A DNA stretch of 64,000 nucleotides from Streptomyces kaniharaensis (GTDB lineage Bacteria > Actinomycetota > Actinomycetes > Streptomycetales > Streptomycetaceae), in the NCBI RefSeq assembly GCF_009569385.1, contig NZ_WBOF01000001.1, forward strand, positions 5,651,501 through 5,715,500, in the 5' to 3' direction. This document shows, one piece after another, positions 1-64,000 of the stretch (positions within the stretch are counted from its first letter, which is position 1; every line of letters begins with the position of its first letter). A program made the translations under genes and the position numbers. The notes under the pieces were generated by a model. The model saw only the letters and a list, made by a program, of their open reading frames with translations. It did no database searches and was not told the origin of the DNA.

Positions 1-234
1 CGCTGTCGGCCCGCAGCCGCTCCGCGGCCAGCCGCTGCGGCCGGTCCTCGCCGCCGCCGATCAGGTAGATGTCCCCGCTGGTGGGGACCGCCTGGTCGGA
101 GCGGACGTCGATCCGGGTCACGTTGAGATGGCGCTGGCGGGCCCGGCGCTCCACGACCAGGGCGTTGCCGCGGTCGCCGTAGGTGCTGAGCAGGTCCGGG
201 TAGACCCAGACCACACGCAGGCTGCTCTCACTCA
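1..234 (-). CDS. gatD: GatD, lipid II isoglutaminyl synthase glutaminase subunit (N-terminal part)
   Basis: Only the first 78 codons are inside the window; the gene continues past the left edge. The start is an ATG at 234. The N-terminus carries the YPDLLSTYGDRGN stretch and a following GGGED turn, typical of the CobQ/GatD class I glutamine amidotransferases. In this family GatD releases ammonia from glutamine for MurT, which amidates the D-Glu of lipid II to D-isoglutamine at the cytoplasmic face of the membrane. It lies 47 bp downstream of murT on the same strand, the usual operon order. The catalytic Cys and His lie outside the window and cannot be checked. Confidence 0.88.
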
Positions 235-281
235 TCCTCGAAGGCCTTCCGTCACGTTCAGATGGGGCTGCAGGCACGGCA

Positions 282-1544
282 TCAGCCGGCCACGACCTTC
301 CGCAGCTGCTGGAAGGCGGTGTAGTTGGCGATGGCCTCGATCCGGCCGGGCGGGGCCATCCGGACGGCCTGCTCCAGCGTGTCCACCACGTGGAACTGCA
401 GCCCGGCGACCTCCAGGCGGACGGCCAGGTCCAGCTTGCGCTGGCCCATCACGAACACCGGGTGCCCGGCGAGCCGCTCGTAGTCGACGTCCCACAGCCA
501 GGAGGTGTCGGTGCCGTCGGCGTCGAGGGCGTTGACGGAGAGGATGACCGGGGCCGGCGGGCCGTCGATCAGCGAGAAGGTCTCCAGCCAGCCGGCCGGG
601 TTCTTCGCCAGCAGCAGCCTTATGTCGCGGCCCTGGTACTGGACGACGTCGTAGCGGCCGGCCACCGCGGTGACCGACTGCATCCGCTCCAGCGCGACCT
701 GCGGGGAGACGCCGAACACGGCGGCGACGGCGGCCGAGCTGGTGGCGTTGGCCAGGTTGGCGCGGCCGGGCAGCTGGAGCTGGATCGGCCAGGCGCCGCG
801 CTGCGGGTCGATGACGTGGGTGCCCTGGAGCGCCCAGTGCGGGTTGGGGCGCCGGAAGCCGCACTCCTGGCAGAACCAGTCGTCGCCGGGGCGCTGCATC
901 ACGCCGCCGCAGGCGGGGCAGGACCAGGCGTCCTCCTTCCAGGCCTGCCCGGCGGCCACCCAGACCACCTTCTTGCAGGACGAGGCGGCCCAGGTCACGA
1001 GCGGGTCGTCGGCGTTGGCGATGACGACGGCCTCGGTGTCCTGCAGGCCCTCGCGCCACTTCTCGGCCATCATGCGGGTCTCGGCGGCGCGGTCGAGCTG
1101 GTCGCGGGAGAGGTTGAGCAGGGCGATCGCCTTGGGACGGGTGTCGCGCGCGACGCCCGCCAGGTACTTCTCGTCGACCTCGATCACGCCGAAGCGGGCC
1201 TCCGAGCCGCCGGCGAGGGCGGAGGTGATGCCGGCCGGCATGTTGGCGCCCAGGGCGTTGGAGACCACCGGGCCGGCGGCGCGCAGCGCCTCGGCGATCA
1301 GGCGGGTGGTGGTGGTCTTGCCGTTGGTGGCGCTGACCAGCACCACGTCGAGGTGGTCGGCGAGGGTGGCGAGCAGATCGGGGTCGAGCCTGAGGGCGAC
1401 CTTGCCGCCGATCACCGAGCCGCTTCCGCGTCCGGCCTTGCGCGACACGGCGGCGGCGACCTTGCCGGCCGTGACCGCGATCTTGGCGCGGGCCGGCAGC
1501 GAGGCGTCGCGTGCGCCTGTGGGCTCCGATTCGGTGCCTGCCAT
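282..1544 (-). CDS. murT: MurT, lipid II isoglutaminyl synthase ligase subunit
   Basis: This 420-aa Mur-ligase-like protein activates the D-Glu carboxylate of lipid II with ATP and accepts ammonia from GatD. Visible features are the Mur-ligase P-loop SATNGKTTTT (residues about 71-80), the central ATPase domain, and an inserted four-cysteine zinc ribbon (Cys 209, 212, 225 and 228), which is a hallmark of MurT within the Mur ligase superfamily. The ATG at 1544 was chosen because GGAGGA lies 10 nt upstream; an open frame continues further upstream but lacks a ribosome site. Its neighbour gatD follows 47 bp downstream. The length is normal for actinobacterial MurT. Confidence 0.93.
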   Translation of the reverse strand: MAGTESEPTGARDASLPARAKIAVTAGKVAAAVSRKAGRGSGSVIGGKVALRLDPDLLATLADHLDVVLVSATNGKTTTTRLIAEALRAAGPVVSNALGANMPAGITSALAGGSEARFGVIEVDEKYLAGVARDTRPKAIALLNLSRDQLDRAAETRMMAEKWREGLQDTEAVVIANADDPLVTWAASSCKKVVWVAAGQAWKEDAWSCPACGGVMQRPGDDWFCQECGFRRPNPHWALQGTHVIDPQRGAWPIQLQLPGRANLANATSSAAVAAVFGVSPQVALERMQSVTAVAGRYDVVQYQGRDIRLLLAKNPAGWLETFSLIDGPPAPVILSVNALDADGTDTSWLWDVDYERLAGHPVFVMGQRKLDLAVRLEVAGLQFHVVDTLEQAVRMAPPGRIEAIANYTAFQQLRKVVAG

Positions 1545-1805
1545 GCTCAGTGGTTCCTCCTTGCTGCGGCACCGCCCGGGGCCGGATAACGGGCCGTCGG
1601 GCGGCGGGGACGGGGCCAGCCTACCGACTCCGCCGGCCGGCTCCACGATCCGGACCCCGCACCGCCTGCTGCGACGCGCCCGGAGAGCCTGCCGCGGGCA
1701 CCCTGACGACTCGTCATGGAAGGCGGTGTACGGACGGGCCATGCGTCGCCGGGGACGCCGTCCGGGGGCCGGAGGGTTCCCGGTGAGAATGTCGTGAAGA
1801 AATGA

Positions 1806-2516
1806 TCAGCGGCCCGGTTGGGGCGCGGCGGGAACCGCGGTCGCCAGGACGGCGGTGATCACCAGCGTGCCGTCCTCGGCGTGGAACTCCAGCGGTGCCG
1901 ACAGCCGGCGCATGGTGGTGATCAGGCCCGTGTTGGAGGCGTGCGTCACCGCGTAGACCGTCCCGATCCCGGCCTCCCGGGCCATCGCCGACAGCCGCCG
2001 CAACAGCATCAGCCCGAGCCCGCGCCGCTGCCAGGCGTCCTCGACCAGGACCGCCAGCTCGGCCTTCCCGTCGTCCCACATCAGGTGCCCCAGGGCGACG
2101 ATCCGTCCGTCGGCGGCCGTCACGGCGAGGCTGCGGCCGTGCCGGCCGTTCAGCAGGTGGTCCAGGTAGCGGTCGGCGTCGCGGACCGGCCCGTGGTAGC
2201 GCGACCGCAGCGAGGCGGGGGAGCAGCGCTGGTGCATGGCCCGCGCCTCGGCCTTGTCGCCCGGCCCCGTGGGGCGCACGGTCAGCGCCGTCCCGTCCGG
2301 CAGGGACATCCGGACCGCGACGTCCGGGAGCGGCTCCCTCGGCTCCGGCGGCGCCTGCGGGCGGAGCGGCGCCGGGTGCGCCCGGCCGACCCGGAACGGG
2401 CCGCCAGTGAGCGCCGGCTGCCGTGCGGCCTGCCCGTCGGGCACCGCGCACCTGCGGTCCGACCTGCGGAAGGAGGGGTTCCAGAGCCGCCGCGGGTGCG
2501 TGTGGGATGCCGTCAT
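1806..2516 (-). CDS. GNAT-family N-acetyltransferase
   Basis: The C-terminal 165 residues form a GNAT acetyltransferase domain: an N-terminal beta strand with the TVRPTGPGD pattern, a middle block DGKAELAVLVEDAWQRRGLG that includes the acetyl-CoA pyrophosphate loop (Q/RxxGxG/A), and a final strand. Substrate cannot be inferred. The start is uncertain: ATG 2516 (236 aa) adds a Pro/Arg-rich, probably disordered N-terminus, while ATG 2309 (168 aa) would begin at the domain itself; neither has a strong ribosome site. It is co-directional with the ACT-domain membrane protein upstream. Such GNAT proteins with an ACT neighbour may sense amino acids, but this is inference. Confidence 0.8.
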   Translation of the reverse strand: MTASHTHPRRLWNPSFRRSDRRCAVPDGQAARQPALTGGPFRVGRAHPAPLRPQAPPEPREPLPDVAVRMSLPDGTALTVRPTGPGDKAEARAMHQRCSPASLRSRYHGPVRDADRYLDHLLNGRHGRSLAVTAADGRIVALGHLMWDDGKAELAVLVEDAWQRRGLGLMLLRRLSAMAREAGIGTVYAVTHASNTGLITTMRRLSAPLEFHAEDGTLVITAVLATAVPAAPQPGR

Positions 2517-2551
2517 GGAGGCGACGCTACCGACACCGCGCTTCGGCGCGG

Positions 2552-2617
2552 TTACGCGATCGTGAACGCACGAATGCCCTGGACCGGGTGGCCCGCAACG
2601 GTGATCTTGCTGTACAC
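2552..2617 (-). pseudogene. 21-codon ORF, probable truncated DUF2231-type N-terminus
   Basis: A GTG at 2617 sits six nucleotides after a near-perfect Shine-Dalgarno (AAGGAGG, 2623-2629 read on the minus strand) and opens only 21 codons before TAA. The peptide reads VYSKITVAGHPVQ..., resembling the AGHPVHPM opening of DUF2231 membrane proteins, but no continuation of that family was found in the following bases in any frame. Either this is the stump of a deleted DUF2231 gene or a leader-type small peptide in front of the GNAT gene, which starts 35 bp downstream. The similarity is short and judged from memory. Confidence 0.35.
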
Positions 2618-2682
2618 GACGCCCTCCTTGTCGGACGGTCCCCTCCTCCCAGCGTCTGCCCGACACCGCGCCTCGCGAAGGT

Positions 2683-3237
2683 TCAGGCGACGCGGACCGG
2701 GGTGTCGAGGAGGTCGTGTCCGCCGGTGGTGACGAGGGTGGCGAGGTCGGTGGGGGTGAGCGAGTGCGGGGCACGGAGGAAGAACTCGTCGACGGAGCCG
2801 TCCGGGAGGGGGTGGGACTGCATGGAGACGATGGCGACGCGCTGCTCGGCGAAGGCGGCGCACACGCGGGCCAGCCCGGCGGGGGAGTCCTGGACGGTGG
2901 CGCGCACGCGCCACAGCGCGGTCGGGCCGGCGCCGACATTCGGGACGGGCGCCGGGGCAGGCGGGCCGTGCAGGTGGTGGCGGTGCGACCACCAGGTGTG
3001 GAACAGGGCGGTGGCCAGCAGCGCGACGGCGGACGCGGCGAGGACCACCGGCCCGTCCGGGCCGTGCAGGACGATCTTGGCGACCAGGTCGGCCGCGGTG
3101 ACCGAGAGGAAGACGGCGGCGAGTTCGACGGTGTCGCGGCGCCAGCGATGGGTCCTGGCGCCGCGCCGCTGGGCACGGGAGGGGGCGGGCGTTCCGGAGG
3201 TGCTTACGGCGGTCGTCTGGTGCTCCGTGTGCTCCAT
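2683..3237 (-). CDS. ACT-domain-containing membrane protein
   Basis: The protein has 184 aa. Residues about 1-30 are basic and soluble, about 37-58 and 63-85 form two hydrophobic segments, a His-rich linker (HTWWSHRHHLHG) follows, and about 105-184 fold as an ACT domain with the DSPAGLARVCAAF motif that usually begins such domains. ACT domains bind small ligands, commonly amino acids, so a membrane-linked ligand sensor is likely. The arrangement of two helices followed by a single cytoplasmic ACT domain is unusual; ACT domains normally regulate soluble biosynthetic enzymes. The ATG at 3237 is the only start that keeps both helices. The GNAT gene follows on the same strand. Confidence 0.78.
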   Translation of the reverse strand: MEHTEHQTTAVSTSGTPAPSRAQRRGARTHRWRRDTVELAAVFLSVTAADLVAKIVLHGPDGPVVLAASAVALLATALFHTWWSHRHHLHGPPAPAPVPNVGAGPTALWRVRATVQDSPAGLARVCAAFAEQRVAIVSMQSHPLPDGSVDEFFLRAPHSLTPTDLATLVTTGGHDLLDTPVRVA

Positions 3238-3313
3238 GCCACCACTGTCCCCAGCAGGTGTTTCCCGACCACGAACCTCCCGTGACCTGCCGGTTAATGT
3301 CTTGGGGGCCGCG

Positions 3314-4768
3314 TTACGGTCGCAAGGCGTGAGCGGCCGCCCCGACTTCGGTGAGCAGGAGTTCCAGGTCGGCCTCGGTGGTGGCGGCGTTCAGGAGGCA
3401 GGCGCGCAGCATCTCCGTGCCGTCCAGCCGGGCGCCGGTGACGAAGACCCTGCCGCGCCGCTGCACCGCGACGGGAAGCTCCCGGTTGAGCGCGTCGAGG
3501 GCGGTCTCGTCCAGCCCGGCAGGCCGGAACCGGAAGGCGACGATCGAGGTCTGCACCTCGGCCAGCAGCTCCAGCTCCGGGTCGGCCTCGACCAGTTCGC
3601 CGAGTCGGCGGGCCAGGGCCGTGCAGCGGGCGATGTCGCGGGCGATGCCGGCGCGGCCCCTGTGGGCGATGGTGGCCCACACCTTGAGGGCGCGGAACGG
3701 GCGGGTCTGCTCGGTGCCGTACTCGGAGAACCAGCCGAGCGCGCCCGCCGCCTCGTCGCGCAGGTAGGACGGGACGAGGCTGAAGGTGCCGCGCAGCTCC
3801 TCGGTGTCGCGGACCAGTGCGCAGCCGCAGTCGACCGGCACGCCGAGCCACTTGTGCGGGTCGAGGGCGAGCGAGTCGGCGCGCTCCAGGCCGGCGTAGC
3901 GGTGGGCGATGGCGGGGTCGAGGACGCCGAAGGCGCCGTACGCGCCGTCGACGTGCAGCCACAGGCGCTGTTCGGCGCACAGGTCGGCGATCGGGCCGAA
4001 GGCGTCGACGGCGCCGGTGCCGACGGTGCCGGCCGAGGCGACGACGAGGAACGGCAGCAGCCCGGCGGCCCGGTCCCGTTCGACGGCGGCGCGCAGGTCG
4101 GCGGTGTCGAGGCGGCCGTCCGGGCCGGTGGCGACGGTGCGCAGGTGTCTGCTGCCGAGGCCGAGCAGTTCGGCGGCCTTGCGGACGCAGGAGTGGGTCT
4201 CGCCGGTGACGTAGCCGACCAGCGGCGGCAGGCCCGCCAGGCCGTCCTCGCGGACGTCCCACCCGGCACGGCGGGCGGCGCGGTTCCGGGCGGCGGCCAG
4301 GCAGACGATGGTGGCCATGGAGGTGCCGGAGGTGAGCAGCCCGCCGCCGGCCGGGTGCGGGAAGCCGACGAGCTCGGCGATCCAGCGGACGACGGCGCGC
4401 TCCAGGTGGACGTCGGCGTGGTCGCCGCCGGCGGAGCTGGGGTTCATCGCGGAGGCGGCGAGGGTGGCGAGCACACCGGCCGGGGCGGGGGCGGAGTTGA
4501 CCCAGCCGAAGAAGCGCGGGTTGCCGTTGCCCATCGGGTGGGGCAGGACGTCCCGGCCGATGGTGTCGACGAGTTCGGCGAGCGGGCGGCCGTCGGCGGG
4601 CAGCGGGGCGTCGAGGAGGGCCCTGCGGGCGGTGTCGTCCATCGGCTGCCAGACGGGCCGGGCGGGCAGCTCGGCGAGGTAGTCGGAGACGAGGTCGGCG
4701 GTGGCGTGGGCCGCGGCGCGGAAGTCCTCCGTGCGGAGGTCCTCGGCGGGGAAGTCCTCGGTGCTCAT
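3314..4768 (-). CDS. PLP-dependent group II decarboxylase (aromatic L-amino-acid decarboxylase-like)
   Basis: This 484-aa cytoplasmic enzyme of the pyridoxal-5'-phosphate group II decarboxylase family (DDC/GAD/HDC fold) removes CO2 from an amino acid, probably aromatic. Visible landmarks are NPRFFGWVNS near residue 85 (substrate-site loop), LLTSGTSMA near 145 (phosphate-binding turn), HVDGAYG with the pyridine-binding Asp at 274, and DPHKWL with the Schiff-base Lys at 306. The start ATG 4768 has GGAG nine bases upstream; a longer open frame upstream has no ribosome site. It is monocistronic by spacing. Substrate specificity (Trp, Tyr, DOPA or other) cannot be read by eye. Confidence 0.88.
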   Translation of the reverse strand: MSTEDFPAEDLRTEDFRAAAHATADLVSDYLAELPARPVWQPMDDTARRALLDAPLPADGRPLAELVDTIGRDVLPHPMGNGNPRFFGWVNSAPAPAGVLATLAASAMNPSSAGGDHADVHLERAVVRWIAELVGFPHPAGGGLLTSGTSMATIVCLAAARNRAARRAGWDVREDGLAGLPPLVGYVTGETHSCVRKAAELLGLGSRHLRTVATGPDGRLDTADLRAAVERDRAAGLLPFLVVASAGTVGTGAVDAFGPIADLCAEQRLWLHVDGAYGAFGVLDPAIAHRYAGLERADSLALDPHKWLGVPVDCGCALVRDTEELRGTFSLVPSYLRDEAAGALGWFSEYGTEQTRPFRALKVWATIAHRGRAGIARDIARCTALARRLGELVEADPELELLAEVQTSIVAFRFRPAGLDETALDALNRELPVAVQRRGRVFVTGARLDGTEMLRACLLNAATTEADLELLLTEVGAAAHALRP

Positions 4769-4839
4769 CAGGCGTGCTCCGGAGTCGCGGGGGAGGCGCG
4801 GCGTCCTCGGCGCACCCTGATCGGGCGATCCTACGGAAA

Positions 4840-4865
4840 GGGCCCGCACCGTGCGGCGCGGGCCC
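4840..4865 (-). terminator. Hairpin terminator after the Cys-rich secreted protein gene
   Basis: An 8-bp perfect GC stem (4840-4847 with 4858-4865, arms GGGCCCGC and GCGGGCCC) with a 10-nt loop lies 20 bp past the stop codon at 4886. There is no U-tract, as is common for actinomycete terminators. Confidence 0.6.
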
Positions 4866-4885
4866 TGCAGGACGGGACGAGGGGG

Positions 4886-6007
4886 TCAGTCGAGCGAGCC
4901 GGAGAGCCCGGCCGAGGACCGGCAGTAGCCCTGCATCTCCTTGTTGGTGATCTTGGCGCAGAGCCGCCCGGCCGCGCCGCCGTCCGTGTAGTTGACCGTG
5001 TAGTAGCTGACCAGGCCCTCCGTGCAGGCCTTGCGCTGCCAGCCGTCGGCGGCGGTGGCGCACTGCTGGGCGGCCCAGTCCTCGCGGTCCAGGTTGTACT
5101 TCATCGTCCGCGAGCCGACGCCCCGGCTGCAGTCCACGGCCCCGCCGCTGGCCTTGCCGTTGAGGCACCACTTGAGTGCGTCGGCGTACACCTCGGGGTG
5201 GTTCGCGTAGTCGTGCGAGGAGAGGTAGAACGTCGGCGCGTAGAAGAAGCACGCGGACTGGAACAGGGCCGGCTGGTCCTTGCACGGGTAGAGCGGGTCC
5301 TGGGCGAGCTTGTCGGCGGGCAGGTTCGCCTTCGCCTGCTCGTCCTCCTCGTCCGGCCCGAAGAGCTGCATGAACAGGCCCTCGGAGCAGCGGATCCGGT
5401 TCTGGTCGGTGGTGAACTTGTTGCACAGGTCGCGCGCCTTGGCCACGTCCTGCTTGGCGACGAACATGGTGCCGTGGCCGACGCCGTGGATGCACGGGCC
5501 GGTGTTCTTGGGCGCGCAGAGCTTGAGCAGGTCCACCTCGGGCTGGGTGGAGGCGTTCAGCATCTCCTCGACGGCGCCGTGAAGGTAGCCGGCCGCGCAG
5601 GTCTCGTGCGGGAAGGAGATGACCTTCTGGAAGTCCGCGTTGAACCGCTTGACGGCGGCGTGGCCGAGCTCGTGCGCGATCGGGTGGCAGAAGCGCACGG
5701 TGTACGGCTTCTCCTTGGTGATCTTGTCCAGGTCCGCCAGGGCGACGCCGGGGTCGGTGGCGTCCATCTCGGCCATCAGCTTGTTGCGCAGCGTCGAGCG
5801 CGTCCACACCGCCGGGTCGCCGGTCGCGGTGGCGCTCGCACCGGCCGGCGTCCCGCTCGGCGAGGCGCCGCCGGGGTCGGCACTGCTGACGGCGGCCGGG
5901 GCCGTCGCCGCGGTGGCCGCGGGCGACCAGTCGGTGACGGCCACCGACCCGAGGCCCAGGACGCCCAGCAGCAGGGCGGTGAGAATCGCGAATACTCGCG
6001 GTTGCAT
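4886..6007 (-). CDS. Secreted Cys/His-rich protein of unknown function with HELGH motif
   Basis: The protein has 373 aa. A Sec signal peptide (residues 1 to about 33) and an Ala/Ser/Pro linker precede a mature domain of about 300 residues with at least fourteen cysteines. The domain contains repeated Cys-His-Gly modules: CHPIAHELGHAA (107-118), C137 followed by GYLHG (140-144), CIHGVGHG (172-179) and C207SEG. HELGH (112-116) fits the HExxH zinc-peptidase pattern, but the repeated HG/GHG modules look more like a metal- or heme-related scaffold than a known protease family. I do not recognise a characterised homologue. A good G-rich ribosome site precedes ATG 6007, and a terminator follows. It appears monocistronic. 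Family-level function is unknown. Confidence 0.82.
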   Translation of the reverse strand: MQPRVFAILTALLLGVLGLGSVAVTDWSPAATAATAPAAVSSADPGGASPSGTPAGASATATGDPAVWTRSTLRNKLMAEMDATDPGVALADLDKITKEKPYTVRFCHPIAHELGHAAVKRFNADFQKVISFPHETCAAGYLHGAVEEMLNASTQPEVDLLKLCAPKNTGPCIHGVGHGTMFVAKQDVAKARDLCNKFTTDQNRIRCSEGLFMQLFGPDEEDEQAKANLPADKLAQDPLYPCKDQPALFQSACFFYAPTFYLSSHDYANHPEVYADALKWCLNGKASGGAVDCSRGVGSRTMKYNLDREDWAAQQCATAADGWQRKACTEGLVSYYTVNYTDGGAAGRLCAKITNKEMQGYCRSSAGLSGSLD

Positions 6008-6220
6008 GACAGGATCCCCCGGCGGATCGAGTGCGGACGGTTCGCTCCCATCCTGGCGGGGGCGGTCGCGGAAGTCCGCGTTTTGGCCCGCCGTTCGGGA
6101 GGTGTCGGCGACGCTACCGCACGGTTCGACGCCCGGGCGCGGCGGGTTGGTTCCCGATGATCACCCGCACGGCGCAGCGGGTCGTCGCCGCTGCCGCTGC
6201 GCCGTCAGGGGTGGCAACGG

Positions 6221-8080
6221 TCAGAGCTCCAGGGTCACCTGGTAGTCCGTCAGCCAGGCGTTCAGGTCCAGCGCGAGGTCGACGCCGAGCCGGACGGACT
6301 GCGGGTCGGTGTCCGGGGCGAGCGCGTCGGCCAGGCGCCGCCGGTCGAGCAGGCCGAGCACCGGGGACTTGCCCTCGGCGGCGAGCTCGGCCAGCTCGGC
6401 GCGCAGCAGCACCGGGTAGTGCGGGTCGGCGGTGGTGGGGTACGGGCTCTTCACCCGGTCGGCGATCTCGGCGGGCAGCACGTCCCGGACGGCGGCGCGC
6501 AGCAGGCTCTTCTCCCGGCCGTCGAAGCTCTTCATCGACCACGGCGTGTTGAAGACGTACTGGACCAGCCGGTGGTCGCAGAACGGCACCCGCACCTCCA
6601 GCCCGTTCGCCATGCTCATCCGGTCCTTGCGGTCCAGGAGGAGGCAGACGAAGCGGGTCAGGTTGAGGTACGAGATCTCGCGCATCCGCCGCTCGACCGG
6701 GTCGGCGTCCGGCAGGTGCGGGACCTCGGCGAGCGCCTCGCGGTAGCGGGCCCGGCGGTAGCCGCCGAGGTCGAGCTTGCGGAGCAGGTCGGCGTCGAGC
6801 AGCTGCTCGCGCGGGCCGGTGCCCTGGCCGCCGAGGCCGCTCAGTGCGACCGCCCAGGGGAAGTCGTCGGCGGCGATCGCCGCGGGGTCGTGGAACCAGC
6901 GGTAGCCGCCGAACAGCTCGTCCGCGGACTCGCCGGACAGTGCGACGGTGGACGTGCGGCGCACGCCGCGGAAGAGCAGCAGCAGCGAGACGTCCATGTC
7001 GCCGAAGCCGCCGGGCAGGTCCCGGGCGCGCAGGACGGCGGAACGATGGGCGAGGTCGGTGAGATCGGCGGCGTCCAGTTCGATGACGTCGTGGTCGGCC
7101 CCGACGTGCTGCGCGAGCAGGCGTGCGTACGGGCCGTCGGGCGTCGACCGGGTCTCGTCGGCGTGGAAGTTCTCGCCCTGGCCGGTGAAGTCGACGGCGA
7201 AGGAGCGCACCGGGCCGGCGCCGGCCTGGCCCAGCGACCGGGCGGCGAGGGCGGTGACGGCGCTGGAGTCCAGGCCGCCGGAGAGCAGGGTGCACAGCGG
7301 CACGTCGGCCTCGAGCTGGCGGTGCACGATGTCGTCCAGCAGCGCCCGGACGGTGGCGACCGTGGTCTCCAGGTTGTGGGTGTGCTCGCGCGCCTCCAGC
7401 GACCAGTAGCGGCGGACCGAGATGCCCTCGCGGCGGACGCGCACGACGTGGCCGGGACGCACCTCGGAGATGCCCTGGTAGGGGGTCAGCCCCGGGGTGC
7501 GGGTGAAGGCGAGCAGTTCGCGCAGCCCGTCCAGGTTCACCACGGGCCGGACGGAGGGGTGGGCGAGAACGGCCTTCGGCTCGGAGCCGAAGATCACGCC
7601 GTCGGCGGTGGGGTGGTAGTGCAGGGGCTTGACGCCCATCCGGTCGCGGACCAGCAGCAGCTCCTCTCGCCGGGCGTCCCAGACGGCGAAGGCGAACATG
7701 CCGTTCAGCCGTTCGGCCAGGCCCTCGCCCCACTCCAGGTAGCCGCGCAGCACGACCTCGGTGTCGCTGCGGGTACGGAAGCGGTGGCCGGCCGCCTCCA
7801 GCTCCGCGCGCAGCTCGCGGTGGTTGTAGACCTCGCCGCTGTAGGTGAGGGCGGCCAGCAGCCGGCCGTCGTGCTCGGCCGTCATCGGCTGGACGCCGCC
7901 CTCGATGTCGATCACGGCGAGGCGGCGGTGGCCGATGGCGGCGTGCCGCTCCAGGTGAATCCCACCGGCGTCGGGGCCGCGGCACACATGGGTGGCCGTC
8001 ATGGCGTCGAGGACGTCCCGGGCGATCCGGTCGGCGGTGAGGTCGCGTTCGAAGGCGACCCATCCGGTGATCCCGCACAT
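6221..8080 (-). CDS. asnB: Glutamine-hydrolysing asparagine synthase (AsnB family)
   Basis: The 619-aa protein combines an N-terminal class II glutaminase domain, whose nucleophile is Cys2 of MCGITGW, with a C-terminal ATP-pyrophosphatase domain carrying the PP-loop LSGGLDSS (266-273). It transfers ammonia from glutamine to an adenylated carboxylate, classically aspartate. The ATG at 8080 is required because cleavage of Met1 must expose the Cys; GGAGG lies 7 nt upstream. In some actinobacteria AsnB/LtsA homologues instead amidate the diaminopimelate of peptidoglycan, and the nearby murT-gatD and glmS genes make that an alternative. It is transcribed divergently from the glmS operon across 193 bp. 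Confidence 0.92.
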   Translation of the reverse strand: MCGITGWVAFERDLTADRIARDVLDAMTATHVCRGPDAGGIHLERHAAIGHRRLAVIDIEGGVQPMTAEHDGRLLAALTYSGEVYNHRELRAELEAAGHRFRTRSDTEVVLRGYLEWGEGLAERLNGMFAFAVWDARREELLLVRDRMGVKPLHYHPTADGVIFGSEPKAVLAHPSVRPVVNLDGLRELLAFTRTPGLTPYQGISEVRPGHVVRVRREGISVRRYWSLEAREHTHNLETTVATVRALLDDIVHRQLEADVPLCTLLSGGLDSSAVTALAARSLGQAGAGPVRSFAVDFTGQGENFHADETRSTPDGPYARLLAQHVGADHDVIELDAADLTDLAHRSAVLRARDLPGGFGDMDVSLLLLFRGVRRTSTVALSGESADELFGGYRWFHDPAAIAADDFPWAVALSGLGGQGTGPREQLLDADLLRKLDLGGYRRARYREALAEVPHLPDADPVERRMREISYLNLTRFVCLLLDRKDRMSMANGLEVRVPFCDHRLVQYVFNTPWSMKSFDGREKSLLRAAVRDVLPAEIADRVKSPYPTTADPHYPVLLRAELAELAAEGKSPVLGLLDRRRLADALAPDTDPQSVRLGVDLALDLNAWLTDYQVTLEL

Positions 8081-8235
8081 CTGCAAGCCTCCGGTCTTCC
8101 GCTACGTATGGAGAGAGTCACGCTACGTGTCGAACGGGTGCGGCTACAAGGGTGTGTCGGAAAGGTGACGGGCAGTGTTCCGCCTGGTTGCTTCCGCCGA
8201 AAGCCTTGAAGTCTGCCCGATTTCGGGCAAGATCT

Positions 8236-8265
8236 TTGGCTTCTCCGTCGACTGCGGCCTAGGCT
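8236..8265 (+). promoter_or_regulatory. Candidate housekeeping promoter for the 91-aa gene-glmS operon
   Basis: TTGGCT (8236-8241) and TAGGCT (8260-8265) are separated by 18 bp, fitting the actinomycete vegetative -35/-10 pattern. The predicted transcript would start around 8271-8274, exactly at the GTG codon at 8274, implying a leaderless mRNA. Confidence 0.5.
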
Positions 8266-8273
8266 CTTCAGCC

Positions 8274-8549
8274 GTGCCGAGTTCACCCCACCCTCACGAA
8301 GACCTCCTCGCCCACCTCACCCGGACCAGCCCGCTCGGGCCCCGGGAGGCGGCGCGAGTCGTGGCGGAGGTCCTCGCGTACTTCTCGGAGAGCACCGAGG
8401 AGTACGTCCGCCGCCGCCACGGTGAGCTCCAGGCACGCGGTCTGACCAACGAGCGGATCTTCGCCCGGCTCGCCGAGGAACTGCCCGCCCGCCGCGTCGC
8501 GGCGCCGGAGCTCTCGGCCCGACAGCTGCGCCGGATCGTCTACGGCTGA
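8274..8549 (+). CDS. Small unknown protein upstream of glmS
   Basis: This is a 91-aa soluble, helix-rich, charged protein with no signal peptide and no motif I recognise. Start GTG 8274 was chosen over in-frame upstream codons because a -10 box ends 8 bp before it, suggesting leaderless translation, and because the residues upstream look non-coding. The stop is 29 bp from glmS on the same strand, so the two are probably co-transcribed. A role linked to amino-sugar synthesis or to regulation of GlmS is only inferred from position. Confidence 0.7.
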   Translation: MPSSPHPHEDLLAHLTRTSPLGPREAARVVAEVLAYFSESTEEYVRRRHGELQARGLTNERIFARLAEELPARRVAAPELSARQLRRIVYG

Positions 8550-8578
8550 GCCGTTCCCATCTCTCAGAGGAGCCCACC

Positions 8579-10405
<1,827 letters not shown>

Positions 10406-10422
10406 CCCGCTCTGCGCCAGCG

Positions 10423-10455
10423 GGGGCCCGGCTGCCGTGCGGCCAGCCGGGCCCC
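10423..10455 (+). terminator. Terminator of the glmS operon
   Basis: A 12-bp perfect stem (10423-10434 with 10444-10455) encloses a 9-nt loop 18 bp after the glmS stop codon. Confidence 0.75.
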
Positions 10456-10528
10456 GCCTCGCGTTGCGCTACCCAGGCGGCGGGGGCCTGGACGGGCACG
10501 CCACTCATGGGCCTGCTCTCGGCTGCTC

Positions 10529-11581
10529 CTACTCCGCGACCAGCACCGCGACGCCCGTCACCCGGTCCGCGGCGAGATCCGCGAGTGCCACGTCCGCCTG
10601 CCGCAGGGGGTAGCGGCGCACATGCACCGCCGGGCGGGTCCGGGCCGCCTCCGCCAGATACGCCCGTCCGTCGGCCCGCGTGTTGGCCGTGACGCTGCGC
10701 AGCGTGCGTTCCTGGAAGAGGTGCCGCTGGTAGTCGAGCGCCGGGACGTCGCTGAGGTGGATGCCGGCCACCGCGAGCGTGCCGCCGCGGTCCAGGGCCG
10801 CCAGGGCGACCGGCACCAGTTCACCGACGGGGGCGAAAAGGATGGCGGCGTCCAGCGGTTCCGGGGGCGGGTCGTACGAATCCCCGGCGAAGCCGGCGCC
10901 CAGCTCCAGCGCCAGCCGCCGGGCCGACGCACCACGGGTGAACACGGCCACGCGCGCGCCCCGGGCGAGGGCGGCCTGGGCGGTCAGGTGCGCGGACGCG
11001 CCGAAGCCGTAGATGCCCAGGAGCCCGCCCGCGGGCAGGTCGGCTCGCTCCAGGGCCCGGTAGCCGATGATCCCGGCGCACAGCAGCGGGGCGAGTTCCT
11101 CGGCGGGTGGGCCCTCGGGCAGCCGGTAGGCGAAACGGGCGTCCGCGACCACGTGGCCGGCGTAGCCGCCGTGCCGGTCCCAGCCTGTGTAGCGCGAATC
11201 CGGGCAGAGGTTCTCCCGCCCGCTCCGGCAGTAGCTGCAACTGCCGCAGGTCTGCGCCAGCCAGGCCACCCCGGCCCGGTCCCCGACGGCGAAGTTCCCG
11301 GCGGCCGAGCCGACAGCCGCACCGACCGCGCGCACGCGCCCGACCACCTCGTGCCCCGGCGTGCACCTCGGCACCCTGGGGACGAGGTCCCCCTCCGCCA
11401 GGTGCAGGTCCGTTCGGCACACCCCACACGCCTCCACCTCCACCAGGATCTCCTGCGGCCCCGGCTCGGACAGCGACCGCCGTTCCCATACCAACGGCCC
11501 CGAGCCCGCCGTGCCGACCGGACCCGGATGCGCCACCACCCACCCCTCGGTCTCCCCTGGTACCCGCCGCGTCGTGGTCAT
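10529..11581 (-). CDS. Zinc-dependent alcohol dehydrogenase (MDR superfamily)
   Basis: The 350-aa medium-chain dehydrogenase/reductase carries catalytic-zinc ligands Cys55 and His77 (GHEVV context), a structural-zinc loop with four Cys (112, 115, 118 and 126), and a Rossmann domain entered at [11 protein letters not shown]. In that loop a Gly-Ala-Ser replaces the more usual GxGGxG. This combination resembles AdhA-type alcohol dehydrogenases that oxidise primary alcohols or reduce aldehydes with NAD(P). Start ATG 11581 has GGAGG 6 nt upstream. It stands alone between the glmS terminator and an empty stretch; substrate is not predictable. Confidence 0.88.
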
Positions 11582-11925
11582 CGCCGCCTCCTGTCCGCAG
11601 GACGCAAAGTCGCTCCTTCAGCCTGCGCCCGAGGTGGCTCCGCCGCCCACACACCCCCGAAGTGCGCCGTTCATCAACTACACGGTGCTCGCGGGGCCGT
11701 TCTCGCTGACCGTGGGCTGACGCCTCCCGCCCCTCGGGCGGCCGACCGGCGGCTCCGCACTTCCTGTGGGTAGGTGGGGCCGCCGCGCTGCCCGTGCGGC
11801 GCCCGGGCCATTTCAACCTGACCGGCTTCATCGACTCCCAGGCATGACCGGGCCCTGGGCCGACCGCCGTCCCGGGCCGGATCCGGCATGGTCCCGGCTT
11901 CCGGGCCGGCTGACGCGGGACACCC
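11582..11925. other. Intergenic stretch without a supported gene
   Basis: These 344 bp hold the promoter region of the alcohol dehydrogenase. Short GC-rich inverted repeats lie near 11836-11911 and could end transcription of the leftward lipoprotein gene at 11926. Open frames here have no ribosome sites and no recognisable similarity. Confidence 0.4.
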
Positions 11926-13017
11926 TTACGAGTCGCGCGCCCACCACTTCCGCAGCACGTCCTCCGCCGGCTTCCCGTGGGGTGTGTACGCGAGGTTCTT
12001 CGCCGTCTCGCCGCTGTCGGGCCAGTCGTCCCACATCCACCAGCAGACGCCGGCCCACCAGGGCTTGCCGTCGAAGGAGGCGAGCAACGCCTCGTAGGCG
12101 GCGGCCTGTTCGGTCTTGCCGTCGCCGTCGCTCTTGCTGATGCTCCAGGAGTACGGGGCGGTGGTCGTGCCGCGCTGGCTGACGTAGCCGGCCTCGGTGA
12201 AGAGGATCTTCCGGTGCTGGCGCTCGGAGAAGGCGGCGAGCTCGGCGGCGATGGGCTGCCACGCCTGGCGCAGCCGTGCCGGGTCGGTCGTCGCCTGGTC
12301 GGCCAGCGGCCAGTACGCGTCGATGCCGATGACGTCGAGGTCCTGCCAGAAGGGGATCTTCTGGTACTCGTCGTAGTTGGCGGCGTACGTCAGCTTCCCC
12401 TTGTACCGGTCCCGGATCGCGGCGATGACCTTGCTCCAGTGCTCGCCGTCCTGCGAGGTGCCCGCGAGTTCGGTGCCGACCGAGAGCTGCTCGACGCCGT
12501 TGTCGGCGGCGAGTTGGGCGTAGTGGGTGATGAAGCGTTCGTAGGCCGCGAACCAGGCGTCCCGGTCCTTGGGCTTGATCTCGGCCCGGTCGCCGCCCTT
12601 CACCAGGTCGACGTGGGGCTTGATCATGGTCTTGAGCCCCGCGTCGTGGGCGAGGCGGATGATGCTGCGCAGGCTGTCGTCGGAGGCGGTCTCCTTGGTG
12701 GTGCGCATGTCCGAGTCGGTGACGCGGTCCTGGTACCACGTGGGGGTGAAGGTCACCCACCGGGCGCCGGTGGCGGCGATCTGCCGCAGGTACGTTCCGG
12801 CCTGCGGGCTGTCGTAGTCGTGGGTGTTCCACGAGGGGAGCGTCATGCCCCGGAACTCGCCCGCGTTCCCGTCGTCGGGTCGGGTGCTCGGACCGCTGGC
12901 CGAGGGACTGGGCTGCGGCGTGTCCTCTTCGTCGCCGCCGGACGAGGAGCATCCGGCGCCGACGAAGAGGACGACCAGCGCCGACCAGGCCGCGGCCATC
13001 CTCTTCATCGGGTTCAC
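11926..13017 (-). CDS. Lipoprotein with TIM-barrel glycoside hydrolase domain (GH113-like)
   Basis: The 363-aa protein has a lipobox ending at Cys23 (LFVGAGC), a Ser/Pro/Asp-rich spacer to about residue 52, and then a (beta/alpha)8 domain. Candidate catalytic acids are Glu183 in SVGTELAG (end of strand 4) and Glu275 in LFTEAGY (end of strand 7), the clan GH-A layout; the closest family I can name is GH113 beta-mannanase-like. As a surface lipoprotein it could trim or hydrolyse an exported polysaccharide. It is 30 bp downstream of the DUF2334 gene and almost certainly shares its transcript. Its place opposite a polysaccharide synthase operon suggests a self-polymer substrate; this is inference. 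Confidence 0.8.
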   Translation of the reverse strand: MNPMKRMAAAWSALVVLFVGAGCSSSGGDEEDTPQPSPSASGPSTRPDDGNAGEFRGMTLPSWNTHDYDSPQAGTYLRQIAATGARWVTFTPTWYQDRVTDSDMRTTKETASDDSLRSIIRLAHDAGLKTMIKPHVDLVKGGDRAEIKPKDRDAWFAAYERFITHYAQLAADNGVEQLSVGTELAGTSQDGEHWSKVIAAIRDRYKGKLTYAANYDEYQKIPFWQDLDVIGIDAYWPLADQATTDPARLRQAWQPIAAELAAFSERQHRKILFTEAGYVSQRGTTTAPYSWSISKSDGDGKTEQAAAYEALLASFDGKPWWAGVCWWMWDDWPDSGETAKNLAYTPHGKPAEDVLRKWWARDS

Positions 13018-13047
13018 TGCTGAGAATTCCTCACCTGGTCAGGACGT

Positions 13048-14922
13048 TCACTTGGCGAGGTCCGTCGGGCCGACGAAGGTGTAGCCGAGGGCCTTGATGC
13101 CGTCGATCGTCTGTTGGAGCGGGGTCACGTCGTAGTACGGGTGGTAGAAGAAGCTCGCCACACCGTCCCGGACCGCCAGGTTGGCCTTGGCCGAGGCGAT
13201 CAGATCGGCCGGAAGCCTCGCCGGGTGGTTGTTGAAGGGCAACGGCTCGTAGTTGCCGATGTTCTCGGGAAGCACGGTCGTCCCGTAGACGTCCTTGACC
13301 GCGTACGGGAAGAACTGGCCGATGTAGCGGCCGGGATTCACGGTTCCGCCGCTCAGCGTTCCGGCGAAGTACAGCGGGCGCTCCAGCCGCGCCGTGTAGT
13401 TCTGACCGAAGACCTGGTAGTCGGCGGCCGAGGCGGCGTAGTGCGGGGTCGTCCAGAGCGCGGGCTTGGGCAGGCCGGCCGCGGCGAAGGCGGCGAAGGC
13501 CGAGGTCACCCGGTTCTGGGCCCAGGCCGGGGAGTCCTCGGCGTGCGGCCCGTCGTAGATGACGTTGTTGGCGGCGTCGATGTGGGCGCGGAAGAACTCG
13601 AAGTCGTCGCCCGTGACGGCGGTGTAGGGGTTGTTGACGTTGTTGTACTGGTGCGTGTAGCCGTGGTTCATGAGGACGGCGCCGTGCTGGAGCATGTACT
13701 GGAGCACGGCGACGACCTGCGGGGCCTGGGCCAGGGTGACGGTCTCGGGCTTCCCGTTGTTGTAGACCCCCTTGGGATCGGCGTAGACGGGGATGACGTT
13801 GATTCCGTACGGGATGTTCTGCGAGGCCAGGTAGTCGGCCATGGTCCGCAGCTCCGTCGGGTCCGACTTGGGGCTGATGTCCTCCAGCCGCACGAACGCC
13901 CGGTGGCGCTCGGTGGTCGCCGGGGCGAGGGCGTCGAAGAGGAGGTCCTCGAAGGCGATCACGCGGTCCGACTCGGAGACGTAGGAGAAGGGGATCTCCC
14001 CCACGTAGGTGAGGTTGGCCGAGCGGATCGCCCACGGGCTGGTGTTCCCGGTGATGGCGTCCGTGGCCTGCGCGAGCTGGGTGACCTGCGGGTAGCCGCC
14101 GCCGGAGAGGGCGGGGTGCAGCACTCCGCCGTCATAGCCCGTGGGGATCTTCCGGGTCAGCGACTGGTTCTTGTACGTGACCTGGTTGATGCGGCCCACG
14201 CTGCCGTTGGTCTCGAAGTAGGAGTTGGTGGGGTCCCAGCCGTACTTCTTCTTGAAGTTCTCGATGCCGACGGCGTTGGCCATGTTCCAGACGTTGTCGC
14301 CGATCCAGTTGATCGGCTTGCCGGTGGTCATCGCGTCCTGGTAGAAGGCCGCCGGCACGGCGTCGGGGATGGAACCGCCGTAGTAGGTCGAGCCGATGTA
14401 GATGGTGGCGGAGTACTGCTCCACCATGCCCGCGGTGTACGCGGAGACCGGCTTGGAGGTGACGGTGCCGAAGTGGCCGGCGAGGTTGGCGATCGCCATC
14501 GCGTAGAGCTCGCCGAGGTAGCCGTAGGGGCCGGTCGTGTCGTAGAGGACGAGGGTCGAGGTGCCGGCGGAGGTGCTGGAGGCCGACGTGTCTGCCGCGG
14601 CGTCCAGGGGCCGGGCGGACGGGCCCTCGACGGTGGCCTTGGGGGCCGCGGCCGTGGCCGGGGTGATGGTGAGCTGGTGCGCGTGGCGCTCGCGGTCGTT
14701 CTCCAGCCGCGCGGCGCCCCAGGCCATCAGGTCCTCGGTGCCGGTCGTGGAGGTCGAGGCGGGGCCGATGCCCTTGAGCCCGTGGGACGGACGCGGCGGC
14801 TTCCCGCCCTTTGTCACCGCCTCGGCGCCCGTGGAAAGCGCGACGCCACCCAGTAGGGCGGTGGTCACGGCAAGGACGAGCGAGACCCGGGAAACCGGAG
14901 TTCTCCCTCTCACATTCTTCAT
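13048..14922 (-). CDS. Secreted DUF2334 protein (polysaccharide deacetylase-like)
   Basis: The protein has 624 aa, with a signal peptide (1 to about 34) and a Ser/Thr/Ala-rich linker to about 115. An N-terminal domain containing LVLYDTTGPYG and YIGSTYYGG is followed by a C-terminal domain of the DUF2334 class, a distant relative of NodB-type polysaccharide deacetylases. Metal-site-like elements include RLEDISP, MNHGYTHQYN and a late SFFYHPYYD. Deacetylases of this kind act on extracellular amino-sugar polymers. It is the first gene of the leftward half of a divergent locus whose other half makes UDP-ManNAc and a GT2 synthase. A G-rich ribosome site (GGGGGGA) precedes ATG 14922. Confidence 0.82.
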   Translation of the reverse strand: MKNVRGRTPVSRVSLVLAVTTALLGGVALSTGAEAVTKGGKPPRPSHGLKGIGPASTSTTGTEDLMAWGAARLENDRERHAHQLTITPATAAAPKATVEGPSARPLDAAADTSASSTSAGTSTLVLYDTTGPYGYLGELYAMAIANLAGHFGTVTSKPVSAYTAGMVEQYSATIYIGSTYYGGSIPDAVPAAFYQDAMTTGKPINWIGDNVWNMANAVGIENFKKKYGWDPTNSYFETNGSVGRINQVTYKNQSLTRKIPTGYDGGVLHPALSGGGYPQVTQLAQATDAITGNTSPWAIRSANLTYVGEIPFSYVSESDRVIAFEDLLFDALAPATTERHRAFVRLEDISPKSDPTELRTMADYLASQNIPYGINVIPVYADPKGVYNNGKPETVTLAQAPQVVAVLQYMLQHGAVLMNHGYTHQYNNVNNPYTAVTGDDFEFFRAHIDAANNVIYDGPHAEDSPAWAQNRVTSAFAAFAAAGLPKPALWTTPHYAASAADYQVFGQNYTARLERPLYFAGTLSGGTVNPGRYIGQFFPYAVKDVYGTTVLPENIGNYEPLPFNNHPARLPADLIASAKANLAVRDGVASFFYHPYYDVTPLQQTIDGIKALGYTFVGPTDLAK

Positions 14923-15457
14923 TGCTGTCCCCCCTGATTTAAGTTTTTTGCCGGTTGTTCACCCGAGGTGCCCCGGTAAAACTGGTGGAGGCGCATCGAT
15001 GAAGCCCCGACAGTTTTCTGATTCTTACGCCAGGCCGGGGGAGTGTCAATAGGACGCCGCGGTCCAGACCAGGCATTTAATGACAGCCCGACTTGCTCTC
15101 CGGCAAAGCGAGACAAGTCAGGCATGCTGGATGGTTCGATGAGTCGAGGGCGGAGACGGGGAATGCCCGGGTCGCCGATGCAGGCGATCCCGAATCCGCA
15201 GGTGGAATCGCGTTTCGAGCAGCCTCTGGTTCTCGGCGGCGTAAAGCCGAAGATCATCGCCGAGTATGAGCGGCGGGACATGTGGGGCAAGGGGTGTTGG
15301 TGGACCCGCTCGCCGTGGGAGTGCGGCGAGACGACGGCGCGACGAATGGTACAGACCATTAATCCCATGCGTCACACTGGCCTCGGTACCGGGCAGGACC
15401 GGCGCGCCGGCCCGCGGAATTAAATGTTCCGATTCCACATGCCTCACGATTAAGCGC
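14923..15457. other. Long divergent control region of the exopolysaccharide-like locus
   Basis: This stretch lies between the DUF2334 gene and the promoter of the synthase operon and is visibly richer in A/T than its surroundings. Open frames on both strands lack ribosome sites and use codons unlike the neighbouring genes, so I call none. It must hold the leftward promoter and probably binding sites for regulators of both transcripts. I could not match it to a known riboswitch class by eye. Confidence 0.5.
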
Positions 15458-15485
15458 CTGACCCGTGCTTGTCGTCTGATAGCCT
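15458..15485 (+). promoter_or_regulatory. Candidate promoter of the synthase operon
   Basis: CTGACC (15458-15463) and TAGCCT (15480-15485) are spaced by 16 bp and fit a vegetative-type promoter. The predicted start near 15492 would give a short leader made almost entirely of the two hairpins that follow. Confidence 0.45.
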
Positions 15486-15495
15486 CCGTGCACAC

Positions 15496-15535
15496 GCCTC
15501 GGGACGACGGGCGAGGCGAAATCCGGGGGGATTTC
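15496..15535 (+). promoter_or_regulatory. Two abutting hairpins immediately before the start codon
   Basis: GCCTCG (15496-15501) pairs with CGAGGC (15512-15517). Directly adjoining it, GAAATCC (15518-15524) pairs with GGATTTC (15529-15535) around a GGGG loop; the ATG follows at 15536. The purine-rich ribosome site lies in the loop and 3' arm of the second hairpin, so folding would control its access. This suggests translational regulation of the operon. Confidence 0.6.
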
Positions 15536-15736
15536 ATGTACGGTAAACCCGCTTTGGGTATAGTCCTGCCCTTGGCCGGACTGACGGCGGCCCCAGAAGT
15601 TCTGCCGGGCATACCCTTTGCCAGGGGACTGCAGGAAGTGGCCGGTGCCGGATTCCTGCTCTACTGCGCGACGGCCGCCGCTCTTCTTCTGGCCAAATTC
15701 TGGTTCGTTCTCCGGAACTCTGGTGAACGTCGATGA
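15536..15736 (+). CDS. Small two-helix membrane protein, first gene of synthase operon
   Basis: The product is 66 aa. Residues about 6-25 and 35-58 are hydrophobic with a short amphipathic turn between them; the C-terminus ends in a basic cluster. It is too short for a homology call. The ATG at 15536 follows a G6A ribosome site held in a hairpin. The stop codon overlaps the next ATG (ATGA at 15733-15736), indicating translational coupling to the GT2 synthase. Small membrane partners such as PgaD are needed by poly-amino-sugar synthases, so a synthase accessory role is likely but inferred from position and topology. Confidence 0.72.
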   Translation: MYGKPALGIVLPLAGLTAAPEVLPGIPFARGLQEVAGAGFLLYCATAAALLLAKFWFVLRNSGERR

Positions 15737-16986
15737 TCACGGAGGTTCTTCTCTGGTCGAGCATCGCCATCATCGTGATGGCGGGCTGCTACAACTCCAC
15801 TCTCTTCGTCCTCTCCCGACGCCGGGTCCGCCGCGACCAGGGCCCGCGCGCCGAGCGTCTCTACGTCTTCCTCCTCGCCTGTCTGAACGAGGAGAAGGTC
15901 CTCTCCGAGAGCCTGGCCCGGATCACCTCACTGCCGGCCGGCAACTTCATGGCCCTGGTCATCGACGACGCGTCCGAGGACCGCACCGCCGACATCGCCC
16001 GCGCCGCCGACCCCGACCGGGTCAAGCTCCTCCAGCGGCAGCTGCCCAACGCCCGCAAGGGCAAGGGCGCCGCCCTCAACGCCGGCATCCGCCACCTGCG
16101 GGAATCCGGCATCCTCGACGGCCACGACCCGAGCGACGTCATCGTCTGCGTGGTGGACGCCGACGGCCGCCTCGACCCACACGTCGTCCAGGCCGTCGAC
16201 CCCTACTTCGACGACCCGCGCACCGGCGCCACCCAGGTCGGCGTGCGCATGTACAACCGCCAACAGGGCCTGCTCGCCCGGCTCCAGGACATGGAATTCG
16301 TCATCTACGGCGACATCTTCCAGTCCGCCCGCCGGTTCTTCGGCAGCGTCGGCATGGGCGGCAACGGCCAGTTCATGCGGCTCTCCGCGCTGGACACCCT
16401 CAGCGACGAGAACGGGAACGGGCCGTGGAGCGACTCCCTGACCGAGGACCTCGACCTCGGGGTGCGCCTCATCGCCGGCGGCTGGACCAACCACCACTGC
16501 ACCACCGCCGCCGTCTCCCAGCAGGCCGTGCTCGACGTGCGCCGGCTGGTGCGCCAGCGGTCCCGCTGGTTCCAGGGCCACCTGCAGTCGGCCGGGCTGG
16601 TCCCGCTGATCCTGCGTGAAGTGCCCACGAAGGCCGCGATCGACCTGCTGTACCACCTCTCCAGCCCCGTGCTGATCCTGCTCACCTCGCTGCTGCCGCT
16701 CTCCTTCGTCGTCGCCACGGGCGGCGTCGTGATCGGCTCCATCGAGGCCGGCCACCCGCTGATGTCGCCCATGTGGATCATCGGCCCGTACGTCCTGTCC
16801 TTCACCGCGGCGTACGCGTACGGCTGGGTCTACTCCCGGCGCGAGCGCGGACTCGGTCTCGTCCGCGCGGTCCTGCTCTCCCACGTCTTCGTCATCTACG
16901 GCTACATCTGGTTCGCCGCCGGATGGTGGGGCCTGTGGCGCATGCTCACCGGCAAGCAGACCTGGCTCAAGACCGCGCGCACCTGA
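15733..16986 (+). CDS. Processive family 2 glycosyltransferase (membrane polysaccharide synthase)
   Basis: The 417-aa inner-membrane enzyme has one N-terminal helix, a cytoplasmic GT-A domain and three or four C-terminal helices. All signature motifs of processive inverting synthases (BcsA/PgaC/HasA type) are present: the IDDAS block (77-81), DADG (142-145, the DxD metal site), TED (237-239, catalytic base) and QRSRW (275-279, the QxxRW acceptor motif). Such enzymes polymerise and export a sugar from its UDP form. Because UDP-GlcNAc 2-epimerase follows 51 bp downstream, the donor may be UDP-ManNAc, or UDP-GlcNAc with the epimerase serving something else. It is translationally coupled to the 66-aa membrane protein. 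Confidence 0.88.
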   Translation: MITEVLLWSSIAIIVMAGCYNSTLFVLSRRRVRRDQGPRAERLYVFLLACLNEEKVLSESLARITSLPAGNFMALVIDDASEDRTADIARAADPDRVKLLQRQLPNARKGKGAALNAGIRHLRESGILDGHDPSDVIVCVVDADGRLDPHVVQAVDPYFDDPRTGATQVGVRMYNRQQGLLARLQDMEFVIYGDIFQSARRFFGSVGMGGNGQFMRLSALDTLSDENGNGPWSDSLTEDLDLGVRLIAGGWTNHHCTTAAVSQQAVLDVRRLVRQRSRWFQGHLQSAGLVPLILREVPTKAAIDLLYHLSSPVLILLTSLLPLSFVVATGGVVIGSIEAGHPLMSPMWIIGPYVLSFTAAYAYGWVYSRRERGLGLVRAVLLSHVFVIYGYIWFAAGWWGLWRMLTGKQTWLKTART

Positions 16987-17037
16987 CGCGCGCCCATCCC
17001 TTCCCGTACCTCAAGCAAGCACCCTCTAGGGAGACCC

Positions 17038-18231
17038 ATGTCCCCGAACGTCATCACCACGCCCGTCCGCGCCATGCTCGTCCTGGGCACCCGTCCGGAA
17101 GCGATCAAGCTCGCGCCCGTGGTCCGCGCGATGGCCGCCTCCCCGCACTTCGAGCCCCTCGTCGTCAGCACCGGCCAACACCGCGAGATGCTGCAGCAGA
17201 TGCTCGAACTCCTGCAGGTCGAGGCCAAGGTCGAGCTCGACGTGATGAGAGAGCGGCAGGAACTGTCCAAGCTGACCGCCCGGCTGGTGGACGGGCTGGG
17301 CGAGGTCGTCCACGCCGAGCGCCCCGACCTCGTCGTCGTCCAGGGCGACACCACCTCCGCGTTAACCGGTGCCCTCGCCGCGTTCTACGAGCACATCCCC
17401 GTGGCGCACGTGGAGGCCGGGCTGCGTACCGGAGTTCTCGACAACCCCTTCCCCGAGGAGCTCAACCGCCGTCTCATAGGCCGCATCGCGCGCTGGCACT
17501 TCGCGCCCACACCCCGCGCCGCCGGGCACCTCACCGCCGAAGGCGTACCGGCGGCCGAGGTGTTCGTCACCGGCAACACCGTCATCGACAACCTGCTGTG
17601 GGTGCTCGAACAGGGCGCCGGCCGCGACCACTTCCGCAGCGACCTGCGGCGCGTCCTGGTCACCCTGCACCGCCGCGAGAACCAGGGCGACAAGATGCGC
17701 GCCATGGGCAAGACCCTGCGCCGGCTGGCCGACCGCGGCGACGTGGAGATCGTGCTGCCGCTCCACAAGAGCCCCGCCGTCCGCGAGGCCCTGCTGCCCG
17801 AGCTGTCCGACCACCCGGACATCCGGATCGTCGAGCCGCTGGACTACGTGGACTTCTCCGCCACCCTGGCCGGCTGCGACCTCGTCCTGACCGACTCCGG
17901 CGGCATCCAGGAGGAGGCCCCCACCCTCGGCAAGCCGGCCCTGGTGCTGCGCACCACCACCGAGCGGCCCGAGGCCGTGGAAGCCGGCGCGGCCCAACTG
18001 GTGGGCACGGATCCGCAGGTCATCCTGGACGCCGCCGTGCGGCTGCTGGACGACGAGGAGGCGTACCGGACGATGGCGAAGGCCGGCAACCCCTTCGGTG
18101 ACGGGCACGCGACGGAACGGATCCTGGCGCAGCTGGCCGAGGACTTCGGGGTGGACACCGCCGCGGCGCCCGCGCTGAACCCGCTGGTCGTCCCCCAGCC
18201 CGACGGTCCGGGGTCATACTCGACGGCATGA
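17038..18231 (+). CDS. wecB: UDP-N-acetylglucosamine 2-epimerase (non-hydrolysing)
   Basis: The 397-aa cytoplasmic GT-B-fold enzyme interconverts UDP-GlcNAc and UDP-ManNAc. The nucleotide-binding start GTRPEAIKL (about 15-23), the central histidine/arginine block HRRENQG, and the C-terminal DSGGIQEEAPTLGKP loop match the bacterial non-hydrolysing family. RBS AGGGAGA precedes ATG 17038. The TGA overlaps the ATG of the next gene (ATGA, 18228-18231). No UDP-ManNAc dehydrogenase is nearby, so the product is likely used as ManNAc rather than oxidised to ManNAcA. Confidence 0.92.
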   Translation: MSPNVITTPVRAMLVLGTRPEAIKLAPVVRAMAASPHFEPLVVSTGQHREMLQQMLELLQVEAKVELDVMRERQELSKLTARLVDGLGEVVHAERPDLVVVQGDTTSALTGALAAFYEHIPVAHVEAGLRTGVLDNPFPEELNRRLIGRIARWHFAPTPRAAGHLTAEGVPAAEVFVTGNTVIDNLLWVLEQGAGRDHFRSDLRRVLVTLHRRENQGDKMRAMGKTLRRLADRGDVEIVLPLHKSPAVREALLPELSDHPDIRIVEPLDYVDFSATLAGCDLVLTDSGGIQEEAPTLGKPALVLRTTTERPEAVEAGAAQLVGTDPQVILDAAVRLLDDEEAYRTMAKAGNPFGDGHATERILAQLAEDFGVDTAAAPALNPLVVPQPDGPGSYSTA

Positions 18232-18896
18232 CGAGAGTTCACCGGCTCCTCGCCCTCGCACTGCTCGCCGCCGCCGCGATGGCGGGGCTCGCCTTCACGG
18301 TGAGCGACATCGGGGGAGGCGGGGACGAAGAGCCGGCGCGGCCGTGGACCGACGGTTCGGTCCACGGCCCGTGGCGGTCGGTCTTCGACGGCCACGGCGA
18401 GAACACCGGCCTCCACAACGGCCTGGCCCTCTCGCCCAAGGCCGCGCAGAAGGCGGAGGAGACCCACGCCGGACTGATCGTCTCCACCCAGCAGTACCAG
18501 GACATGGACCTCCAGGCCCGCATGCGTACGGTCGCCCAGCTGCGCACGCCCAATCCCAATCCCTGGGAGGTGCCGTGGCTGGTGTGGGCGTACTCCGACC
18601 CGGAGCACTTCTACTACCTCATCCTCAAGCCCAACGGCTGGGAGCTGGGCAAGCGCGATCCCGCCTACCCCGGCGGCCAGCGCTTCCTGGCGACCGATTC
18701 CGAGCACTTCCCCATCGGCAGGTGGTCCGAGGTGAAGGTGGCCCAGCGCGGCGCGCACATGGAAGTGAGCGTCGACGGCAAGGACCTGGTGGCCTACGAG
18801 GACCGGGAACATCCGTACCTGCGCGGCAGTATCGGGGCGTACACGGAGGACGCCCGGGTGGTGTTCAGCGACATCGCGGCCGAACCGGCGGAATAG
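18228..18896 (+). CDS. Secreted jelly-roll (LamG/DUF1080-like) protein, last gene of synthase operon
   Basis: The 222-aa protein has an N-terminal signal peptide or membrane anchor (about 5-25) followed by a beta-sandwich domain with alternating aromatic strands (VWAYSDPEHFYYLIL, LRGSIGAYTEDARVVFSDI). This matches concanavalin-like domains of the LamG or 3-keto-disaccharide hydrolase (DUF1080) group. No catalytic residues can be assigned. Its start overlaps the epimerase stop by four bases, so it is produced with the synthase machinery and most likely binds or processes the exported polymer outside the membrane. A bidirectional hairpin lies 44 bp downstream. Confidence 0.8.
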   Translation: MTRVHRLLALALLAAAAMAGLAFTVSDIGGGGDEEPARPWTDGSVHGPWRSVFDGHGENTGLHNGLALSPKAAQKAEETHAGLIVSTQQYQDMDLQARMRTVAQLRTPNPNPWEVPWLVWAYSDPEHFYYLILKPNGWELGKRDPAYPGGQRFLATDSEHFPIGRWSEVKVAQRGAHMEVSVDGKDLVAYEDREHPYLRGSIGAYTEDARVVFSDIAAEPAE

Positions 18897-18940
18897 GCCC
18901 CGTGTCCCGCCCAGTTGGGCCGGACACCGCCTGCGACACC

Positions 18941-18972
18941 GGCCCCGGTCCGACGGCGGTCGGACCGGGGCC
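18941..18972. terminator. Bidirectional terminator
   Basis: A perfect 14-bp stem (18941-18954 with 18959-18972) with a 4-nt loop lies between the rightward synthase operon and the leftward lectin gene; it can serve both. Confidence 0.85.
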
Positions 18973-18982
18973 TGATGGAGCG

Positions 18983-19519
18983 TCAGTCGGTGGGGTTGAG
19001 GCTCCAGCGCTGGTTGGTGTGGTTGTCCGCGTACCACTGGATCACCGGGGTGCCGTCGTTCGCGTTCGCGCCGGCCACGTCGAGGAGGAGGCCGCTGCGG
19101 AAGTTGACGACGGCCAGGGTGTCGCCGTTGACGTTGACCCGCCCCCAGCGCTGGTTGTCGCCGCCGTTGCAGGTCCACTGGCCGATCGCCGTCCCCGCGG
19201 CGGTGCTCCAGCCCGGCACCTCCATGCACTTGCCGCTGTTGACGTTGACGACGTAGCCGTTGCGGACCTGCCACTGCTGGTTGTCGTCGCCCGTGCAGGC
19301 CGCCTGGCGCACGGGCGCGCCGTCGTCCGTGCGCGAGTCCGCGACCTCGAGGCACTTGCCGCTGAAGGCGGCCCGGATCTCCACGGCGGAGTCGGCCGAG
19401 AGCGGGACGAAACCCGAGGCCGAGGCCGGCACGGCGGCCAGCAGCCCGGCACCCAGGCCGAGGGCGAGCACGGCGGCGGACGAGCCGAGGCGGCGCTTGA
19501 CGGTGGAGTGGATGGTCAT
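18983..19519 (-). CDS. Secreted ricin B-type lectin (CBM13 beta-trefoil)
   Basis: The 178-aa protein has a signal peptide (1 to about 35, AxA-type cleavage at ASA) and a single beta-trefoil with three QxW repeats (DNQQW, DNQRW, TNQRW) spaced about 45 residues apart, the ricin B lectin signature. It carries no catalytic domain, so it is a stand-alone carbohydrate-binding protein. The ATG at 19519 follows the same GGGGGGA ribosome site used by two genes of the neighbouring polysaccharide locus, a hint (not proof) of related expression. It converges on the synthase operon across a shared terminator. The ligand is unknown; galactosides or the local polymer are possible. Confidence 0.88.
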   Translation of the reverse strand: MTIHSTVKRRLGSSAAVLALGLGAGLLAAVPASASGFVPLSADSAVEIRAAFSGKCLEVADSRTDDGAPVRQAACTGDDNQQWQVRNGYVVNVNSGKCMEVPGWSTAAGTAIGQWTCNGGDNQRWGRVNVNGDTLAVVNFRSGLLLDVAGANANDGTPVIQWYADNHTNQRWSLNPTD

Positions 19520-19776
19520 TGTTGTTTCCCCCCTGTGGATCCTGTGGATCCCATACGGATGTGGTCCGAAGTGAGACACCCGGGCCTCCCGGCCGTCTCA
19601 CTTCCGTAGACGTGTGGCCTCCGTGGAGGTTGCAGGTCCGTCGGAAAATTCCTGTGAGAAGCCGCCGTCGTGCCGATCCGTGTTGCAGCGGCCGCCTGAT
19701 GTCCGATCACTGCCTTTCGCTTTGCTCAGGGGTTCCATGCGCAGTTGCTGGCGCCCGTTTGTCGCCATGGCCCTCG

Positions 19777-20250
19777 TTATCCGGGAGCGGTAAAGCTACC
19801 GAGGAAGTTCAGCGCCTCCTCGGCGGGGCTTCCGGGTGGGGCCGTGTAGATTACGAGGAGGTGGTGCGCGGCGCCGGGGGCTTGGAAGGTCTCGTAGTTG
19901 AGCGTCAGGTCGCCGACGGCGGGATGCCGGAAGCGCTTGGGCCCGAAGGTCTTCTCGTGCACGTGCTGACTGGCCCACAGAGTGCGGAACTCGCCGCTTC
20001 CCAGGGAGAGTTCGCCGATCAGGCGGAGGAGTTGCGGGTCGTGCGGCCGGCGGCCGGCCGCCATGCGCAGGATGCCGACGGTGGTGCGCGCGGCCTCGTC
20101 TCAGTCGAGGTGGACCTCGCGTGCGTCCGGGTCCAGGAAGATCCGGCGGGCCATGTTCCGCTCGCGGGGCGCGAGTTTGGGGAAGTCGGCGATCAGGACG
20201 GCCGCGAGACGGTTCCAGGCGAGGACGTCGTTGCGGTCGTTCATGATCAC
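19777..20250 (-). pseudogene. Broken MmyB-like regulator fragment (in-frame TGA, HTH lost)
   Basis: Reading leftward, the frame encodes MNDRNDVLAWN...FLDPDAREVHLD, then TGA (20101-20103), then continues in the same frame as DEAARTTVGILRMAAG through LNYETF to a normal TAA at 19777. Together this is the MmyB-like ligand-binding domain found C-terminal to an XRE helix-turn-helix in actinobacteria. Family members have a Trp where the TGA lies (LDW-type motif), so TGG to TGA is the simplest event. The expected N-terminal HTH is not found upstream. The gene is therefore both truncated and nonsense-mutated. Confidence 0.7.
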
Positions 20251-20609
20251 GGCTGGCGCGTGGGCATGCCTCGATCGTTCGCGAGCGCCGTGGGCGGATG
20301 AAGAGACTGCCGTTCCCTGGGAACGACAGACCCACTTCTCTGGTGTGGGGTCGGCGCCGGTTCCCCTGTCGTGGATGTCGAGACCCCGGCGGGACGTCGT
20401 CAGCAGGGCATCGCCAGCCGCGGGTTCGCAGGGGTGCCGGCGAGTGGGGGTGACCAGGGGCTGGGGCCGTGGCGCAATTGCCAGGTGGCGGTGGGGTGTT
20501 GCTTGATGCGGAGGCCGTCGTGGGGCTCCCGGCGGATCGGCCGGCGAGCCGGCGCATCTGGGCATGTGCCCGTCGACGGGCCGCCCTGGTCCTCGCGTCG
20601 CCGGCGCCG
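20251..20609. other. Stretch between regulator remnant and marR, no supported gene
   Basis: Only fragments without ribosome sites are present. A perfect interrupted palindrome GTTCCC-T-GGGAAC lies at 20312-20324 and could be an orphan operator of the lost regulator. No homology to the missing HTH domain was found here. Confidence 0.4.
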
Positions 20610-21143
20610 CTATCGCTCCGCGTCGGCACATGCGGGGTCGGCGGCGGCCTGGACGAGGTTCTGCTCCAGGCGCTCCAGAGTGTGCAGGGCCGCGGTGCAC
20701 TCGTCGGGGGAGAGGCCCGCCGTCACGAGGCCCTCCAGCTGGCTCCAGCTCTGCTCGACCTCGCGCCGTAGGGCGTGGCTGGCGGCGGTGGGTTCGATGA
20801 GGGATGCGCGCCTGTCGGTGGGTGAGGGGCGGCGGCGGACGAAGCCGGCCTGCTCCAGGCGCTGGACGGTGCGGGTCATGGTGGCGGCGTCGGAGTCCAT
20901 GAGCCGCACCAGGTCGGTCTGGCGCTGGGGGCCGAGTTCCCAGAGGTGCATCATGACCAGTTCCTGGCCCGGGTGGAGGCCGATGCGGCGCAGCAGCTGT
21001 CCGGCGAACATGCGGTGCAGGCGGGCGAGGCGGAAGATCGCGTGACTGACGGGCCCGCCGCTGGCCGCGGCCGGCATCGGGACGGTGGCCTCCTGCCCCG
21101 TCCTCGCGGGACTCTTCCCGGCCTCCGGGGTGGACTGCGTCAT
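20610..21143 (-). CDS. MarR-family transcriptional regulator
   Basis: This 177-aa winged-helix regulator has helices around RLARLHRMFAGQLL (N-terminal dimer arm), a recognition region RQTDLVRLMDSDAATMTRTVQRLEQAGFV, and the wing RRRPSPTDRRAS with the conserved DxR. MarR proteins usually repress a divergent gene and release DNA on binding phenolics or after thiol oxidation. The divergent neighbour is an old yellow enzyme, which reduces electrophilic enones, so this pair probably forms an electrophile or quinone response. ATG 21143 with GAGGA upstream was preferred over a GTG at 21176. Confidence 0.87.
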   Translation of the reverse strand: MTQSTPEAGKSPARTGQEATVPMPAAASGGPVSHAIFRLARLHRMFAGQLLRRIGLHPGQELVMMHLWELGPQRQTDLVRLMDSDAATMTRTVQRLEQAGFVRRRPSPTDRRASLIEPTAASHALRREVEQSWSQLEGLVTAGLSPDECTAALHTLERLEQNLVQAAADPACADAER

Positions 21144-21243
21144 CTCTTCCTCACTTTCCTGCTTGGTCAATATCACCTTACCGTCCGAGCCTGCGGCTCG
21201 CCGAGTTTCTTAGGTGCCATGCACATACAGGCAGGTAAACGTA

Positions 21244-21302
21244 TGTGACGGGCATCACATCATGGCCGGGGAATGCTCTCGCGAGGTTTACTTGTTCGAA
21301 CA
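21244..21302. promoter_or_regulatory. Operator region between marR and the ene-reductase
   Basis: There are two palindromes: TGTGA-N6-TCACA (21244-21259), fitting a CRP-class site, and TGTTCGAACA (21293-21302), a perfect 10-bp palindrome of a size suited to MarR dimers. Both lie between the divergent starts at 21143 and 21361. Confidence 0.45.
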
Positions 21303-21360
21303 GTCAATGGCTGCAGTGGTCCTGTCCGGGCCGCCGCGCCTCACGCACCGAGGAGAGATC

Positions 21361-22431
21361 ATGACCACTGCTTTCGAGCCGATCGTTCTGGGCGGCAAGC
21401 GCCTGGCCAGCCGTATCGCGATGGCGCCGATGACCCGCAGCCGCGCCTACGGGCCGGGCGCGGAGCCGACGGAGCTGATGGCGGAGTACTACGCCCAGCG
21501 TGCCGGCGCCGGCCTGATCGTCACCGAGGGCATCCAGCCCTCGCCGGTCGGCCAGGGCTACCCCGACACCCCGGGCCTGCACACGACCGGGCAGGTGGAG
21601 GCGTGGCGGACGGTGACCGACGCCGTGCACCGCGAGGGCGGGGTGATCTTCGCGCAGCTGATGCACACCGGCCGGATCGGCCACCCCAGCCTGCTGCCCG
21701 ACGGCCTGGTGCCGGTGGGGCCGTCGGCGGTGGCCGCCAAGGGCCAGGTCTACACCCACGAAGGGCCGAAGGAGTTCGTGACGCCGAAGGAGCTGGGCGA
21801 GGCGGAGATCCGGCAGACGATCGCCGACTTCGCCGCCGCGGCCCGGAGGGCCATCGAGGCCGGGTTCGACGGCGTGGAGATCCACGGAGCCAACGGCTAC
21901 CTGATCCACCAGTTCCTGGCCCCCAACTCCAACCTGCGTACCGACGCCTGGGGCGGCGACACCGAGGGCCGGATCCGCTTCGCCGTCGAGGTCGTCACGG
22001 CCGTGGCCGAGGCGATCGGCAGCGACCGGGTCGGCCTGCGGATCTCGCCCGGGAACCCGTTCAACGACATCGCCGAGGACAGCCCGGGCGAGGTCTACGG
22101 GGCGCTGCTGGAGCGGCTCGCCGGCCTGGACCTCGCCTACCTGCACCTCATGGAGGGCCCGGACGGCGACCTGACCGCCCGGCTGCGCAAGGCCTGGCAC
22201 GGCACGTTCGTCCTCAACCCGTTCACCCACCCGGACGTCACCGGCCCCGACGCGCTGGCCCTGATCGAGGACGGCAGCGCGGACATGATCGCCTACGGGG
22301 CGCTCTTCCTGGCCAACCCCGACCTGCCGGCCCGCCTCGCCGCCGGCGGCCCGTTCAACACCCCGGACCCGTCCACCTTCTACGGCGGCGACCACCGCGG
22401 CTACACCGACTACCCCACCCTCACCTCCTGA
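21361..22431 (+). CDS. Alkene reductase, old yellow enzyme family
   Basis: The 356-aa FMN-dependent TIM-barrel enzyme reduces activated C=C bonds of enones, quinones and related electrophiles with NAD(P)H. Conserved pieces are the opening APMTRSRA (FMN contact), QLMHTGR, the substrate-binding EIHGANGYLIHQFLAP with its His-Asn pair, and the C-terminal AYGALFLANPDLP with the phosphate-binding region. The length matches NemA/OYE-type ene-reductases. A GAGGAG-like ribosome site precedes ATG 21361. It is divergent from the marR gene and followed 84 bp later by a quinone reductase, forming a plausible reactive-electrophile detoxification unit. Confidence 0.92.
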   Translation: MTTAFEPIVLGGKRLASRIAMAPMTRSRAYGPGAEPTELMAEYYAQRAGAGLIVTEGIQPSPVGQGYPDTPGLHTTGQVEAWRTVTDAVHREGGVIFAQLMHTGRIGHPSLLPDGLVPVGPSAVAAKGQVYTHEGPKEFVTPKELGEAEIRQTIADFAAAARRAIEAGFDGVEIHGANGYLIHQFLAPNSNLRTDAWGGDTEGRIRFAVEVVTAVAEAIGSDRVGLRISPGNPFNDIAEDSPGEVYGALLERLAGLDLAYLHLMEGPDGDLTARLRKAWHGTFVLNPFTHPDVTGPDALALIEDGSADMIAYGALFLANPDLPARLAAGGPFNTPDPSTFYGGDHRGYTDYPTLTS

Positions 22432-22515
22432 GCGGCGAGCCCGCCCTCGTGCCCGCACAGTGATTCAGAGCGCGTGCGGTTCCCTTCCCCGTCTGCTTTC
22501 ACCTGGGAGTACCTG

Positions 22516-23421
22516 ATGTCCAGAGCGATCACTTTCTCCGAGTACGGCACGCCCGAGGTGCTGCGGCTGTCGGAGGTCGCCACGCCGGAGCCGGGCCCGG
22601 GCCAGGTCCGGATCCGGGTGCGGGCCGCCTCCGTGAACCCGCTCGACATGAAGATCCGATCCGGTCTGATGGCCGGCGTCGCCCCCGCGCGCTTTCCCGT
22701 GACCCCGGGTCTGGATGCGGCCGGTGTCGTCGATGCCGTCGGCGAGGGAGCGGACGCGGCCGTGGGGGACGAGGTCCTCGGCGCCACCGTCGGCGGCAGC
22801 TACGGCGAGTACGCCCTGCTCGCCCGGCCGGTGGCCAAGCCCGAGTCCCTGTCGTGGGAGGTCGCCGCCTCGCTGGTCACGGTCGGCCGGACCGCGTTCC
22901 GCGTGCTGGGGCAGTTGGGTGTGCAAGCGGGTCAGACCCTGCTCATCCACGGCGCCGCCGGCAGCGTGGGCGTCATCGCCGTGCAGCTGGCCGTCGCCCG
23001 CGGCATCACCGTCATCGGAACGGTCGGCGAGCACGACATCGAGCGCGTCACCGCGCTCGGAGCCACCGCCGTCCGCTACGGCGACGGCTGGGTGGAGCGC
23101 GTGACGGCAGCGGCTCCCCAGGGAGTCGACTTCGTCTTCGACGCCTCCGGCGCCGGCGTCCTCGCCGACTCCGTCGCCCTGACCGGCGATGCCGGCAAGG
23201 TCATCACCATCGCCGACATGTCCGCCAAGCAGCACGGCGTCCGCTTCAGCGCCGGTACCGACGACCAGGGCGGAGAGTCCCTGCCGGAGCTGGTGCAGCT
23301 GGCTGCCGCCGGCAAGCTCACCGTGCCGATCTGGCGCACCTACCCGCTGGCCGAGGCAGCGAAGGCCCACGCCGACCTGGAAGCCCACCGCAACCAGGGC
23401 AAGGCCGTCCTGCTGCCCTGA
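22516..23421 (+). CDS. NADP-dependent quinone/enone oxidoreductase (MDR family, no zinc)
   Basis: The 301-aa medium-chain reductase of the QOR/zeta-crystallin group has a GroES-like N-terminal domain with NPLDMKIRSG in place of zinc ligands, a VGRTAFRVL segment, and a Rossmann loop HGAAGSVGVIAVQLA that binds NADPH. No catalytic or structural zinc cysteines are present. It reduces quinones or alpha,beta-unsaturated carbonyls. ATG 22516 has GGGAG upstream. It is co-directional with the ene-reductase and probably under the same MarR control. Confidence 0.88.
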   Translation: MSRAITFSEYGTPEVLRLSEVATPEPGPGQVRIRVRAASVNPLDMKIRSGLMAGVAPARFPVTPGLDAAGVVDAVGEGADAAVGDEVLGATVGGSYGEYALLARPVAKPESLSWEVAASLVTVGRTAFRVLGQLGVQAGQTLLIHGAAGSVGVIAVQLAVARGITVIGTVGEHDIERVTALGATAVRYGDGWVERVTAAAPQGVDFVFDASGAGVLADSVALTGDAGKVITIADMSAKQHGVRFSAGTDDQGGESLPELVQLAAAGKLTVPIWRTYPLAEAAKAHADLEAHRNQGKAVLLP

Positions 23422-23902
23422 CCCTCTGTGCCACCGCCTCGCGTCGCGGGAGCGGACGAGGCGGCTCGGGGCCGCAGCCGGCACCCGCACCTCAGCCGGC
23501 TGCGGCCCACCTCTGCGGGCCGCCATCCGGCCGATCAGCACCACGATGCTCGCCGACCGGCTGCGCGCACTCCTCGACGCCGGGCTCGTCACCCACTCCC
23601 AGCGGTTCCCCCGGCCCGCCACCAGGCCGGGGGAACCGGAGTCGACCCCAGCACGGCTCGGTGCGTATGGCGGTCCCTGCTGGAGCAGGCCGTCACCCGC
23701 CCGTGAGCCGGCGTCGCCCGTCGTCCAACATCCGCCACCCCGATGCCCCCGCGCCCCAGTGCCGCGAACGCGTGCGCGTTCGCGGCGAGAAGGGTCTTCG
23801 CCGGGGCGGTCGTCCGCCGAAGCACGCCGCGTGATCAGTCATGTCGGCGGGGGCGCGAGAATCTCAGTGGCGCAGCTGACCGCCCCATGCTGGAGTGGGC
23901 GG
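23422..23902. other. Gene-poor stretch with a possible HxlR-type regulator remnant
   Basis: No intact gene is seen. Around 23520-23610 the plus strand can be read as IRPISTTMLADRLRALLDAGLV, which resembles the recognition-helix segment of HxlR-family regulators (ISxxMLTxRLxxLxxxGLV). The flanking residues do not keep the family pattern, and no start with a ribosome site exists. It may be debris of a regulator once adjacent to the reductase genes. Confidence 0.3.
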
Positions 23903-24679
23903 ATGGATCATGAAGAAGTGCTCGCCCTGTTCGACCGCCGGCTGAGACGCGACGCGAAGGCCGACGGCCCCGGGGTTCGTGTCGAGCGTGACGGCGACGT
24001 CGTGCGGCAGGTCGGCGCGCATCACGACTGGAACGGCGTCCTCTGGTCGGACCTCGACGGTGCCACCGCGGATGCGGCGATCACGGCGCAGGTGCGGTAC
24101 TTCGCCGCGCTGGGGCGCGAGTTCGAATGGAAGGCATACGCTCACGACAGGCCCGGTGACCTTGGGATGCGGTTGCAGTCGGCCGGGTTCACGGCCGGGC
24201 CCGAGGAGGCGGTGATGGTCGCCCGGATCCAGGATCTGCCCACCGTCGTCGCACTGCCCGAGGGCATCCAGCTGCGTCCGGTCACCGACTCCGCCGGGGT
24301 GGATCTCGTGGCGGACGTCCACGAGCAGGCCTTCGGCACCAGCAGCGCCCGCCTGCGGCAGCGGCTGCTCGACCAACTGGCCCAGAACTCGGAGACGGTC
24401 AGCATGGTCGTCGCGATGGCCGGCGACCTGCCCGTGTGCGCGGCGCGGATGGAACTGAACCCGGGCACGGAGTTCGCGGGCCTCTGGGGCGGCGGCACTG
24501 TGGCCGCCTGGCGAGGCCGGGGTGTCTACCGGGCTCTGGTCGCGCATCGTGCCCGAATCGCCGCTGACCTCGGCTACCGCTACCTCCAGGTCGACGCAAG
24601 CGACCAGAGCCGCCCCATCCTGCAACGACTCGGGTTCACGGTTCTGAGCACCACGACCCCCTACGTCTACCAGCCCTGA
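23903..24679 (+). CDS. GNAT-family N-acetyltransferase (two-domain type)
   Basis: The 258-aa protein has an N-terminal half (WSDLDGATADAAITAQVRYF, EWKAYAHDRPGDLG) that resembles a degenerate acetyltransferase lobe. The C-terminal half is a typical GNAT domain with the acetyl-CoA loop GGGTVAAWRGRGVYRAL and a late strand YLQVDASDQSRPILQRLGF. Substrate is unknown. ATG 23903 is the first start after the gene-poor stretch and fits the codon pattern. It is monocistronic and converges on the ABC permease gene over a hairpin. Confidence 0.85.
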   Translation: MDHEEVLALFDRRLRRDAKADGPGVRVERDGDVVRQVGAHHDWNGVLWSDLDGATADAAITAQVRYFAALGREFEWKAYAHDRPGDLGMRLQSAGFTAGPEEAVMVARIQDLPTVVALPEGIQLRPVTDSAGVDLVADVHEQAFGTSSARLRQRLLDQLAQNSETVSMVVAMAGDLPVCAARMELNPGTEFAGLWGGGTVAAWRGRGVYRALVAHRARIAADLGYRYLQVDASDQSRPILQRLGFTVLSTTTPYVYQP

Positions 24680-24773
24680 CCCAACGACCGTCATCGTCGA
24701 GGCGACCGGAGCCGTCCCGGCCTGACGCGGACGCGCCCGCAGGCAGCGGTCGGTGCGAGGGCGGGTGCCCGCC

Positions 24774-24803
24774 GGGCCGGACGCTCGGGGGCGCGTCCGG
24801 CCC
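24774..24803. terminator. Bidirectional terminator
   Basis: An 11-bp perfect stem (24774-24784 with 24793-24803) and 8-nt loop lie between the convergent acetyltransferase and ABC permease genes. Confidence 0.75.
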
Positions 24804-24849
24804 AGCGGGCCGATGGTGGGGCCGGCCGGTTGGGTGGTGGCCGGCGGTT

Positions 24850-27402
24850 TCAGGAGGCGGCGATGGCTCCGAGCACCCGCATCCGGGCGGCCTTCACGGC
24901 GGGCAGGACCGCCGCGGCCAGGCCGGCCACGGCCGATCCGGCGAGCACCGCGAGGATCGTGGTCCACGGGATGCTGAGCGCGGTGATCCCGTACAGCACG
25001 AGGACCCTCTGCCCGGCGACGCCCCAGGCCAGGCCCAGGCCGAGGCCGAGCAGGGCGCCGTGGACGGCGATCAGCACGGACTCCAGCCGGATCAGGCGGC
25101 CGACCTGTCCGCGCGAGGTGCCGATCGCGCGCAGCAGCCCGATCTCGCGGGTGCGCTCGATCACCGACAGGGCGAGGGTGTTGACGACGCCGAGGACGGC
25201 GATGACGATCGCGAGGGCGAGGAGGGCGTAGACCAGGTGGAGGACGGTGCCGACCTGGCCGGTGATCTGCTTCTTGTAGTCGGCCTGGCTCTGCACCGTC
25301 ACCTGCGGGTAGGGCGCGAGCGCCGAATCCAGGGCCGTCTGGACCCTCTGCTTGTCGGCACCGGCTGCGGTGTCGAGGTAGAGGGTGAAGTCCTGGGCCT
25401 CGGGGGCGTACTTGTTGAGGGTGTCGAGGGAGATCTCCCAGCTGCCGCCGTCCTTGCCCGCGCCCGCCGGGGGCTTGGAGATCGCGCCGACGGTGAGGGT
25501 GCCCACGTTCCCGTTGAGGAAGTGGAGTTCGACGGGGGAGCCGATGGTGAGGCGGTCGGCGTTGGCGGTGGTCTCGTCGACCATCACCTTGCCGGCCGCG
25601 ACGTCTGCGGTGGAGCCGGCGACGTACTGCGGCTTGACGGCCTGGTCCACGGTGGCGGTGTCCACGCCCGACATCACCAGCTGGAACCCGTTGAGGTGGG
25701 CCACCGCGTAGCGCTGGCGCGTGACGGCCTGGATGCCGGGGACGGCCCTGAGCTTGTCGGTCACCTCGTGGCCGATCGGGGTGGCGCCGTTGCCGGACAG
25801 GACGTAGTCGGCGCCGAAGGTGTTGTCCACGTCGCGGTCGACGGAGGTGGTCAGCGAGGCGGCGAGGACGGCGACGGCGCCGACCAGGGAGAGGCTGATC
25901 ATCAGTGCGCCCGCGGTGGCGCCGGTGCGCCGGGGGTTGCGGACGGCGTTGAGGCGGCTCATCCGGCCGACCGCGCCGAACACGGCCGGGTACGGCGCCC
26001 CGAGACCGTACACGACCACCCGCGACAGTGCCGGGCCGAGCACGGCCAGGGCGACCAGCGAAAGGAGGATGCCGCCACCGAGCAGTCCGCCCGCCATGAC
26101 GATCGTGGCGTGGTGCGTCGCGGCGCCGTACAGCAGGCCGCTGCCGGCCGCGAGCAGGACGCTGCCGAGCGCGGTACGGCGGCCGAGCTTGGGGGCGGGC
26201 GGGGTGGTGGCCTCGCGCAGGGCGGCCATGGGGGAGATCCGCGCGGCGCGGCGGGCCGGCAGGTACGCGGCGACCAGGGTGACGACGACGCCGACCGCGT
26301 AAGCCGCCACCGGCGTGAGCGGGTTGATGACCAGCGCGGTGCCGGACAGGTCGACGCCGAAGCCGGAGATCAGCGACTTCAGTCCGGCGGCGAGGCCGAT
26401 GCCCGCGCCGAGGCCGAGAGTTGAGCCGATGACGCCGAGCAGCAGGGCCTCGGTCAGCACCGCGCGCAGCACCTGGCCGCGTCCGGCGCCGAGCGCGCGC
26501 AGGAGGCCGAGTTCACGGGTGCGCTGGGCGACGAGCATGGAGAAGGTGTTGAGGATCAGGAAGATCCCGACCAGCACGGCCAGTCCGGCGAAGCCGAGCA
26601 GGGCGAGGGTGACGACGCTGAGGAAGGAGCTGATCTGCTGGGCGGCGGTCTCGGCCTGCTGCTCCTTGGTGGCCACCGAGTAGCCGTCGCCGAGCGCGGC
26701 CTTGATCCGCTGCTGGGCGGTGGCGTGGCCGGTGCCGGGGGCGGTGTCGACGGTGACGCCGGTGAACTGGTCGGGCTTGCCGAGCAGTTGCGTCTGCGCG
26801 GTCGCGGTGTCGGTGTACACCATGGTCACGCCGGGGTTGCCGGTCGTGAAGGTGACGATGCCGACCACCGTGCCGGGCATGGAGCCGGTGGGGGTGAGGA
26901 TGTGCAGCGGGTCGCCCAGGTGGAGGTTCTTGTGCCGGGCGCTGGCCTGGTCGATGACGATCTCGCCGGCCTTGGTGGGGGCGTGGCCCTCGGCGAGGTG
27001 GACCTGCGGGTCGTCGTACCAGTTCTGGCCGAGCGTCGGGGCACCCGTGGTAGCGCCGACGGGCTTGTCGTTCCGGTCGACGACGGTGAGGTTCTGCAGG
27101 CTGATCTGCCCGTGCGCGGCCTGGACGCCCGGGACGGCCGCGACCTTCGCCACGACGGCGGCCGGCATGGTGGGGACCTCGCCGGACAGGCCGCGGTCCT
27201 CCACCTCGGGCGTGAACGCCTGCTTCGGCTTGACCGTGACGTCCGCCGCGGTGGAGCCGGCGATGTTGGTGAAGGCCACGTTGATGGTGTCGGAGAACAC
27301 CAGGGTGCCGGAGACGAACGCCACGCCCAGCAGGACGGCGAGGGTGGACAGCGCCATCCGGCCCTTGTGGGCCAGGAAGTTGCGGATGCTTGCCTTGACC
27401 AC
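24850..27402 (-). CDS. ABC transporter permease, MacB/FtsX type
   Basis: The 850-aa membrane protein has an N-terminal helix (about 18-38), a large extracytoplasmic MacB-like domain, three FtsX-type helices (about 270-410), a further central helix block, a second extracytoplasmic domain, and a final FtsX triple helix ending in a basic ARMRVLGAIAAS tail. These permeases do not pump through a channel; they couple ATP hydrolysis to mechanical work on the outer face, often exporting peptides or lipids or conferring antimicrobial resistance. GTG 27402 with GGAG upstream lies 2 bp after the ATPase stop, so the two are one operon. Confidence 0.9.
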   Translation of the reverse strand: MVKASIRNFLAHKGRMALSTLAVLLGVAFVSGTLVFSDTINVAFTNIAGSTAADVTVKPKQAFTPEVEDRGLSGEVPTMPAAVVAKVAAVPGVQAAHGQISLQNLTVVDRNDKPVGATTGAPTLGQNWYDDPQVHLAEGHAPTKAGEIVIDQASARHKNLHLGDPLHILTPTGSMPGTVVGIVTFTTGNPGVTMVYTDTATAQTQLLGKPDQFTGVTVDTAPGTGHATAQQRIKAALGDGYSVATKEQQAETAAQQISSFLSVVTLALLGFAGLAVLVGIFLILNTFSMLVAQRTRELGLLRALGAGRGQVLRAVLTEALLLGVIGSTLGLGAGIGLAAGLKSLISGFGVDLSGTALVINPLTPVAAYAVGVVVTLVAAYLPARRAARISPMAALREATTPPAPKLGRRTALGSVLLAAGSGLLYGAATHHATIVMAGGLLGGGILLSLVALAVLGPALSRVVVYGLGAPYPAVFGAVGRMSRLNAVRNPRRTGATAGALMISLSLVGAVAVLAASLTTSVDRDVDNTFGADYVLSGNGATPIGHEVTDKLRAVPGIQAVTRQRYAVAHLNGFQLVMSGVDTATVDQAVKPQYVAGSTADVAAGKVMVDETTANADRLTIGSPVELHFLNGNVGTLTVGAISKPPAGAGKDGGSWEISLDTLNKYAPEAQDFTLYLDTAAGADKQRVQTALDSALAPYPQVTVQSQADYKKQITGQVGTVLHLVYALLALAIVIAVLGVVNTLALSVIERTREIGLLRAIGTSRGQVGRLIRLESVLIAVHGALLGLGLGLAWGVAGQRVLVLYGITALSIPWTTILAVLAGSAVAGLAAAVLPAVKAARMRVLGAIAAS

Positions 27403-27404
27403 GG

Positions 27405-28178
27405 TCAGCTCCTGCGTCCGGCGCCGTCGAACTTCCGCATCCGGTCCAGCACCGAGTCCGCGGACGGCTCCAGCAGCTCGTCCACGATCCGCCCGTCCGC
27501 GAGGAAGAGCACGCGGTCGGCGTACGAGGCGGCGACCGGGTCGTGGGTGACCATGACGATGGTCTGACCGAGGTCGTCCACGGAGGAGCGCAGGAACGCG
27601 AGGATCTCGGCGCCGGCCCGGGAGTCGAGGTTGCCGGTGGGCTCGTCCGCGAAGATGATGTCCGGTCGGCTCGCCAGCGCGCGGGCGCACGCGACGCGCT
27701 GCTGCTGGCCGCCGGACAGCTCGGTCGGGCGGTGCTTCAGGCGCCCGGCCAGGCCGACGGTGTCGATGACCTTGTCCACCCACGCCTGGTCGGCCTTGCG
27801 GCCGGCGATGTCCATGGGCAGGGTGATGTTCTCCAGCGCGGTCAAGGTGGGCAGCAGGTTGAAGGCCTGGAAGATGAAGCCGATCCTGTCCCGGCGCAGC
27901 TGGGTGAGCTTCTTGTCCTTGAGCCGGGTGATTTCGTTGTCACCGATCCAGATCTGCCCGCCGGTGGCGGTGTCGAGACCGGCCAGGCAGTGCATGAGCG
28001 TGGACTTGCCGGAGCCGGACGGGCCCATGATCGCGACGAACTCGCCGTGCGGCACGGACACGCTGACCGCGTCCAGCGCGACCACCCGGGTCTCGCCGGA
28101 GCCGTACGCCTTGGTCAGGCCCTCGGCGCGGGCGGCGATGGTCCGGGGCGGGGCGCCGGCCGCCGTTGCTGTGCTCAC
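27405..28178 (-). CDS. ABC transporter ATP-binding protein, MacB/LolD type
   Basis: The 257-aa cytoplasmic ATPase has Walker A GPSGSGKST, Q-loop FQAFNLLPTL, signature LSGGQQQR, Walker B IIFADE and the H-loop THD. It pairs with the FtsX-type permease directly downstream (2-bp gap). The C-terminal extension past the H-loop (SADSVLDRMRKF) is typical of actinobacterial members. GTG 28178 follows AGGAGG. Its promoter region faces the blaI-like regulator across 132 bp holding two BlaI-type operators, so the transporter is a candidate target of that regulator. Confidence 0.93.
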   Translation of the reverse strand: MSTATAAGAPPRTIAARAEGLTKAYGSGETRVVALDAVSVSVPHGEFVAIMGPSGSGKSTLMHCLAGLDTATGGQIWIGDNEITRLKDKKLTQLRRDRIGFIFQAFNLLPTLTALENITLPMDIAGRKADQAWVDKVIDTVGLAGRLKHRPTELSGGQQQRVACARALASRPDIIFADEPTGNLDSRAGAEILAFLRSSVDDLGQTIVMVTHDPVAASYADRVLFLADGRIVDELLEPSADSVLDRMRKFDGAGRRS

Positions 28179-28246
28179 GCACGTCCTCCTGGGCTCTCCC
28201 TCACGGGAAGGCGTGAGGGCATGGCAGACTCTGGATGGGCAGGAGC

Positions 28247-28285
28247 TTCTACTGGAAACGTAGAACTTCTACGTGGAATGTAGAA
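28247..28285. promoter_or_regulatory. Two tandem BlaI-type operators
   Basis: Two 19-bp sites, TTCTAC-N7-GTAGAA at 28247-28265 and again at 28267-28285, are separated by one base (20-bp centre spacing). The arms are identical in both copies. BlaI/MecI repressors bind such dyads (TACA/TGTA core). The pair lies between the divergent ABC operon and the blaI-like gene. Confidence 0.8.
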
Positions 28286-28310
28286 GATGGAGTGGGAGGA
28301 GACCAAGTTC

Positions 28311-28691
28311 GTGGGCGTGCACGAACCCACCGCGGCCGCGGGGCGGGGCAGGGGCGAACTGGAGGCCGAGGTCCTGTCGGCCCTCCAGCAGGCGGCTCCC
28401 GAGGCCTTGACTCCGGGGGAGGTGCTCGAACGGGTCGACGGCCGGCTCGCGTACACCACCGTCGTCACCGCCCTGAGCCGCATGCACGCCAAGGGGCTCC
28501 TGGCGCGCGAGAAGCGCGGCCGGGCCTTCGCCTACACCGCCGTCTCCGACGAATCCGAGCTCGCCGCCCGCACGATGCGCCGGGTCCTGGACGGCGGCAC
28601 CGACCGCGCGGCTGTGCTGACCCACTTCGTCGACGAGCTGTCCGACGCCGACGAGGAGTTCCTGCGCCGGCTGCTGGACACCGGCAGGTAG
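28311..28691 (+). CDS. BlaI/MecI-family transcriptional repressor
   Basis: The 126-aa protein has an N-terminal winged helix (GELEAEVLSALQQ, TPGEVLERVDGRLAYTTVVTALSRMHAKGLL, wing REKRGRAFAYTAV) and a C-terminal dimerisation helix region. In this family a partner M56 peptidase cleaves or relieves the repressor after a cell-wall signal. GTG 28311 was chosen because GGAGGA precedes it by 10 nt; an ATG at 28287 touches the second operator and has no ribosome site. It is 11 bp upstream of the M56 gene, so the two are coupled. It is likely autoregulated by the tandem operators. Confidence 0.9.
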   Translation: MGVHEPTAAAGRGRGELEAEVLSALQQAAPEALTPGEVLERVDGRLAYTTVVTALSRMHAKGLLAREKRGRAFAYTAVSDESELAARTMRRVLDGGTDRAAVLTHFVDELSDADEEFLRRLLDTGR

Positions 28692-28702
28692 GGATCCACC
28701 GG

Positions 28703-29656
28703 ATGCACATCGCCGTCTACCTGCCGCTGCTCTTTCCGCTGCTGGCCGCGCTCGTCGCCCGGTCGGTCGGCGAGCGGCTGCCGCCCCGCCTGGCGACCTG
28801 GCTGCTGACCGTCGGCTCGCTGGTGCTCGCGTCCGCCAGCACCGCGGTCCTCGGCATGCTCGCGGTCACCGGCCTGATCCGTATCCCCCTGCTCGCCCGC
28901 CTGGCCCACGACCACTGGTCGGCGCACGCGGCCCAGCGCCACGACCCCGCCTCGTTCTCGGTGGCCGTCCTCGCCGGTGTGCTGCTGGCCGCCGTCGCGG
29001 CGATGGCGGTCCGCATGCTGTGGCGACGGGCCCGCGCCCTGGCCCGGGCCGCGACCGAGGCGGCCTGCCTGCCCGGCCGCGACCAGCTGGTCGTCATCGA
29101 CGACCCGGCCGCCGAGGCCTACGCCATCCCCGGACGGCCGGGCCGCATCGTGGTCTCCACCGGCATGCTGAGGTCCCTCGAACCGGCCGAGCACCAGATC
29201 CTGCTCGCCCACGAGCGAGCCCATCTGGCGCACCACCACTACCTCTTCGTCGCCCTCGCCCAGCTCGCCGCCGCGGCGAACCCGCTCCTGCGGCCGCTGG
29301 CCGCCACGGTCACGTTCACCGTCGAACGCTGGGCCGATGAGAGCGCCGCCACCGCCGTGGGCGACCGCGAGCGGGTCGCCCGCACCATCGGCAAGGCGGC
29401 CATCGCCGCCCGCCGCACCCGCGCGCGGAGCTGGATCCCCTCCGCCGCCCTCGGCATCCTCGGCCGGCTGCGGCCGCGCGGGCTCGGTCCCGTCCCGCGC
29501 CGGGTCACCGCCCTGCTCGCCCCCGCCCCGAGCCGTCACGCCTGGTCGATCGCCGCCCTCGCGGGCCTCGCCGTCGCGACCGCGCTGTGCGTGACGGAGG
29601 CCGCGCACGACCTGGAGGAGTTCCTGGAGCTGGCCAAGCACGCCTCCCACAGCTGA
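28703..29656 (+). CDS. M56-family membrane metallopeptidase (BlaR1/MecR1-like, no sensor domain)
   Basis: The 317-aa protein has about four membrane segments (4-22, 32-56, 86-105 and one near the C-terminus) and a cytoplasmic zinc-peptidase domain with HERAH (His170, Glu171, His174) and a downstream ERWADESAA helix supplying the third ligand. It lacks the extracellular penicillin-binding sensor of BlaR1, as is usual for actinobacterial copies, so the signal is unknown. It follows the BlaI-like repressor by 11 bp and is its probable inactivating protease. Confidence 0.9.
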   Translation: MHIAVYLPLLFPLLAALVARSVGERLPPRLATWLLTVGSLVLASASTAVLGMLAVTGLIRIPLLARLAHDHWSAHAAQRHDPASFSVAVLAGVLLAAVAAMAVRMLWRRARALARAATEAACLPGRDQLVVIDDPAAEAYAIPGRPGRIVVSTGMLRSLEPAEHQILLAHERAHLAHHHYLFVALAQLAAAANPLLRPLAATVTFTVERWADESAATAVGDRERVARTIGKAAIAARRTRARSWIPSAALGILGRLRPRGLGPVPRRVTALLAPAPSRHAWSIAALAGLAVATALCVTEAAHDLEEFLELAKHASHS

Positions 29657-29690
29657 CGCGTCCGGCCGGGGTCGTCGGGCGGGACGGCCG

Positions 29691-30380
29691 TCAGGCGGCG
29701 GGTCGGGTCTCCGGGAGAGCGGGGAGGTCGGCGACGCTGTCCAGTACGTAGGTGTGGGGGTGGGCCTCGAAGGCGGCGCGGGTGAGCTCGCCGGTCAGGA
29801 CGCCGACGACCACGCCGGCTCCGGCGTTGCTGCCGGCCTCCACGTCGACGACGGTGTCGCCGGCGGTCAGGACGCGGCGGGTGTCGATGACGCCGGTCTT
29901 CTCCATCGCCCGGTGGATCATGTGCGGGGCGGGGCGCCCGCGCGGGACCTCGTCCGAGGTGACGACCGCGTCCAGGTTGCCGCCCTCGCCGGCCGACCAG
30001 CCGAGCGAGTCCAGCAGCGGGTACGCGACGTCGGCGCTGAAGCCGGTGGTGAGCGCGACCTTGATGCCGCGCCCGCGCAGCTCGGCGAGGGCGGCCTCCA
30101 CGCCGGCTATGGCCTGCGGCGGCGTGGCCCGGTAGGCCTCGCGCAGGAACACGGCGAAGGCCTCGTAGCTCTCCTCGACCAGCTCCGGCGTCGGAGTGCC
30201 GCCGCCCAGGCGGACCAGGGCGGTGATGGCCTCGCGCTTGTCGGTGCCCATCCAGGTCTGGAGGTCGGCCTCGGCCACCGGCACCCCGGTCCGTTCGACG
30301 GCGGTGCGCAGCGCCCGGTAGACGGCGCCGCTCTCGTTGATGGTGGTGCCGGCCATGTCCAGTGCGGCGAGCTCGATCAC
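29691..30380 (-). CDS. HAD hydrolase, phosphonatase-like (PhnX-like, TIGR03351 type)
   Basis: This 229-aa HAD-superfamily enzyme has nucleophile motif DMAGTT (Asp8), a cap region with MGTDKREAI, motif II TTGF and motif IV AGDTVVDVEAG. The Ala in DMAGTT is characteristic of the phosphonatase-like branch that cleaves the C-P bond of phosphonoacetaldehyde-like substrates, releasing phosphate. Known PhnX enzymes use a cap-domain Lys for a Schiff base; a candidate is Lys48 of TDKREA, unverified. It is 4 bp downstream of the GntR regulator in the same operon and opposite the FAD oxidase, the recurring synteny of this family. Confidence 0.82.
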   Translation of the reverse strand: MIELAALDMAGTTINESGAVYRALRTAVERTGVPVAEADLQTWMGTDKREAITALVRLGGGTPTPELVEESYEAFAVFLREAYRATPPQAIAGVEAALAELRGRGIKVALTTGFSADVAYPLLDSLGWSAGEGGNLDAVVTSDEVPRGRPAPHMIHRAMEKTGVIDTRRVLTAGDTVVDVEAGSNAGAGVVVGVLTGELTRAAFEAHPHTYVLDSVADLPALPETRPAA

Positions 30381-30384
30381 GGTG

Positions 30385-31146
30385 TCAGTCCTCTTCGGTG
30401 CGGTAGCGGCCGATGACGGTACGGCCTTCGATGGTGTTCTCGATGGTGAACGTGGCCATGGCGGGCAGGTAGCGGTCGTCCGCGTCCTCCAGCGGCTCGC
30501 CGCGGCTCGACGTGGTCAGCCGTCGTACGCGCAGCAGCGGGCCACCGACGGCGACCCGCAGGAGCTCGGCGTCGTACGGCTGGGCGGCGACGGCGTCGAT
30601 GGTGTGCCTGGCGTGGTGCAGGTCGACGTCGCGGCGCAGCAGCTCCTCGTAGACGGAGCCGGTGTCCGGGTCGAAGTCGAACAGGTAGCGGCCGACCTCG
30701 TGGACGAAGGTGGAGCGCTCCAGCATGGCCGGGACGCCGTCCAGCAGTCGCAGCCGGACGAGTTCGACGACCGGTGCCCCCTCGGCGAGGCCGAGCCGGG
30801 CGGCGGCCTCCGGGGAGGCCCGACGGCGGGCCACCTCGATGGTCGTCTGCCCGGGCTCGCGGCCGATGGTGCGGGCCCACTGGGTGAAGGACAGGAACGT
30901 GGCGAACGGCTGCGAGGGAGTCGCACGGTGGGCCACCGGCGGCTTGCCGCGCCCGCCGACGAGGCTGCCCTCGCGGCGCAGCATGGCCAGGGCCTGGCGG
31001 ACCGGGCCGCGCGAGATGCCGAACTCGGCGCACAGCTGCGACTCGCTGGGTACCGGCCGCCCCTCGGGCCACTCGCCGGACTCGATCCGGCGCAGGAACT
31101 CGGCGCCGAGCCGTTGGTGGAGCGGAGCGTCCTCACTTGTCTTCAC
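30385..31146 (-). CDS. GntR-family regulator (HutC/UTRA subfamily)
   Basis: The 253-aa protein has an N-terminal winged helix (LHQRLGAEFLRRIESGEWPEG, then PSESQLCAEFGISRGPVRQALAMLRREGSL) and a C-terminal UTRA ligand-binding domain with the LVRLRLLDGVPAMLERSTFV core. UTRA ligands are small organic molecules, here probably a phosphonate or its breakdown product. Start GTG 31146 is preceded only by a weak GGAG and a CATAGT -10-like box, so the mRNA may be nearly leaderless. It is cotranscribed with the phosphonatase-like gene and divergent from the FAD oxidase. Confidence 0.88.
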   Translation of the reverse strand: MKTSEDAPLHQRLGAEFLRRIESGEWPEGRPVPSESQLCAEFGISRGPVRQALAMLRREGSLVGGRGKPPVAHRATPSQPFATFLSFTQWARTIGREPGQTTIEVARRRASPEAAARLGLAEGAPVVELVRLRLLDGVPAMLERSTFVHEVGRYLFDFDPDTGSVYEELLRRDVDLHHARHTIDAVAAQPYDAELLRVAVGGPLLRVRRLTTSSRGEPLEDADDRYLPAMATFTIENTIEGRTVIGRYRTEED

Positions 31147-31277
31147 AAGATGACTATGGCACTCCGGGGTGCCGGTTCTCAAAGCCGGGGTCGCCGGGCA
31201 AAGCCCCTGGACAGGCGGGGTGTCGGCCGGGAGAACCCGCTGCTCCCGGTGGCCGTCGCATAGATGAACACCCGGCG

Positions 31278-31293
31278 ACTTGTACATACAGGT
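31278..31293. promoter_or_regulatory. Probable GntR operator
   Basis: A 16-bp imperfect palindrome ACTTGTA-CA-TACAGGT (one mismatch between arms) lies 38 bp upstream of the FAD oxidase start and resembles HutC-subfamily operators with TGTA/TACA halves. Confidence 0.5.
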
Positions 31294-31330
31294 CTTGACG
31301 TCGGCGTCGCAGAGCCCGGAATCTGGAGCC

Positions 31331-32518
31331 ATGAGCAGCAGCACCACACCTTCAACCGCCCCCGCCGTCTCCCGTCCGCTCACGCCCGGTCGTAGCGACG
31401 TGGTGATCGTCGGCGCCGGCATCATCGGCCTGGCCCACGCCTTCGAGGCGCTCGCCGACGGGCTGTCCGTCACCGTCGTCGAGCGCGACCGGCAGCCGGT
31501 CGGCGCCTCGGTCCGCAACTTCGGTCACTGCTGCATCAGCGCCCAGGAGGGCGAACTGCTCGCCCTCGCCCAGCGCTCCCGGGGCGGCTGGCTGCGGGCC
31601 GCCGAGGCGGCCGGGCTGTGGGCCCGGGAAGCCGGCACGCTGGTGGTGGCCCGGTCGGCGACCGAGGCCGCCGTCTTGGAGGAACTGCGCGCCGAGCGCG
31701 GCGGCGACGCGGTCGAGCTGCGCACCGCCGCGCAGATGGCGACGGCGCTCGGCCGGGCGGACGGCGACGACCGCGACCTGGTGGGCGGCGCGTTCCTGCC
31801 CGCCGACCTGCGGGTGAACCCGCGCGAGGCGGCGCCCGCCCTGGCCCGCTGGGTGGCCGAGCAGTCGAACGGGCGCATCCTGTGGGGCACCGCCGTCACC
31901 GGCATCGAGCCCGGTACCGTGCACACCACCCGCGGCCCCGTCCACGGTGAGCGGATCCTGGTCTGTGTCGGCCACGACGTGGACTACCTGTTCCCCGACA
32001 TCGCCGAGGACCACGAGATCCAGCGCTGCCGGCTCACCATGGCGCGGGCCGCTGCGCCCGCCGCGTTCCACACGGACTCCGCAGTGCTGACGGCCACTTC
32101 GATGCTGCGCTACGACGCCTTCACCGCCCGCCCGTCGGCCGCCCGGCTGCGGGAGGAGGTCATCGGGCACAGCCCGGAGCTGCTGGAGATCGGCGCCAAC
32201 GTGATGTTCACCCGGCTGCCGGACGGCACGGTGCTCGTCGGCGACTCGCACCACTACGACGCCACCACGCCGCCGTTCATCGACGAGCGCACGTTCGAGC
32301 TGCTGACCGCCGCCGTCGCCGACGTGCTCGGGGTCCGGCAACTTCAGGTGCTCGAACGCTGGCAGGGGGTCTACGCCAGCAGCAGCCGGGGTCCGCTGCT
32401 GGTCCGCGACCTGGCGCCGGGGGTCCGGGCCATCTCGGTCACCTCGGGCATCGGCATGACGCTCTCCTTCGGTCTCGCCGCGGCCACCTTCGACGGGACC
32501 CTCGCCGCCACCGGCTGA
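31331..32518 (+). CDS. FAD-dependent oxidoreductase, aminophosphonate type (TIGR03364-like)
   Basis: The 395-aa D-amino-acid-oxidase-fold flavoprotein has a Rossmann motif VIVGAGIIGLAHA near residue 25, ERDRQPVGASVRNFGHC (FAD-binding and the conserved RNFG block), and a C-terminal SVTSGIGMTLSFGLA closing the FAD site. The family with RNFGH is known from synteny with phosphonatase-like HAD proteins and is proposed to oxidatively deaminate an aminophosphonate related to 2-aminoethylphosphonate. ATG 31331 has GGAG upstream. It is divergent from the gntR-phnX-like operon, and together they form a compact catabolic cassette. No phosphonate transporter is nearby. Confidence 0.87.
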   Translation: MSSSTTPSTAPAVSRPLTPGRSDVVIVGAGIIGLAHAFEALADGLSVTVVERDRQPVGASVRNFGHCCISAQEGELLALAQRSRGGWLRAAEAAGLWAREAGTLVVARSATEAAVLEELRAERGGDAVELRTAAQMATALGRADGDDRDLVGGAFLPADLRVNPREAAPALARWVAEQSNGRILWGTAVTGIEPGTVHTTRGPVHGERILVCVGHDVDYLFPDIAEDHEIQRCRLTMARAAAPAAFHTDSAVLTATSMLRYDAFTARPSAARLREEVIGHSPELLEIGANVMFTRLPDGTVLVGDSHHYDATTPPFIDERTFELLTAAVADVLGVRQLQVLERWQGVYASSSRGPLLVRDLAPGVRAISVTSGIGMTLSFGLAAATFDGTLAATG

Positions 32519-32579
32519 ACCTCTATCCGCTACCAACTCCCTTGCTGGGGCGGCCCGATGGCGATCGGCTTCGACCGAC

Positions 32580-32608
32580 GCCACCGGCCCGCACCCGGCG
32601 CCGGTGGC
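32580..32608. terminator. Bidirectional terminator
   Basis: A 9-bp perfect stem (32580-32588 with 32600-32608, arms GCCACCGGC and GCCGGTGGC) lies between the convergent FAD oxidase and SRPBCC genes. Confidence 0.6.
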
Positions 32609-32693
32609 CTCGGCATCGACGATCGCCGCCCGCGCGGGGTACGCGGACGCCCGCGTGCTGCGCAGGGCCACCGCGATGCACCCCTCAACCCGC

Positions 32694-33275
32694 CTACCGG
32701 CCCGGCCCAGCCGCCGCGCGCCGCTCCGCCTCGTGCCTGACCGCTGCCAGCGACGCGGCGACGGTCGCCTCCCAGCGCGGGGTCACCACGCTGCCCCACC
32801 AATCGCCCAGCGCCCACAGATCGGTGCCGAGTTCGCCGGTGTACACCAGCCGCGTACCTGGCCCGGGCCCGTGCTCGGTGAGCTCGAAGGACTCGGTGAC
32901 CGCGGGGACGGGGCCTCGCACCAGGCGGAAGTCGACCCGCTCGGGGCGGGTGAACCTCACCGTCTCCACGGTCGTCGCCGTCAGCCGCCCGCCCGCCACA
33001 GGGGTGTGGTGCGCGGCGAGCACCATGTCGCCGCCCCGCTCCAGCACGGACACCTTCTCCCGCGTCGCTCGCGTGGCCCGCCCGAGATAGGGCTGGGCGA
33101 TCACCTCGAAGACCACCTCGCGGGGTGCGGCGATGTCGACAGTCTGCGGCCCGAGCGGACGTGTCCGCCGGCCCACTCCGAGGTCCAGCGGCAGCGCGCC
33201 GGTGACCACGCCCAGACCCACGGCCGCCGCGGCGCCCGCCGCCCCGACGGCCGTCAATGCGCCAACCCGTGCCAT
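32694..33275 (-). CDS. SRPBCC-superfamily protein with N-terminal membrane segment
   Basis: The 193-aa protein has an Ala/Gly-rich hydrophobic stretch (about 5-28), which could anchor it or act as a signal, followed by an SRPBCC (START/Bet v 1-like) domain with the opening VDIAAPREVVFEVI and the final helix in which ATVAASLAAVRHEAE packs over the cavity. Such domains bind hydrophobic ligands. ATG 33275 was chosen because GGGAAGG lies upstream; a GTG at 33308 would add 11 residues. The gene is isolated, and the ligand is unknown. Confidence 0.75.
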   Translation of the reverse strand: MARVGALTAVGAAGAAAAVGLGVVTGALPLDLGVGRRTRPLGPQTVDIAAPREVVFEVIAQPYLGRATRATREKVSVLERGGDMVLAAHHTPVAGGRLTATTVETVRFTRPERVDFRLVRGPVPAVTESFELTEHGPGPGTRLVYTGELGTDLWALGDWWGSVVTPRWEATVAASLAAVRHEAERRAAAGPGR

Positions 33276-33480
33276 GCGCGCGCCCTTCCCGCTCAGCCTG
33301 CCCGTCACGTCTCAGTCACGTCTCACCGAGAGGCTACGGCGGACGCCGCCGGGGGACCGGTGAGCGCGCCGACCTGGCCGTCCGGTCTCGGTCGTGAGCG
33401 GTTGCGGCGTCCGGCTCGCCGGCCGGATGCCGCAAACCGCGAGCCCGGGTCGTGGCTGCGATCCAGAGGGGGGATGCGTG

Positions 33481-34311
33481 TCACACCCCCGCGGCGGTGA
33501 TGACGGCGTCGGTGGCGAAGCCGAGCAGCAGCCCGGCCAGGATCATCGCCGTGGTCAGTTCCTTCATGGCCGCGCGCCGTGCGACGGCCAGCAACTCGAT
33601 GACCACGTACAGGATCGAGCCGGCCGCGAGCCCCAGGAAGGCGATGCTGACCACGTCGTCGACCACCTGTTGCCCGATCAGCGTGCCGACGAAGGTGGGG
33701 CCGCCGCCGATGAGGCCGAGCACGGCGAGGCTGCCCCAGGAGGGGCGTTCGCCCTCGGCGGCCAGCGGCGCCACGATGCCGAAGCCCTCGGTCGCGTTGT
33801 GCAGGCCGAAGCCGATGATCAGCAGGACGGCGAGCGAGATGTCGCCCTTGGCGGCGGAGTTGCCGATGGCCAGGCCCTCGGCGAGGTTGTGCAGGCCGAT
33901 GCCCACGGCGATCATCAGGGCCAGGGTCGCGGCCCGGGAGCGGGTCCGGAAGGTCAGCTCGGTGGCGGCCGCGGCCCCAGGGCCGTGGGACAGCGGCGGG
34001 GCGGGAGCGCTTCGGCGGGCGATCCACCGGTCGTAGCGGACCAGCCCGAGCAGGCCGAGGGCGAGGCCCGCGGAGAGCACCGCGCCGTTGGTCGCGGCGG
34101 TGCCCCAGTGGTGGTCGTGCAGGGCGGTGTCGGTGGGTTCCCACGCCGCGGTGAGGACGTCCCAGAGCAGGAACAGCAGGATGCCGATGGCGGTCGCGTT
34201 CAGCGCGGCCCGCAGCCGCGGCGCGGGGCGGCGCAGCCGGCCGATCGGCAGGCCCAGGAAGATCGTGAAGCCCGCCACGGCGCCGAGCAGGGCGATCTGC
34301 GGACCGGACAT
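33481..34311 (-). CDS. ZIP-family metal transporter
   Basis: The 276-aa membrane protein has eight predicted helices. The signature metal-binding helices are visible: GLHNLAEGLAIG (helix IV, His-Asn and Glu ligands) and GFGLHNATEGFGI (helix V). The cytoplasmic loop between helices III and IV carries a modest His/Pro content. ZIP proteins import divalent metals (Zn, Fe, Mn). The start ATG at 34311 lies 43 bp downstream of a DtxR-type box, which argues for iron or manganese control rather than zinc alone. Confidence 0.88.
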   Translation of the reverse strand: MSGPQIALLGAVAGFTIFLGLPIGRLRRPAPRLRAALNATAIGILLFLLWDVLTAAWEPTDTALHDHHWGTAATNGAVLSAGLALGLLGLVRYDRWIARRSAPAPPLSHGPGAAAATELTFRTRSRAATLALMIAVGIGLHNLAEGLAIGNSAAKGDISLAVLLIIGFGLHNATEGFGIVAPLAAEGERPSWGSLAVLGLIGGGPTFVGTLIGQQVVDDVVSIAFLGLAAGSILYVVIELLAVARRAAMKELTTAMILAGLLLGFATDAVITAAGV

Positions 34312-34353
34312 GGACGGCCTCCGGGGAGACGGTGGTGGCGCAGCGCAACCTGA

Positions 34354-34372
34354 ATTGGTAAGCCTTACCTAA
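34354..34372. promoter_or_regulatory. DtxR/IdeR-type metal box
   Basis: GGTAAG-C-CTTACC (34357-34369) is a perfect interrupted dyad inside a 19-bp stretch that matches the classical iron-box consensus at about 14 of 19 positions by eye. It lies 43-61 bp upstream of the ZIP transporter start. Confidence 0.65.
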
Positions 34373-34514
34373 CAACCCTGTGACGATTCGCGCCCGCGTG
34401 CAAACCCGGCGAGGCTTTCCCTGCATGCCGTCGGCCGGTGGTGGGTGGCTTCGGCACGGATGGGACGGACTGCGGGAGGCGTCCGCAGAATGGCGTCCGA
34501 ACGCGACCAACGCA

Positions 34515-34529
34515 CACCCCTGTGGGGTA
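34515..34529. promoter_or_regulatory. CsoR/RicR-type copper operator
   Basis: CACCC-N5-GGGTA (34515-34529) fits the actinobacterial CsoR consensus TACCC-N5/6-GGGTA with one mismatch, and the core ACCCC-TGT-GGGGT is a perfect dyad. It sits about 53 bp upstream of the DUF6153 gene. Confidence 0.65.
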
Positions 34530-34581
34530 TCGTGTCGACGAGCCCTCGTCATCCGAAAGGGCATCCGCAGGAGGAGCACCG

Positions 34582-35025
34582 ATGAGCCGCAGGCACCAGC
34601 GCCGGCCGGGCGTCGCCCGGCTGCTCGCGGTCTGCGTCGTTCTGCTCGGTCTTTTCCTCATGCACGGCCTGCCGTCGGCCGGTGCCGAAGGTTGCCACTC
34701 GGGCGGCATGGCGGTTGCCGCGGCGATGCCGGACACGGCGATCTCCGACGTCTCCGACGGCGGCAACCAGGCCACTGCACCGGCCGACACACAGCCGGCC
34801 GTCCACCACGGCGGCGATGTCCGATCCGCCGGGGCGCTGTGCCTGTCGACGCAGGGCCGTGACCGGATCACTCTTCCGGCGGCGGCTCTCGTCGCCTCGA
34901 TCCCCGTGTGGGGCGGCGCGTGGCTGCCGCCTCGCCGGGTGACCGCCCTCTTCACCGGCCGCCGCCGCGGACCGCCCACCGGCGGCCGAGAGCTCCTCCA
35001 CCAGGTGTGCATCGCGCGGACGTGA
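34582..35025 (+). CDS. DUF6153-type small membrane protein
   Basis: The 147-aa protein has a hydrophobic segment (about 12-32, VARLLAVCVVLLGLFLMHGL) followed by an extracytoplasmic part with a His/Cys/Met cluster (CHSGGMAVAAAM and HHGGD), and a second weak hydrophobic stretch near 100-115. The layout and the MHGL motif match DUF6153, an uncharacterised actinobacterial family. RBS GGAGGAG precedes ATG 34582. The start lies downstream of a CsoR-type box, and a Met-rich lipoprotein gene follows at 97 bp, so a role in extracytoplasmic copper handling is proposed. Confidence 0.75.
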   Translation: MSRRHQRRPGVARLLAVCVVLLGLFLMHGLPSAGAEGCHSGGMAVAAAMPDTAISDVSDGGNQATAPADTQPAVHHGGDVRSAGALCLSTQGRDRITLPAAALVASIPVWGGAWLPPRRVTALFTGRRRGPPTGGRELLHQVCIART

Positions 35026-35122
35026 CAGGGCCCGCCGAGGCCGTGACCAAACGGCCCGGCCGCGCGCCCTCCTTCACGCCCGCGCCGCCGAGGCGCGTCC
35101 TCACACGGAAGAGCACACCATC

Positions 35123-36079
35123 ATGCGCACCACCACCCGTTCGACCTCTCGCCGCCGTGCCGTCCTGGCCGCGGCCGCGACCGCCGCTCTCGCCCTGTCC
35201 CTCGCCGCCTGCGGCTCGTCCGGGCACTCCGGCATGCCCGGCATGGACCACGGCGCCATGACCACGTCCGCCGCCGCGACCGCCGGCACCACCCCCTCCG
35301 GTCCGGCGTCCGCGAGCGGCATGGACGGCATGCCCGGTATGCCCGGCATGGACAAGGCGGCGGCCGGCGACGGCCTCGCGCCCGAGAAGGACGGCTACCG
35401 CCTCGACCCGAAGACCGACAACCCGACCGCCGGTCAGGCCGCCGGCTACGCGTTCGTGATCACCGGCCCCGACGGCAAGCCGGTCACGGACTTCGCCGTC
35501 GACCAGACCAAGAAGCTCCACTTCTACGCCGTCCGTACCGACCTCACCGGCTACCAGCACCTCCACCCCGCCATGGCCGCCGACGGCACCTGGACCGCCG
35601 ACCTGGCCGCCCTCACCCCCGGCACCTGGCGGCTGTACACCTCCTTCACCCCCAACGCCGGAAGCGGCAAGGGCACCGACTTCGTGCTCAGCCGTACCGT
35701 CACCGTCCCCGGCGACGCCACCACCACCCCGCTGCCGCCCGCCTCGACCACGGCGACCGTCGACGGCTACACCGTCACCGTCCAGGGCGAACCGATGGCG
35801 GGCATGGCCCACCCGCTCACCGTGACCTTCGCCAAGGACGGGCAGCCCGTCACCGACCTCCAGCCCTACCTCGACACCTACGCCCACGTCAGCGCCTTCC
35901 ACGAGGGCGACCAGGCCTTCGCCCACTTCCACCCCCAGGCCACCGCAGGCGGCGACCACGGCGGCCCGAACCTGACCTTCCACGCCGAGCTCCCCAAGCC
36001 CGGCAACTGGCGGGTCTTCCTCCAGTTCCAGACCGCCGGGCAGCTCCACACCGCCGCCCTGACCCTGCACGTGAACTGA
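35123..36079 (+). CDS. Met/His-rich secreted lipoprotein, putative copper-binding
   Basis: The 318-aa protein has a twin-arginine-like N-terminus (SRRRAV), a lipobox ending LAAC near residue 30, then a flexible tract with repeated MPGM/MDHGAM modules (about 38-78) typical of soft-metal sites, and two beta-sandwich domains carrying HLHPAM and FAHFHP clusters. Met-x-Met and His-Pro clusters of this kind bind Cu(I)/Cu(II) in periplasmic copper proteins. It is cotranscribed with the DUF6153 gene behind a CsoR-type operator and closed by a very strong terminator. The function is likely copper buffering or delivery outside the membrane. Confidence 0.78.
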   Translation: MRTTTRSTSRRRAVLAAAATAALALSLAACGSSGHSGMPGMDHGAMTTSAAATAGTTPSGPASASGMDGMPGMPGMDKAAAGDGLAPEKDGYRLDPKTDNPTAGQAAGYAFVITGPDGKPVTDFAVDQTKKLHFYAVRTDLTGYQHLHPAMAADGTWTADLAALTPGTWRLYTSFTPNAGSGKGTDFVLSRTVTVPGDATTTPLPPASTTATVDGYTVTVQGEPMAGMAHPLTVTFAKDGQPVTDLQPYLDTYAHVSAFHEGDQAFAHFHPQATAGGDHGGPNLTFHAELPKPGNWRVFLQFQTAGQLHTAALTLHVN

Positions 36080-36086
36080 CACGCCA

Positions 36087-36118
36087 CCGTGGGTGCCGCC
36101 GATCGGCGGCACCCACGG
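36087..36118 (+). terminator. Perfect 16-bp palindromic terminator
   Basis: The sequence 36087-36102 is exactly complementary to 36103-36118, giving a stem of up to 16 bp (14 bp with a 4-nt loop) 8 bp past the lipoprotein stop. Confidence 0.85.
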
Positions 36119-36221
36119 GCACACGTGTTCTCGCTTCCCGTGTCCTTCCCATGTCACAGACGGCCGGGCTGTTCCGTCTCGTGTGTCGGAGAGGGACTCC
36201 GGAAGCGGAAAGGTGACGGTC

Positions 36222-36330
36222 ATGCGGTGTTCGTGGCAGGTGGGAGCGGGGTGCTCGGGCGGCGGCTGGTGGCGCAGCTCGTGGCGCGGGGGCACCACGT
36301 GACGGCGACGACGAGGCCCGCCGGTCCGCG
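36222..36330 (+). pseudogene. Fragment of an NAD-dependent epimerase/dehydratase N-terminus
   Basis: After ATG 36222 the frame shifts by one base: from GTG 36227 the plus strand reads VFVAGGSGVLGRRLVAQLVA followed by RGHHVTATTR, the first Rossmann beta-alpha-beta of extended SDR epimerases (normally preceded by MR in frame). One missing G after the second codon explains the shift. The rest of the gene is gone; the frame runs into the 3' end of the methyltransferase on the other strand. Confidence 0.6.
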
Positions 36331-36362
36331 GACCGCTGAACACCCTGAAGGACGCCGGCCGT

Positions 36363-37157
36363 TCAGGCGGGGCGGGACTTCTCGGCGACGAGGAGGGCGT
36401 AGCCGAGCGTGCCGTCGGCGATGGCGGCGCGGGCGGTGGCCAGCGTGGAACGGGTGGCATCCGGGGTGAAGCCTGCCGTGGTGACGTAGTCGGGAAGGGC
36501 CATGCGCAGGACGGTGATTCGGGCCTCGACCTGGTCGGCCATGCGGGTCAGCGCGGCGTCGTGGCGTTCGGTGCGGACGGTGCGCAGGCCGGCGGCGGCC
36601 AGCGTGGCGGCGTACTCGTCGAGGGGCCGTGCGTCGGCGATGCAGGCGAACCTGGCGGCGAGGGTGGTGAGTTCGGGCGGGAGCCGGTCGGGGTCGGCGG
36701 TGACATCGGTGAGGCCGACCCGGCCGCCGGCGTGCAGGACGCGCGCGAACTCCATGGCCGCTGCCGCCTTGTCGGGGAAGGTGCACAGGGCGCACTCGCA
36801 CACGACGGCGTCGAAGCTCCCGTCCGGGTAGGGGAGTTGCTCGGCGTCGCCGGTGGTGAAGGTGGCCCGCTCGGCCAACTGGGCTGCCTCTGCCGCGGTA
36901 TTGGCATGGGCGGTGTTGGCGGGGGAGTAGTCGAGGCCGTCCACGCGTGCGCCGTACGCGTCGGCGAGCAGCAGTGCGGTGGTGCCGCGGCCGGAGGCGA
37001 CGTCCAGCACGCGGGTTCCGGGGGTGAGCCCGAGGGCGTCGGCGAGGTGCCGGGTGAGTGCCGTGCCGCCGGGGTGGTAGGAGTCGCCGAGGAGCAGGGC
37101 GACCGCGTCGGAGGAGTAGAAGCCGGCGCAACAGGCCTTCAGGTTATCGGAGTTCAC
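36363..37157 (-). CDS. Class I SAM methyltransferase with ArsM-like cysteines
   Basis: The 264-aa Rossmann methyltransferase has motif I LDVASGRGTTALL (51-63), acidic loop GLDYSPAN, and motif post-II DGSFDAVVCECALCTFPDK. Cysteines at 9, 10, 120, 122, 125 and 172 stand out. Cys122 and Cys172 fall where arsenite methyltransferases place their arsenic-binding cysteines, but the rest differs from bona fide ArsM, so a thiol- or metal(loid)-linked substrate is only a possibility. The start GTG at 37157 overlaps the stop of the radical SAM gene (GTGA), meaning tight coupling. The two probably act sequentially on one substrate. Confidence 0.82.
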   Translation of the reverse strand: MNSDNLKACCAGFYSSDAVALLLGDSYHPGGTALTRHLADALGLTPGTRVLDVASGRGTTALLLADAYGARVDGLDYSPANTAHANTAAEAAQLAERATFTTGDAEQLPYPDGSFDAVVCECALCTFPDKAAAAMEFARVLHAGGRVGLTDVTADPDRLPPELTTLAARFACIADARPLDEYAATLAAAGLRTVRTERHDAALTRMADQVEARITVLRMALPDYVTTAGFTPDATRSTLATARAAIADGTLGYALLVAEKSRPA

Positions 37158-38755
37158 TTCCGCCTCCGCGAGCCGTACGGGGTGTCGATGAGCTGGTCCT
37201 GGAGGGGGAGCGCGTTGGGAACGACGTCGGCGACCGGGACGCCGGACATCTGTGCGCGGACCTGCTCGCGGTAGCCGACGGAGTTGTAGGCGCAGAACGG
37301 GATGAGGCGCCCGTCGGGGGTGATCTCCTCGACGCAGCACTTCATCAGCTGCTTGACGTTGAGGGTGTACGGGTCCTGGAAGTCCTGGACCACGATCATG
37401 AACGCCTTGTCCTTGAGGTTCTTCAGCACGGCGGGCAGGTCGACGCCGCAGGCTCCACCGACCTCCGTGCGGGAGGTGTCCCCGCCGCAGTCGAACGCCT
37501 CGGCGGCGGCCCGCAGCCTGGCCTCGGTCGTGGCCGTGCCCATGAACGCGGAGGCCGACCAGAGCCGCTCCAGCGCCTCGCGGATCGACGTGTCCGGCAG
37601 GGCCCGGTTGGCGACGTAGTCGAGGTAGTTCTCCATGTCGACCAGCCGCGGCAGCGGGACGACCGAGCGGTTGCCGGGCTCGCCGTCGGTGAACAGGTAC
37701 GTGATGGAGCGGCAGCTGGGGAAACAGCAAGGGACCGGAAAGAAGTCCTCTCGCCGTAGCCAGTACGGAAGTTGATCGACCATCAGCTTGATGACGTCCG
37801 GGTTGGTGAGCCGGTTCAGCGGGTCGAAAGGGAGGTGTCGGCCGGAGTGGGTGACCGGCTGGAGGACGACGGCGCGGACGGCCGGGTGATCGACGCCGAA
37901 CTCGACGATCCGGCCGACCTCGTGCTCGTTCAGCCCGCGCTCGACTGCCGCCGCGAGGCTCACGTACAGGCCCTCCGCCGCGCAGTTGTCCAGCGCCTGC
38001 TGCTTGAACGTCCGCAGGTCTCGGCCGCGGATCTCCAGGTGGGTGCGCGAGTCGAAGCCGTCGAACTGGAGGTAGACGGGGAGGGTCCTGCCCGACTCCC
38101 GGTTTCGGCGGCCGAGTTCGGCGACGAAGCGCCGGTCGGTGGCGAGGCGGATGCCGTTGGTGTTCAGGACGATGTTGCGGATCGGGCGGGCGAGGGCGAG
38201 GTCGATGAAGTCCAGGATGTGCTTGTGGATGGTGGGTTCACCGCCGGAGAACATCACCACCTCCGCCTCGCCCTCGCTCTCGACGAAGGCGTCCAGCATC
38301 CTCTCGCACTGCTCGTGGGTGATGGCGTAGCCTCCCCCGGGCCCCGTCCCGGGGGAGCCCCAGGTCTGATGGCCGGAGTCGGCGAAGCAGATCGGGCAGT
38401 CCAGGTTGCAGCCGGTGTTGACCTCGACGATGCCGAGGCAGGCGTGCTGCTTGTGCTCCGGGCAGAGGCCGCAGTCGAGCGGGCAGCCGTCGCGTACCTC
38501 GGTCTGGAAGGCGAGCGGGATGGTACCGGGCTTGTTGAAGCGGGAGGAAGCCAGGTACTCCTCGGCGTCCCCGTACACCAGGGCCTCGAACCCGCCGTGC
38601 TCGGGGCAGCGTTTGCGCAGGTAGACCTTGTTTTCGCGGAGGTTGACCTGGGCGTCGACGGGCCTCTTGCAGACCGGGCAGATCGACTTGGTGAACTCCG
38701 CGAACACCTCGTCCCGGTCCTGCTTCACGCGCGGTGTGCGGTTCTCCTCGGTCAT
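37154..38755 (-). CDS. Radical SAM enzyme of the Tes/MJ0619-like family
   Basis: The 533-aa protein has an N-terminal zinc-ribbon-like segment (Cys26, Cys29, Cys50 in SICPVC and RCPEHG), then CPLDCGLCPEHKQHAC (91-106), then the radical SAM triad CNLDCPIC (Cys116, 120, 123) and GGEPT for SAM binding. C-terminal cysteines in PVPCCFPSC and KCCVEE probably hold auxiliary clusters. This combination is shared with the archaeal tetraether synthase Tes and MJ0619 (methanopterin methylation); those enzymes make C-C bonds at unactivated carbons. ATG 38755 with TGGAG upstream was chosen. It is coupled to the methyltransferase and divergent from a flavin reductase that might supply electrons. Confidence 0.85.
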   Translation of the reverse strand: MTEENRTPRVKQDRDEVFAEFTKSICPVCKRPVDAQVNLRENKVYLRKRCPEHGGFEALVYGDAEEYLASSRFNKPGTIPLAFQTEVRDGCPLDCGLCPEHKQHACLGIVEVNTGCNLDCPICFADSGHQTWGSPGTGPGGGYAITHEQCERMLDAFVESEGEAEVVMFSGGEPTIHKHILDFIDLALARPIRNIVLNTNGIRLATDRRFVAELGRRNRESGRTLPVYLQFDGFDSRTHLEIRGRDLRTFKQQALDNCAAEGLYVSLAAAVERGLNEHEVGRIVEFGVDHPAVRAVVLQPVTHSGRHLPFDPLNRLTNPDVIKLMVDQLPYWLRREDFFPVPCCFPSCRSITYLFTDGEPGNRSVVPLPRLVDMENYLDYVANRALPDTSIREALERLWSASAFMGTATTEARLRAAAEAFDCGGDTSRTEVGGACGVDLPAVLKNLKDKAFMIVVQDFQDPYTLNVKQLMKCCVEEITPDGRLIPFCAYNSVGYREQVRAQMSGVPVADVVPNALPLQDQLIDTPYGSRRRK

Positions 38756-39013
38756 CGCGTCTCCAGCGGGGCTCGTTCGCGGGTGCGTCACCCTCACACC
38801 TCCACCCTGGGCCCTGCGAGGGGTTCACGAAACCCGGTCGGCCGCCCGGTTCCCTCCGTCCGCTGGTGCGGCGGTGACGCGGCGCAGGCGGTAGGGCAGG
38901 ACGGCTGCGCCGGGACGGGGTTTCCTGGAAGCAGGGCCGGCGGTCGCGAGCCGACGGAGTGGGCGGCACGGACGAGTCCTGAACGAACCGACCGGACGAA
39001 GGAGGGCCGAGCG

Positions 39014-40372
39014 ATGACACGGGACACCGACGTCGTGGTGATCGGCATGGGCGTGGGCGGCGAGCACGTCGCCGAGCGGCTGGCCGCGGAGGGGGTGGGC
39101 GTGGTCGGGGTGGAGGCCGAGCTGGTCGGCGGGGAGTGCCCGTACTGGGCCTGCATCCCGAGCAAGATGATGATCCGCGCCGGGAACCTCCTCGCCGAGG
39201 CGCGCCGCATCCCCGGCATGGCGGGCCGTTCGGAGGTCGAACCGGACTGGCGGCCGGTCGCGGACCGTATCCGGGACGAGGCCACCGACGACTGGAACGA
39301 CCAGGTCGCCGTCGACCGCTTCACCGGCAAGGGCGGCACGTTCCTGCGCGGACGCGCCCGGCTGGCCGGCCCCGGGCGGGTCGAGGTGGACGGGGAGGAG
39401 TTCACCGCGCGCCGCGGCGTGGTGCTGGCCACCGGCAGCCGCCCGTCGATCCCGCCGGTGCCGGGCCTGGACCGGGTGCCGTACTGGACCAACCGGGACG
39501 CCGTCTCCGCGAAGGAGCCGCCCGCCTCGCTGCTGGTGCTCGGCGGCGGGGCCATCGGGCTCGAACTCGCGCAGGCCTTCGCCCGCTTCGGCAGCTGGGT
39601 GACGGTCGTGGAGGCACTGGACCGCCTGCTGCCCGCCGAGGAACCCGAGACCGGGGCCCTGCTCGCCGAGGTCCTCGGCGCCGACGGGATCACCGTCCGC
39701 ACCGGCGCGAAGGCCGACGGTGTGCGCCACGACGGGGACGTGTTCCGGCTCTCCGTCGATGCCGGTGACGAGTTGACGGCGGATCGGCTCCTCGTCGCCA
39801 CCGGCCGTCGTCCCGTCCTGGCCGATCTGGGCCTGGAGACCGTCGGCCTCGACCCCGGCGCCCGTGCGGTGGCCGTCGACGGACAGCTGAGGGCCGGCGA
39901 CCGGCTCTGGGCCGTCGGCGACCTGACCGGCCGGGGCCTGTTCACCCACGTCGCGATGTACCAGGCCGAGATCGCCGTCCGGGACATCCTCGGCACACCG
40001 GGCCCGGACGCGGACTACCGGGCGCTGCCCCGGGTCACCTTCACCGACCCCGAGGTCGGCTCGGTGGGCCTGTCCGAGCGGGCCGCCCGCGAGCAGGGCC
40101 TGCACGTACGGACCGGCACGGCCGAGATCCCCTCCGCCACCCGGGGCTGGATCCACAAGGCCGGCAACGAGGGCCTGGTCAAGCTGGTCGAGGACGCCGA
40201 CCGGGGCGTCCTGGTCGGCGCCACGTCCGTCGGCCCGGTGGGCGGCGAGGTGATGTACGGGCTCGCGGTGGCCGTCCAGGCCGAGGTGCCGGTCGAGCGG
40301 CTGCGGCACATGATCTACGCCTACCCGACGTTCCACCGCGCGGTGGAGGAGGCACTGCGACGGTGGCACTGA
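39014..40372 (+). CDS. FAD-dependent pyridine nucleotide-disulfide oxidoreductase
   Basis: The 452-aa class I flavin disulfide reductase (lipoamide dehydrogenase/mercuric reductase group) has an FAD-binding GMGVGGEHVAE, redox-active Cys42 and Cys47 in GGECPYWACIPSK, an NAD(P) motif GGGAIGLELAQAFARFG, and WAVGDLTGRGLFTHVA. The C-terminal catalytic segment reads YAYPTFHRA instead of the usual HxHPT, so the active-site His-Glu pair is altered and the natural substrate may not be lipoamide. A GGAGGG ribosome site precedes ATG 39014. It is divergent from the radical SAM gene. Confidence 0.88.
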   Translation: MTRDTDVVVIGMGVGGEHVAERLAAEGVGVVGVEAELVGGECPYWACIPSKMMIRAGNLLAEARRIPGMAGRSEVEPDWRPVADRIRDEATDDWNDQVAVDRFTGKGGTFLRGRARLAGPGRVEVDGEEFTARRGVVLATGSRPSIPPVPGLDRVPYWTNRDAVSAKEPPASLLVLGGGAIGLELAQAFARFGSWVTVVEALDRLLPAEEPETGALLAEVLGADGITVRTGAKADGVRHDGDVFRLSVDAGDELTADRLLVATGRRPVLADLGLETVGLDPGARAVAVDGQLRAGDRLWAVGDLTGRGLFTHVAMYQAEIAVRDILGTPGPDADYRALPRVTFTDPEVGSVGLSERAAREQGLHVRTGTAEIPSATRGWIHKAGNEGLVKLVEDADRGVLVGATSVGPVGGEVMYGLAVAVQAEVPVERLRHMIYAYPTFHRAVEEALRRWH

Positions 40373-40390
40373 CGGCGGTCGCACCGACGC

Positions 40391-40690
40391 CTATGCCTGC
40401 TCCTGGGTGCCCTCGATCGCGACCCCGTGCCAGAAGGCGACGTGGTTCCCGATCCGGCGGGCGAGGAAGACCGGGTGCGGGTAGTACCAGGCGGCGTCGG
40501 GGTTGGTCAGGCCGTCGGCGGTGACGTCGTAGTACCGGGCCACGCCCTTCCACGGGCACAGCGACCGCGTGCGGCTCTCGGTGAAGTGCTCGCGCCGGAG
40601 GGACTCGGGTGGGAAGTAGTGGTTGCCCTCGACCACCCGGGTGCGGGGCGTCTCGGCGATCACGACGCCGTTCCAGATCGCTCGCATCAT
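40391..40690 (-). CDS. DUF427 family protein
   Basis: The 99-aa single-domain protein has the DUF427 hallmarks: MRAIWNGVVIAETPRTRVVEGNHYF at the start (substrate pocket strand), SLCPWKGVARYYDV in the middle, and AWYYPHPVFLARRIGNHVAFW near the end. Its enzymatic role is unknown. The first of two consecutive ATGs (40690) has GGAGG at 8 nt. The stop is 18 bp from the convergent flavin reductase stop. Confidence 0.9.
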   Translation of the reverse strand: MMRAIWNGVVIAETPRTRVVEGNHYFPPESLRREHFTESRTRSLCPWKGVARYYDVTADGLTNPDAAWYYPHPVFLARRIGNHVAFWHGVAIEGTQEQA

Positions 40691-40738
40691 GACGTTCCGC
40701 CTCCCTTCGCGGTCCCTTCGCGGTCCCGGCGGGCGGGC

Positions 40739-42844
40739 TCACGGACGGGCGGGTGTCGCGGCCTGCGGCAGGGGCCGGACACGGGCGACGAGGAGGGCGA
40801 CGTCGTCGTCCCCGCCCCGGTGGTACAGGGCGCCGAGGAGCAGGTCGCAGGTCTCCTCCGGGGAGCGGCGGGGCCGGCCGAGGAGGTCGGTGAGGGCCGC
40901 CAGCCGGTTGTCGATGTCGTGGTCACGGGTCTCCACGAGCCCGTCGGTGTAGAGCACGAGTTCGTCGCCGATCCCGAGGTCGAGGGGGGTGTCATGGAAG
41001 GTGACTCCGCCGACGCCCAGGGGCGCGCCGGTGGGCAGGTCGAGCAGGGTCGGCGGATGGCCCGGGCGGGTGTGGACGGGCGGTAGGTGGCCCGCGGTGG
41101 CGATGCGGCAGCGGAGGCGGCGGGGGTCGAGGACGGCGTAGACGCAGGTGGCGATGGACTCGCCGAGGCCGGCGGCGATCCGGTCGAGGTGGGTGAGCAC
41201 GGCGGCGGGCTCCAGGTTGAGACCGGCCAGGGTCCGTGCCGCGGTGCGCAGTTGGCCCATCGTGGCGGCGGCGGTGATGCCACTGCCCATCACGTCGCCG
41301 ACGACCAGGGCGGTCATGTCGGCGTCCAACGGGATGACGTCGAACCAGTCGCCGCCGACCTCGCCGACGGTGGCGGCCGGCTGGTAGCGGTAGGCCACCT
41401 CCAGGCCGGGCGGCTGGGCGGGGCGGTCGGGCAGCAGGTGGCGCTGGAGGGCGAGGGCGGCGTGGCGCTGGCGCTGGTACCAGCGGGCGTTGTCGATGGC
41501 GACGGCTGCGCGGGCGGCGAGTTCGCCGGCCAGCACCAGGTCGTCGTGGTCGAACGGCTGCTCGTTACGGGCGCGTTTGAGGTCCAGCGCGCCCAGGACC
41601 TGACCGCGGGCGCGCAGCGGCACGGCCAGGTAGGAGTGGATCCCGGCCTGTCCGAGCAGTTCGACGGCCTCCTCGTCGCGCGCGATGCGCGGCAGGTCGC
41701 GGTCGGTGACGTGGGCCAGGAGGACGGGGCGGCCCGTGCGGGCGCAGCGGGTGACGAGACGCGTGGCGTCGTAGCGGGCGATCTCGCCGACGGGGTCGGC
41801 GGCCTCGACGGCGGGCGAGGGGTAGGCGGCCTTGACGGCGAGGGCCCGGAACAGGACCGGGCTGCCCGGGTCCGGTGCGGGCTGGCTGTTGGTGAGGACG
41901 GCTTCGAGGACGTCGACGGCGGCGATGTCGGCGAACTCGGGGACCAGGACGTCGGCGAGCTCTCGCGCGGTGGTGCCGAGGTCGAGGCTGGTGCCGATCC
42001 GTTCGGAGGCGTCGGCGATCACGGTGAGGCGGCGCCGCGCCGCTGCGGCGGCGGTCGCGGCGCGGTGCTGCTCGGTGATGTCGACGACCGAGGTGGCGAT
42101 GCCGATCACGTGGTGGGCGGAGTCCTCCAGGCGGTAGTAGGACACCCGCCAGGCGTGCTCCGTCCCGGGGTCGGCCGCGGTGCGGCCGGTGGTGAACTGG
42201 TTCAGCAACGGGGTGCCGGTGGCCAGCACCTCCCGCATGGCGGCTTCGATCGCGTCCACGTCCAGGAACGGCAGTACGTCCCGGACCGTCCCGCCCAGGT
42301 GCCGGTCGGCGGGCAGGCCGTTGATGCGCTCCAGCGCCGGGTTGACCAGGACGTAGCGCAGGTCGGTGTCCAGCACGGCGACGCCGACCGGGGTCTGTTC
42401 CACCAGACGCAGCGACAGGGCGAGGTCCCGTTCGAGGCGGCTCAGCGTCGCACGGTCCGAGGCCAGGCCGAGCGCGTAGTGGCGGCCGTCCTCGTCCTCC
42501 AGGCGCATGTTGCGGAACTCGGCCAGCACCGTGGACCCGTCCTTGTGCCGGACCGGGAAGACCCCGGCCCACGACCCGCCGCCGGACATCACCTTCGCGA
42601 ACAGCGACAGCACCAGCTCCATGTTCTGCTCGTCGACCAGCACCTGGGCGGCGTCCCGGCCGAGGGCCTCGCTCGCCCGGTAGCCGAACAGGTCCTCGGC
42701 CTGCGGGCTCCACAGCACGATCCGCCCCTCCGCGTCCAGCACCACCGCGGCGACGCCCAGGACGTCCAGCAGCCCGCCCGGCGCCATCGACGGATCCCCG
42801 CCCAGCGAAGCGGCACCCGGTGGTCCCGCGTGCCCGGCGTCCAT
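40739..42844 (-). CDS. PAS-PAS-GAF-PP2C (SpoIIE-type) serine phosphatase
   Basis: The 701-aa signalling protein has PAS domain 1 (about 20-130, with GLLDVLGVAAVVLDAEGRIVLW), PAS domain 2 (about 140-265, VAVLDTDLRYVLVNPALERING), a GAF domain (about 285-455) and a C-terminal SpoIIE/PP2C domain with GEVGGDWFDVIPL, GDVMGSGITAA and GDELVLYTDGLVE, containing the metal-binding Asp residues. Such phosphatases dephosphorylate anti-anti-sigma factors in response to ligands bound by PAS/GAF modules. No C-terminal kinase (HATPase) domain is present. ATG 42844 has a strong GGAGGAGG site. Confidence 0.92.
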   Translation of the reverse strand: MDAGHAGPPGAASLGGDPSMAPGGLLDVLGVAAVVLDAEGRIVLWSPQAEDLFGYRASEALGRDAAQVLVDEQNMELVLSLFAKVMSGGGSWAGVFPVRHKDGSTVLAEFRNMRLEDEDGRHYALGLASDRATLSRLERDLALSLRLVEQTPVGVAVLDTDLRYVLVNPALERINGLPADRHLGGTVRDVLPFLDVDAIEAAMREVLATGTPLLNQFTTGRTAADPGTEHAWRVSYYRLEDSAHHVIGIATSVVDITEQHRAATAAAAARRRLTVIADASERIGTSLDLGTTARELADVLVPEFADIAAVDVLEAVLTNSQPAPDPGSPVLFRALAVKAAYPSPAVEAADPVGEIARYDATRLVTRCARTGRPVLLAHVTDRDLPRIARDEEAVELLGQAGIHSYLAVPLRARGQVLGALDLKRARNEQPFDHDDLVLAGELAARAAVAIDNARWYQRQRHAALALQRHLLPDRPAQPPGLEVAYRYQPAATVGEVGGDWFDVIPLDADMTALVVGDVMGSGITAAATMGQLRTAARTLAGLNLEPAAVLTHLDRIAAGLGESIATCVYAVLDPRRLRCRIATAGHLPPVHTRPGHPPTLLDLPTGAPLGVGGVTFHDTPLDLGIGDELVLYTDGLVETRDHDIDNRLAALTDLLGRPRRSPEETCDLLLGALYHRGGDDDVALLVARVRPLPQAATPARP

Positions 42845-43110
42845 CCGGCCACCTCCTCCCGCCGGACGCGCACCCGCCCGCACGGCGGCGCGGCGTGTCC
42901 ACTCCATCGTCCCGCCTCGGCTCGCAGCCGCCAGCCGGGCGGCCGCGACGGCCCGGCGGCCTCGGCGACGCGAGCGGGGCGCGCACGGCACGGCGGCGGG
43001 ATCACGCTCGGTGATCGCACGTTCGGCCGGTCACGGCTTTGTCCGCTCCGGTGCGGCCGCGCATGGTGGGAACATGAAGAGCCTGTCCGAGCGTCGGTAG
43101 GCGGACTGCC

Positions 43111-43443
43111 ATGCCGATCTACCAGACCGCCCACTACCGGGTGAACGCCGATGCCGTGGAACGGGTCGAGGCGGCGATCGAGGAGTTCGTCCGCTACGTC
43201 GCCGAGCACGAGCCCGACACGTGGATGTACACCGCCTGGCAGCAGAAGGACGACCCGACCCGCTTCGTCCACCTCTTCACGTTCGCCGACGAGGACGCCC
43301 ACCGGACTCACGGCAGCTCCGAGGCGGTGCGCCGCTTCGAGGCCGTCTACTCGCCCGAACTCTCCGAGGGCCCGGTCGTCTTCACCGACTATCGCCTGAT
43401 CGCCACCAACACCGCGCGAGGATCGCGCGGGTGGGCCAACTGA
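43111..43443 (+). CDS. Antibiotic biosynthesis monooxygenase-fold (ABM) protein
   Basis: The 110-aa dimeric alpha/beta-barrel fold has the pattern YRVNADAVERVEAAIEEFVRYV, then DTWMYTAWQQKDDPTRFVHLFTFADEDAHRTHGSSEAVRRF, the usual ABM layout of strand, helix, central strands and a His-containing second helix. ABM proteins include quinone-forming monooxygenases and heme-degrading enzymes, but many small ones have unknown function. It is divergent from the phosphatase gene over 266 bp and appears to be monocistronic. Confidence 0.85.
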   Translation: MPIYQTAHYRVNADAVERVEAAIEEFVRYVAEHEPDTWMYTAWQQKDDPTRFVHLFTFADEDAHRTHGSSEAVRRFEAVYSPELSEGPVVFTDYRLIATNTARGSRGWAN

Positions 43444-43627
43444 CGACGGCATCTAGCCGCTGGAGGCCCCGTCGAGGGACGAGCCGGAAACCGCCTCCTG
43501 CGGGTCGAGCCGCTGCATGGGACCCTGGAAGCGTGACCTCGGACGGGCGGTTGCCCACGTTGCCGGTGGGTGGGCCCACCGGCAGCGGCTCGGCGCGGTG
43601 GCGCCGTGGTCCGTGAAGGAGGACCTG

Positions 43628-44086
43628 ATGTCGGACGAAGCGTTGATGGGCGACCAGGTGTACCAGCCGGACGGCTCGGAGGTTCAGGACGACGTCGGGC
43701 CCCTGGAGGCGCAGGACACCCTGGACGACCGCGGTCTCGAATCGGCGCTCGACGAAGGCTACGCTCCGCCGGAGCGCCCGCTCGCGGTGGAACGCCACGG
43801 CGTCACCGCGGCGGAACAGCGTGTGCGCGAGAGCCTGGAACGGCGGCTGTCGGCGGAACTCCCGGAGGTCGTCTCACCCGAGGGAGACGGGATCGGTGAC
43901 ACCTCCGGCACCGACGGAGAGCCGATCGACACCGAGGCGGGCGAGATCCGGACGGGCCGGCTGATCGCGTCCTTCGGCTCGCGCAGCGATCTGATCGCCG
44001 AGGACGTCGGGATCTGCGGTGGTGCCGCGACGGCGGAGGAGGCGGCCATGCACACCACCGACGACCCCGAAGCCATCATCGAGTGA
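43628..44086 (+). CDS. DUF5709 family protein
   Basis: The 152-aa, very acidic, soluble protein lacks signal or membrane segments. It has the DUF5709 features GVTAAEQRVRESLERRL and the C-terminal SRSDLIAEDVGICGGAATAEEAAMHT. The family is restricted to actinobacteria and of unknown function, often stress-linked. GGAGG at 7 nt fixes the start at ATG 43628. Confidence 0.9.
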   Translation: MSDEALMGDQVYQPDGSEVQDDVGPLEAQDTLDDRGLESALDEGYAPPERPLAVERHGVTAAEQRVRESLERRLSAELPEVVSPEGDGIGDTSGTDGEPIDTEAGEIRTGRLIASFGSRSDLIAEDVGICGGAATAEEAAMHTTDDPEAIIE

Positions 44087-44222
44087 TCGCGCCCGGCTGA
44101 TTGCTTCGGCCGCCGTGCGGTGCAGGGCAGCTGCGCCGCGGACGGTCCGTCACCACCGACGTCGTCAACGGCCCCGCTGCTCCCGGTGGAGGCGGTGGCA
44201 GCGGAGCCGTCGGCCGGAGCCG

Positions 44223-46274
44223 TTACGGCTGCGGCACCTGCGTGAAGGTGCCGGCCGGGACGCCGGCGAGCGCCCCGGCGATCGCGTCGCGCCAGACCGG
44301 GCCGGCGAGCGTGCCGCCGAAGGCCTGGTCCACCACCTCGCCACCGATCTTCTGGCCGTCCAGGGGCTTCGGGTTGTCCGTGTCGCTGACGACGGTCGCG
44401 CCCGCCAGCTCGGGGGTGTAGCCGGCGAACCAGACCTGGAGGCTGTCGTTGGTGGTGCCGGTCTTCCCCGCGCTCTCCCGGCCGCCGGTGAGAGCGGCCG
44501 GCTTCCCGGTGCCGTCCTCCATGACGGACTTGAGCAGCCCGGTGACGGTGTCGGCGGTGGTGGCGGACATCGCCTCGGAGCAGTTCGCCTGCGACACCGC
44601 CAGCTGCTTGCCGTCGGGGCCGATCACCGAGGTGATGGCGGTCGGCGCGCAGTAGGTGCCGTGCGCGGCGAAGGCCGCGTAGACGCTCGCCATTCCCAGC
44701 GGGGTCAGGGAGTTGCTGCCGAGCGTCATCGACGGCACCACCTGGAGCTTGTCGCCGCCCGCCTGCTCGGTGATGCCGAGCTTGTTGGCCATCTGGGCGA
44801 CGTTGCACAGCCCGGTGTCGGCCTCCAGCTTCGCGAAGTAGGTGTTGACCGACTGCGCCATGGCCTTCTTCATGTCGAACGCGCCGGTGAGCTTCGTGCT
44901 GTCGTTGTGCACCTGCCCGGAGGAGGGGACCTTCTTGCCGTTGCAGTCCTTCATCGCGGGCCACGGGATGCTGTAGTCCGTGGTGTAACTCTGGCTCGCC
45001 GAGGTGCCGTTCTCCAGGGCCGCCGCGGCGACGATCGGCTTGAAGGTCGACCCGGTCGGGAAGCCGAGCCCGCCGCCCATGGCCTTGCCGACGTTGTAGT
45101 TGATCTGGGTCTCGTGCTGGTTGTCGTCGACGCCGTACGGGCGGCTCTGCCCCATGGCGAGGATCTTGCCGGTGCCCGGCTGGACGATGCTCATCGCGGT
45201 GGCCGCCTTGTCGCCCGCGTCCACGTGGCTGGTGACCGAGGCGTTGAGGGCCGCCTGGGCCTTGGGGTCGAGCGTGGTGTGGATCCGTAGGCCGCCGCGC
45301 TTCCACACCGCCTTCCGCTCGGCCGCCGTCTTCCCGAACGCCAGGTCCGTGAGCACCGCCTGGCGCACGTAGTCGCAGAAGAAGCCCTCACCCTGCTTGG
45401 CGGTGATGCAACCCTGCTGCGGCGCCTGGACGTTCAGCCCCAGCGGGGTGGCGATGGCCTGCTGCGCCTGCTCCTTGGTGATGTGCCCGTACTCGGCCAT
45501 CTTGTGCAGCACCGTGTCGCGCCGCTCCTTCGCCGCGGCCGGCTTGGCCACCGGGTCGTAGCCGCTGGGCGACTGCTCCAGGCCGGCCAGCAGCGCGGCC
45601 TGCGGCAGGGTGAGGTCCTTGGCGTGCACGCCGAAGTAGCGCCGCGCCGCCGTCTCGATGCCGTAGGCGTGCTCGCCGAAGTACGTGATGTTCAGGTAGT
45701 TGGTGAGGATCTGGTCCTTGCTCAGGGTCTCCTCGATCTTGATCGCGTACTTCAGCTCCTGGATCTTGCGGCCGACGGTCTGCCGCTGCGCCTCCGCGAC
45801 CTTCTGCGTGTCGTCGCCCGCCTGCTCGACGAAGACGTTCTTCACGTACTGCTGCGTGAGCGTGGACGCACCCTGGGTCGAACCCGAGGAGGCGTTCTTG
45901 TTCACCGCGCGCAGGACGCCCTTGAGGTCGATCGCGCCGTGCTCGTAGAAGCGGTTGTCCTCGATGTCTACGAGCGCGGTCTTGACCAGCGGAGAGATCT
46001 GGTCCGCCGGGACGACCGTGCGGTCGCGGTAGTACACCGTGGCGATCGTGCCGCCCTGCGCGTCGTAGATCGTGGAGGCCTGCGAGAGCGGCGGCGTCTT
46101 GAAGTCGTCGGGCAGGTTCTGGAAGTCGTCCGCCGCCGACTGCGCCCCCAGCCCGGCCGCCGCCACCGCCGGCAGCGCTATCCCCGCCGCGACGACTCCG
46201 GCAAGCGCGCTGACCCCGAGCAGACGCGTGCCGTGCAGGATCTTCTCCACACCATTCCCCCGCTTTTCTCCCAT
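44223..46274 (-). CDS. Bifunctional penicillin-binding protein (class A PBP)
   Basis: The 683-aa protein has an N-terminal membrane anchor (about 18-45), a GT51 glycosyltransferase domain with EDNRFYEHGAIDLKGVLRA (catalytic Glu) and GASTLTQQYVKN, and a transpeptidase domain with GSTFKP (SxxK Ser), SVNTY (SxN) and KTGTTND (KTG). It polymerises glycan strands from lipid II and cross-links them outside the membrane. A GTG eight codons downstream could be the true start. It stands alone, converging with the DUF5709 gene. Confidence 0.94.
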   Translation of the reverse strand: MGEKRGNGVEKILHGTRLLGVSALAGVVAAGIALPAVAAAGLGAQSAADDFQNLPDDFKTPPLSQASTIYDAQGGTIATVYYRDRTVVPADQISPLVKTALVDIEDNRFYEHGAIDLKGVLRAVNKNASSGSTQGASTLTQQYVKNVFVEQAGDDTQKVAEAQRQTVGRKIQELKYAIKIEETLSKDQILTNYLNITYFGEHAYGIETAARRYFGVHAKDLTLPQAALLAGLEQSPSGYDPVAKPAAAKERRDTVLHKMAEYGHITKEQAQQAIATPLGLNVQAPQQGCITAKQGEGFFCDYVRQAVLTDLAFGKTAAERKAVWKRGGLRIHTTLDPKAQAALNASVTSHVDAGDKAATAMSIVQPGTGKILAMGQSRPYGVDDNQHETQINYNVGKAMGGGLGFPTGSTFKPIVAAAALENGTSASQSYTTDYSIPWPAMKDCNGKKVPSSGQVHNDSTKLTGAFDMKKAMAQSVNTYFAKLEADTGLCNVAQMANKLGITEQAGGDKLQVVPSMTLGSNSLTPLGMASVYAAFAAHGTYCAPTAITSVIGPDGKQLAVSQANCSEAMSATTADTVTGLLKSVMEDGTGKPAALTGGRESAGKTGTTNDSLQVWFAGYTPELAGATVVSDTDNPKPLDGQKIGGEVVDQAFGGTLAGPVWRDAIAGALAGVPAGTFTQVPQP

Positions 46275-46389
46275 GGGCGCGACCCTACGTGCACGACGTG
46301 AGAGAACCGAACGGATTTGCGCATCGCCGTGTCACAACCTTGTGACAGCTTCCGGCCGGGCCGTCTGACCCCGCGTCCGGCGTCGAGAC

Positions 46390-47316
46390 TCAGCCGTTCG
46401 CCGTGCTCGTCCCGGCCCGGGCGCGCAGGCGGCGGAGCATCCGGGCGTCCTGGAAACCGACCGCCCGGGCCGCCGCCTCGGCGGTCGCGCCGTGGGCGAT
46501 GAGGTGCTCGGCGCGCTCGACGCGCAGCTCCTGCTGGTAGCGCAGCGGGGTGAGCCCGGTGGCCTCGGTGAAGTGGCGGGTGAGGGTGCGCTCGCTGACG
46601 CCGGACGCGGACGCGAGGTCGGTGAGGCTGAGCCGGCGGGTGAAGCGGGTGTCGATGAGGTCCTGCACCCGGTGGACGGCGTCGACCAGGTGCGCGCGGT
46701 GCCGGAGCATCGCGCTGGTCTGCCGCTCGTCGCCGTTGCGCCGGGCGTAGACGACCATCTCGCGGGCGATCCGGGAGGCCGCCGCCGGACCGTGCCGGAC
46801 GGCGACGAGGTGCAGGGCGAGGTCGATGCCGCTCGCGATGCCCGCCGAGGTGACCACCCGGTCGTCCACCACGTATAGCACGTCGTGCACCACGCTCGCC
46901 CGCGGGTACCGGTGGGCGAGTTCGTCCTGCAGGTCGTGGTGCGTGGTGCAGCGGCGGCCGTCCAGCAGCCCGGCCCGGCCGAGCGCGTCGGCGCCCGCGC
47001 AGATGCTGGCGACCGTCCCGCCGGCCGCGTGGTGCGCGGCCAGCCGCTCCAGCGTCGCCGCCGACAGCTCCCCGTGCGCCCGCAGGACCGGTGACCGCCA
47101 CCCGGGGACCACGACGAGGTCCCCGGGTGACAGCGGCGGCCACTCGGTGGCGGCCCGGAGCGCGACCCCCTGCGCCGTGGGGACGTCCTCCTGCTCGGCG
47201 ACGTAGCCGATCTCGTACCCGAGACCGTGGGCGGCCGCGGTCGAGAACACCTGGGCGGGCCCGGCGAGGTCCAGCAGGTGCAGCTGCGGGACGAGCAGGA
47301 AGACGACGCGGGTCAC
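46390..47316 (-). CDS. GlxA-type AraC regulator with DJ-1/PfpI domain
   Basis: The 308-aa protein has an N-terminal class I glutamine-amidotransferase-like (DJ-1/PfpI) ligand domain (1 to about 180, SICAGADALGRAGLL at the nucleophile-elbow position) and a C-terminal AraC DNA-binding region with two helix-turn-helices (LTDLASASGVSERTLTRHF). The C-terminus is cut short after the second recognition helix compared with typical members. The start GTG 47316 overlaps the isochorismatase stop by four bases (GTGA). It probably controls the isochorismatase-like gene with which it is cotranscribed. Confidence 0.87.
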   Translation of the reverse strand: MTRVVFLLVPQLHLLDLAGPAQVFSTAAAHGLGYEIGYVAEQEDVPTAQGVALRAATEWPPLSPGDLVVVPGWRSPVLRAHGELSAATLERLAAHHAAGGTVASICAGADALGRAGLLDGRRCTTHHDLQDELAHRYPRASVVHDVLYVVDDRVVTSAGIASGIDLALHLVAVRHGPAAASRIAREMVVYARRNGDERQTSAMLRHRAHLVDAVHRVQDLIDTRFTRRLSLTDLASASGVSERTLTRHFTEATGLTPLRYQQELRVERAEHLIAHGATAEAAARAVGFQDARMLRRLRARAGTSTANG

Positions 47317-47897
47317 GATCCGGTCAGCTCCTTCACGGTGGTGACGCGGGCGAAGCGGCCCGCCAGCGCGTACTCGGTGCGGGCGATGACCTCGTCCGTG
47401 GACAGGGTGCGCGGGTCGGCGAGGATCTCGTCGAGGCTGCGCCCCGCGGGCGCGTCGCGGTGCTCGATCGGGTGGGTGGCGGTGGCGTCGGTAACGAAGG
47501 TGACGTCGTAGCCGAGGTCGGCGGCGACCCGGGTGGTGGTCTCGCAGCACTGCTCGGTGCGGATGCCGCTGACGACCAGTTCGCGGATGCCGTGCTGGGT
47601 GAGCAGCTGCTGGAGGTTGGTGGTGGTGAAGGCGTTGTGGGAGGTCTTGGTGATGACGGGTTCGCCATCGGCCGGGACCAGCCCGTCCATCAGGTGGACG
47701 TGCCCGAGGGCCGGGTCGAAGACCGTTCCGGTGCCCGGCTCGGAGTGCAGGACCCAGACGACGAGGTCCCCCTGCGCCCGGGCGTGGTCGACGAGCTCGT
47801 TCACCCGCTCGACGATTTCCGGGTTGGAGACGGCCGCCCAGTTCTCGCGCCGGCGGAAGGATTCCTGGACGTCGATGACGAGGAGTGCGTTGTTCAT
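47313..47897 (-). CDS. Isochorismatase-family hydrolase
   Basis: The 194-aa cysteine hydrolase has the catalytic Asp in LLVIDVQESF (Asp9), Lys in VITKTSHNAF, and the nucleophile Cys in GIRTEQCCETT. The cis-peptide VSGIR precedes the nucleophile. Many members hydrolyse amides or N-carbamoyl compounds rather than isochorismate, and the absence of a siderophore cluster favours the former. It is the first gene of the operon with the GlxA-type regulator. Confidence 0.9.
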   Translation of the reverse strand: MNNALLVIDVQESFRRRENWAAVSNPEIVERVNELVDHARAQGDLVVWVLHSEPGTGTVFDPALGHVHLMDGLVPADGEPVITKTSHNAFTTTNLQQLLTQHGIRELVVSGIRTEQCCETTTRVAADLGYDVTFVTDATATHPIEHRDAPAGRSLDEILADPRTLSTDEVIARTEYALAGRFARVTTVKELTGS

Positions 47898-48117
47898 GCT
47901 CCGATCATTCCGTCCGAAGGGTTCCTTGTTGAAGACACCATTGTGCCCGCATGCGGAACGATCCGGTCACCGGACCGGCCGGGCCTATAGCGGCGCTTCG
48001 ACGGCAGGCTCGGCCTGATCTCGCCCAATCACCCGAATCGGGATCATCCGCCCCTAACCTGGCCGTGTTCGTGCTCGGTGCGCCGAGCCGTGGTCACGGC
48101 GGGGAGGAGACGATCCG

Positions 48118-49155
48118 ATGACGCAGAGGCCCGCCACCGCGGCCCCGCCGACGCGCCCGCCGGCCAAGGGCATGGTGTGGGTACCGGGCGGGACGTTCCT
48201 GATGGGGTCGCCCGACTTCTACCCGGAGGAGCGGCCGGTCCACCCCGTCCGGGTGGACGGCTTCTGGATGGACGAGAAGCCCGTCACGGTCGCCCGGTTC
48301 CGCAGGTTCGTGAAGGAGACCGGCCACCGGACGGTCGCCGAGCGGCCGCTGGAGCCGTCGGCCTATCCCGAGGTGGACCGGGAGCTGCTGGTCCCTGGGG
48401 CGCTGGTGTTCCGCCCGACCCGCGGCCCCGTGCCGCTCGACGACTTCCACCGCTGGTGGGAGTACGTACCCGGGGCCTGCTGGAGGCACCCCGACGGGCC
48501 CGGCAGCACGCTGAACGGCCGTGAGTTGCACCCGGTCACCCAGGTGTCGTTCGAGGACGCGAGGGCGTACGCGGCCTGGGCCGGCAAGCGGCTGCCGACG
48601 GAGGCGGAGTGGGAGTGCGCCGCCCGGGGCGGGCTGGAGGGTGCGACGTACTGCTGGGGCGAGGAGTTCACCCGCAAGGGGCGGTACCTCGCCAACACCT
48701 GGCACGGGCGGTTCCCCTGGGAGAACCTCGCGCTCGACGGATTCGAGGGCACGTCCCCGGTCGCCTCGTTCCCGCCGAACGGCTACGGCCTGTACGACAT
48801 GGCCGGGAACGTCTGGGAGTGGACCATCGACTACTACACCGGCGTCCACCCGGGCCCCGCCCCCCGCTCCTGCTGCGCACCGCACAACCCGCGGTCCGTG
48901 ACGCCGGTGGAGCGTCTGTCGGAGAACGGCTTCCACCGCCGGGTGGTGAAGGGCGGCTCGTTCCTGTGCGCCCCCAACTACTGCCTGCGCTACCGGCCGG
49001 CGGCCAGACAGGGGCAGACCGAGGACACGGCGACCTGCCACCTGGGGTTCCGCTGCGTCCTCGACGCGCACACCGCGGAGGGAAGCTGGCCGCCACCTGG
49101 TCCGGCCCGGTCGGGTGATTCCTCCTCGGTCACTTCGTGCCAGAGGAGTGGATAG
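48118..49155 (+). CDS. Formylglycine-generating enzyme (SUMF1/EgtB superfamily)
   Basis: The 345-aa copper-dependent oxidase converts the Cys of CxPxR in type I sulfatases to formylglycine. The FGE fold starts at GMVWVPGGTFLMGS, and the catalytic pair Cys284 and Cys289 is present in FLCAPNYCLRYRPAAR. The core block RLPTEAEWECAARGG is intact. A substrate sulfatase with CSPSR lies 2.3 kb downstream. The C-terminal 25 residues (after DAHT) are Ser/Pro-rich and extra. Ribosome site GGGAGGAG precedes ATG 48118. Confidence 0.93.
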   Translation: MTQRPATAAPPTRPPAKGMVWVPGGTFLMGSPDFYPEERPVHPVRVDGFWMDEKPVTVARFRRFVKETGHRTVAERPLEPSAYPEVDRELLVPGALVFRPTRGPVPLDDFHRWWEYVPGACWRHPDGPGSTLNGRELHPVTQVSFEDARAYAAWAGKRLPTEAEWECAARGGLEGATYCWGEEFTRKGRYLANTWHGRFPWENLALDGFEGTSPVASFPPNGYGLYDMAGNVWEWTIDYYTGVHPGPAPRSCCAPHNPRSVTPVERLSENGFHRRVVKGGSFLCAPNYCLRYRPAARQGQTEDTATCHLGFRCVLDAHTAEGSWPPPGPARSGDSSSVTSCQRSG

Positions 49156-49389
49156 CGCTCCGCGGGCTCCGTCCGGTGGTCGGGCAGTCCCTGTCACCGT
49201 CCGACGACCGTGGGGAACGGGCAAGGCGCCGGGGTCCGGGTTCGGCCGATCAGGGGCACTCCGGGGGACGGGTTGCCCCGCTGGGCTAGTACCGGTCGTC
49301 GGCTCCCGGCGGCGCGGCTTTCCTGGAAAGCACCGTGCCACGCAATGCGGCCGGTGCCGCGTTCATGCAGTGAAGGCAGGGAGCCGCCG

Positions 49390-50763
49390 ATGTCGTCCAC
49401 AGGTCCTGAGCCGCAGCCCGAGCCGGCCGACGAGCGTGAGGTGGAGGAACTCCGCCGCAGGGTCGCGGAGTTGGAGGGAGCGACGCCGAGTGTCGGGCGG
49501 CGCCACCACCGGCTGCGGACCACCGGCGCGGTTGTCCTGATCGTCGTCGCCTCCGTGCTGTCGATGCTGGCCGTGCTGTCCACGTGGATCGCGGACACGG
49601 TGACCGACACCGACCGGTTCGTGGCCACGATGGGGCCGCTCGCCAGCAACCCCGACGTGCAGAAAGCCGTCTCCAGCAGGATCACCAACGTGGTCGTGCA
49701 ACAGATCGACGTGCCGTCCCTGGTCAACCAGCTCTCGCAGGTGGCCACGCAGGCCGGCGTGCCCCCGCAGGCGGCGAGCCTGATCGGCTCGCTCAGCGGG
49801 CCGATCGGCAGCGGCCTGACGAGCCTCATCGGCACGGTGGTCAACAAGGTCGTCGCGAGCGACGCGTTCGCCACCGTCTGGACCAACGGGCTCCGCGCGG
49901 CACACTCCTCGATCGAGAAGGCGCTGACCGGTCAGGGCGGCGGTGCGATCCAGCTGTCGAACAACGAGGTCATGATCGACGTCGGGCCGGCCGTCGACAA
50001 GATCAAGACCCAGCTGGTGGAATCGGGCTTCGGACTGGCCGCCAAGATCCCCGAGGTGCACACCTCGATCACCGTCTTCGCCTCGTCGGACATCGCGAAG
50101 ATCAGGACGTACTTCCGCCTGTTGGAGATCCTCGGCAACTGGCTCCCGGTGATCGCCGTGCTGATCGCCGCCGGGGGTGTCTACCTCGCCGTGAACCGGC
50201 GAAGAGCCCTGATCGGCACGGCGATCGGCGTCGCGGTGGCGATGCTGGTGCTGGGCATCGCGGTGGCCGTGTTCCGGTCCTTCTTCCTCGATCATCTGCC
50301 CTCGACGGCATCGCCGGGCGCGGCCGGAGCCGTGTACGACGCGCTGGTGCACTACCTGAGGAAGGCCGTGCGGTCGGTCGGCGCCCTGGCGGTCCTGGTC
50401 GCTCTCGGGGCCTTCTTCATCGGTCCGTCGCGCGTGGCGACCACCGTGCGCTCCGCGTGCAGCACCGGCGTCGCGGCAGTGCGCTCGGCCGCGGACTCGG
50501 CCGGGTTCAAGGCCGGTCCGGTCGGTCCCTTCGTGGCGCGCTACAAGCGGTGGATCGGGATCGCCATCCTCCTGGTCGCCGCGGTCATCTTCGTCGTCTG
50601 GGACAACCCGACGGGCATGGTCGCCTTCTGGTTCGCCGTCGTCATCCTGGTCCTGTTCGGGATCCGCGAGTTCCTGGCGCCCGGACCGGGGCCGGCGAAG
50701 CCTTCGGCCGGTGAGCCGGCGCTCGCGGGCGGCACGGGCGCCGGCGGACCGGGTGAGCGGTAG
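49390..50763 (+). CDS. Multi-pass membrane protein of unknown function
   Basis: The 457-aa protein has a cytoplasmic coiled-coil-prone acidic N-terminus (1-40, REVEELRRRVAELEG), one helix (about 45-67), a long extracytoplasmic alpha-rich region (about 70-240) and then four or five helices (about 245-430), ending in a Gly/Pro-rich tail. I recognise no enzymatic motif. It sits between the formylglycine-generating enzyme and the CadD-sulfatase pair, transcribed with the former by direction. ATG 49390 has an AGGGAG-like site. Confidence 0.8.
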   Translation: MSSTGPEPQPEPADEREVEELRRRVAELEGATPSVGRRHHRLRTTGAVVLIVVASVLSMLAVLSTWIADTVTDTDRFVATMGPLASNPDVQKAVSSRITNVVVQQIDVPSLVNQLSQVATQAGVPPQAASLIGSLSGPIGSGLTSLIGTVVNKVVASDAFATVWTNGLRAAHSSIEKALTGQGGGAIQLSNNEVMIDVGPAVDKIKTQLVESGFGLAAKIPEVHTSITVFASSDIAKIRTYFRLLEILGNWLPVIAVLIAAGGVYLAVNRRRALIGTAIGVAVAMLVLGIAVAVFRSFFLDHLPSTASPGAAGAVYDALVHYLRKAVRSVGALAVLVALGAFFIGPSRVATTVRSACSTGVAAVRSAADSAGFKAGPVGPFVARYKRWIGIAILLVAAVIFVVWDNPTGMVAFWFAVVILVLFGIREFLAPGPGPAKPSAGEPALAGGTGAGGPGER

Positions 50764-50787
50764 CGCCACTCGGACCACCGGCCCGCT

Positions 50788-50838
50788 CAAGCCACCGCCC
50801 CGATCAGGCCACCGCCCCGCTCAGGCCACCGCCCCGCT
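50788..50838. repeat. 17-bp tandem repeat (3 copies) across the CadD-like stop codon
   Basis: Copies at 50788-50804, 50805-50821 and 50822-50838 differ by at most two bases. The third copy encodes the last residues of the CadD-like protein, so the repeat arose by duplicating the gene end with its stop codon. Confidence 0.8.
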
Positions 50839-51405
50839 CAGGACGAGCAGGCCGACCGTGATGAGGCAGACCGGGAATACCCGGTCGCCCACCGCCCCGA
50901 GCCCGGCCAGCCGGACCCCGCCACGTGCGAGCCACCAGGCCAGGACGGACATCGGCGCCACCAGGACGGCGATAACGACGGCGACGACCAGGGCGTCAGG
51001 GAACCGGGCCTGCGCGAGCAGCGGGCTGTAGACCGCGACGTTGTCGGCGCCGCAGGTGATCGAGAGCAGCGCCACCGCCCGGGTGCCGGACCTCGCTGGG
51101 CCGGGCCCGGATGCCGCAGGGCCGCCCCGGCGGACGAGTTGGCGGATTCCCAGCACGAGCGGGACGACGCCGAGCAGCGCGGCGACCCGGTGCGGCAGGA
51201 GCAGCAGCCCGGCGGCCCCGAGCACGGCGACGAGCAGAAGGACGAGCAGGGCCAGGTACTGCCCGCGCAACGCGTGCCGCAGTCCCAGCCGCTGCTCGCC
51301 CTCGACGGCCGGCCGGGACAGCTGCGCCGTCAGCGCCACCAGGTTGTCGATGTTGGTGGCACCGAACGCGCCCGCCGCAGCCGTCGCCCAGGCGGCCGTG
51401 CTCAT
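50821..51405 (-). CDS. CadD-like cadmium resistance transporter
   Basis: The 194-aa membrane protein has five or six helices. Hallmarks of the CadD family are FGATNIDNLVALT near residue 14 and the repeated TCGADNVAVYSPL near 115, where Asp-Asn pairs sit in the membrane. CadD proteins confer Cd(II)/Zn efflux or tolerance. It lies 17 bp downstream of the sulfatase and probably shares its transcript, a pairing I cannot explain functionally. Confidence 0.85.
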   Translation of the reverse strand: MSTAAWATAAAGAFGATNIDNLVALTAQLSRPAVEGEQRLGLRHALRGQYLALLVLLLVAVLGAAGLLLLPHRVAALLGVVPLVLGIRQLVRRGGPAASGPGPARSGTRAVALLSITCGADNVAVYSPLLAQARFPDALVVAVVIAVLVAPMSVLAWWLARGGVRLAGLGAVGDRVFPVCLITVGLLVLSGAVA

Positions 51406-51422
51406 CGGTGTGCCGCCCGCGC

Positions 51423-53783
51423 CTACTGCTGTGCCATCAGCCGCTGCACCATGGCCTCGTCGTCCTGGATCAGGTCACCCGAGAGGTCGACCGTCACCTC
51501 GTGGATGGTGCCGGTGAACTCGAAGGGCGGCGCGTAGTCGTCCAGGACCGGCTCGCCGAAGTCGTAGCCGATGCTCGCGCCCTCGATCCCGAACACGATC
51601 GGCGTGGTGTGCGGCAGTTCGGCGTTGCCGACCAGGACCTCGTCGACGTAGAGCTGGGCGCGTCCCGGCGTGCCCTTGCCCTGCCCGATGTCGGGCGCAC
51701 CGGTCGGCTCGAACTCGAAGCGCAGCTTGTGACGCCCCGGGCTGACGCCGTCGGTCGAGTCGACCTGCATCAGGTCGCGGCCGACGTAGTTGTGGACGTA
51801 GTGCAGTTGACCGTCCTTCACGTAGAGCACCTGCCCGCCGGCCGAGCCGCCCTGGGCGAACAGCACGCCCTCGGCTCCCTCGGGCGGGATGTCCACGTCC
51901 GCCTCGATGCTGTACGGCCTGTTGTAGGGGCTCGGCGCGTTGGCGAACGGGATGACGGACAGCTCCGGGTAGTAGGTGTAGCGCGTGCGCGGACGCGAGA
52001 TCTTCGGCCGTTCGGCCCGGATCCGCTCGGTCAGGCTGCCGTCCAGGGGCAGCACCTGGTACTTGCCGGCCTCCGCCCACCACAGTGTGATGAGCTCGCG
52101 CAGCTTGGCGGGGTGCTCGGCGGCGACGTTCACCGACTCCGTCGGATCCATCGCGATGTGGTACAACTCCCAAGCTGTCGTCTCGAGTTCGTCGAGGATC
52201 TCGGGTGTCGTCGGGGAGCCGAAGCGACGCCCCTTCTTCGCGGCCTCGGTGAAGCTCGGCCCGGGCCACGGACAGACCGCCCGCCAGCCGTCGTGGTCGA
52301 TGGCCCGGTGGGCGAACATCTCGAAGTACTGGGTGGTGTGCCGGGTCGGCGCGTCGGCGTCCTCGAAGGTGTGCGCGAAACTCACGCCCTCCAGCGGGGA
52401 CTGGGTGACGCCGCGGATGGTCCTGGCCGGGCTGAGGTCGAGCGCGTCGAGCACCGTCGGCATCAGGTCGATCAGGTGGGCGTACTGGCGCCGGATCCCG
52501 CCGCGTGCCGTGATCCGCTCGGGCCAGGAGACGATGAACGGATCGGTGGTCCCACCGCGGTAGGTCTCGCTCTTCCACCGGCGGAAGGGGGTGTCGCCGG
52601 CCCAGGTCCAGCCCCAGGCGTAGTGGTTGTAGGCGTGCGGGCCGCCCAGATCGTCGATCTTCGCCAGGTTCTCCTCCAGGCTGGCGGGCACCTGGTTGAA
52701 GAAGTACATCTCGTTGACCGACCCGGTCGGTCCGCCCTCCGAGGAGGCGCCGTTGTCCGAGACGATCATGATCAGGGTGTTGTCGAGCTCGCCGATCCGC
52801 TCCAGCGTGTCCAGCAGGCGGCCGAAGTGGTGGTCGGTGTAGGAGAGGAACGCCGCGTAGACCTCCATCATGCGTGCGTACAGGCGGTGTTCGTCGTCGG
52901 ACAGGCCGTCCCAGGGCGGGACGTCCGGGTCGTGCGCCGGCAGTTGGGCCGTCTCGGGCAGCAGGCCCATCTCCTTCTGCCGGGCGAAGACCGTCTGGCG
53001 GTAGGCGTCCCAGCCGGCGTCGAACCGGCCGCGGTAGCGCTCGATCCAGTCCTTGGGCGCGTGGTGCGGGGCATGGCCGCACCCGGTCGAGTAGTACAGG
53101 AAGAACGGCTTCTCGGGCGCGTTGACGTGGGCGTCCAGGACGAGCCGGATGGCCTGGTCGGCGAGGTCCGCGGACAGGTGGTAGCCGTCCTCCGGCAGCG
53201 CGGGCTGCTGGATCGAGGCGTTGTCCTGGACCAGGTCCGGGTACCACTGGTTGGTCTCACCGCCCAGGAACCCGTAGTAGCGCTCGAAGCCACGGCCGAG
53301 CGGCCAGCGGTGGAACGGTCCGGCGGCGGTGTTCTCCTCCGAGGGGGACAGGTGCCACTTCCCCACGGCGAAGGTGTTGTAGCCGTGCTCGAGGAGGGTC
53401 TCGGGCAGCATGCCGTTCTCGAACGGCATCCGGCCGTCGTAGCCGGGGTAGCCGATCGCGGCCTCCATGACGCAGGCCACGCCGCTGGAGTGGTGGTTGC
53501 GGCCGGTGAGAATGCAGGCCCGGCTGGGTGAGCACAGGGAGGTGGTGTGCATGTTGGCGTACCGCAGGCCGTTGCCGGCCACCCGGTCGATGTTCGGGGT
53601 GTCCACGAGGCCCCCGAAGCAGCCGAGTTGGCCGTAGCCGACATCGTCCAGGACGAAGAGCAGGACGTTGGGCGCGCCCTCGCGGGCCCTGGTCGGCGCC
53701 GGCCAGGCCGGCGAGGACTCCGCCGCGGTCCGGCCGATCCTGCCGGGGAACGCACTACCGGGCTCGTATTCCACGATCGCCAT
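51423..53783 (-). CDS. Type I arylsulfatase (alkaline phosphatase superfamily)
   Basis: The 786-aa protein cleaves sulfate esters. Metal-ligating Asp46-Asp47 in LLFVLDDVGYG, the sulfatase signature CSPSR (Cys84, Arg88) whose Cys becomes formylglycine, GKWHLSP with its Lys/His, and SDNGASSEGG (Asp-Asn metal ligands) are all present. The C-terminal third contains a beta-sandwich. No signal peptide is visible, so it is probably cytoplasmic or exported in another way. GAGGAG precedes ATG 53783. It is activated by the FGE encoded 2.3 kb away and co-oriented with the CadD-like gene. Confidence 0.94.
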   Translation of the reverse strand: MAIVEYEPGSAFPGRIGRTAAESSPAWPAPTRAREGAPNVLLFVLDDVGYGQLGCFGGLVDTPNIDRVAGNGLRYANMHTTSLCSPSRACILTGRNHHSSGVACVMEAAIGYPGYDGRMPFENGMLPETLLEHGYNTFAVGKWHLSPSEENTAAGPFHRWPLGRGFERYYGFLGGETNQWYPDLVQDNASIQQPALPEDGYHLSADLADQAIRLVLDAHVNAPEKPFFLYYSTGCGHAPHHAPKDWIERYRGRFDAGWDAYRQTVFARQKEMGLLPETAQLPAHDPDVPPWDGLSDDEHRLYARMMEVYAAFLSYTDHHFGRLLDTLERIGELDNTLIMIVSDNGASSEGGPTGSVNEMYFFNQVPASLEENLAKIDDLGGPHAYNHYAWGWTWAGDTPFRRWKSETYRGGTTDPFIVSWPERITARGGIRRQYAHLIDLMPTVLDALDLSPARTIRGVTQSPLEGVSFAHTFEDADAPTRHTTQYFEMFAHRAIDHDGWRAVCPWPGPSFTEAAKKGRRFGSPTTPEILDELETTAWELYHIAMDPTESVNVAAEHPAKLRELITLWWAEAGKYQVLPLDGSLTERIRAERPKISRPRTRYTYYPELSVIPFANAPSPYNRPYSIEADVDIPPEGAEGVLFAQGGSAGGQVLYVKDGQLHYVHNYVGRDLMQVDSTDGVSPGRHKLRFEFEPTGAPDIGQGKGTPGRAQLYVDEVLVGNAELPHTTPIVFGIEGASIGYDFGEPVLDDYAPPFEFTGTIHEVTVDLSGDLIQDDEAMVQRLMAQQ

Positions 53784-53804
53784 CTGAAACCACTCCTCAC
53801 GGTG

Positions 53805-53836
53805 TCAACCGAGGTGCCGTTCAACCGAAGTGCCGG
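53805..53836. repeat. 16-bp direct repeat upstream of the sulfatase
   Basis: TCAACCGAGGTGCCGT (53805-53820) is repeated as TCAACCGAAGTGCCGG (53821-53836), two mismatches, starting 22 bp upstream of the sulfatase ATG. It may be a tandem binding site for a sulfate-linked regulator. Confidence 0.5.
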
Positions 53837-54245
53837 ATGATCCACAGCGCGCCGCGTTCGGCTGCCGCGCACCGCCGCCTGAGCCGTGGCGGAGCCGGCT
53901 CGCCCAGGGAGGCGTCGGCCGGCAGGGGATGGAAGGCCGCTCGGCCTGGCCGTGGAGACGCACCCTCCCGTCGCCGGGGGTGACGCGCCGGCAGGTGAAG
54001 GGGCAGCCGGTCCATTTCGCCTCCAGCGTCAGAGCGTCAGCCTTCCCCCTCCACGATGTGGTCCCGGCGGAGCGGTCAGGCCACCCCCGGCGGGTGAATC
54101 GACCGGGCCGACGGGAGTCTCACCTCACCTGTGCGGGGTAACGCGCGTGGTGGTCGGGGATCGGATCGTGGAGCGTGAGGACGGGCGTCTCCGGAGCGGG
54201 AGCCGTGACCCGTACCGGTGGACCCGGACAGGCCAAGGAGGGCGG
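53837..54245. other. Divergent intergenic stretch, no gene supported
   Basis: It carries the promoters for the sulfatase and the ZIP transporter. Open frames have no ribosome site, and the base composition is uniform. No Zur-type dyad was seen in front of the ZIP gene. Confidence 0.4.
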
Positions 54246-54965
54246 ATGAACGCGTTCGCGGCTGCGCTGTGGGGAGCGTTCGCGGCCTTCTCGCTGGTCA
54301 TCGGAGCCTGGCTGGCCGTCCACCTCAGACCGTCGAGGGCGACCACCGGCGAGGTGCTCGGCTTCGGCGCCGGAGCGCTGGTGGCCGCCCTCGCGTACGA
54401 GCTCGTGCCCAAGGGAGCCATGCACAACGTGGGGCACTTCCTCGCGCTCTTCGCCGGCGCGGTGGTGTTCTACGTCGTCGACCGCATGGTCGCCCGGCAG
54501 GACGCGGCGCCCCGGCGGGCTTCCGGCGGCGAGGCCGCGGGCAGGTCGATCGTCGTGGGCGCGCTGCTCGACGGCATCCCGGAGTCGATGGTGCTCGGCA
54601 TGGGGCTGGCGGCGGGCGGCTCCATCAGCGTGGCCTTCCTGGCCGCGGTCTTCGTCTCCAACCTGCCGGAGGCCCTCGGAGCCACCGCCGCCATGCAGGA
54701 GACGGGTCAGGCACCGCGTGATGCCTACAGGCTCTGGTGGAGCATCGTCGGCGTCGCGGCGGCGGCCGCGGCCCTGGGCTACGGCCTGATCCGGCTCGTC
54801 CCGCACGCGGAGGGCCAGTACGTGGAGTCGTTCGCCGCGGGTGCCGTGCTGACCATGCTCGCGGACTCGATGATGCCCGAGTCGTTCGAACAGGGCGGCA
54901 GGCTCACGGGCCTGTTGACCGTTCTGGGCTTCGCCGCCGCCGGTGCGCTGTCACTGCTCGACTGA
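54246..54965 (+). CDS. ZIP-family metal transporter (short type)
   Basis: The 239-aa membrane protein has seven or eight helices. Conserved sites ALLDGIPESMVLGMGL (helix IV, Asp-Glu), FVSNLPEALGATAAM (helix V, Asn-Glu) and LTMLADSMMPES match the short bacterial ZIP branch. It has lost the His of the usual HN(x)4GE motif in helix IV (Asp instead), so selectivity may differ from the ZIP at 33.5 kb. It is divergent from the sulfatase. ATG 54246 follows GGAGGGCGG. Confidence 0.85.
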   Translation: MNAFAAALWGAFAAFSLVIGAWLAVHLRPSRATTGEVLGFGAGALVAALAYELVPKGAMHNVGHFLALFAGAVVFYVVDRMVARQDAAPRRASGGEAAGRSIVVGALLDGIPESMVLGMGLAAGGSISVAFLAAVFVSNLPEALGATAAMQETGQAPRDAYRLWWSIVGVAAAAAALGYGLIRLVPHAEGQYVESFAAGAVLTMLADSMMPESFEQGGRLTGLLTVLGFAAAGALSLLD

Positions 54966-55001
54966 GGTGGGGCGATTCAGCCGCGTCGATCCGGTCGGCG
55001 C

Positions 55002-55304
55002 CTACTCGGCCTGCCGTGCCGGGCCCGGGTGCGTGATCTCCCTGAGGATCTCCCTGACACCTGCCACCGCGTGGTAGACCGCGGTTCCGGCAAGGAACAG
55101 GCCGGCGAACAGCCACCAACCCGCCAGCCCGATCTCCGGGCGCCGGGCCGGGGCGGTCGGCGGCGCCTCGGGAGTTCCGGCCGGTGTCGTGCGCAGCATG
55201 TCCCGCAGGATCTGCACCACGCCCGCGACGGCGTGGGCGACCGTGGCGGTCGTCATGGCGACGATTCCGAGGGCGAACCACTCCGTCCGTCCGATCTGTT
55301 CCAT
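55002..55304 (-). CDS. Small membrane protein with internal duplication
   Basis: The 100-aa protein has two helices (about 8-28 and 60-80), each followed by nearly identical segments: HAVAGVVQILRDML and HAVAGVREILREIT. It is thus a tandem duplicate of a helix-plus-amphipathic-arm unit. I recognise no family. ATG 55304 is suitable; the gene converges with the ZIP transporter. Confidence 0.7.
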   Translation of the reverse strand: MEQIGRTEWFALGIVAMTTATVAHAVAGVVQILRDMLRTTPAGTPEAPPTAPARRPEIGLAGWWLFAGLFLAGTAVYHAVAGVREILREITHPGPARQAE

Positions 55305-55570
55305 CGCTCGCTCTCCCGTTCGCCGTGGGGTCCGTTCACCCGACGGGCCCCGACGTGTCGTCTCATGGCAAAGATCGCCGACGGACCCGGAGCGTGCATC
55401 ACCCCGGGCGGGTTATCCGCGGGCTCGGCGGACCGCTTCGGAGACGATCACCCGCTTCGGGTGGTCCGCAGCGCCGTCCCGGAGATCACGCTGGTGCTCG
55501 AAGCCGGCACGAGGCCGCCTCGCGCACCCCGCAGCCCATGCGGTGGGGCGCCGTCGATTGGAGGTACGCG

Positions 55571-55966
55571 GTGGACTACCCGCTGCTCAACATCTTCTTC
55601 ACGACCATGTGGATCTTCATGTGGATCCTCTGGTTCTTCCTGTTGTTCCGCGTCGTCGTCGACCTCTTCCGGGACGACGGGCTCAGCGGTTGGGCCAAGG
55701 CCGGCTGGGCCGTCTTCGTCATCGTGCTCCCGTTCCTCGGCGTGCTCGTCTACCTGATCGCCCGGGGCCAGGGCATGGGAGATCGCGAGCGCGCGCACGC
55801 GCAGCAGTCCGAGCAGGCATTCCGCGCGTACATCCAGGAGGCAGCCGCAACGCCGTCCGGGGCGGGCACCCACGCGGACGATCTGGCGAAGCTCGCCAGC
55901 CTCAGGAACGCGGGGGACATCACCGAGGAGGAGTACCAGCGAGCGAAGGAGAAGGTGCTCGCCTGA
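55571..55966 (+). CDS. Membrane protein with PLDc_N-like helices and C-terminal SHOCT domain
   Basis: The 131-aa protein has two helices (about 8-30 and 42-64, with GWAVFVIVLPFLGVLVYL as in PLDc_N proteins), a charged linker, and a SHOCT motif (DDLAKLASLRNAGDITEEEYQRAKEKVL) at the C-terminus. SHOCT is an oligomerisation motif, and such proteins are common in actinobacteria. The start GTG 55571 was chosen because TGGAGG lies 6 nt upstream. Confidence 0.85.
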   Translation: MDYPLLNIFFTTMWIFMWILWFFLLFRVVVDLFRDDGLSGWAKAGWAVFVIVLPFLGVLVYLIARGQGMGDRERAHAQQSEQAFRAYIQEAAATPSGAGTHADDLAKLASLRNAGDITEEEYQRAKEKVLA

Positions 55967-55994
55967 CCGCCGGGCCGCCCAGTCCGCCGGCCGC

Positions 55995-56022
55995 TCAGTC
56001 CGCCGTCCGAACGGCGGACTGA
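55995..56022. terminator. Hairpin overlapping the 3' end of the YihY-like gene
   Basis: A perfect 12-bp stem (55995-56006 with 56011-56022) and 4-nt loop serve the SHOCT gene ending at 55966. The minus-strand copy encodes the last residues and stop of the YihY-like gene. Confidence 0.75.
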
Positions 56023-56882
56023 GCCGCGTTCTCGGCCGACGGTGTCCCGAGCAGACGCGCCAGGTGGCCCTCACTCGCGACGACGTAACCGGTCGCGATG
56101 CACACGGTGATGGTCACGCAGATCATGATGAGCCAGGACAGCAGCGTGAACACCAGGCCGAACGGGCCGAACTGGGTGATGCTCCGGTCGAAGGCGTGCG
56201 GCATGTAGATCTTCGACGCCCAGAAGAAGACCAGCAGCCCCGCTCCCGTGATCACCGCTCCCGGCAGCAGGGGGAGCCAGCGAATCCGGCCACCGAGAAG
56301 CACGTGCTGGGTCCACCACCACAGCAGGGTGCCGGAGACGAGCGACAGGGCGGTCCCCAGGCCCGAACCGGCGCCGAACGCCGCGTGGATCCGGCCCTGG
56401 AACAGCAGGGCGGCCAACCAGACCAGCAGCCAGGCGAGCCAACGCCAGGCCGCCACCCGCGCACCCGTGTGCGACATGTGCCACGACCGCTCGCACAGCC
56501 GCTGGAGCACGCGACTGCAGGCCGTGGCGGAGAGCAGAGTCACGACGATCCCGATGCCACCGGTCGCGTCACGAACGGTCTCGCTGGTCGCGTTGAAGAT
56601 CTGCTGGAACTCGTCCAGCGAGGTGGGACGCAGGCCGAGAGCTCCCCGCAGGGATTCCACCAGGTTGTTGCGCGCCGAGTCCGGCGCGAACGCGGCGAGG
56701 ATGAAGACCGTCGGTACCGCGGTCAGGAAGATCTGCGCCGCCATCCGGGTCGCGGTGTCCAGGACGTTCACGTGGACCAGTTGGGTGAGGAGCCGGCCGA
56801 CGAACGGCACGTCGCGGATGGTCGCCGTGGTCGTCTCGAGCCGTTGCCGGACGCGTTGGACGGATCCGCCACGCCACCTCAT
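55995..56882 (-). CDS. YihY/BrkB-family membrane protein
   Basis: The 295-aa protein has six predicted helices and the family signature, a short N-terminal loop DVPFVGRLLTQLVHVNVLDTATRMAAQ and central QRLCERSWHM. YihY (formerly called RNase BN) is a membrane protein of unknown function. The start is uncertain; ATG 56882 lacks a good ribosome site, but no better in-frame start was found. The stop overlaps a terminator hairpin. Confidence 0.8.
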   Translation of the reverse strand: MRWRGGSVQRVRQRLETTTATIRDVPFVGRLLTQLVHVNVLDTATRMAAQIFLTAVPTVFILAAFAPDSARNNLVESLRGALGLRPTSLDEFQQIFNATSETVRDATGGIGIVVTLLSATACSRVLQRLCERSWHMSHTGARVAAWRWLAWLLVWLAALLFQGRIHAAFGAGSGLGTALSLVSGTLLWWWTQHVLLGGRIRWLPLLPGAVITGAGLLVFFWASKIYMPHAFDRSITQFGPFGLVFTLLSWLIMICVTITVCIATGYVVASEGHLARLLGTPSAENAAQSAVRTAD

Positions 56883-57224
56883 GCGCGCTGCCCACAAGGG
56901 GCGCCCGGAGGAGCGGGCGGTTCCGGCGTCCGTGGCATGTGCCGCATCCTCACGATCGTCCCGTCCCGTAGCTGCTACCGAGTCCAGAGTGGGCGCTGGG
57001 AACCGGCCGGGCACGCCGGGTCCGCCTCCGTTCGACCGTTCCCGTGACCTCGACGTCGCCCGCTCCGGCCCTTCCGCGCTCACCCGGCACGGGTGATCCC
57101 GGATCGCCGCCGTCGCCGCCACACTCGCAGAGGCACGGCCTCTGTGCGGATCGGCGCCGGGTGTGGCGCCGACAACCCGTCGACGAGACGCCGTGCCGAT
57201 GGTCATCCTGATCGGAGCTGGATC
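56883..57224. other. Divergent promoter region, no gene supported
   Basis: This spacer of 342 bp lies between the YihY-like and DUF6325 genes. No palindrome or promoter stood out, and open frames lack ribosome sites. Confidence 0.4.
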
Positions 57225-57680
57225 ATGACCGAACTCGGACCGGTGGACCTGGTCGTCCTCTCCTTCCCCAGCGGTCAGCCGCCGGACTCCTTCCTCCGCG
57301 CGCTGGAGGACGTCGAGAAGCGCGAGGCCGTCCGTGTGCTGGACGCCCTGGTCGTGGCGAAGGACGCCGACGGCAAGCTGAGCCGCCTCGAGCTGTCCGA
57401 CTTCGAGGACCTGGCTGACGCGGCGGCCCGGGTCGCGGCCCGGCGCACCATGAGCCTGGCCGGGGTCGAGGACATCGACGAGATCGCCGTGGTGATGGAG
57501 CCCGACACCACGGTGCTCGCCCTGCTCGTGGAGAACGTCTGGGCCCGCGAGACGGCGGCCGAGGTGCGTCGGCACGACGGCCGACTGCTGGCGACCGTGC
57601 GGATCCCGTACGACCGGATCGTCGAGGTCGAAACGGTCCTCGGACAGCAGCCTGCTGGACCGACCGACGCGGCTCGGTGA
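57225..57680 (+). CDS. DUF6325 family protein
   Basis: The 151-aa soluble protein has the family opening LGPVDLVVLSFPSG, then EAVRVLDALVVAKDADGKLSRLEL and the middle DEIAVVMEPDTTVLALLVEN. These proteins usually neighbour a SHOCT protein; here only a frame-shifted SHOCT fragment follows. ATG 57225 is preceded by GGAG. The function is unknown. Confidence 0.88.
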   Translation: MTELGPVDLVVLSFPSGQPPDSFLRALEDVEKREAVRVLDALVVAKDADGKLSRLELSDFEDLADAAARVAARRTMSLAGVEDIDEIAVVMEPDTTVLALLVENVWARETAAEVRRHDGRLLATVRIPYDRIVEVETVLGQQPAGPTDAAR

Positions 57681-57750
57681 GCTGCGCGCACAAGGGCTGC
57701 TGAAGGACGCCGGGTTCGCCGCTGGCATGGCCCGGCTGCTGGACGGCTGA
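57640..57750 (+). pseudogene. SHOCT-domain remnant following DUF6325
   Basis: In the +1 frame relative to DUF6325, the sequence reads LLDRPTRLGELRAQGLLKDAGF then AAGMARLLDG and stops at 57750, a recognisable SHOCT motif (LxxLxELRxxGxLTDxEFxAxKxxLL) with two altered consensus positions. There is no start codon or ribosome site; it overlaps the DUF6325 3' end. This looks like the tail of the partner gene after a deletion. Confidence 0.5.
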
Positions 57751-57792
57751 CCCTGCCGTGCCCGTGCGTCGCACACTGCCCGAGGCGTTGGC

Positions 57793-57993
57793 TCACTCGG
57801 GCAGTTGGCGCATCTCCAGGACGTGGAGCCCGAGGGACTGGAACCGCGCCAGCAGGCCGTACAGATGGGCTTCGTCGGTCACCGGGCCGTACAGGACGGT
57901 CTGGTGCCGCATGAAGACGCTCTCCAGTTCGGGGAACGCCTCGTTGAGGGTCACCTTCGACATGGTCCCGTCGACCCGGATCTCGTACCGCAT
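57793..57993 (-). CDS. Small unknown actinobacterial protein
   Basis: The 66-aa protein follows the pattern MRYEIRVDG then ESVFMRHQTVLYGPVTDEAHLYGLLARFQSLGLHVLEMRQLPE. It is a conserved ferredoxin-like alpha/beta protein seen repeatedly in actinobacteria as a free-standing gene. The VLYGP and LGLxxxE elements are typical. Function unknown. ATG 57993 starts the gene. Confidence 0.75.
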   Translation of the reverse strand: MRYEIRVDGTMSKVTLNEAFPELESVFMRHQTVLYGPVTDEAHLYGLLARFQSLGLHVLEMRQLPE

Positions 57994-58123
57994 GAGCGTG
58001 CTTCTCCCGCATCCCGAGGACGGCCGGCCTCCGCACCCACCATGCTGCCCGGGGGCCTCCCGGGCGGCATCACCCGGACGAGGTGAGCGTGGCGGCGGTC
58101 CGGCGTCCGTCGGAGCGGGTTCG

Positions 58124-60883
58124 TCAGAGCAGGTGGAGTTCCTTCGCGCGCCGCACCGCCTCTCCGCGTCGGGTGGCGGAGAGCTTGCGGTTGATGCTCT
58201 TCAGGTGGGTCTTGACGGTGTTCACCGACAGGTGGAGGTCGGCGGCGATCTCCTCCGTCGACATCATCTGCGCCGCCCGGTCGAGGACCTCGCGCTCCCG
58301 CTCGCTGAGCGGTTCGACCAGCAGGACGGCGCCGTCGCGGACCGTGTCGGGGCGCGGAAGTCCGGCGAGCAGGCCCGCGGGGAGCCAGTCGTGTGCGCGG
58401 GCGAGCACCGGTCGGTTGCGGAGCAGTCGGCGCAGCCACGGCCCCGCGTCGCAGAACGGACGCCGGAGGTGCTCGGGCCGGGCCGTGGCGAGTGCGCGAC
58501 CGAGCAGGCGCGCGGCCGAGGCGTCGTCGCCGAGGAGCACAGCCGCCTGCGACCGTGCCAGCAGCACGGGCACCGCCGTGCCCGGACCGCTGCCGCTCTC
58601 ACCATGGACCGAGTCGAGGACCTCCAGGGCCCGCTCGCCGTCACCGGAGGCGAGGTGCACGCGGGCCAGGCCGACGGCGCGTTCCGGTCCGCTCGACACC
58701 CGGTCCTCCAGCGCCTCCACGGCGGCTTCCGGGTCCCCCGCGGCCAGATGTGCCGCGGACGCGGCCAGGGCCACCCGGTCTGCCACCCACGGCGAGGGTG
58801 CGGAGGCGGATGTGAGGCCGCCCGCGTCGGCGAGGGCGGTGAGCGCGGCCTCCGGGTCCCGGGCCGCCAGGAACAGCCGGGATCGCACGATTACCAGTCC
58901 GTTGGCCACGATCGGGTCATGACGGGCGGCCGACGACTCGGCAGCGCACTGCAGAGCGGTTCGCGCGGCGGGCAGATCGTCGCGGTCGACGGCGACCTCG
59001 GCCAGGACGAGCTGGCCCACGCCCGTACAGGACGACGGGGGGAGTCCGCAGCGCTCGGCTTCCGCGAGTGCCCGGTGGGCATGCGCCTCGGCCCTGCCGA
59101 TCCATCCGCGCAGCAGCTCGATCAGGGCGAGCCGGCTGAGGGACTCGTGCCGCGGGAAGGCCGTGGCGGGGCTGTCGGGAGCTTCGGCCGCCGCTGTGAG
59201 CGCCGTCCTGGCGGTCTCGAAGCGGCCCTCCCACAGCAGTGCCGAGCCGAGGTCGGTCTGGAGCAGAGCGGTCAGTTCCGGGTGATCCCCCAGCAGCCTC
59301 TCCGGGATCGTCCGCGCAAGGTCCTCCGCCGCCTGGGCGGCGGTTTGCGCCATGTCCGCGGAGCCGATCAGTCTGCCCGCGATGACCCGGAGGAACGCGC
59401 AGCTCAGCCGGGCCGCGGACGCGTCCGCCGGGCCGTCGTCCAGGAGGCCTTCCTCGGCCCGCTGTAGGTGGTTCAGGCCGTTGTCGGTGTCGTTCCTCGC
59501 GAGGTCGCGTGCCGCGCGGACGATATCCGCGGCAGGGCCCGCGGCCTCCGGACCCATCCCGGAGAAGAGCTCGGCGAAGTGGTTCGAATCGAGGCCGGTG
59601 AACAGCCGCCCGATCGCCAGGTCGTCGACGAACCGGGTCGTCGCGAACGCCCAGTCGTCCCCCTCGACGGCGTGCGGGAGCGCGTCGGCGAGCCGGCCGG
59701 CCTCGCCGAGCCACCGGGCCGCACGGCGGTGCAGCTCGGGTTCGAGGCCGGGGTGACGGGCGCGGAGCTGGACCCGGAGGATCTCGGCGAAGAGCGGATG
59801 GTGCCGGTACCAGGAGTGGCCGATGGGCTCGACGAACGCGTTCGCGTGCTGGAGCCGGGCGAGGATGCCGTCGGCGTCCTGCCGCCCGGTGAGTGCGTCG
59901 GCGAGATCGGGATGGGTCTGCTCCAGGATGCTCGTCCGCAGCAGGAGGTCCTGCGTCTCGGCGGGCTGGACGTCGAGCACCTCGGCGAGCAGGAAGTCGG
60001 CCACCGTGCTCCGGCTCGCCTCGAACTCCGCGAGGAAACCCTCCGGGTCGGCGGCGCCCTGGGTCGCGAGGGCGGTCAGCCGGAGTCCGGCCGCCCACCC
60101 CCGGGTGCGCTCGGTCAGCGCGCGAGCATCGTCGGCGGGTAGGGACAGGCCGTGCCGGGAGAGCAGGGCGGCGGTCTCCGGCGGGGTGAAGGCCAGGTCC
60201 CCGTTGCGGATGTCCGTGATCTCCCCGGCGGCCCGGTAGCGGTGGAGCGGCAGCAGCGGCTCGGATCGGCTGATCAGGACGAGGCGCAGACCCGGGGCCG
60301 AGTGGCGGAGCACGAAGTGGAGCTGGGACGCGATCTCGGTCGAGGCCACCCGCTCGAACTCGTCGAGCACGAGCAGTACCGGCTCGTCCCGGTTGCTCAG
60401 GTGCGCCGCGAGCCGGGCGAGCAGCGAAGGGTCCACCTCGTCGGCACGCGCCGGTGTGCCGACGCCGTCGGGCAGGGATCCGGCGGAGCGGCGCAGGGCT
60501 GCCAGGACGTAGGCCCAGAACGTGCCGGGCATGTCGTCCCCGCGTTCGAGGGTCAGCCAGACGACGGGCCCCGGCATGGCGGCCGAACCGGTCCAGTCCG
60601 CGACGAGCAGCGTCTTCCCGGCCCCGGCCGGGCCGTTCACCAGGATCAGCGGGCACCCTTCGCCGTCCGAGAGCAGCTTCACGAGCCGCGGCCTGCGGAC
60701 GAAGGTCGTGGGCACCGAGGGCACCGCGAACCGGGCCGCGAGCACCGGATCGCCGGTCGGCGTCACCCCCTGTGGGGGTTGACCGGGGCTCTGCTGCCCG
60801 TTGGGGGAAGGTGCTAATCGTGCGGCTGACCTACTGGGCATGACGCTCACCGTCGACGGGACCACGATGCACACCGGACACAT
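58124..60883 (-). CDS. Large LuxR-family regulator (MalT/LAL-like)
   Basis: The 919-aa protein has a P-loop ATPase module (Walker A GPAGAGKT near residue 86, VVWLTLERGDD), a STAND-type core, a TPR-like alpha-helical middle with repeated helical pairs (about 430-830), and a C-terminal LuxR helix-turn-helix (LSEREREVLDRAAQ, NTVKTHLKSINRKL). MalT-like regulators bind an inducer and oligomerise with ATP to activate transcription. ATG 60883 has AGAGGAA upstream; ATG 60841 is an alternative. It is divergent from the reductase-fold gene and may govern the adjacent tyrosinase/desaturase cluster. Confidence 0.88.
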   Translation of the reverse strand: MCPVCIVVPSTVSVMPSRSAARLAPSPNGQQSPGQPPQGVTPTGDPVLAARFAVPSVPTTFVRRPRLVKLLSDGEGCPLILVNGPAGAGKTLLVADWTGSAAMPGPVVWLTLERGDDMPGTFWAYVLAALRRSAGSLPDGVGTPARADEVDPSLLARLAAHLSNRDEPVLLVLDEFERVASTEIASQLHFVLRHSAPGLRLVLISRSEPLLPLHRYRAAGEITDIRNGDLAFTPPETAALLSRHGLSLPADDARALTERTRGWAAGLRLTALATQGAADPEGFLAEFEASRSTVADFLLAEVLDVQPAETQDLLLRTSILEQTHPDLADALTGRQDADGILARLQHANAFVEPIGHSWYRHHPLFAEILRVQLRARHPGLEPELHRRAARWLGEAGRLADALPHAVEGDDWAFATTRFVDDLAIGRLFTGLDSNHFAELFSGMGPEAAGPAADIVRAARDLARNDTDNGLNHLQRAEEGLLDDGPADASAARLSCAFLRVIAGRLIGSADMAQTAAQAAEDLARTIPERLLGDHPELTALLQTDLGSALLWEGRFETARTALTAAAEAPDSPATAFPRHESLSRLALIELLRGWIGRAEAHAHRALAEAERCGLPPSSCTGVGQLVLAEVAVDRDDLPAARTALQCAAESSAARHDPIVANGLVIVRSRLFLAARDPEAALTALADAGGLTSASAPSPWVADRVALAASAAHLAAGDPEAAVEALEDRVSSGPERAVGLARVHLASGDGERALEVLDSVHGESGSGPGTAVPVLLARSQAAVLLGDDASAARLLGRALATARPEHLRRPFCDAGPWLRRLLRNRPVLARAHDWLPAGLLAGLPRPDTVRDGAVLLVEPLSEREREVLDRAAQMMSTEEIAADLHLSVNTVKTHLKSINRKLSATRRGEAVRRAKELHLL

Positions 60884-61037
60884 GAGTCAGGTTCCTCTCG
60901 ATCATCACCCGGCCGGACCGGCGCCGCAACGGACCGCGCGCCGGTCCGGAGGTTTCCGGCGGGCCGGCCTCTACGCTCACCCCCAGCAGGTGATCGCGGC
61001 CCGCGAGCACCTTCTTCGAGGACCAGGAGGCCGCGCC

Positions 61038-61682
61038 ATGTCCCGTGTGAGAGTCCACAACCTCTCCGTCTCCCTCGACGGCTTCGCCACCGGCGAAGGA
61101 CAGAGTCTCGACGCCCCGTTCGGCCACGCCGGCCTTCGCCTGCCCGCGTGGTTCTTCGCGACCCGCTCCTTCCGGCAGATGCAGGGCGAAGCCGGCGGCA
61201 GCACCGGTGTCGACGACGCCGTCGCCGGCGCCTGGGGCACCGACATCGGGGCGGAGATCATGGGCCGCAACAAGTTCGGCCCCCAGCGCGGGCCCTGGGA
61301 GGACCACGAGTGGAACGGCTGGTGGGGCCCCAACCCGCCCTTCCACACCCCGGTGTTCGTCCTCACCCACCACCCGCGCCCGTCCGTGGAGATGGAGGGC
61401 GGCACCACGTTCCACTTCATCGACGCCACGCCGCAGGAGGCGCTCCGCCAGGCGTCCGAGGCCGCCGCCGGCCTGGACGTGCGCATCGGGGGCGGGCCCA
61501 CCACCGTGCGCCAGTTCCTCGCCGAGGACCTCGTCGACCACCTGCACGTCGTGGTCGTCCCGATCGTCCTGGGCCGCGGCGAGCGCCTGTGGGGCGGGCT
61601 CGAAGGACTCGAAGGGCGCTTCGACGTCGAGTCCGTGACCACCCCCAGCGGCGTCACCCACGTGACCTTCACCCGGCCGTAG
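61038..61682 (+). CDS. Dihydrofolate-reductase-fold (RibD-like) protein
   Basis: The 214-aa protein has the opening VRVHNLSVSLDGFATG and the GGGPTTVRQFLAEDLVDHLHVVVVPIVLGRG block, both of the RibD C-terminal/DHFR-like family in which NADPH reduces a pyrimidine-like substrate. The His-rich ENWW/HHPRP region in the middle is not in all members. AGGAGG precedes ATG 61038. It is divergent from the LuxR-type regulator. Confidence 0.87.
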   Translation: MSRVRVHNLSVSLDGFATGEGQSLDAPFGHAGLRLPAWFFATRSFRQMQGEAGGSTGVDDAVAGAWGTDIGAEIMGRNKFGPQRGPWEDHEWNGWWGPNPPFHTPVFVLTHHPRPSVEMEGGTTFHFIDATPQEALRQASEAAAGLDVRIGGGPTTVRQFLAEDLVDHLHVVVVPIVLGRGERLWGGLEGLEGRFDVESVTTPSGVTHVTFTRP

Positions 61683-61727
61683 CGGACCCCGGGGGCACTA
61701 CCGTGCCGCCGGGGTGCAGCCGGACGG

Positions 61728-62558
61728 TCAGCTGTAGGAGTAGTGGAAGTTGTCGATGTGCCGGGTGGTCGGCTCGGTGACGCGCCACGGGTCCATCACC
61801 ACGTCGTCGCCGCTCAGCGTCGGGTTCTCGCTCGGGTGCGTGGGGTGCCAGGTCGACCAGAGCCGGTCGACGTTGGCGTGGTGCAGGAAGAAGAGCGGGT
61901 CGGCCGGGGCGGTCGCGAGGTCGGACATGGAGGCGCCGACCCAGTCGTGCACCTGGTCGTGGACGGACTCCAGCCCGTCCACGAAGGTGGTGAAGCCGCC
62001 GGCCTGCATCACGCGGTTGAGCGGGGCGGTGATCTGCTGCAGGTGGTGCAGGCTGCCGGGGGAGCGGGTCACCTGGACGATCCCGCCCATGGGGCCGGGC
62101 ACGATCACCCTCGGCAGGACGTCGGCCAGCCAGACCGGGATCTGCTGGTCGGCCGTCCAGTCCCAGTACGGGATCGTGACCTCGGAGTGGACGCGGCGCA
62201 GCTCGGTCTCGACCTGGTCGAGGAACACCCGGTGCCAGGGGAGGAAGCGCTGGGCCCCGATGTCGTGGGGGTCGCCGGACATGCGGTGCTGGTGGTGGCC
62301 CATGTCGGCGTGGATGGCGACGAAGTTCCCGAGCACACCGGACTGGTTGATGACGTCGAACGCGTCGACCAGCCGGGACCGTTCGGTCGCGGTGAGCTCC
62401 TTCTCGTTCTTGCGGACCTTCTCGGCGGGCTGCGCGCGGCGCATGGCGGTCAGGTCGCCGAAGGTCTTGGGGCCGTGGCCGTCGTGGGAGGTGGTGGCGT
62501 GGGCGAGGAAGTCGGGGTGGGCGAGGGTGGCGAGCTGGTGCTCGGTCATCTGGGTCAC
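61728..62558 (-). CDS. Tyrosinase (MelC2-like), no apparent caddie protein
   Basis: The 276-aa type 3 copper enzyme oxidises phenols to o-quinones. CuA ligands AIHADMG, RFLPWHRVFLD with another His, and CuB ligands HDQVHDWVG and DPLFFLHHANVDRLW are intact. The body aligns with Streptomyces MelC2 (VRKNEKELTATER, PYWDWTAD). An N-terminal extension of about 45 residues precedes it. Start GTG 62558 has GAGG upstream (ATG 62549 alternative). Known MelC2 needs MelC1 for copper loading and export; no melC1-like gene lies next to it. Confidence 0.9.
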   Translation of the reverse strand: MTQMTEHQLATLAHPDFLAHATTSHDGHGPKTFGDLTAMRRAQPAEKVRKNEKELTATERSRLVDAFDVINQSGVLGNFVAIHADMGHHQHRMSGDPHDIGAQRFLPWHRVFLDQVETELRRVHSEVTIPYWDWTADQQIPVWLADVLPRVIVPGPMGGIVQVTRSPGSLHHLQQITAPLNRVMQAGGFTTFVDGLESVHDQVHDWVGASMSDLATAPADPLFFLHHANVDRLWSTWHPTHPSENPTLSGDDVVMDPWRVTEPTTRHIDNFHYSYS

Positions 62559-62689
62559 GGCGGAACCTCGTGTCGTCGTGGTCGCGTGCGGGAGGTGCAC
62601 TTTCAGCAGACTCACGCTGTGCACGGGCTTCCGCATGCCGGGATACCCCGATGGGACGGCAGCGTGTCCCGCCGTGGACGCGGCAATGC

Positions 62690-62721
62690 CACGGCCCCGA
62701 CTTCCGGAGATCGGGGCCGTG
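62690..62721 (-). terminator. Terminator after the Rieske gene
   Basis: An 11-bp perfect stem (62690-62700 with 62711-62721) with a 10-nt loop follows the Rieske stop at 62738. Tyrosinase downstream therefore likely has its own promoter. Confidence 0.75.
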
Positions 62722-62737
62722 ACCTTGCTCGGGGGCG

Positions 62738-63076
62738 TCAGCCGTCGCCGCGCCGGGGGCCGAGGAAGACCTCGTCGCCGATCACCGTGACCGGGTAGGT
62801 GGCCACCGGGTCGACGGCGGGCATGTCGAGGGCCTTGCCGCTGCGGAGGCAGAAGCGGCTGAAGTGCCAGGGGCACACCACCGTGTCGTCCTCCAACTCG
62901 CCGTCCTCCAGCGGGGCGAACTCGTGGCTGCACTCGTTCGCGACGGCATGCACCTCGCCGTCGACGTTGGCCAGCAGGACGCGGGTGCCGTCAGGCGCCG
63001 TCACGGCCAGCAGCTCTCCCGGCGGGACGTCCGTCAGCCTGGCCACGCCCGGTGTGGACTCCGGTTCGGCGCTCAT
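62738..63076 (-). CDS. Rieske [2Fe-2S] protein
   Basis: The 112-aa soluble protein is a single Rieske domain: Cys-Ser-His in NECSHEFAPL and Cys-Pro-Trp-His in VVCPWHFSRF bind the cluster. Such small Rieske ferredoxins feed electrons to oxygenases. The ATG at 63076 was used; a TTG at 63082 overlaps the SnoaL stop (TTGA), which is also plausible. It is the third gene of the leftward operon. Confidence 0.9.
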   Translation of the reverse strand: MSAEPESTPGVARLTDVPPGELLAVTAPDGTRVLLANVDGEVHAVANECSHEFAPLEDGELEDDTVVCPWHFSRFCLRSGKALDMPAVDPVATYPVTVIGDEVFLGPRRGDG

Positions 63077-63078
63077 GC

Positions 63079-63600
63079 TCAACGCCGCCCGCGGATACGG
63101 TACTTGGCGACGCGGAAGATGTTGCCGACGGTGAGGCCGACGATGGCGCCCGGGCCGGATCCGGGCTTCGGGGCCATGCCGAGCTGTTCGACCATGGACG
63201 CGGTGCTCTCCTCGTGCCAGAGCTCGGCGAACCTGCCGCTGCGGACCACGTGGAAGTCCAGGCCCGTCATGATCATGCGCTCGCCGTTGCCCGGGAAGCC
63301 GTACAGCTCGCCGAGGAAGGTGCCGGTGGCGGTCCAGCGGTCGACCACCTTGTCGCCCATGATCGCCACGTCGTCCAGGAAGAAGCGCAGGTCGGGGAAG
63401 GCGTCGTGCATCAGCTGAACGGCGGCGCGGTGGCCGGCCGGGCCCTGCGGGCAGCCGGGCAGCGGCATGTGGTCGACCCAGTCGGGGGCCAGCAGTTCGG
63501 CCTCGGTGGCGGCGTTGTTCTTGTCCCAGACCTCCTCGATGTACCGGCGGGCCATCTCCTGGTACACCGCGACGGTGTCCGGACGGGTCTCGGTCGTCAT
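63079..63600 (-). CDS. SnoaL-like polyketide cyclase/NTF2-fold protein
   Basis: The 173-aa NTF2-fold protein has the ester-cyclase pattern: EVWDKNNAAT, LLAPDWVDHMPLPG, then AAVQLMHDAFPDLRFFLDDVAIMGDKVVDRWTATGTFLGELYG and a C-terminal GRFAELWHEE. SnoaL-like proteins catalyse aldol cyclisation or hydroxylation in polyketide pathways, and the C-terminal extension carries a VAKYRIRGRR basic tail. GAGGAGA precedes ATG 63600. The start is about 74 bp downstream of the desaturase-like gene. Confidence 0.87.
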   Translation of the reverse strand: MTTETRPDTVAVYQEMARRYIEEVWDKNNAATEAELLAPDWVDHMPLPGCPQGPAGHRAAVQLMHDAFPDLRFFLDDVAIMGDKVVDRWTATGTFLGELYGFPGNGERMIMTGLDFHVVRSGRFAELWHEESTASMVEQLGMAPKPGSGPGAIVGLTVGNIFRVAKYRIRGRR

Positions 63601-63625
63601 AGCTGTCTCCTCGCGATGTTCTTGC

Positions 63626-63685
63626 TGGTCGGAGCTCGCGTGGCCGGAGCTCGGCTGGTCGGAGCCCGGGTGGTCAGAGCTCGGG
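63626..63685. repeat. 15-bp tandem repeat (4 copies) across the desaturase-like stop codon
   Basis: Four 15-bp units (63626-63640, 63641-63655, 63656-63670, 63671-63685) of the pattern TGGTCGGAGCTCGGG, each with one to three substitutions. The minus-strand reading frame is preserved; units translate as xELRP pentapeptides, and a TGA in the last unit provides the present stop (see findings). Confidence 0.8.
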
Positions 63686-64000
63686 GCCCACGTCGGTGAG
63701 CCCGTCGGCGCGCAGGATCTCCTGCGCGGTGTGGCTGCCGGACACGATCACCCGCAGCGCGCTGGCCGCCTGCGCCCAGTGGCCGGACAGGTAGAGCCCC
63801 TCGACGGGGGTGCGGTACGTCAGGCGCTTGCTGCCCGCCTGGGCCGGGGTGTTCTCCCAGCCGTAGGCGGCGCCCTCGTGGTTGAGGGTGTAGCGCTCCA
63901 GGGTGAGTGGCGTGGCGCTCCGGACGAAGGTCAGGCCAGCCCGGAAGCCGGGGTAGAGCCGCTCGATCAGGTCGAGGTACTTCTCCTCCAGCTCGGGCTT
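63674..64000 (-). CDS. Phytoene-desaturase-like FAD oxidoreductase (C-terminal part)
   Basis: The last 108 residues are inside the window; the rest lies past the right edge. The end reads GLYLSGHWAQAASALRVIVSGSHTAQEIL, the FAD-closing segment of CrtI/retinol-saturase-like enzymes, preceded by GAAYGWENTP which also fits. The catalytic domain is outside. It is the first visible gene of the leftward operon with the SnoaL-like and Rieske genes. The stop at 63674 lies in a tandem repeat. Confidence 0.78.
   Translation of the reverse strand, partial: KPELEEKYLDLIERLYPGFRAGLTFVRSATPLTLERYTLNHEGAAYGWENTPAQAGSKRLTYRTPVEGLYLSGHWAQAASALRVIVSGSHTAQEILRADGLTDVGPEL

Follow-up and report, generated by a model that had tools for sequence, protein, structure and literature searches.

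The closest functional precedent for the locus described here is the NfrB/NfrA/WecB (NGR) system of Escherichia coli. Genetic evidence there indicates that NfrB, a GT2 enzyme, uses UDP-ManNAc made by WecB for a surface polymer (PMC8669469, PMC8669472). The PNAG systems (PgaABCD, IcaADBC) combine a processive GT2 and an adjoining small membrane partner with an extracellular deacetylase and hydrolase. In Streptomyces they include the bifunctional MatB, and PNAG systems are not known to have an epimerase. In the Pel and GAG systems (PelA, Agd3/CE18) a deacetylase gives an amino-sugar polymer its positive charge and a hydrolase cleaves it. The closest family by sequence is NF053846, the XrtP-associated glycosyltransferases of actinobacterial exosortase loci, which are epimerase-linked and often have short membrane peptides preceding the GT2.

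The locus was analysed within a stretch of 64,000 nucleotides of Streptomyces kaniharaensis DNA (the window), where its six genes are present, intact and open throughout (Table 1). Profile matches for the GH113, DUF2334, GT2, epimerase and jelly-roll proteins agreed with the gene identities and coordinates proposed in a first-pass annotation, and the two ATGA overlaps that it described were located in the sequence at 15733-15736, between the 66-aa ORF and the GT2 gene, and at 18228-18231, between the epimerase and jelly-roll genes. Like the NGR system, the locus contains one GT2 with DxD, TED and QxxRW motifs and a non-hydrolysing UDP-GlcNAc 2-epimerase. NfrB, however, has an outer-membrane partner as exporter and a C-terminal MshEN c-di-GMP domain that is missing from the window GT2, whereas in the window a single locus also encodes a deacetylase, a GH113 protein and a jelly-roll protein. 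The similarity between NfrB and the window GT2 is remote (blastp E 6e-4), and by analogy the locus would work like NGR while not being a member of it. Unlike the PNAG systems, the locus has DUF2334 and GH113 proteins that are not PgaB or IcaB domains, while Pel and GAG differ in having other synthases and GalNAc as the sugar. By the features tested the locus is not a PNAG, cellulose or Pel system.

Table 1. Position and assignment of the features of the locus within the window.
Feature	Position	Strand	Basis
GH113 secreted lipoprotein-like glycoside hydrolase	11926-13017	-	PF22612 E 3e-56
DUF2334 secreted protein, predicted CE4/NodB-type deacetylase fold	13048-14922	-	PF10096 E 5e-56
Divergent intergenic region	14923-15535	.	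Between DUF2334 gene and 66-aa ORF
66-aa single-TM protein	15536-15736	+	ATGA-coupled to GT2
Processive-type GT2 polysaccharide synthase (predicted)	15733-16986	+	PF13641 E 1e-22
Non-hydrolysing UDP-GlcNAc 2-epimerase (WecB/MnaA type)	17038-18231	+	TIGR00236 454 bits
Jelly-roll protein (PF06439 / GH16-like), membrane-anchored or secreted	18228-18896	+	PF06439 E 5e-7

The locus probably makes a secreted, partly de-N-acetylated exopolysaccharide that contains ManNAc. The epimerase would convert UDP-GlcNAc to UDP-ManNAc, and the GT2, aided by the 66-aa membrane protein, would polymerise the sugar and, in the manner of hyaluronan and cellulose synthases, extrude the chain through a membrane channel of its own. 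Once the chain is outside the cell, the DUF2334 enzyme would strip some of the N-acetyl groups to give positively charged mannosamine, the GH113 lipoprotein would cut or trim the chain and the jelly-roll protein would bind or process it. Here we infer the donor used, the composition and beta linkage of the chain, the substrates of the deacetylase and hydrolase, and the help given by the small protein. The first-pass annotation had also proposed a polymer with ManNAc, and that interpretation stood, neither of the two refuting tests it had named having gone against it; absent from it were the wide family of GT2-epimerase loci, the exosortase branch of this family, the NfrB/WecB precedent and the recognition of GH113 as a beta-mannanase family.

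The co-occurrence in actinobacterial genomes that had been suggested as a check was found. A contig scan with gene-by-gene comparison gave all six genes in 36 further actinobacterial loci, an arrangement far beyond chance. The gene order of the window was kept in 33 of these, which come mostly from Streptomyces, many of them verticillate species, and also from Kitasatospora aureofaciens; in the remaining three, from Actinomadura, the GH113 gene is shifted or inverted. A core made up of the GT2, epimerase, DUF2334 and jelly-roll genes was also present in Actinocorallia, in more distant Streptomyces genomes (L052-L054) and in an uncultured actinobacterium, and in another order in Acidithrix and MAGs related to it. 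Incomplete sets, with GT2 and DUF2334 plus either the epimerase or the jelly-roll gene, occurred in Planomonospora, Spirillospora, Dactylosporangium and Amycolatopsis. A Streptomyces plasmid holds one copy, annotated as a deacetylase, GT2, wecB and 'family 16 glycoside hydrolase'. The boundaries originally proposed for the cluster match the conserved unit, since the flanking glmS (8579-10405) and ricin-type lectin (18983-19519) genes of the window were not found next to the cluster in the relatives nearest to it; both were rejected as members. A GlmS paralogue adjoins the DUF2334 gene in three more distant relatives, where an extra supply of UDP-GlcNAc is a plausible role. Literature searches found no poly-ManNAc system in Streptomyces, no ManNAc locus containing DUF2334 and no paper on the gene set.

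That the 66-aa ORF is a genuine gene follows from the counterparts located upstream of the GT2 in all 40 loci compared (L071-L110) and from its dN/dS of 0.10-0.28, which indicates purifying selection. The protein has one predicted transmembrane segment, at residues 35-53, and matched no family in Pfam or NCBIfam. Its coupling and position, rather than homology, suggest that it may act as a helper of the synthase in the manner of IcaD or PgaD. Conserved elements precede the 66-aa ORF in the intergenic region, about 257 bp of which (15090-15346) is extra relative to locus L073. The DUF2334 gene has a sigma-70-like site at 15049-15021 on the minus strand, and a simple -35/-10 pattern search for a promoter of the synthase operon gave no match.

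The GT2 is a protein of 417 aa whose Pfam domains are all of glycosyltransferase families. The DDAS, DADG, TED and QRSRW motifs listed in the first-pass annotation were found, with key residues invariant across 15 relatives, and the protein has both the DD, DxD, TED and Q(x)xRW motifs and the N- and C-terminal transmembrane helices expected of processive GT2 enzymes. Its best NCBIfam match was NF053846, at 283 bits against a cut-off of 520, compared with 65 bits against a cut-off of 422 for the PgaC/IcaA profile TIGR03937 and 51 bits for the NodC profile. By blastp it was 27% identical to E. coli PgaC and marginally similar to BcsA. The profile scores and blastp thus set the synthase apart from the characterised synthases of cellulose, hyaluronan and PNAG, and the profile scores rule out membership of the PNAG and cellulose synthases. 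The predicted model (pLDDT 85) contains a GT-A domain with one N-terminal and four C-terminal membrane-length helices. Its best Foldseek match was the hyaluronan synthase of Chlorella virus (8snc, TM 0.71), and cellulose synthase (BcsA) and chitin synthases were also matched. Because its modelled fold matches hyaluronan, cellulose and chitin synthases, the GT2 probably works as a processive synthase and exports the chain that it makes.

The association of this synthase with an epimerase was surveyed in 70 Streptomyces genomes, which contain 58 loci of the wider GT2 family. The two genes proved to be conserved together, a PF02350 epimerase lying within 5 kb of the GT2 in 50 of the 58 loci against a chance expectation of approximately 0.15%, with the remaining eight having no nearby epimerase. 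At the genome level, 44 genomes contained both genes, one the GT2 only, five the epimerase only and 20 neither, giving a Fisher P of 6e-12 that is only a guide given that the loci are related by descent. The genes were paired in varied orders, in both orientations and in many contexts, and a plasmid of Limosilactobacillus fermentum carries a 30%-identical GT2 near wecB that shares its best NCBIfam family with the window GT2. Two Planomonospora loci with DUF2334 have no epimerase.

The epimerase itself scored 454 bits with TIGR00236 (cut-off 210), compared with 88 bits for NeuC_NnaA (cut-off 236), matched the structure 3ot5 with an E of 3e-104, and contains all of the active-site motifs GTRPEA, QGDTT, HVEAGLRT, PEELNRR and HRREN. 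It is the sole PF02350 protein of the genome. Searches of the same genome found neither a WecG/TagA transferase nor a UDP-ManNAc dehydrogenase, so that other recognised enzymes using UDP-ManNAc are absent. The first-pass observation that the locus has no dehydrogenase holds genome-wide for enzymes of this type, the single NDP-sugar dehydrogenase scoring 347 and 338 bits as a UDP-glucose 6-dehydrogenase versus 162-165 bits as a UDP-ManNAc dehydrogenase. Oxidation to ManNAcA is therefore unlikely, and a ManNAcA-type product, whether teichuronic or ECA-like, was ruled out because no UDP-ManNAc dehydrogenase was found in the genome. A TagA/WecG linkage unit fed by UDP-ManNAc was likewise ruled out, as no such protein was found. 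With one epimerase, no UDP-ManNAc dehydrogenase and no WecG/TagA in the genome, the synthase of the locus is the most likely destination of the UDP-ManNAc that the epimerase makes. This bears on the alternative that the GT2 takes UDP-GlcNAc to build a polymer resembling PNAG or chitin, with the epimerase serving another pathway or tuning the donor pool. PNAG systems do likewise carry a deacetylase and a hydrolase, and PgaC/IcaA is the best characterised family by profile, though far below its cut-off; but the genome holds no other recognised user of UDP-ManNAc, and the pairing of GT2 and epimerase persists across rearranged loci, genera and the Limosilactobacillus plasmid, which makes this alternative unlikely. 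The position of the epimerase next to the synthase does not prove that UDP-ManNAc is the sole donor, since the epimerase works in both directions and the cell never lacks UDP-GlcNAc.

The products of the two genes on the opposite strand would act outside the cell. The AlphaFold2 model of the DUF2334 protein (pLDDT 80) gave top Foldseek matches that were all CE4 deacetylases, the best with an E of 3e-7, and the protein is predicted to have a CE4-type polysaccharide deacetylase fold. Agd3 was not among the best 50 fold matches of the model. A sequence comparison with solved structures, Agd3 included, gave no single-sequence match, and profile matches were at chance level or fragmentary. The Asp-His-His metal site and the catalytic His were assigned to D348, H420, H424 and H594 by motif rather than by superposition, with Glu347 in place of Asp at the base position. 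Across 24 relatives E347, D348 and H424 were invariant, while H420 and H594 were present in 21 and replaced in three. PF10096 was limited to six of the 70 Streptomyces genomes, exactly those carrying a GT2 of the window type, so that this candidate deacetylase appears to be tied to the product of the locus.

The GH113 protein belongs to the same family as the GH113 beta-mannanases over the full domain, with a Pfam score of 191 bits (cut-off 27) and a match to the beta-1,4-mannanase 3civ with an E of 4e-34. The catalytic pair E183 and E275 aligns with that of 3civ and is at least 95% conserved in 39 sequences, and almost every close relative has the gene next to its GT2. GH113 is known for beta-1,4-mannanases, and the one tested Streptomyces member, from clade 3 and possibly but not necessarily from a locus of this type, was soluble and inactive on mannans (PMC9032380). 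Such inactivity would fit a ManNAc substrate, and equally some other one. The hydrolase slot is occupied by GH113 in most loci and by GH26, another beta-mannanase family, in locus L111, and in L052, L053 and L112-L115 the neighbour is a secreted protein that falls in no class but has motifs like those of glycosidases. The presence of GH113 and GH26 in this slot would suit a manno-configured beta-glycan, without proving it. The jelly-roll protein, which has a W/E/K/D core conserved over 46 sequences, may bind or process the polymer.

The same hydrolases weigh on the possibility that the enzyme is a bifunctional, hyaluronan-synthase-like synthase making a mixed GlcNAc/ManNAc chain, for which the epimerase would supply one portion of the sugars. 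Among solved folds the nearest are hyaluronan synthases, which use two donors at one active site, UDP-GlcNAc is always at hand, and related loci carry GH18, a family acting on GlcNAc polymers. However, GH113 and GH26 belong to beta-mannanase families and the sequence holds no sign of second-donor use, and a mixed chain is the less likely product. A narrower form of the ManNAc-containing product can be put forward tentatively, namely a beta-linked ManNAc homopolymer, partly deacetylated to polymannosamine, with the GH113 clade of the locus as its hydrolase and the locus itself as one branch of a large actinobacterial GT2-epimerase family.

The position of the synthase within this family was examined with a tree of 76 GT2s, in which 22 DUF2334-linked synthases, including that of the window, formed one clade with an SH-aLRT of 97 (quick search); two Amycolatopsis loci with DUF2334 fell outside it on a long branch. 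The window synthase differs from NF053846 in scoring below its cut-off, in belonging to a separate clade and in having DUF2334, GH113 and jelly-roll partners and no exosortase, either in the locus or in the genome. Among 121 loci, DUF2334 was found in 55 and an exosortase in 28, with none containing both, while the epimerase was found in 103. The tree and the gene content suggest that the window clade is sister to the XrtP-associated glycosyltransferase family, with a deacetylase instead of an exosortase. As DUF2334 and exosortase are mutually exclusive and the epimerase is so widely retained, the members of the family seem to share the step of supply and polymerisation and to differ in what becomes of the product outside the cell. 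The exosortase branch, and another related branch of loci carrying a GH18 enzyme, may be relatives serving other products.

In the exosortase branch the GT2 gene is immediately preceded by one for a short peptide with an LAxTG-like motif, and LAFTG-like motifs are kept in some members of the window clade (L104, L105). These peptides and the exosortases of related loci favour a different proposal, that the GT2, rather than making a free polymer, glycosylates an anchored acceptor such as the small membrane peptide, within a system for anchoring proteins that is akin to the exosortase branch. We consider it highly improbable, as it is opposed by the complete separation of DUF2334 from exosortases, by the lack of an exosortase in the genome, by the loss of the motif from the Streptomyces peptides of the clade and by a deacetylase and hydrolase that point to a polymer.

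A system for a ManNAc-containing surface polymer has been proposed in E. coli and has not been described in the Streptomyces group of bacteria. The proposal of single-synthase ManNAc polymers in E. coli came from phage-receptor genetics, and enzymes for their deacetylation and cleavage are not known there. The present locus is a compact and widely conserved set, in easily cultured bacteria, that brings a candidate deacetylase and a candidate hydrolase together, and it could provide enzymes to make and cut a new cationic amino-sugar polymer. If the product is the homopolymer, polymannosamine would be the 2-epimer counterpart of chitin and chitosan, made by one branch of a family whose other branch uses exosortases. 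The locus also suggests a role, open to experimental test, for DUF2334, for a clade of GH113 that is so far unexplored and for the XrtP-associated glycosyltransferases.

The divergent promoter region between the DUF2334 gene and the operon of the 66-aa ORF and the GT2 gene contained a surplus of approximately 257 bp (window 15090–15346) relative to locus L073, part of which was ~72% identical to unannotated stretches on Streptomyces plasmids. The 66-aa ORF has an inverted repeat, CGCCTC...GAGGCG (window 15495–15530), just 5' of its ribosome-binding site; the repeat was conserved in most relatives with a variable loop length, and is possibly an operator or a leader hairpin.

Many of the comparison loci from other genomes (L-numbers) carried a short peptide gene immediately 5' of GT2, the product of which starts with MY and contains an LAxTG-like motif and one transmembrane segment. 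In the 66-aa protein of the window LPLAG stands where LAxTG is expected, and the protein looks like a degenerate member of this group.

Coordinates of short peptide genes and GlmS paralogues in the comparison loci
Feature	Locus and coordinates	Position
Short LAxTG-like peptide	L043:9420-9599	5' of GT2
Short LAxTG-like peptide	L045:9413-9568	5' of GT2
Short LAxTG-like peptide	L056:14473-14619	5' of GT2
Short LAxTG-like peptide	L060:7039-7251	5' of GT2
Short LAxTG-like peptide	L104:8660-8992	5' of GT2
Short LAxTG-like peptide	L105:8786-9004	5' of GT2
GlmS paralogue	L052:3361-5202	adjoining DUF2334
GlmS paralogue	L053:13024-14865	adjoining DUF2334
GlmS paralogue	L054:4310-6151	adjoining DUF2334

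One branch of the GT2-epimerase pair (L034–L041, L066, L068 and L069), found in many Streptomyces, was flanked by folC-like and valS-like genes and adjoined ndk and mreBCD, these names being assigned by inspection, except for that of GH18, a frequent neighbour. Other related loci, including L042, L044, L046, L047, L056, L060, L061 and L064, encoded an XrtP/R/S-like exosortase, often directly coupled 5' of GT2, with PEP-CTERM-like tails on nearby secreted proteins; none of the related GT2 loci compared had both DUF2334 and an exosortase.

In Planomonospora (L104:10305-13867 and L108:10354-13885) a tandem pair of DUF2334 genes lay 3' of GT2, next to genes reading as flagellar export components, and no epimerase was found nearby. 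The GlmS paralogue of three distant loci stands beside DUF2334 as if to supply UDP-GlcNAc. In L052 and L053 it also adjoined an unclassified secreted protein with the motifs W[E]VGNEIN and FWWYYAED, resembling by eye one in Acidithrix L112. A plasmid of the food bacterium Limosilactobacillus fermentum (L159:3052-6119) carried a GT2 of 30% identity with a wecB gene close by, and may represent a plasmid-borne ManNAc polymer locus.

Follow-up and report, generated by a model that had tools for sequence, protein, structure and literature searches.

What is made by the products of two overlapping genes in the 8.77 Mb genome of Streptomyces kaniharaensis? The window, by which we mean the whole stretch of 64,000 nucleotides that was analysed, contains on its minus strand a gene for a radical SAM (rSAM) enzyme (P0001, 37154-38755, 533 amino acids) similar to both tetraether synthase (Tes) and TrsS and placed in a clade of its own by its translation, Pfam and NCBIfam matches, AF2 model and tree position. 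The same strand carries, directly downstream, a gene for a class I SAM-dependent methyltransferase (MT) of the DVU_1556/ArsM-like type (P0002, 36363-37157, 264 amino acids). The GTG start of the MT shares its bases with the TGA stop of the rSAM gene (GTGA), as a preliminary description of this DNA had noticed, and the two genes had been regarded there as a coupled unit of actinobacteria that may C-alkylate and methylate a lipid, a cofactor or a metalloid compound.

The coupling was found well beyond this genome. In 82 of 95 related loci the MT lies directly downstream of the rSAM gene and on the same strand, with a 4-base overlap as the commonest junction (48 of these 82). Among the 13 remaining loci, four (L056, L066, L097 and L115) end at a contig end or at the edge of the fetched stretch, and two (L048 and L062) have the MT and the rSAM in one reading frame. 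The Mycobacterium gastri locus (L062, 9911-12307) codes for an in-frame rSAM-MT fusion of 798 amino acids with a short linker, present in a single assembly. Locus L048 (Streptomyces sp. AV19, 9557-12334) was discarded as a second fusion because the 3' end of its rSAM gene is frameshifted, by a sequencing error or by decay. The pair occurs in Actinomycetota, Chloroflexota and Acidobacteriota, and therefore the restriction to actinobacteria was too narrow. A scan of named genomes, which provided 80 loci, located the closest homologues in Streptomyces; its actinobacterial loci belong to this genus and to Pseudonocardia, Micromonospora, Salinispora, Nocardia, Mycobacterium and others, and the remaining ones to Chloroflexota (Ktedonobacteria, SAR202 and Dehalococcoidia), Acidobacteriota and one Methylomirabilota bin. 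Within the host genus the rSAM gene was present in 4 of 70 genomes, a patchy occurrence that suits an accessory trait, and a sample of the phylum gave rSAM matches (E 1e-40) in 19 of 396 genomes, roughly half of which hold distant relatives. A chance pairing is ruled out by the conservation over three phyla together with the M. gastri fusion, and the pairing at 82 of 95 loci combined with MT cysteines that are 97-100% conserved (n = 82) makes an observation far beyond chance. The pair is real and old, and the early reading, which was to be given up if the pair proved not to be conserved in other genomes, has survived that comparison. The co-occurrence, the overlap and the fusion are strong evidence that both enzymes serve a single pathway.

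All the cysteine blocks described beforehand are present in the rSAM enzyme, coded on the minus strand. An HMPTM-type zinc ribbon occupies the N-terminus (residues 20-61, with C26, C29, C50 and H53; 38573-38698), matches PF23545 (Zn_ribbon_HMPTM, E 5.2e-18, 64.8 bits for a cut-off of 27) and is also kept in Tes. It is followed by CPLDCGLC (residues 91-98; 38462-38485), an auxiliary cluster motif common to Tes according to the alignment with this enzyme, and by the CxxxCxxC motif of radical SAM proteins in the form CNLDCPIC (residues 116-123; 38387-38410), recognized in the translation and by Pfam (Radical_SAM domain, E 7e-19). The alignment with Tes also delimited the late cysteine-rich segments, PCCFPSC (residues 342-348; 37712-37732), of which Tes lacks C343 and C344, and a C-terminal CC...C (C473, C474 and C488; 37292-37339) that Tes shares. 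In a single-sequence search the sole PDB relative was the Tes of Methanocaldococcus jannaschii (E 3e-73). Structure prediction, which had been suggested as a check, gave an AF2 model (pLDDT 88, pTM 0.91) that follows Tes along its whole length (PDB 7TOM, Z 40, 434 residues aligned, 2.5 A, 34% identity), with MoaA as the runner-up at Z 18. The Tes/MJ0619-like architecture proposed at the outset is thus upheld by the fold and by the ribbon.

P0001 shares with Tes (GDGT-MAS, PDB 7TOL and 7TOM) the fold, the Zn/rubredoxin-like ribbon, CPxDCGLC, CxxxCxxC and the C-terminal cysteines, but it differs in a score that stays short of the cut-off of the Tes model (NF045702, 295.8 bits versus 450), in four additional invariant cysteines (C106, C343, C344 and C423), in the co-translated MT and in its bacterial host. 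The best NCBIfam match was TrsS (NF045646, residues 22-492), but also under the cut-off (315.4 bits versus 490). For other clade members the Tes model gives 303-366 bits and the TrsS model 313-351, and the preferred model varies by member. TIGR04167 (ArsS) was absent among the 23 NCBIfam matches of P0001 at E <= 0.001. In a tree with Tes as the root, P0001 falls in a 70-member clade (support 0.99), nearly all of it MT-linked. Because the enzyme falls below both the Tes and the TrsS cut-offs and has four invariant cysteines that are absent in Tes, we consider that it belongs to a separate clade, in which the extra cysteines possibly serve as ligands of one more cluster or in substrate binding. 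A distinct but related rSAM clade was found in mycobacteria-like and other genomes (L016-L021, L024 and L118); its proteins mostly have long N-terminal extensions (570-720 amino acids), CPxDCGLC is missing in the tabulated members, and Lgt-family genes adjoin in several of the loci.

For the MT, the top family was the uncharacterised DVU_1556 (NF045667, residues 27-259), with 143.6 bits for a cut-off of 155, and the second was ArsM (NF008823), with 86.2 bits, far under its cut-off of 263. Both models were matched by all 46 MT relatives scanned, and P0002 is the best ArsM match in its own genome, though under the cut-off. Our literature search found no paper on DVU_1556. Four cysteines are nearly invariant among the MTs of the pair (n = 82). 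C9 (97%) and C10 (100%) form an N-terminal Cys-Cys (37128-37133, minus strand), C122 (100%) is part of an ECALC block together with C120 and C125 (36783-36800, minus strand), and C172 (36642-36644, minus strand) is kept in 81 of the 82 proteins (98%). A profile alignment assigns C122 and C172 to the columns that hold the first and the second arsenic-binding core cysteine in 10 out of 10 ArsM proteins, at least nine of which score above the curated cut-off. The match that had been claimed for these two residues holds, and the N-terminal CC, which had been noticed as well, resembles the N-terminal cysteine pair of ArsM in a region that is not confidently alignable. None of the 11 other class I methyltransferases of the same genome has a cysteine in the C122 column; the C172 column is reached by only two of them, neither with cysteine. 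P0002 shares with ArsM the class I fold as well, but has HPGG in place of the LGCGNP motif and aligns poorly in its C-terminal part. The nearest folds to its AF2 model (pLDDT 95), among the best 50 listed, were AtmM, MitM and phosphoethanolamine and cyclopropane methyltransferases; ArsM was absent from these 50, which says nothing on a difference in fold, and the matches of the predicted structure do not decide the substrate.

Next to the pair and divergent from it, as the preliminary description had it, there is an FAD-dependent pyridine-nucleotide disulfide reductase (P0003, 39014-40372, plus strand), MerA/LpdA-like by NCBIfam and a probable partner. Its identification as MerA itself was ruled out, with a score under the cut-off of the MerA model (TIGR02053, 307.7 bits versus 454; the protein is below all curated cut-offs) and a C-terminus (...EEALRRWH) without CC. 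Two recurrent neighbours of uncertain relevance are also found in the window on the minus strand, a DUF427 protein (PF04248, 40391-40690), present at 26 of the 95 loci and only in actinobacteria, and an SRPBCC protein (Polyketide_cyc2, 'lipid transport', 32694-33308), present at 25. Downstream of the MT and on the opposite strand, a secreted Met/His-rich protein (HSGMPGMDHGAM, 35123-36079) had zero matches in Pfam or NCBIfam and is possibly copper-binding. A phosphonate-type gene group (29691-32518), which comprises a phosphonatase-like hydrolase (TIGR03351) and a TIGR03364 FAD oxidoreductase, both above cut-off, and a GntR-family regulator, lies beside the pair and is apparently unrelated to it.

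The neighbouring genes at the 95 loci were predicted by a crude script based on ORFs and GC pattern and not by a trained gene finder, so that the numbers are approximate, and since the loci overlap in taxonomy they are counts and not independent events. With this in mind, the neighbours of redox or possibly metal-related type were the flavin disulfide reductase (about 40 loci), TlpA (26), MauE (23), CcdA (17), DUF3179 (14) and DF-family proteins and a small CC-motif membrane protein (12 each). A CRP-type regulator (27), MerR (14) and ArsR (8) were tallied besides DUF427 and SRPBCC, and the lipid-type genes were CDP-alcohol phosphatidyltransferase (about 20), PlsY (7, in Dehalococcoidia) and Lgt (6). 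Background copy counts, made via family searches, gave for eight genomes 3-8 copies each of the reductase dimerisation domain, and in six of the eight one copy was no more than 10 kb away from the rSAM. DUF3179 has a single copy in the genomes of L044, L059, L061, L075, L088 and L102, at a distance of up to about 10 kb from the pair. Both associations exceed the genome background. In the Chloroflexota genome of L068 (G479) there are six DUF3179 genes, three of them with an in-frame TGA and possibly coding for selenoproteins. A membrane protein of about 130 amino acids with the motif GILCCVGPTxLALLG lies a few kb from the pair in L043, L044, L050, L053, L055, L058, L061 and others; it is reminiscent of mercury transporters, a MerT-like label given by eye for a protein with zero Pfam matches.

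We tentatively favour, at rather less than even probability, a pathway of two steps, a bond from carbon being formed by the rSAM and a trivalent element held by thiolates being methylated by the ArsM-like MT, possibly with a lipid as the acceptor. At the CNLDCPIC cluster SAM would be split to yield a 5'-deoxyadenosyl radical, a carbon radical would then be generated on an organic acceptor, and the acceptor would be coupled with the help of the auxiliary Fe-S sites and of C106, C343, C344 and C423. In the co-translated MT, the cysteines C9-C10, C122 and C172 would hold a trivalent thiol-loving metalloid, for which arsenic is the best guess and another soft element is possible, during SAM-dependent methylation. 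The product might contain a carbon-metalloid bond and be methylated, with a lipid chain as a possible acceptor, and the thiols would be kept reduced by the flavin disulfide reductase and, in other genomes, by TlpA/CcdA. The pairing, the overlap, the fusion, the fold and the position and conservation of the cysteines were observed directly; the element, the acceptor, the order of the steps and the product are inferred. The metalloid enters this proposal because invariant MT cysteines sit at the columns of the ArsM ones and the paralogues show no such match, because the neighbours are of redox or possibly metal-related type (reductase, TlpA, CcdA, MauE, DUF3179, DF-family proteins and the small CC-motif membrane protein), and because pairs of ArsM with an rSAM enzyme have a published precedent, ArsM-ArsS (arsenosugar) and ArsL-ArsM (arsinothricin) being makers of C-As compounds (PMC8552651). 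As in those systems, an rSAM and an ArsM-type MT come together, from adjacent genes in the case of ArsL-ArsM, and the logic of a C-As bond plus methylation might by analogy be alike. ArsL is however described with a single cluster (PMC8552651), and the rSAM studied here is of the Tes lineage and has several conserved cysteine sites.

Several observations count against a metalloid. ArsR was near only 8 of the 95 loci, and the top neighbour tallies contained no recurrent ars family, be it of transporters, of reductases or of regulators. The absence of LGCGNP, the low ArsM score (86 versus 263 bits) and the closeness of the MT fold, among the best 50 matches, to natural-product, phosphoethanolamine and cyclopropane methyltransferases rather than to ArsM point in the same direction. 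The MT cysteines could bind Zn or an Fe-S cluster instead, or be structural, and the Tes fold and the lipid-gene neighbours favour lipid chemistry. Only slightly less probable than the favoured pathway is that the pair carries out a lipid modification free of metalloid, in which the rSAM would couple or alkylate hydrocarbon chains like Tes and the MT would methylate the lipid or its head group, to give for example membrane-spanning or branched lipids. No structure other than Tes matches the rSAM over its whole length (Z 40, against 18 for the runner-up), CmaA1/UmaA are also close to the MT fold, and bacterial Tes homologues have been proposed for brGDGTs (Zeng et al. 2022, PMC8941075). The recurrent phosphatidyltransferase, SRPBCC and PlsY genes agree with this possibility, and so does an Lgt-family gene that adjoins the rSAM, or is one gene away, in the MT-less clade members L077, L098 and L103 and in L118 from outside the clade. 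L116 (1978-5349) has two more distantly related rSAM copies about 0.5 kb apart, inside what was read by eye as an apparent fatty-acid-type operon (ACP, ketosynthase and reductases). A purely lipid role, however, gives no reason for the invariance of precisely the ArsM cysteines or for the redox neighbours, and the four invariant rSAM cysteines missing from Tes and the patchy occurrence inside one genus also count against it.

The wider rSAM family therefore leans to lipids, given the Lgt genes next to MT-less members and the operon of L116, and the partner MT leans to a metalloid. The favoured pathway makes use of both tendencies. Its boldest version, which we regard as unlikely, is the missing machinery for an arsenolipid (or another soft-element lipid), with the Tes-like enzyme joining a lipid carbon to the trivalent metalloid and the ArsM-like one methylating it. 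If true, (dimethyl)metalloid-capped lipids would be expected in soil Streptomyces, Ktedonobacteria, SAR202 and Acidobacteria. Our literature search on arsenolipid biosynthesis turned up nothing useful.

It is similarly improbable that the pair is an aerobic, non-selenoprotein counterpart of TrsS and the DVU_1556 MT, with a shared role in selenium- or redox-linked chemistry. TrsS is said to come from a paper by Haft and Tolstoy of 2025, and our literature search did not find its function. These two families are the top matches of the two enzymes, DVU_1556 was found in every MT scanned, and relatives of the DF-family (seleno)proteins are near the pair at 12 loci. However, both scores are under the cut-offs, and the Tes and TrsS models score nearly equally for the clade, with several members preferring Tes. 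No in-frame stop (TGA) was found in the gene of P0001 or in its genome matches, and thus the selenocysteine that many TrsS members carry is lacking; forms of TrsS without it may exist. The TrsS-like protein of a coriobacterium (L023) has no adjoining MT and possesses only C343 of the extra cysteines, without C106, C344 and C423. Moreover, this assignment names a kinship and not a product. Least probable of all is the modification of a small aromatic cofactor in the manner of MJ0619, C-methylated by the rSAM and given another methyl by the MT, which would agree with the HMPTM-family ribbon (PF23545, a likeness to this pterin methylase by family profile) and with a class I methyltransferase as the partner, but pterin or other cofactor genes were not recurrent in the top tallies of the 95 loci, the whole-length fold match is Tes, and the ArsM cysteines would stay unexplained.

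Whichever the product, the pair is a conserved and easily expressed two-gene unit in culturable bacteria that has no known product, and it brings together two rich fields of chemistry, the coupling of lipids by radicals and the methylation of metalloids. It also concerns the sources of brGDGTs, since bacterial 'Tes homologues' are taken as the candidate genes for these palaeothermometer lipids (PMC8941075, PMC11868695). Zeng et al. (2022) collected 456 of them with limits of E < 1e-50 and identity > 20% (PMC8941075), and many were found in Chloroflexota in a Black Sea survey (PMC11868695). Such limits would probably take in the rSAM-MT clade, because M. jannaschii Tes, the one compared here, matches P0001 at E 3e-73. 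The pair thus cautions against counting every bacterial 'Tes homologue' as a brGDGT synthase. If the clade makes another product, the assignments of brGDGT sources would need to be separated, for which the MT partner gene together with the C106/PCCxPxC/C423 signature can serve as a filter.
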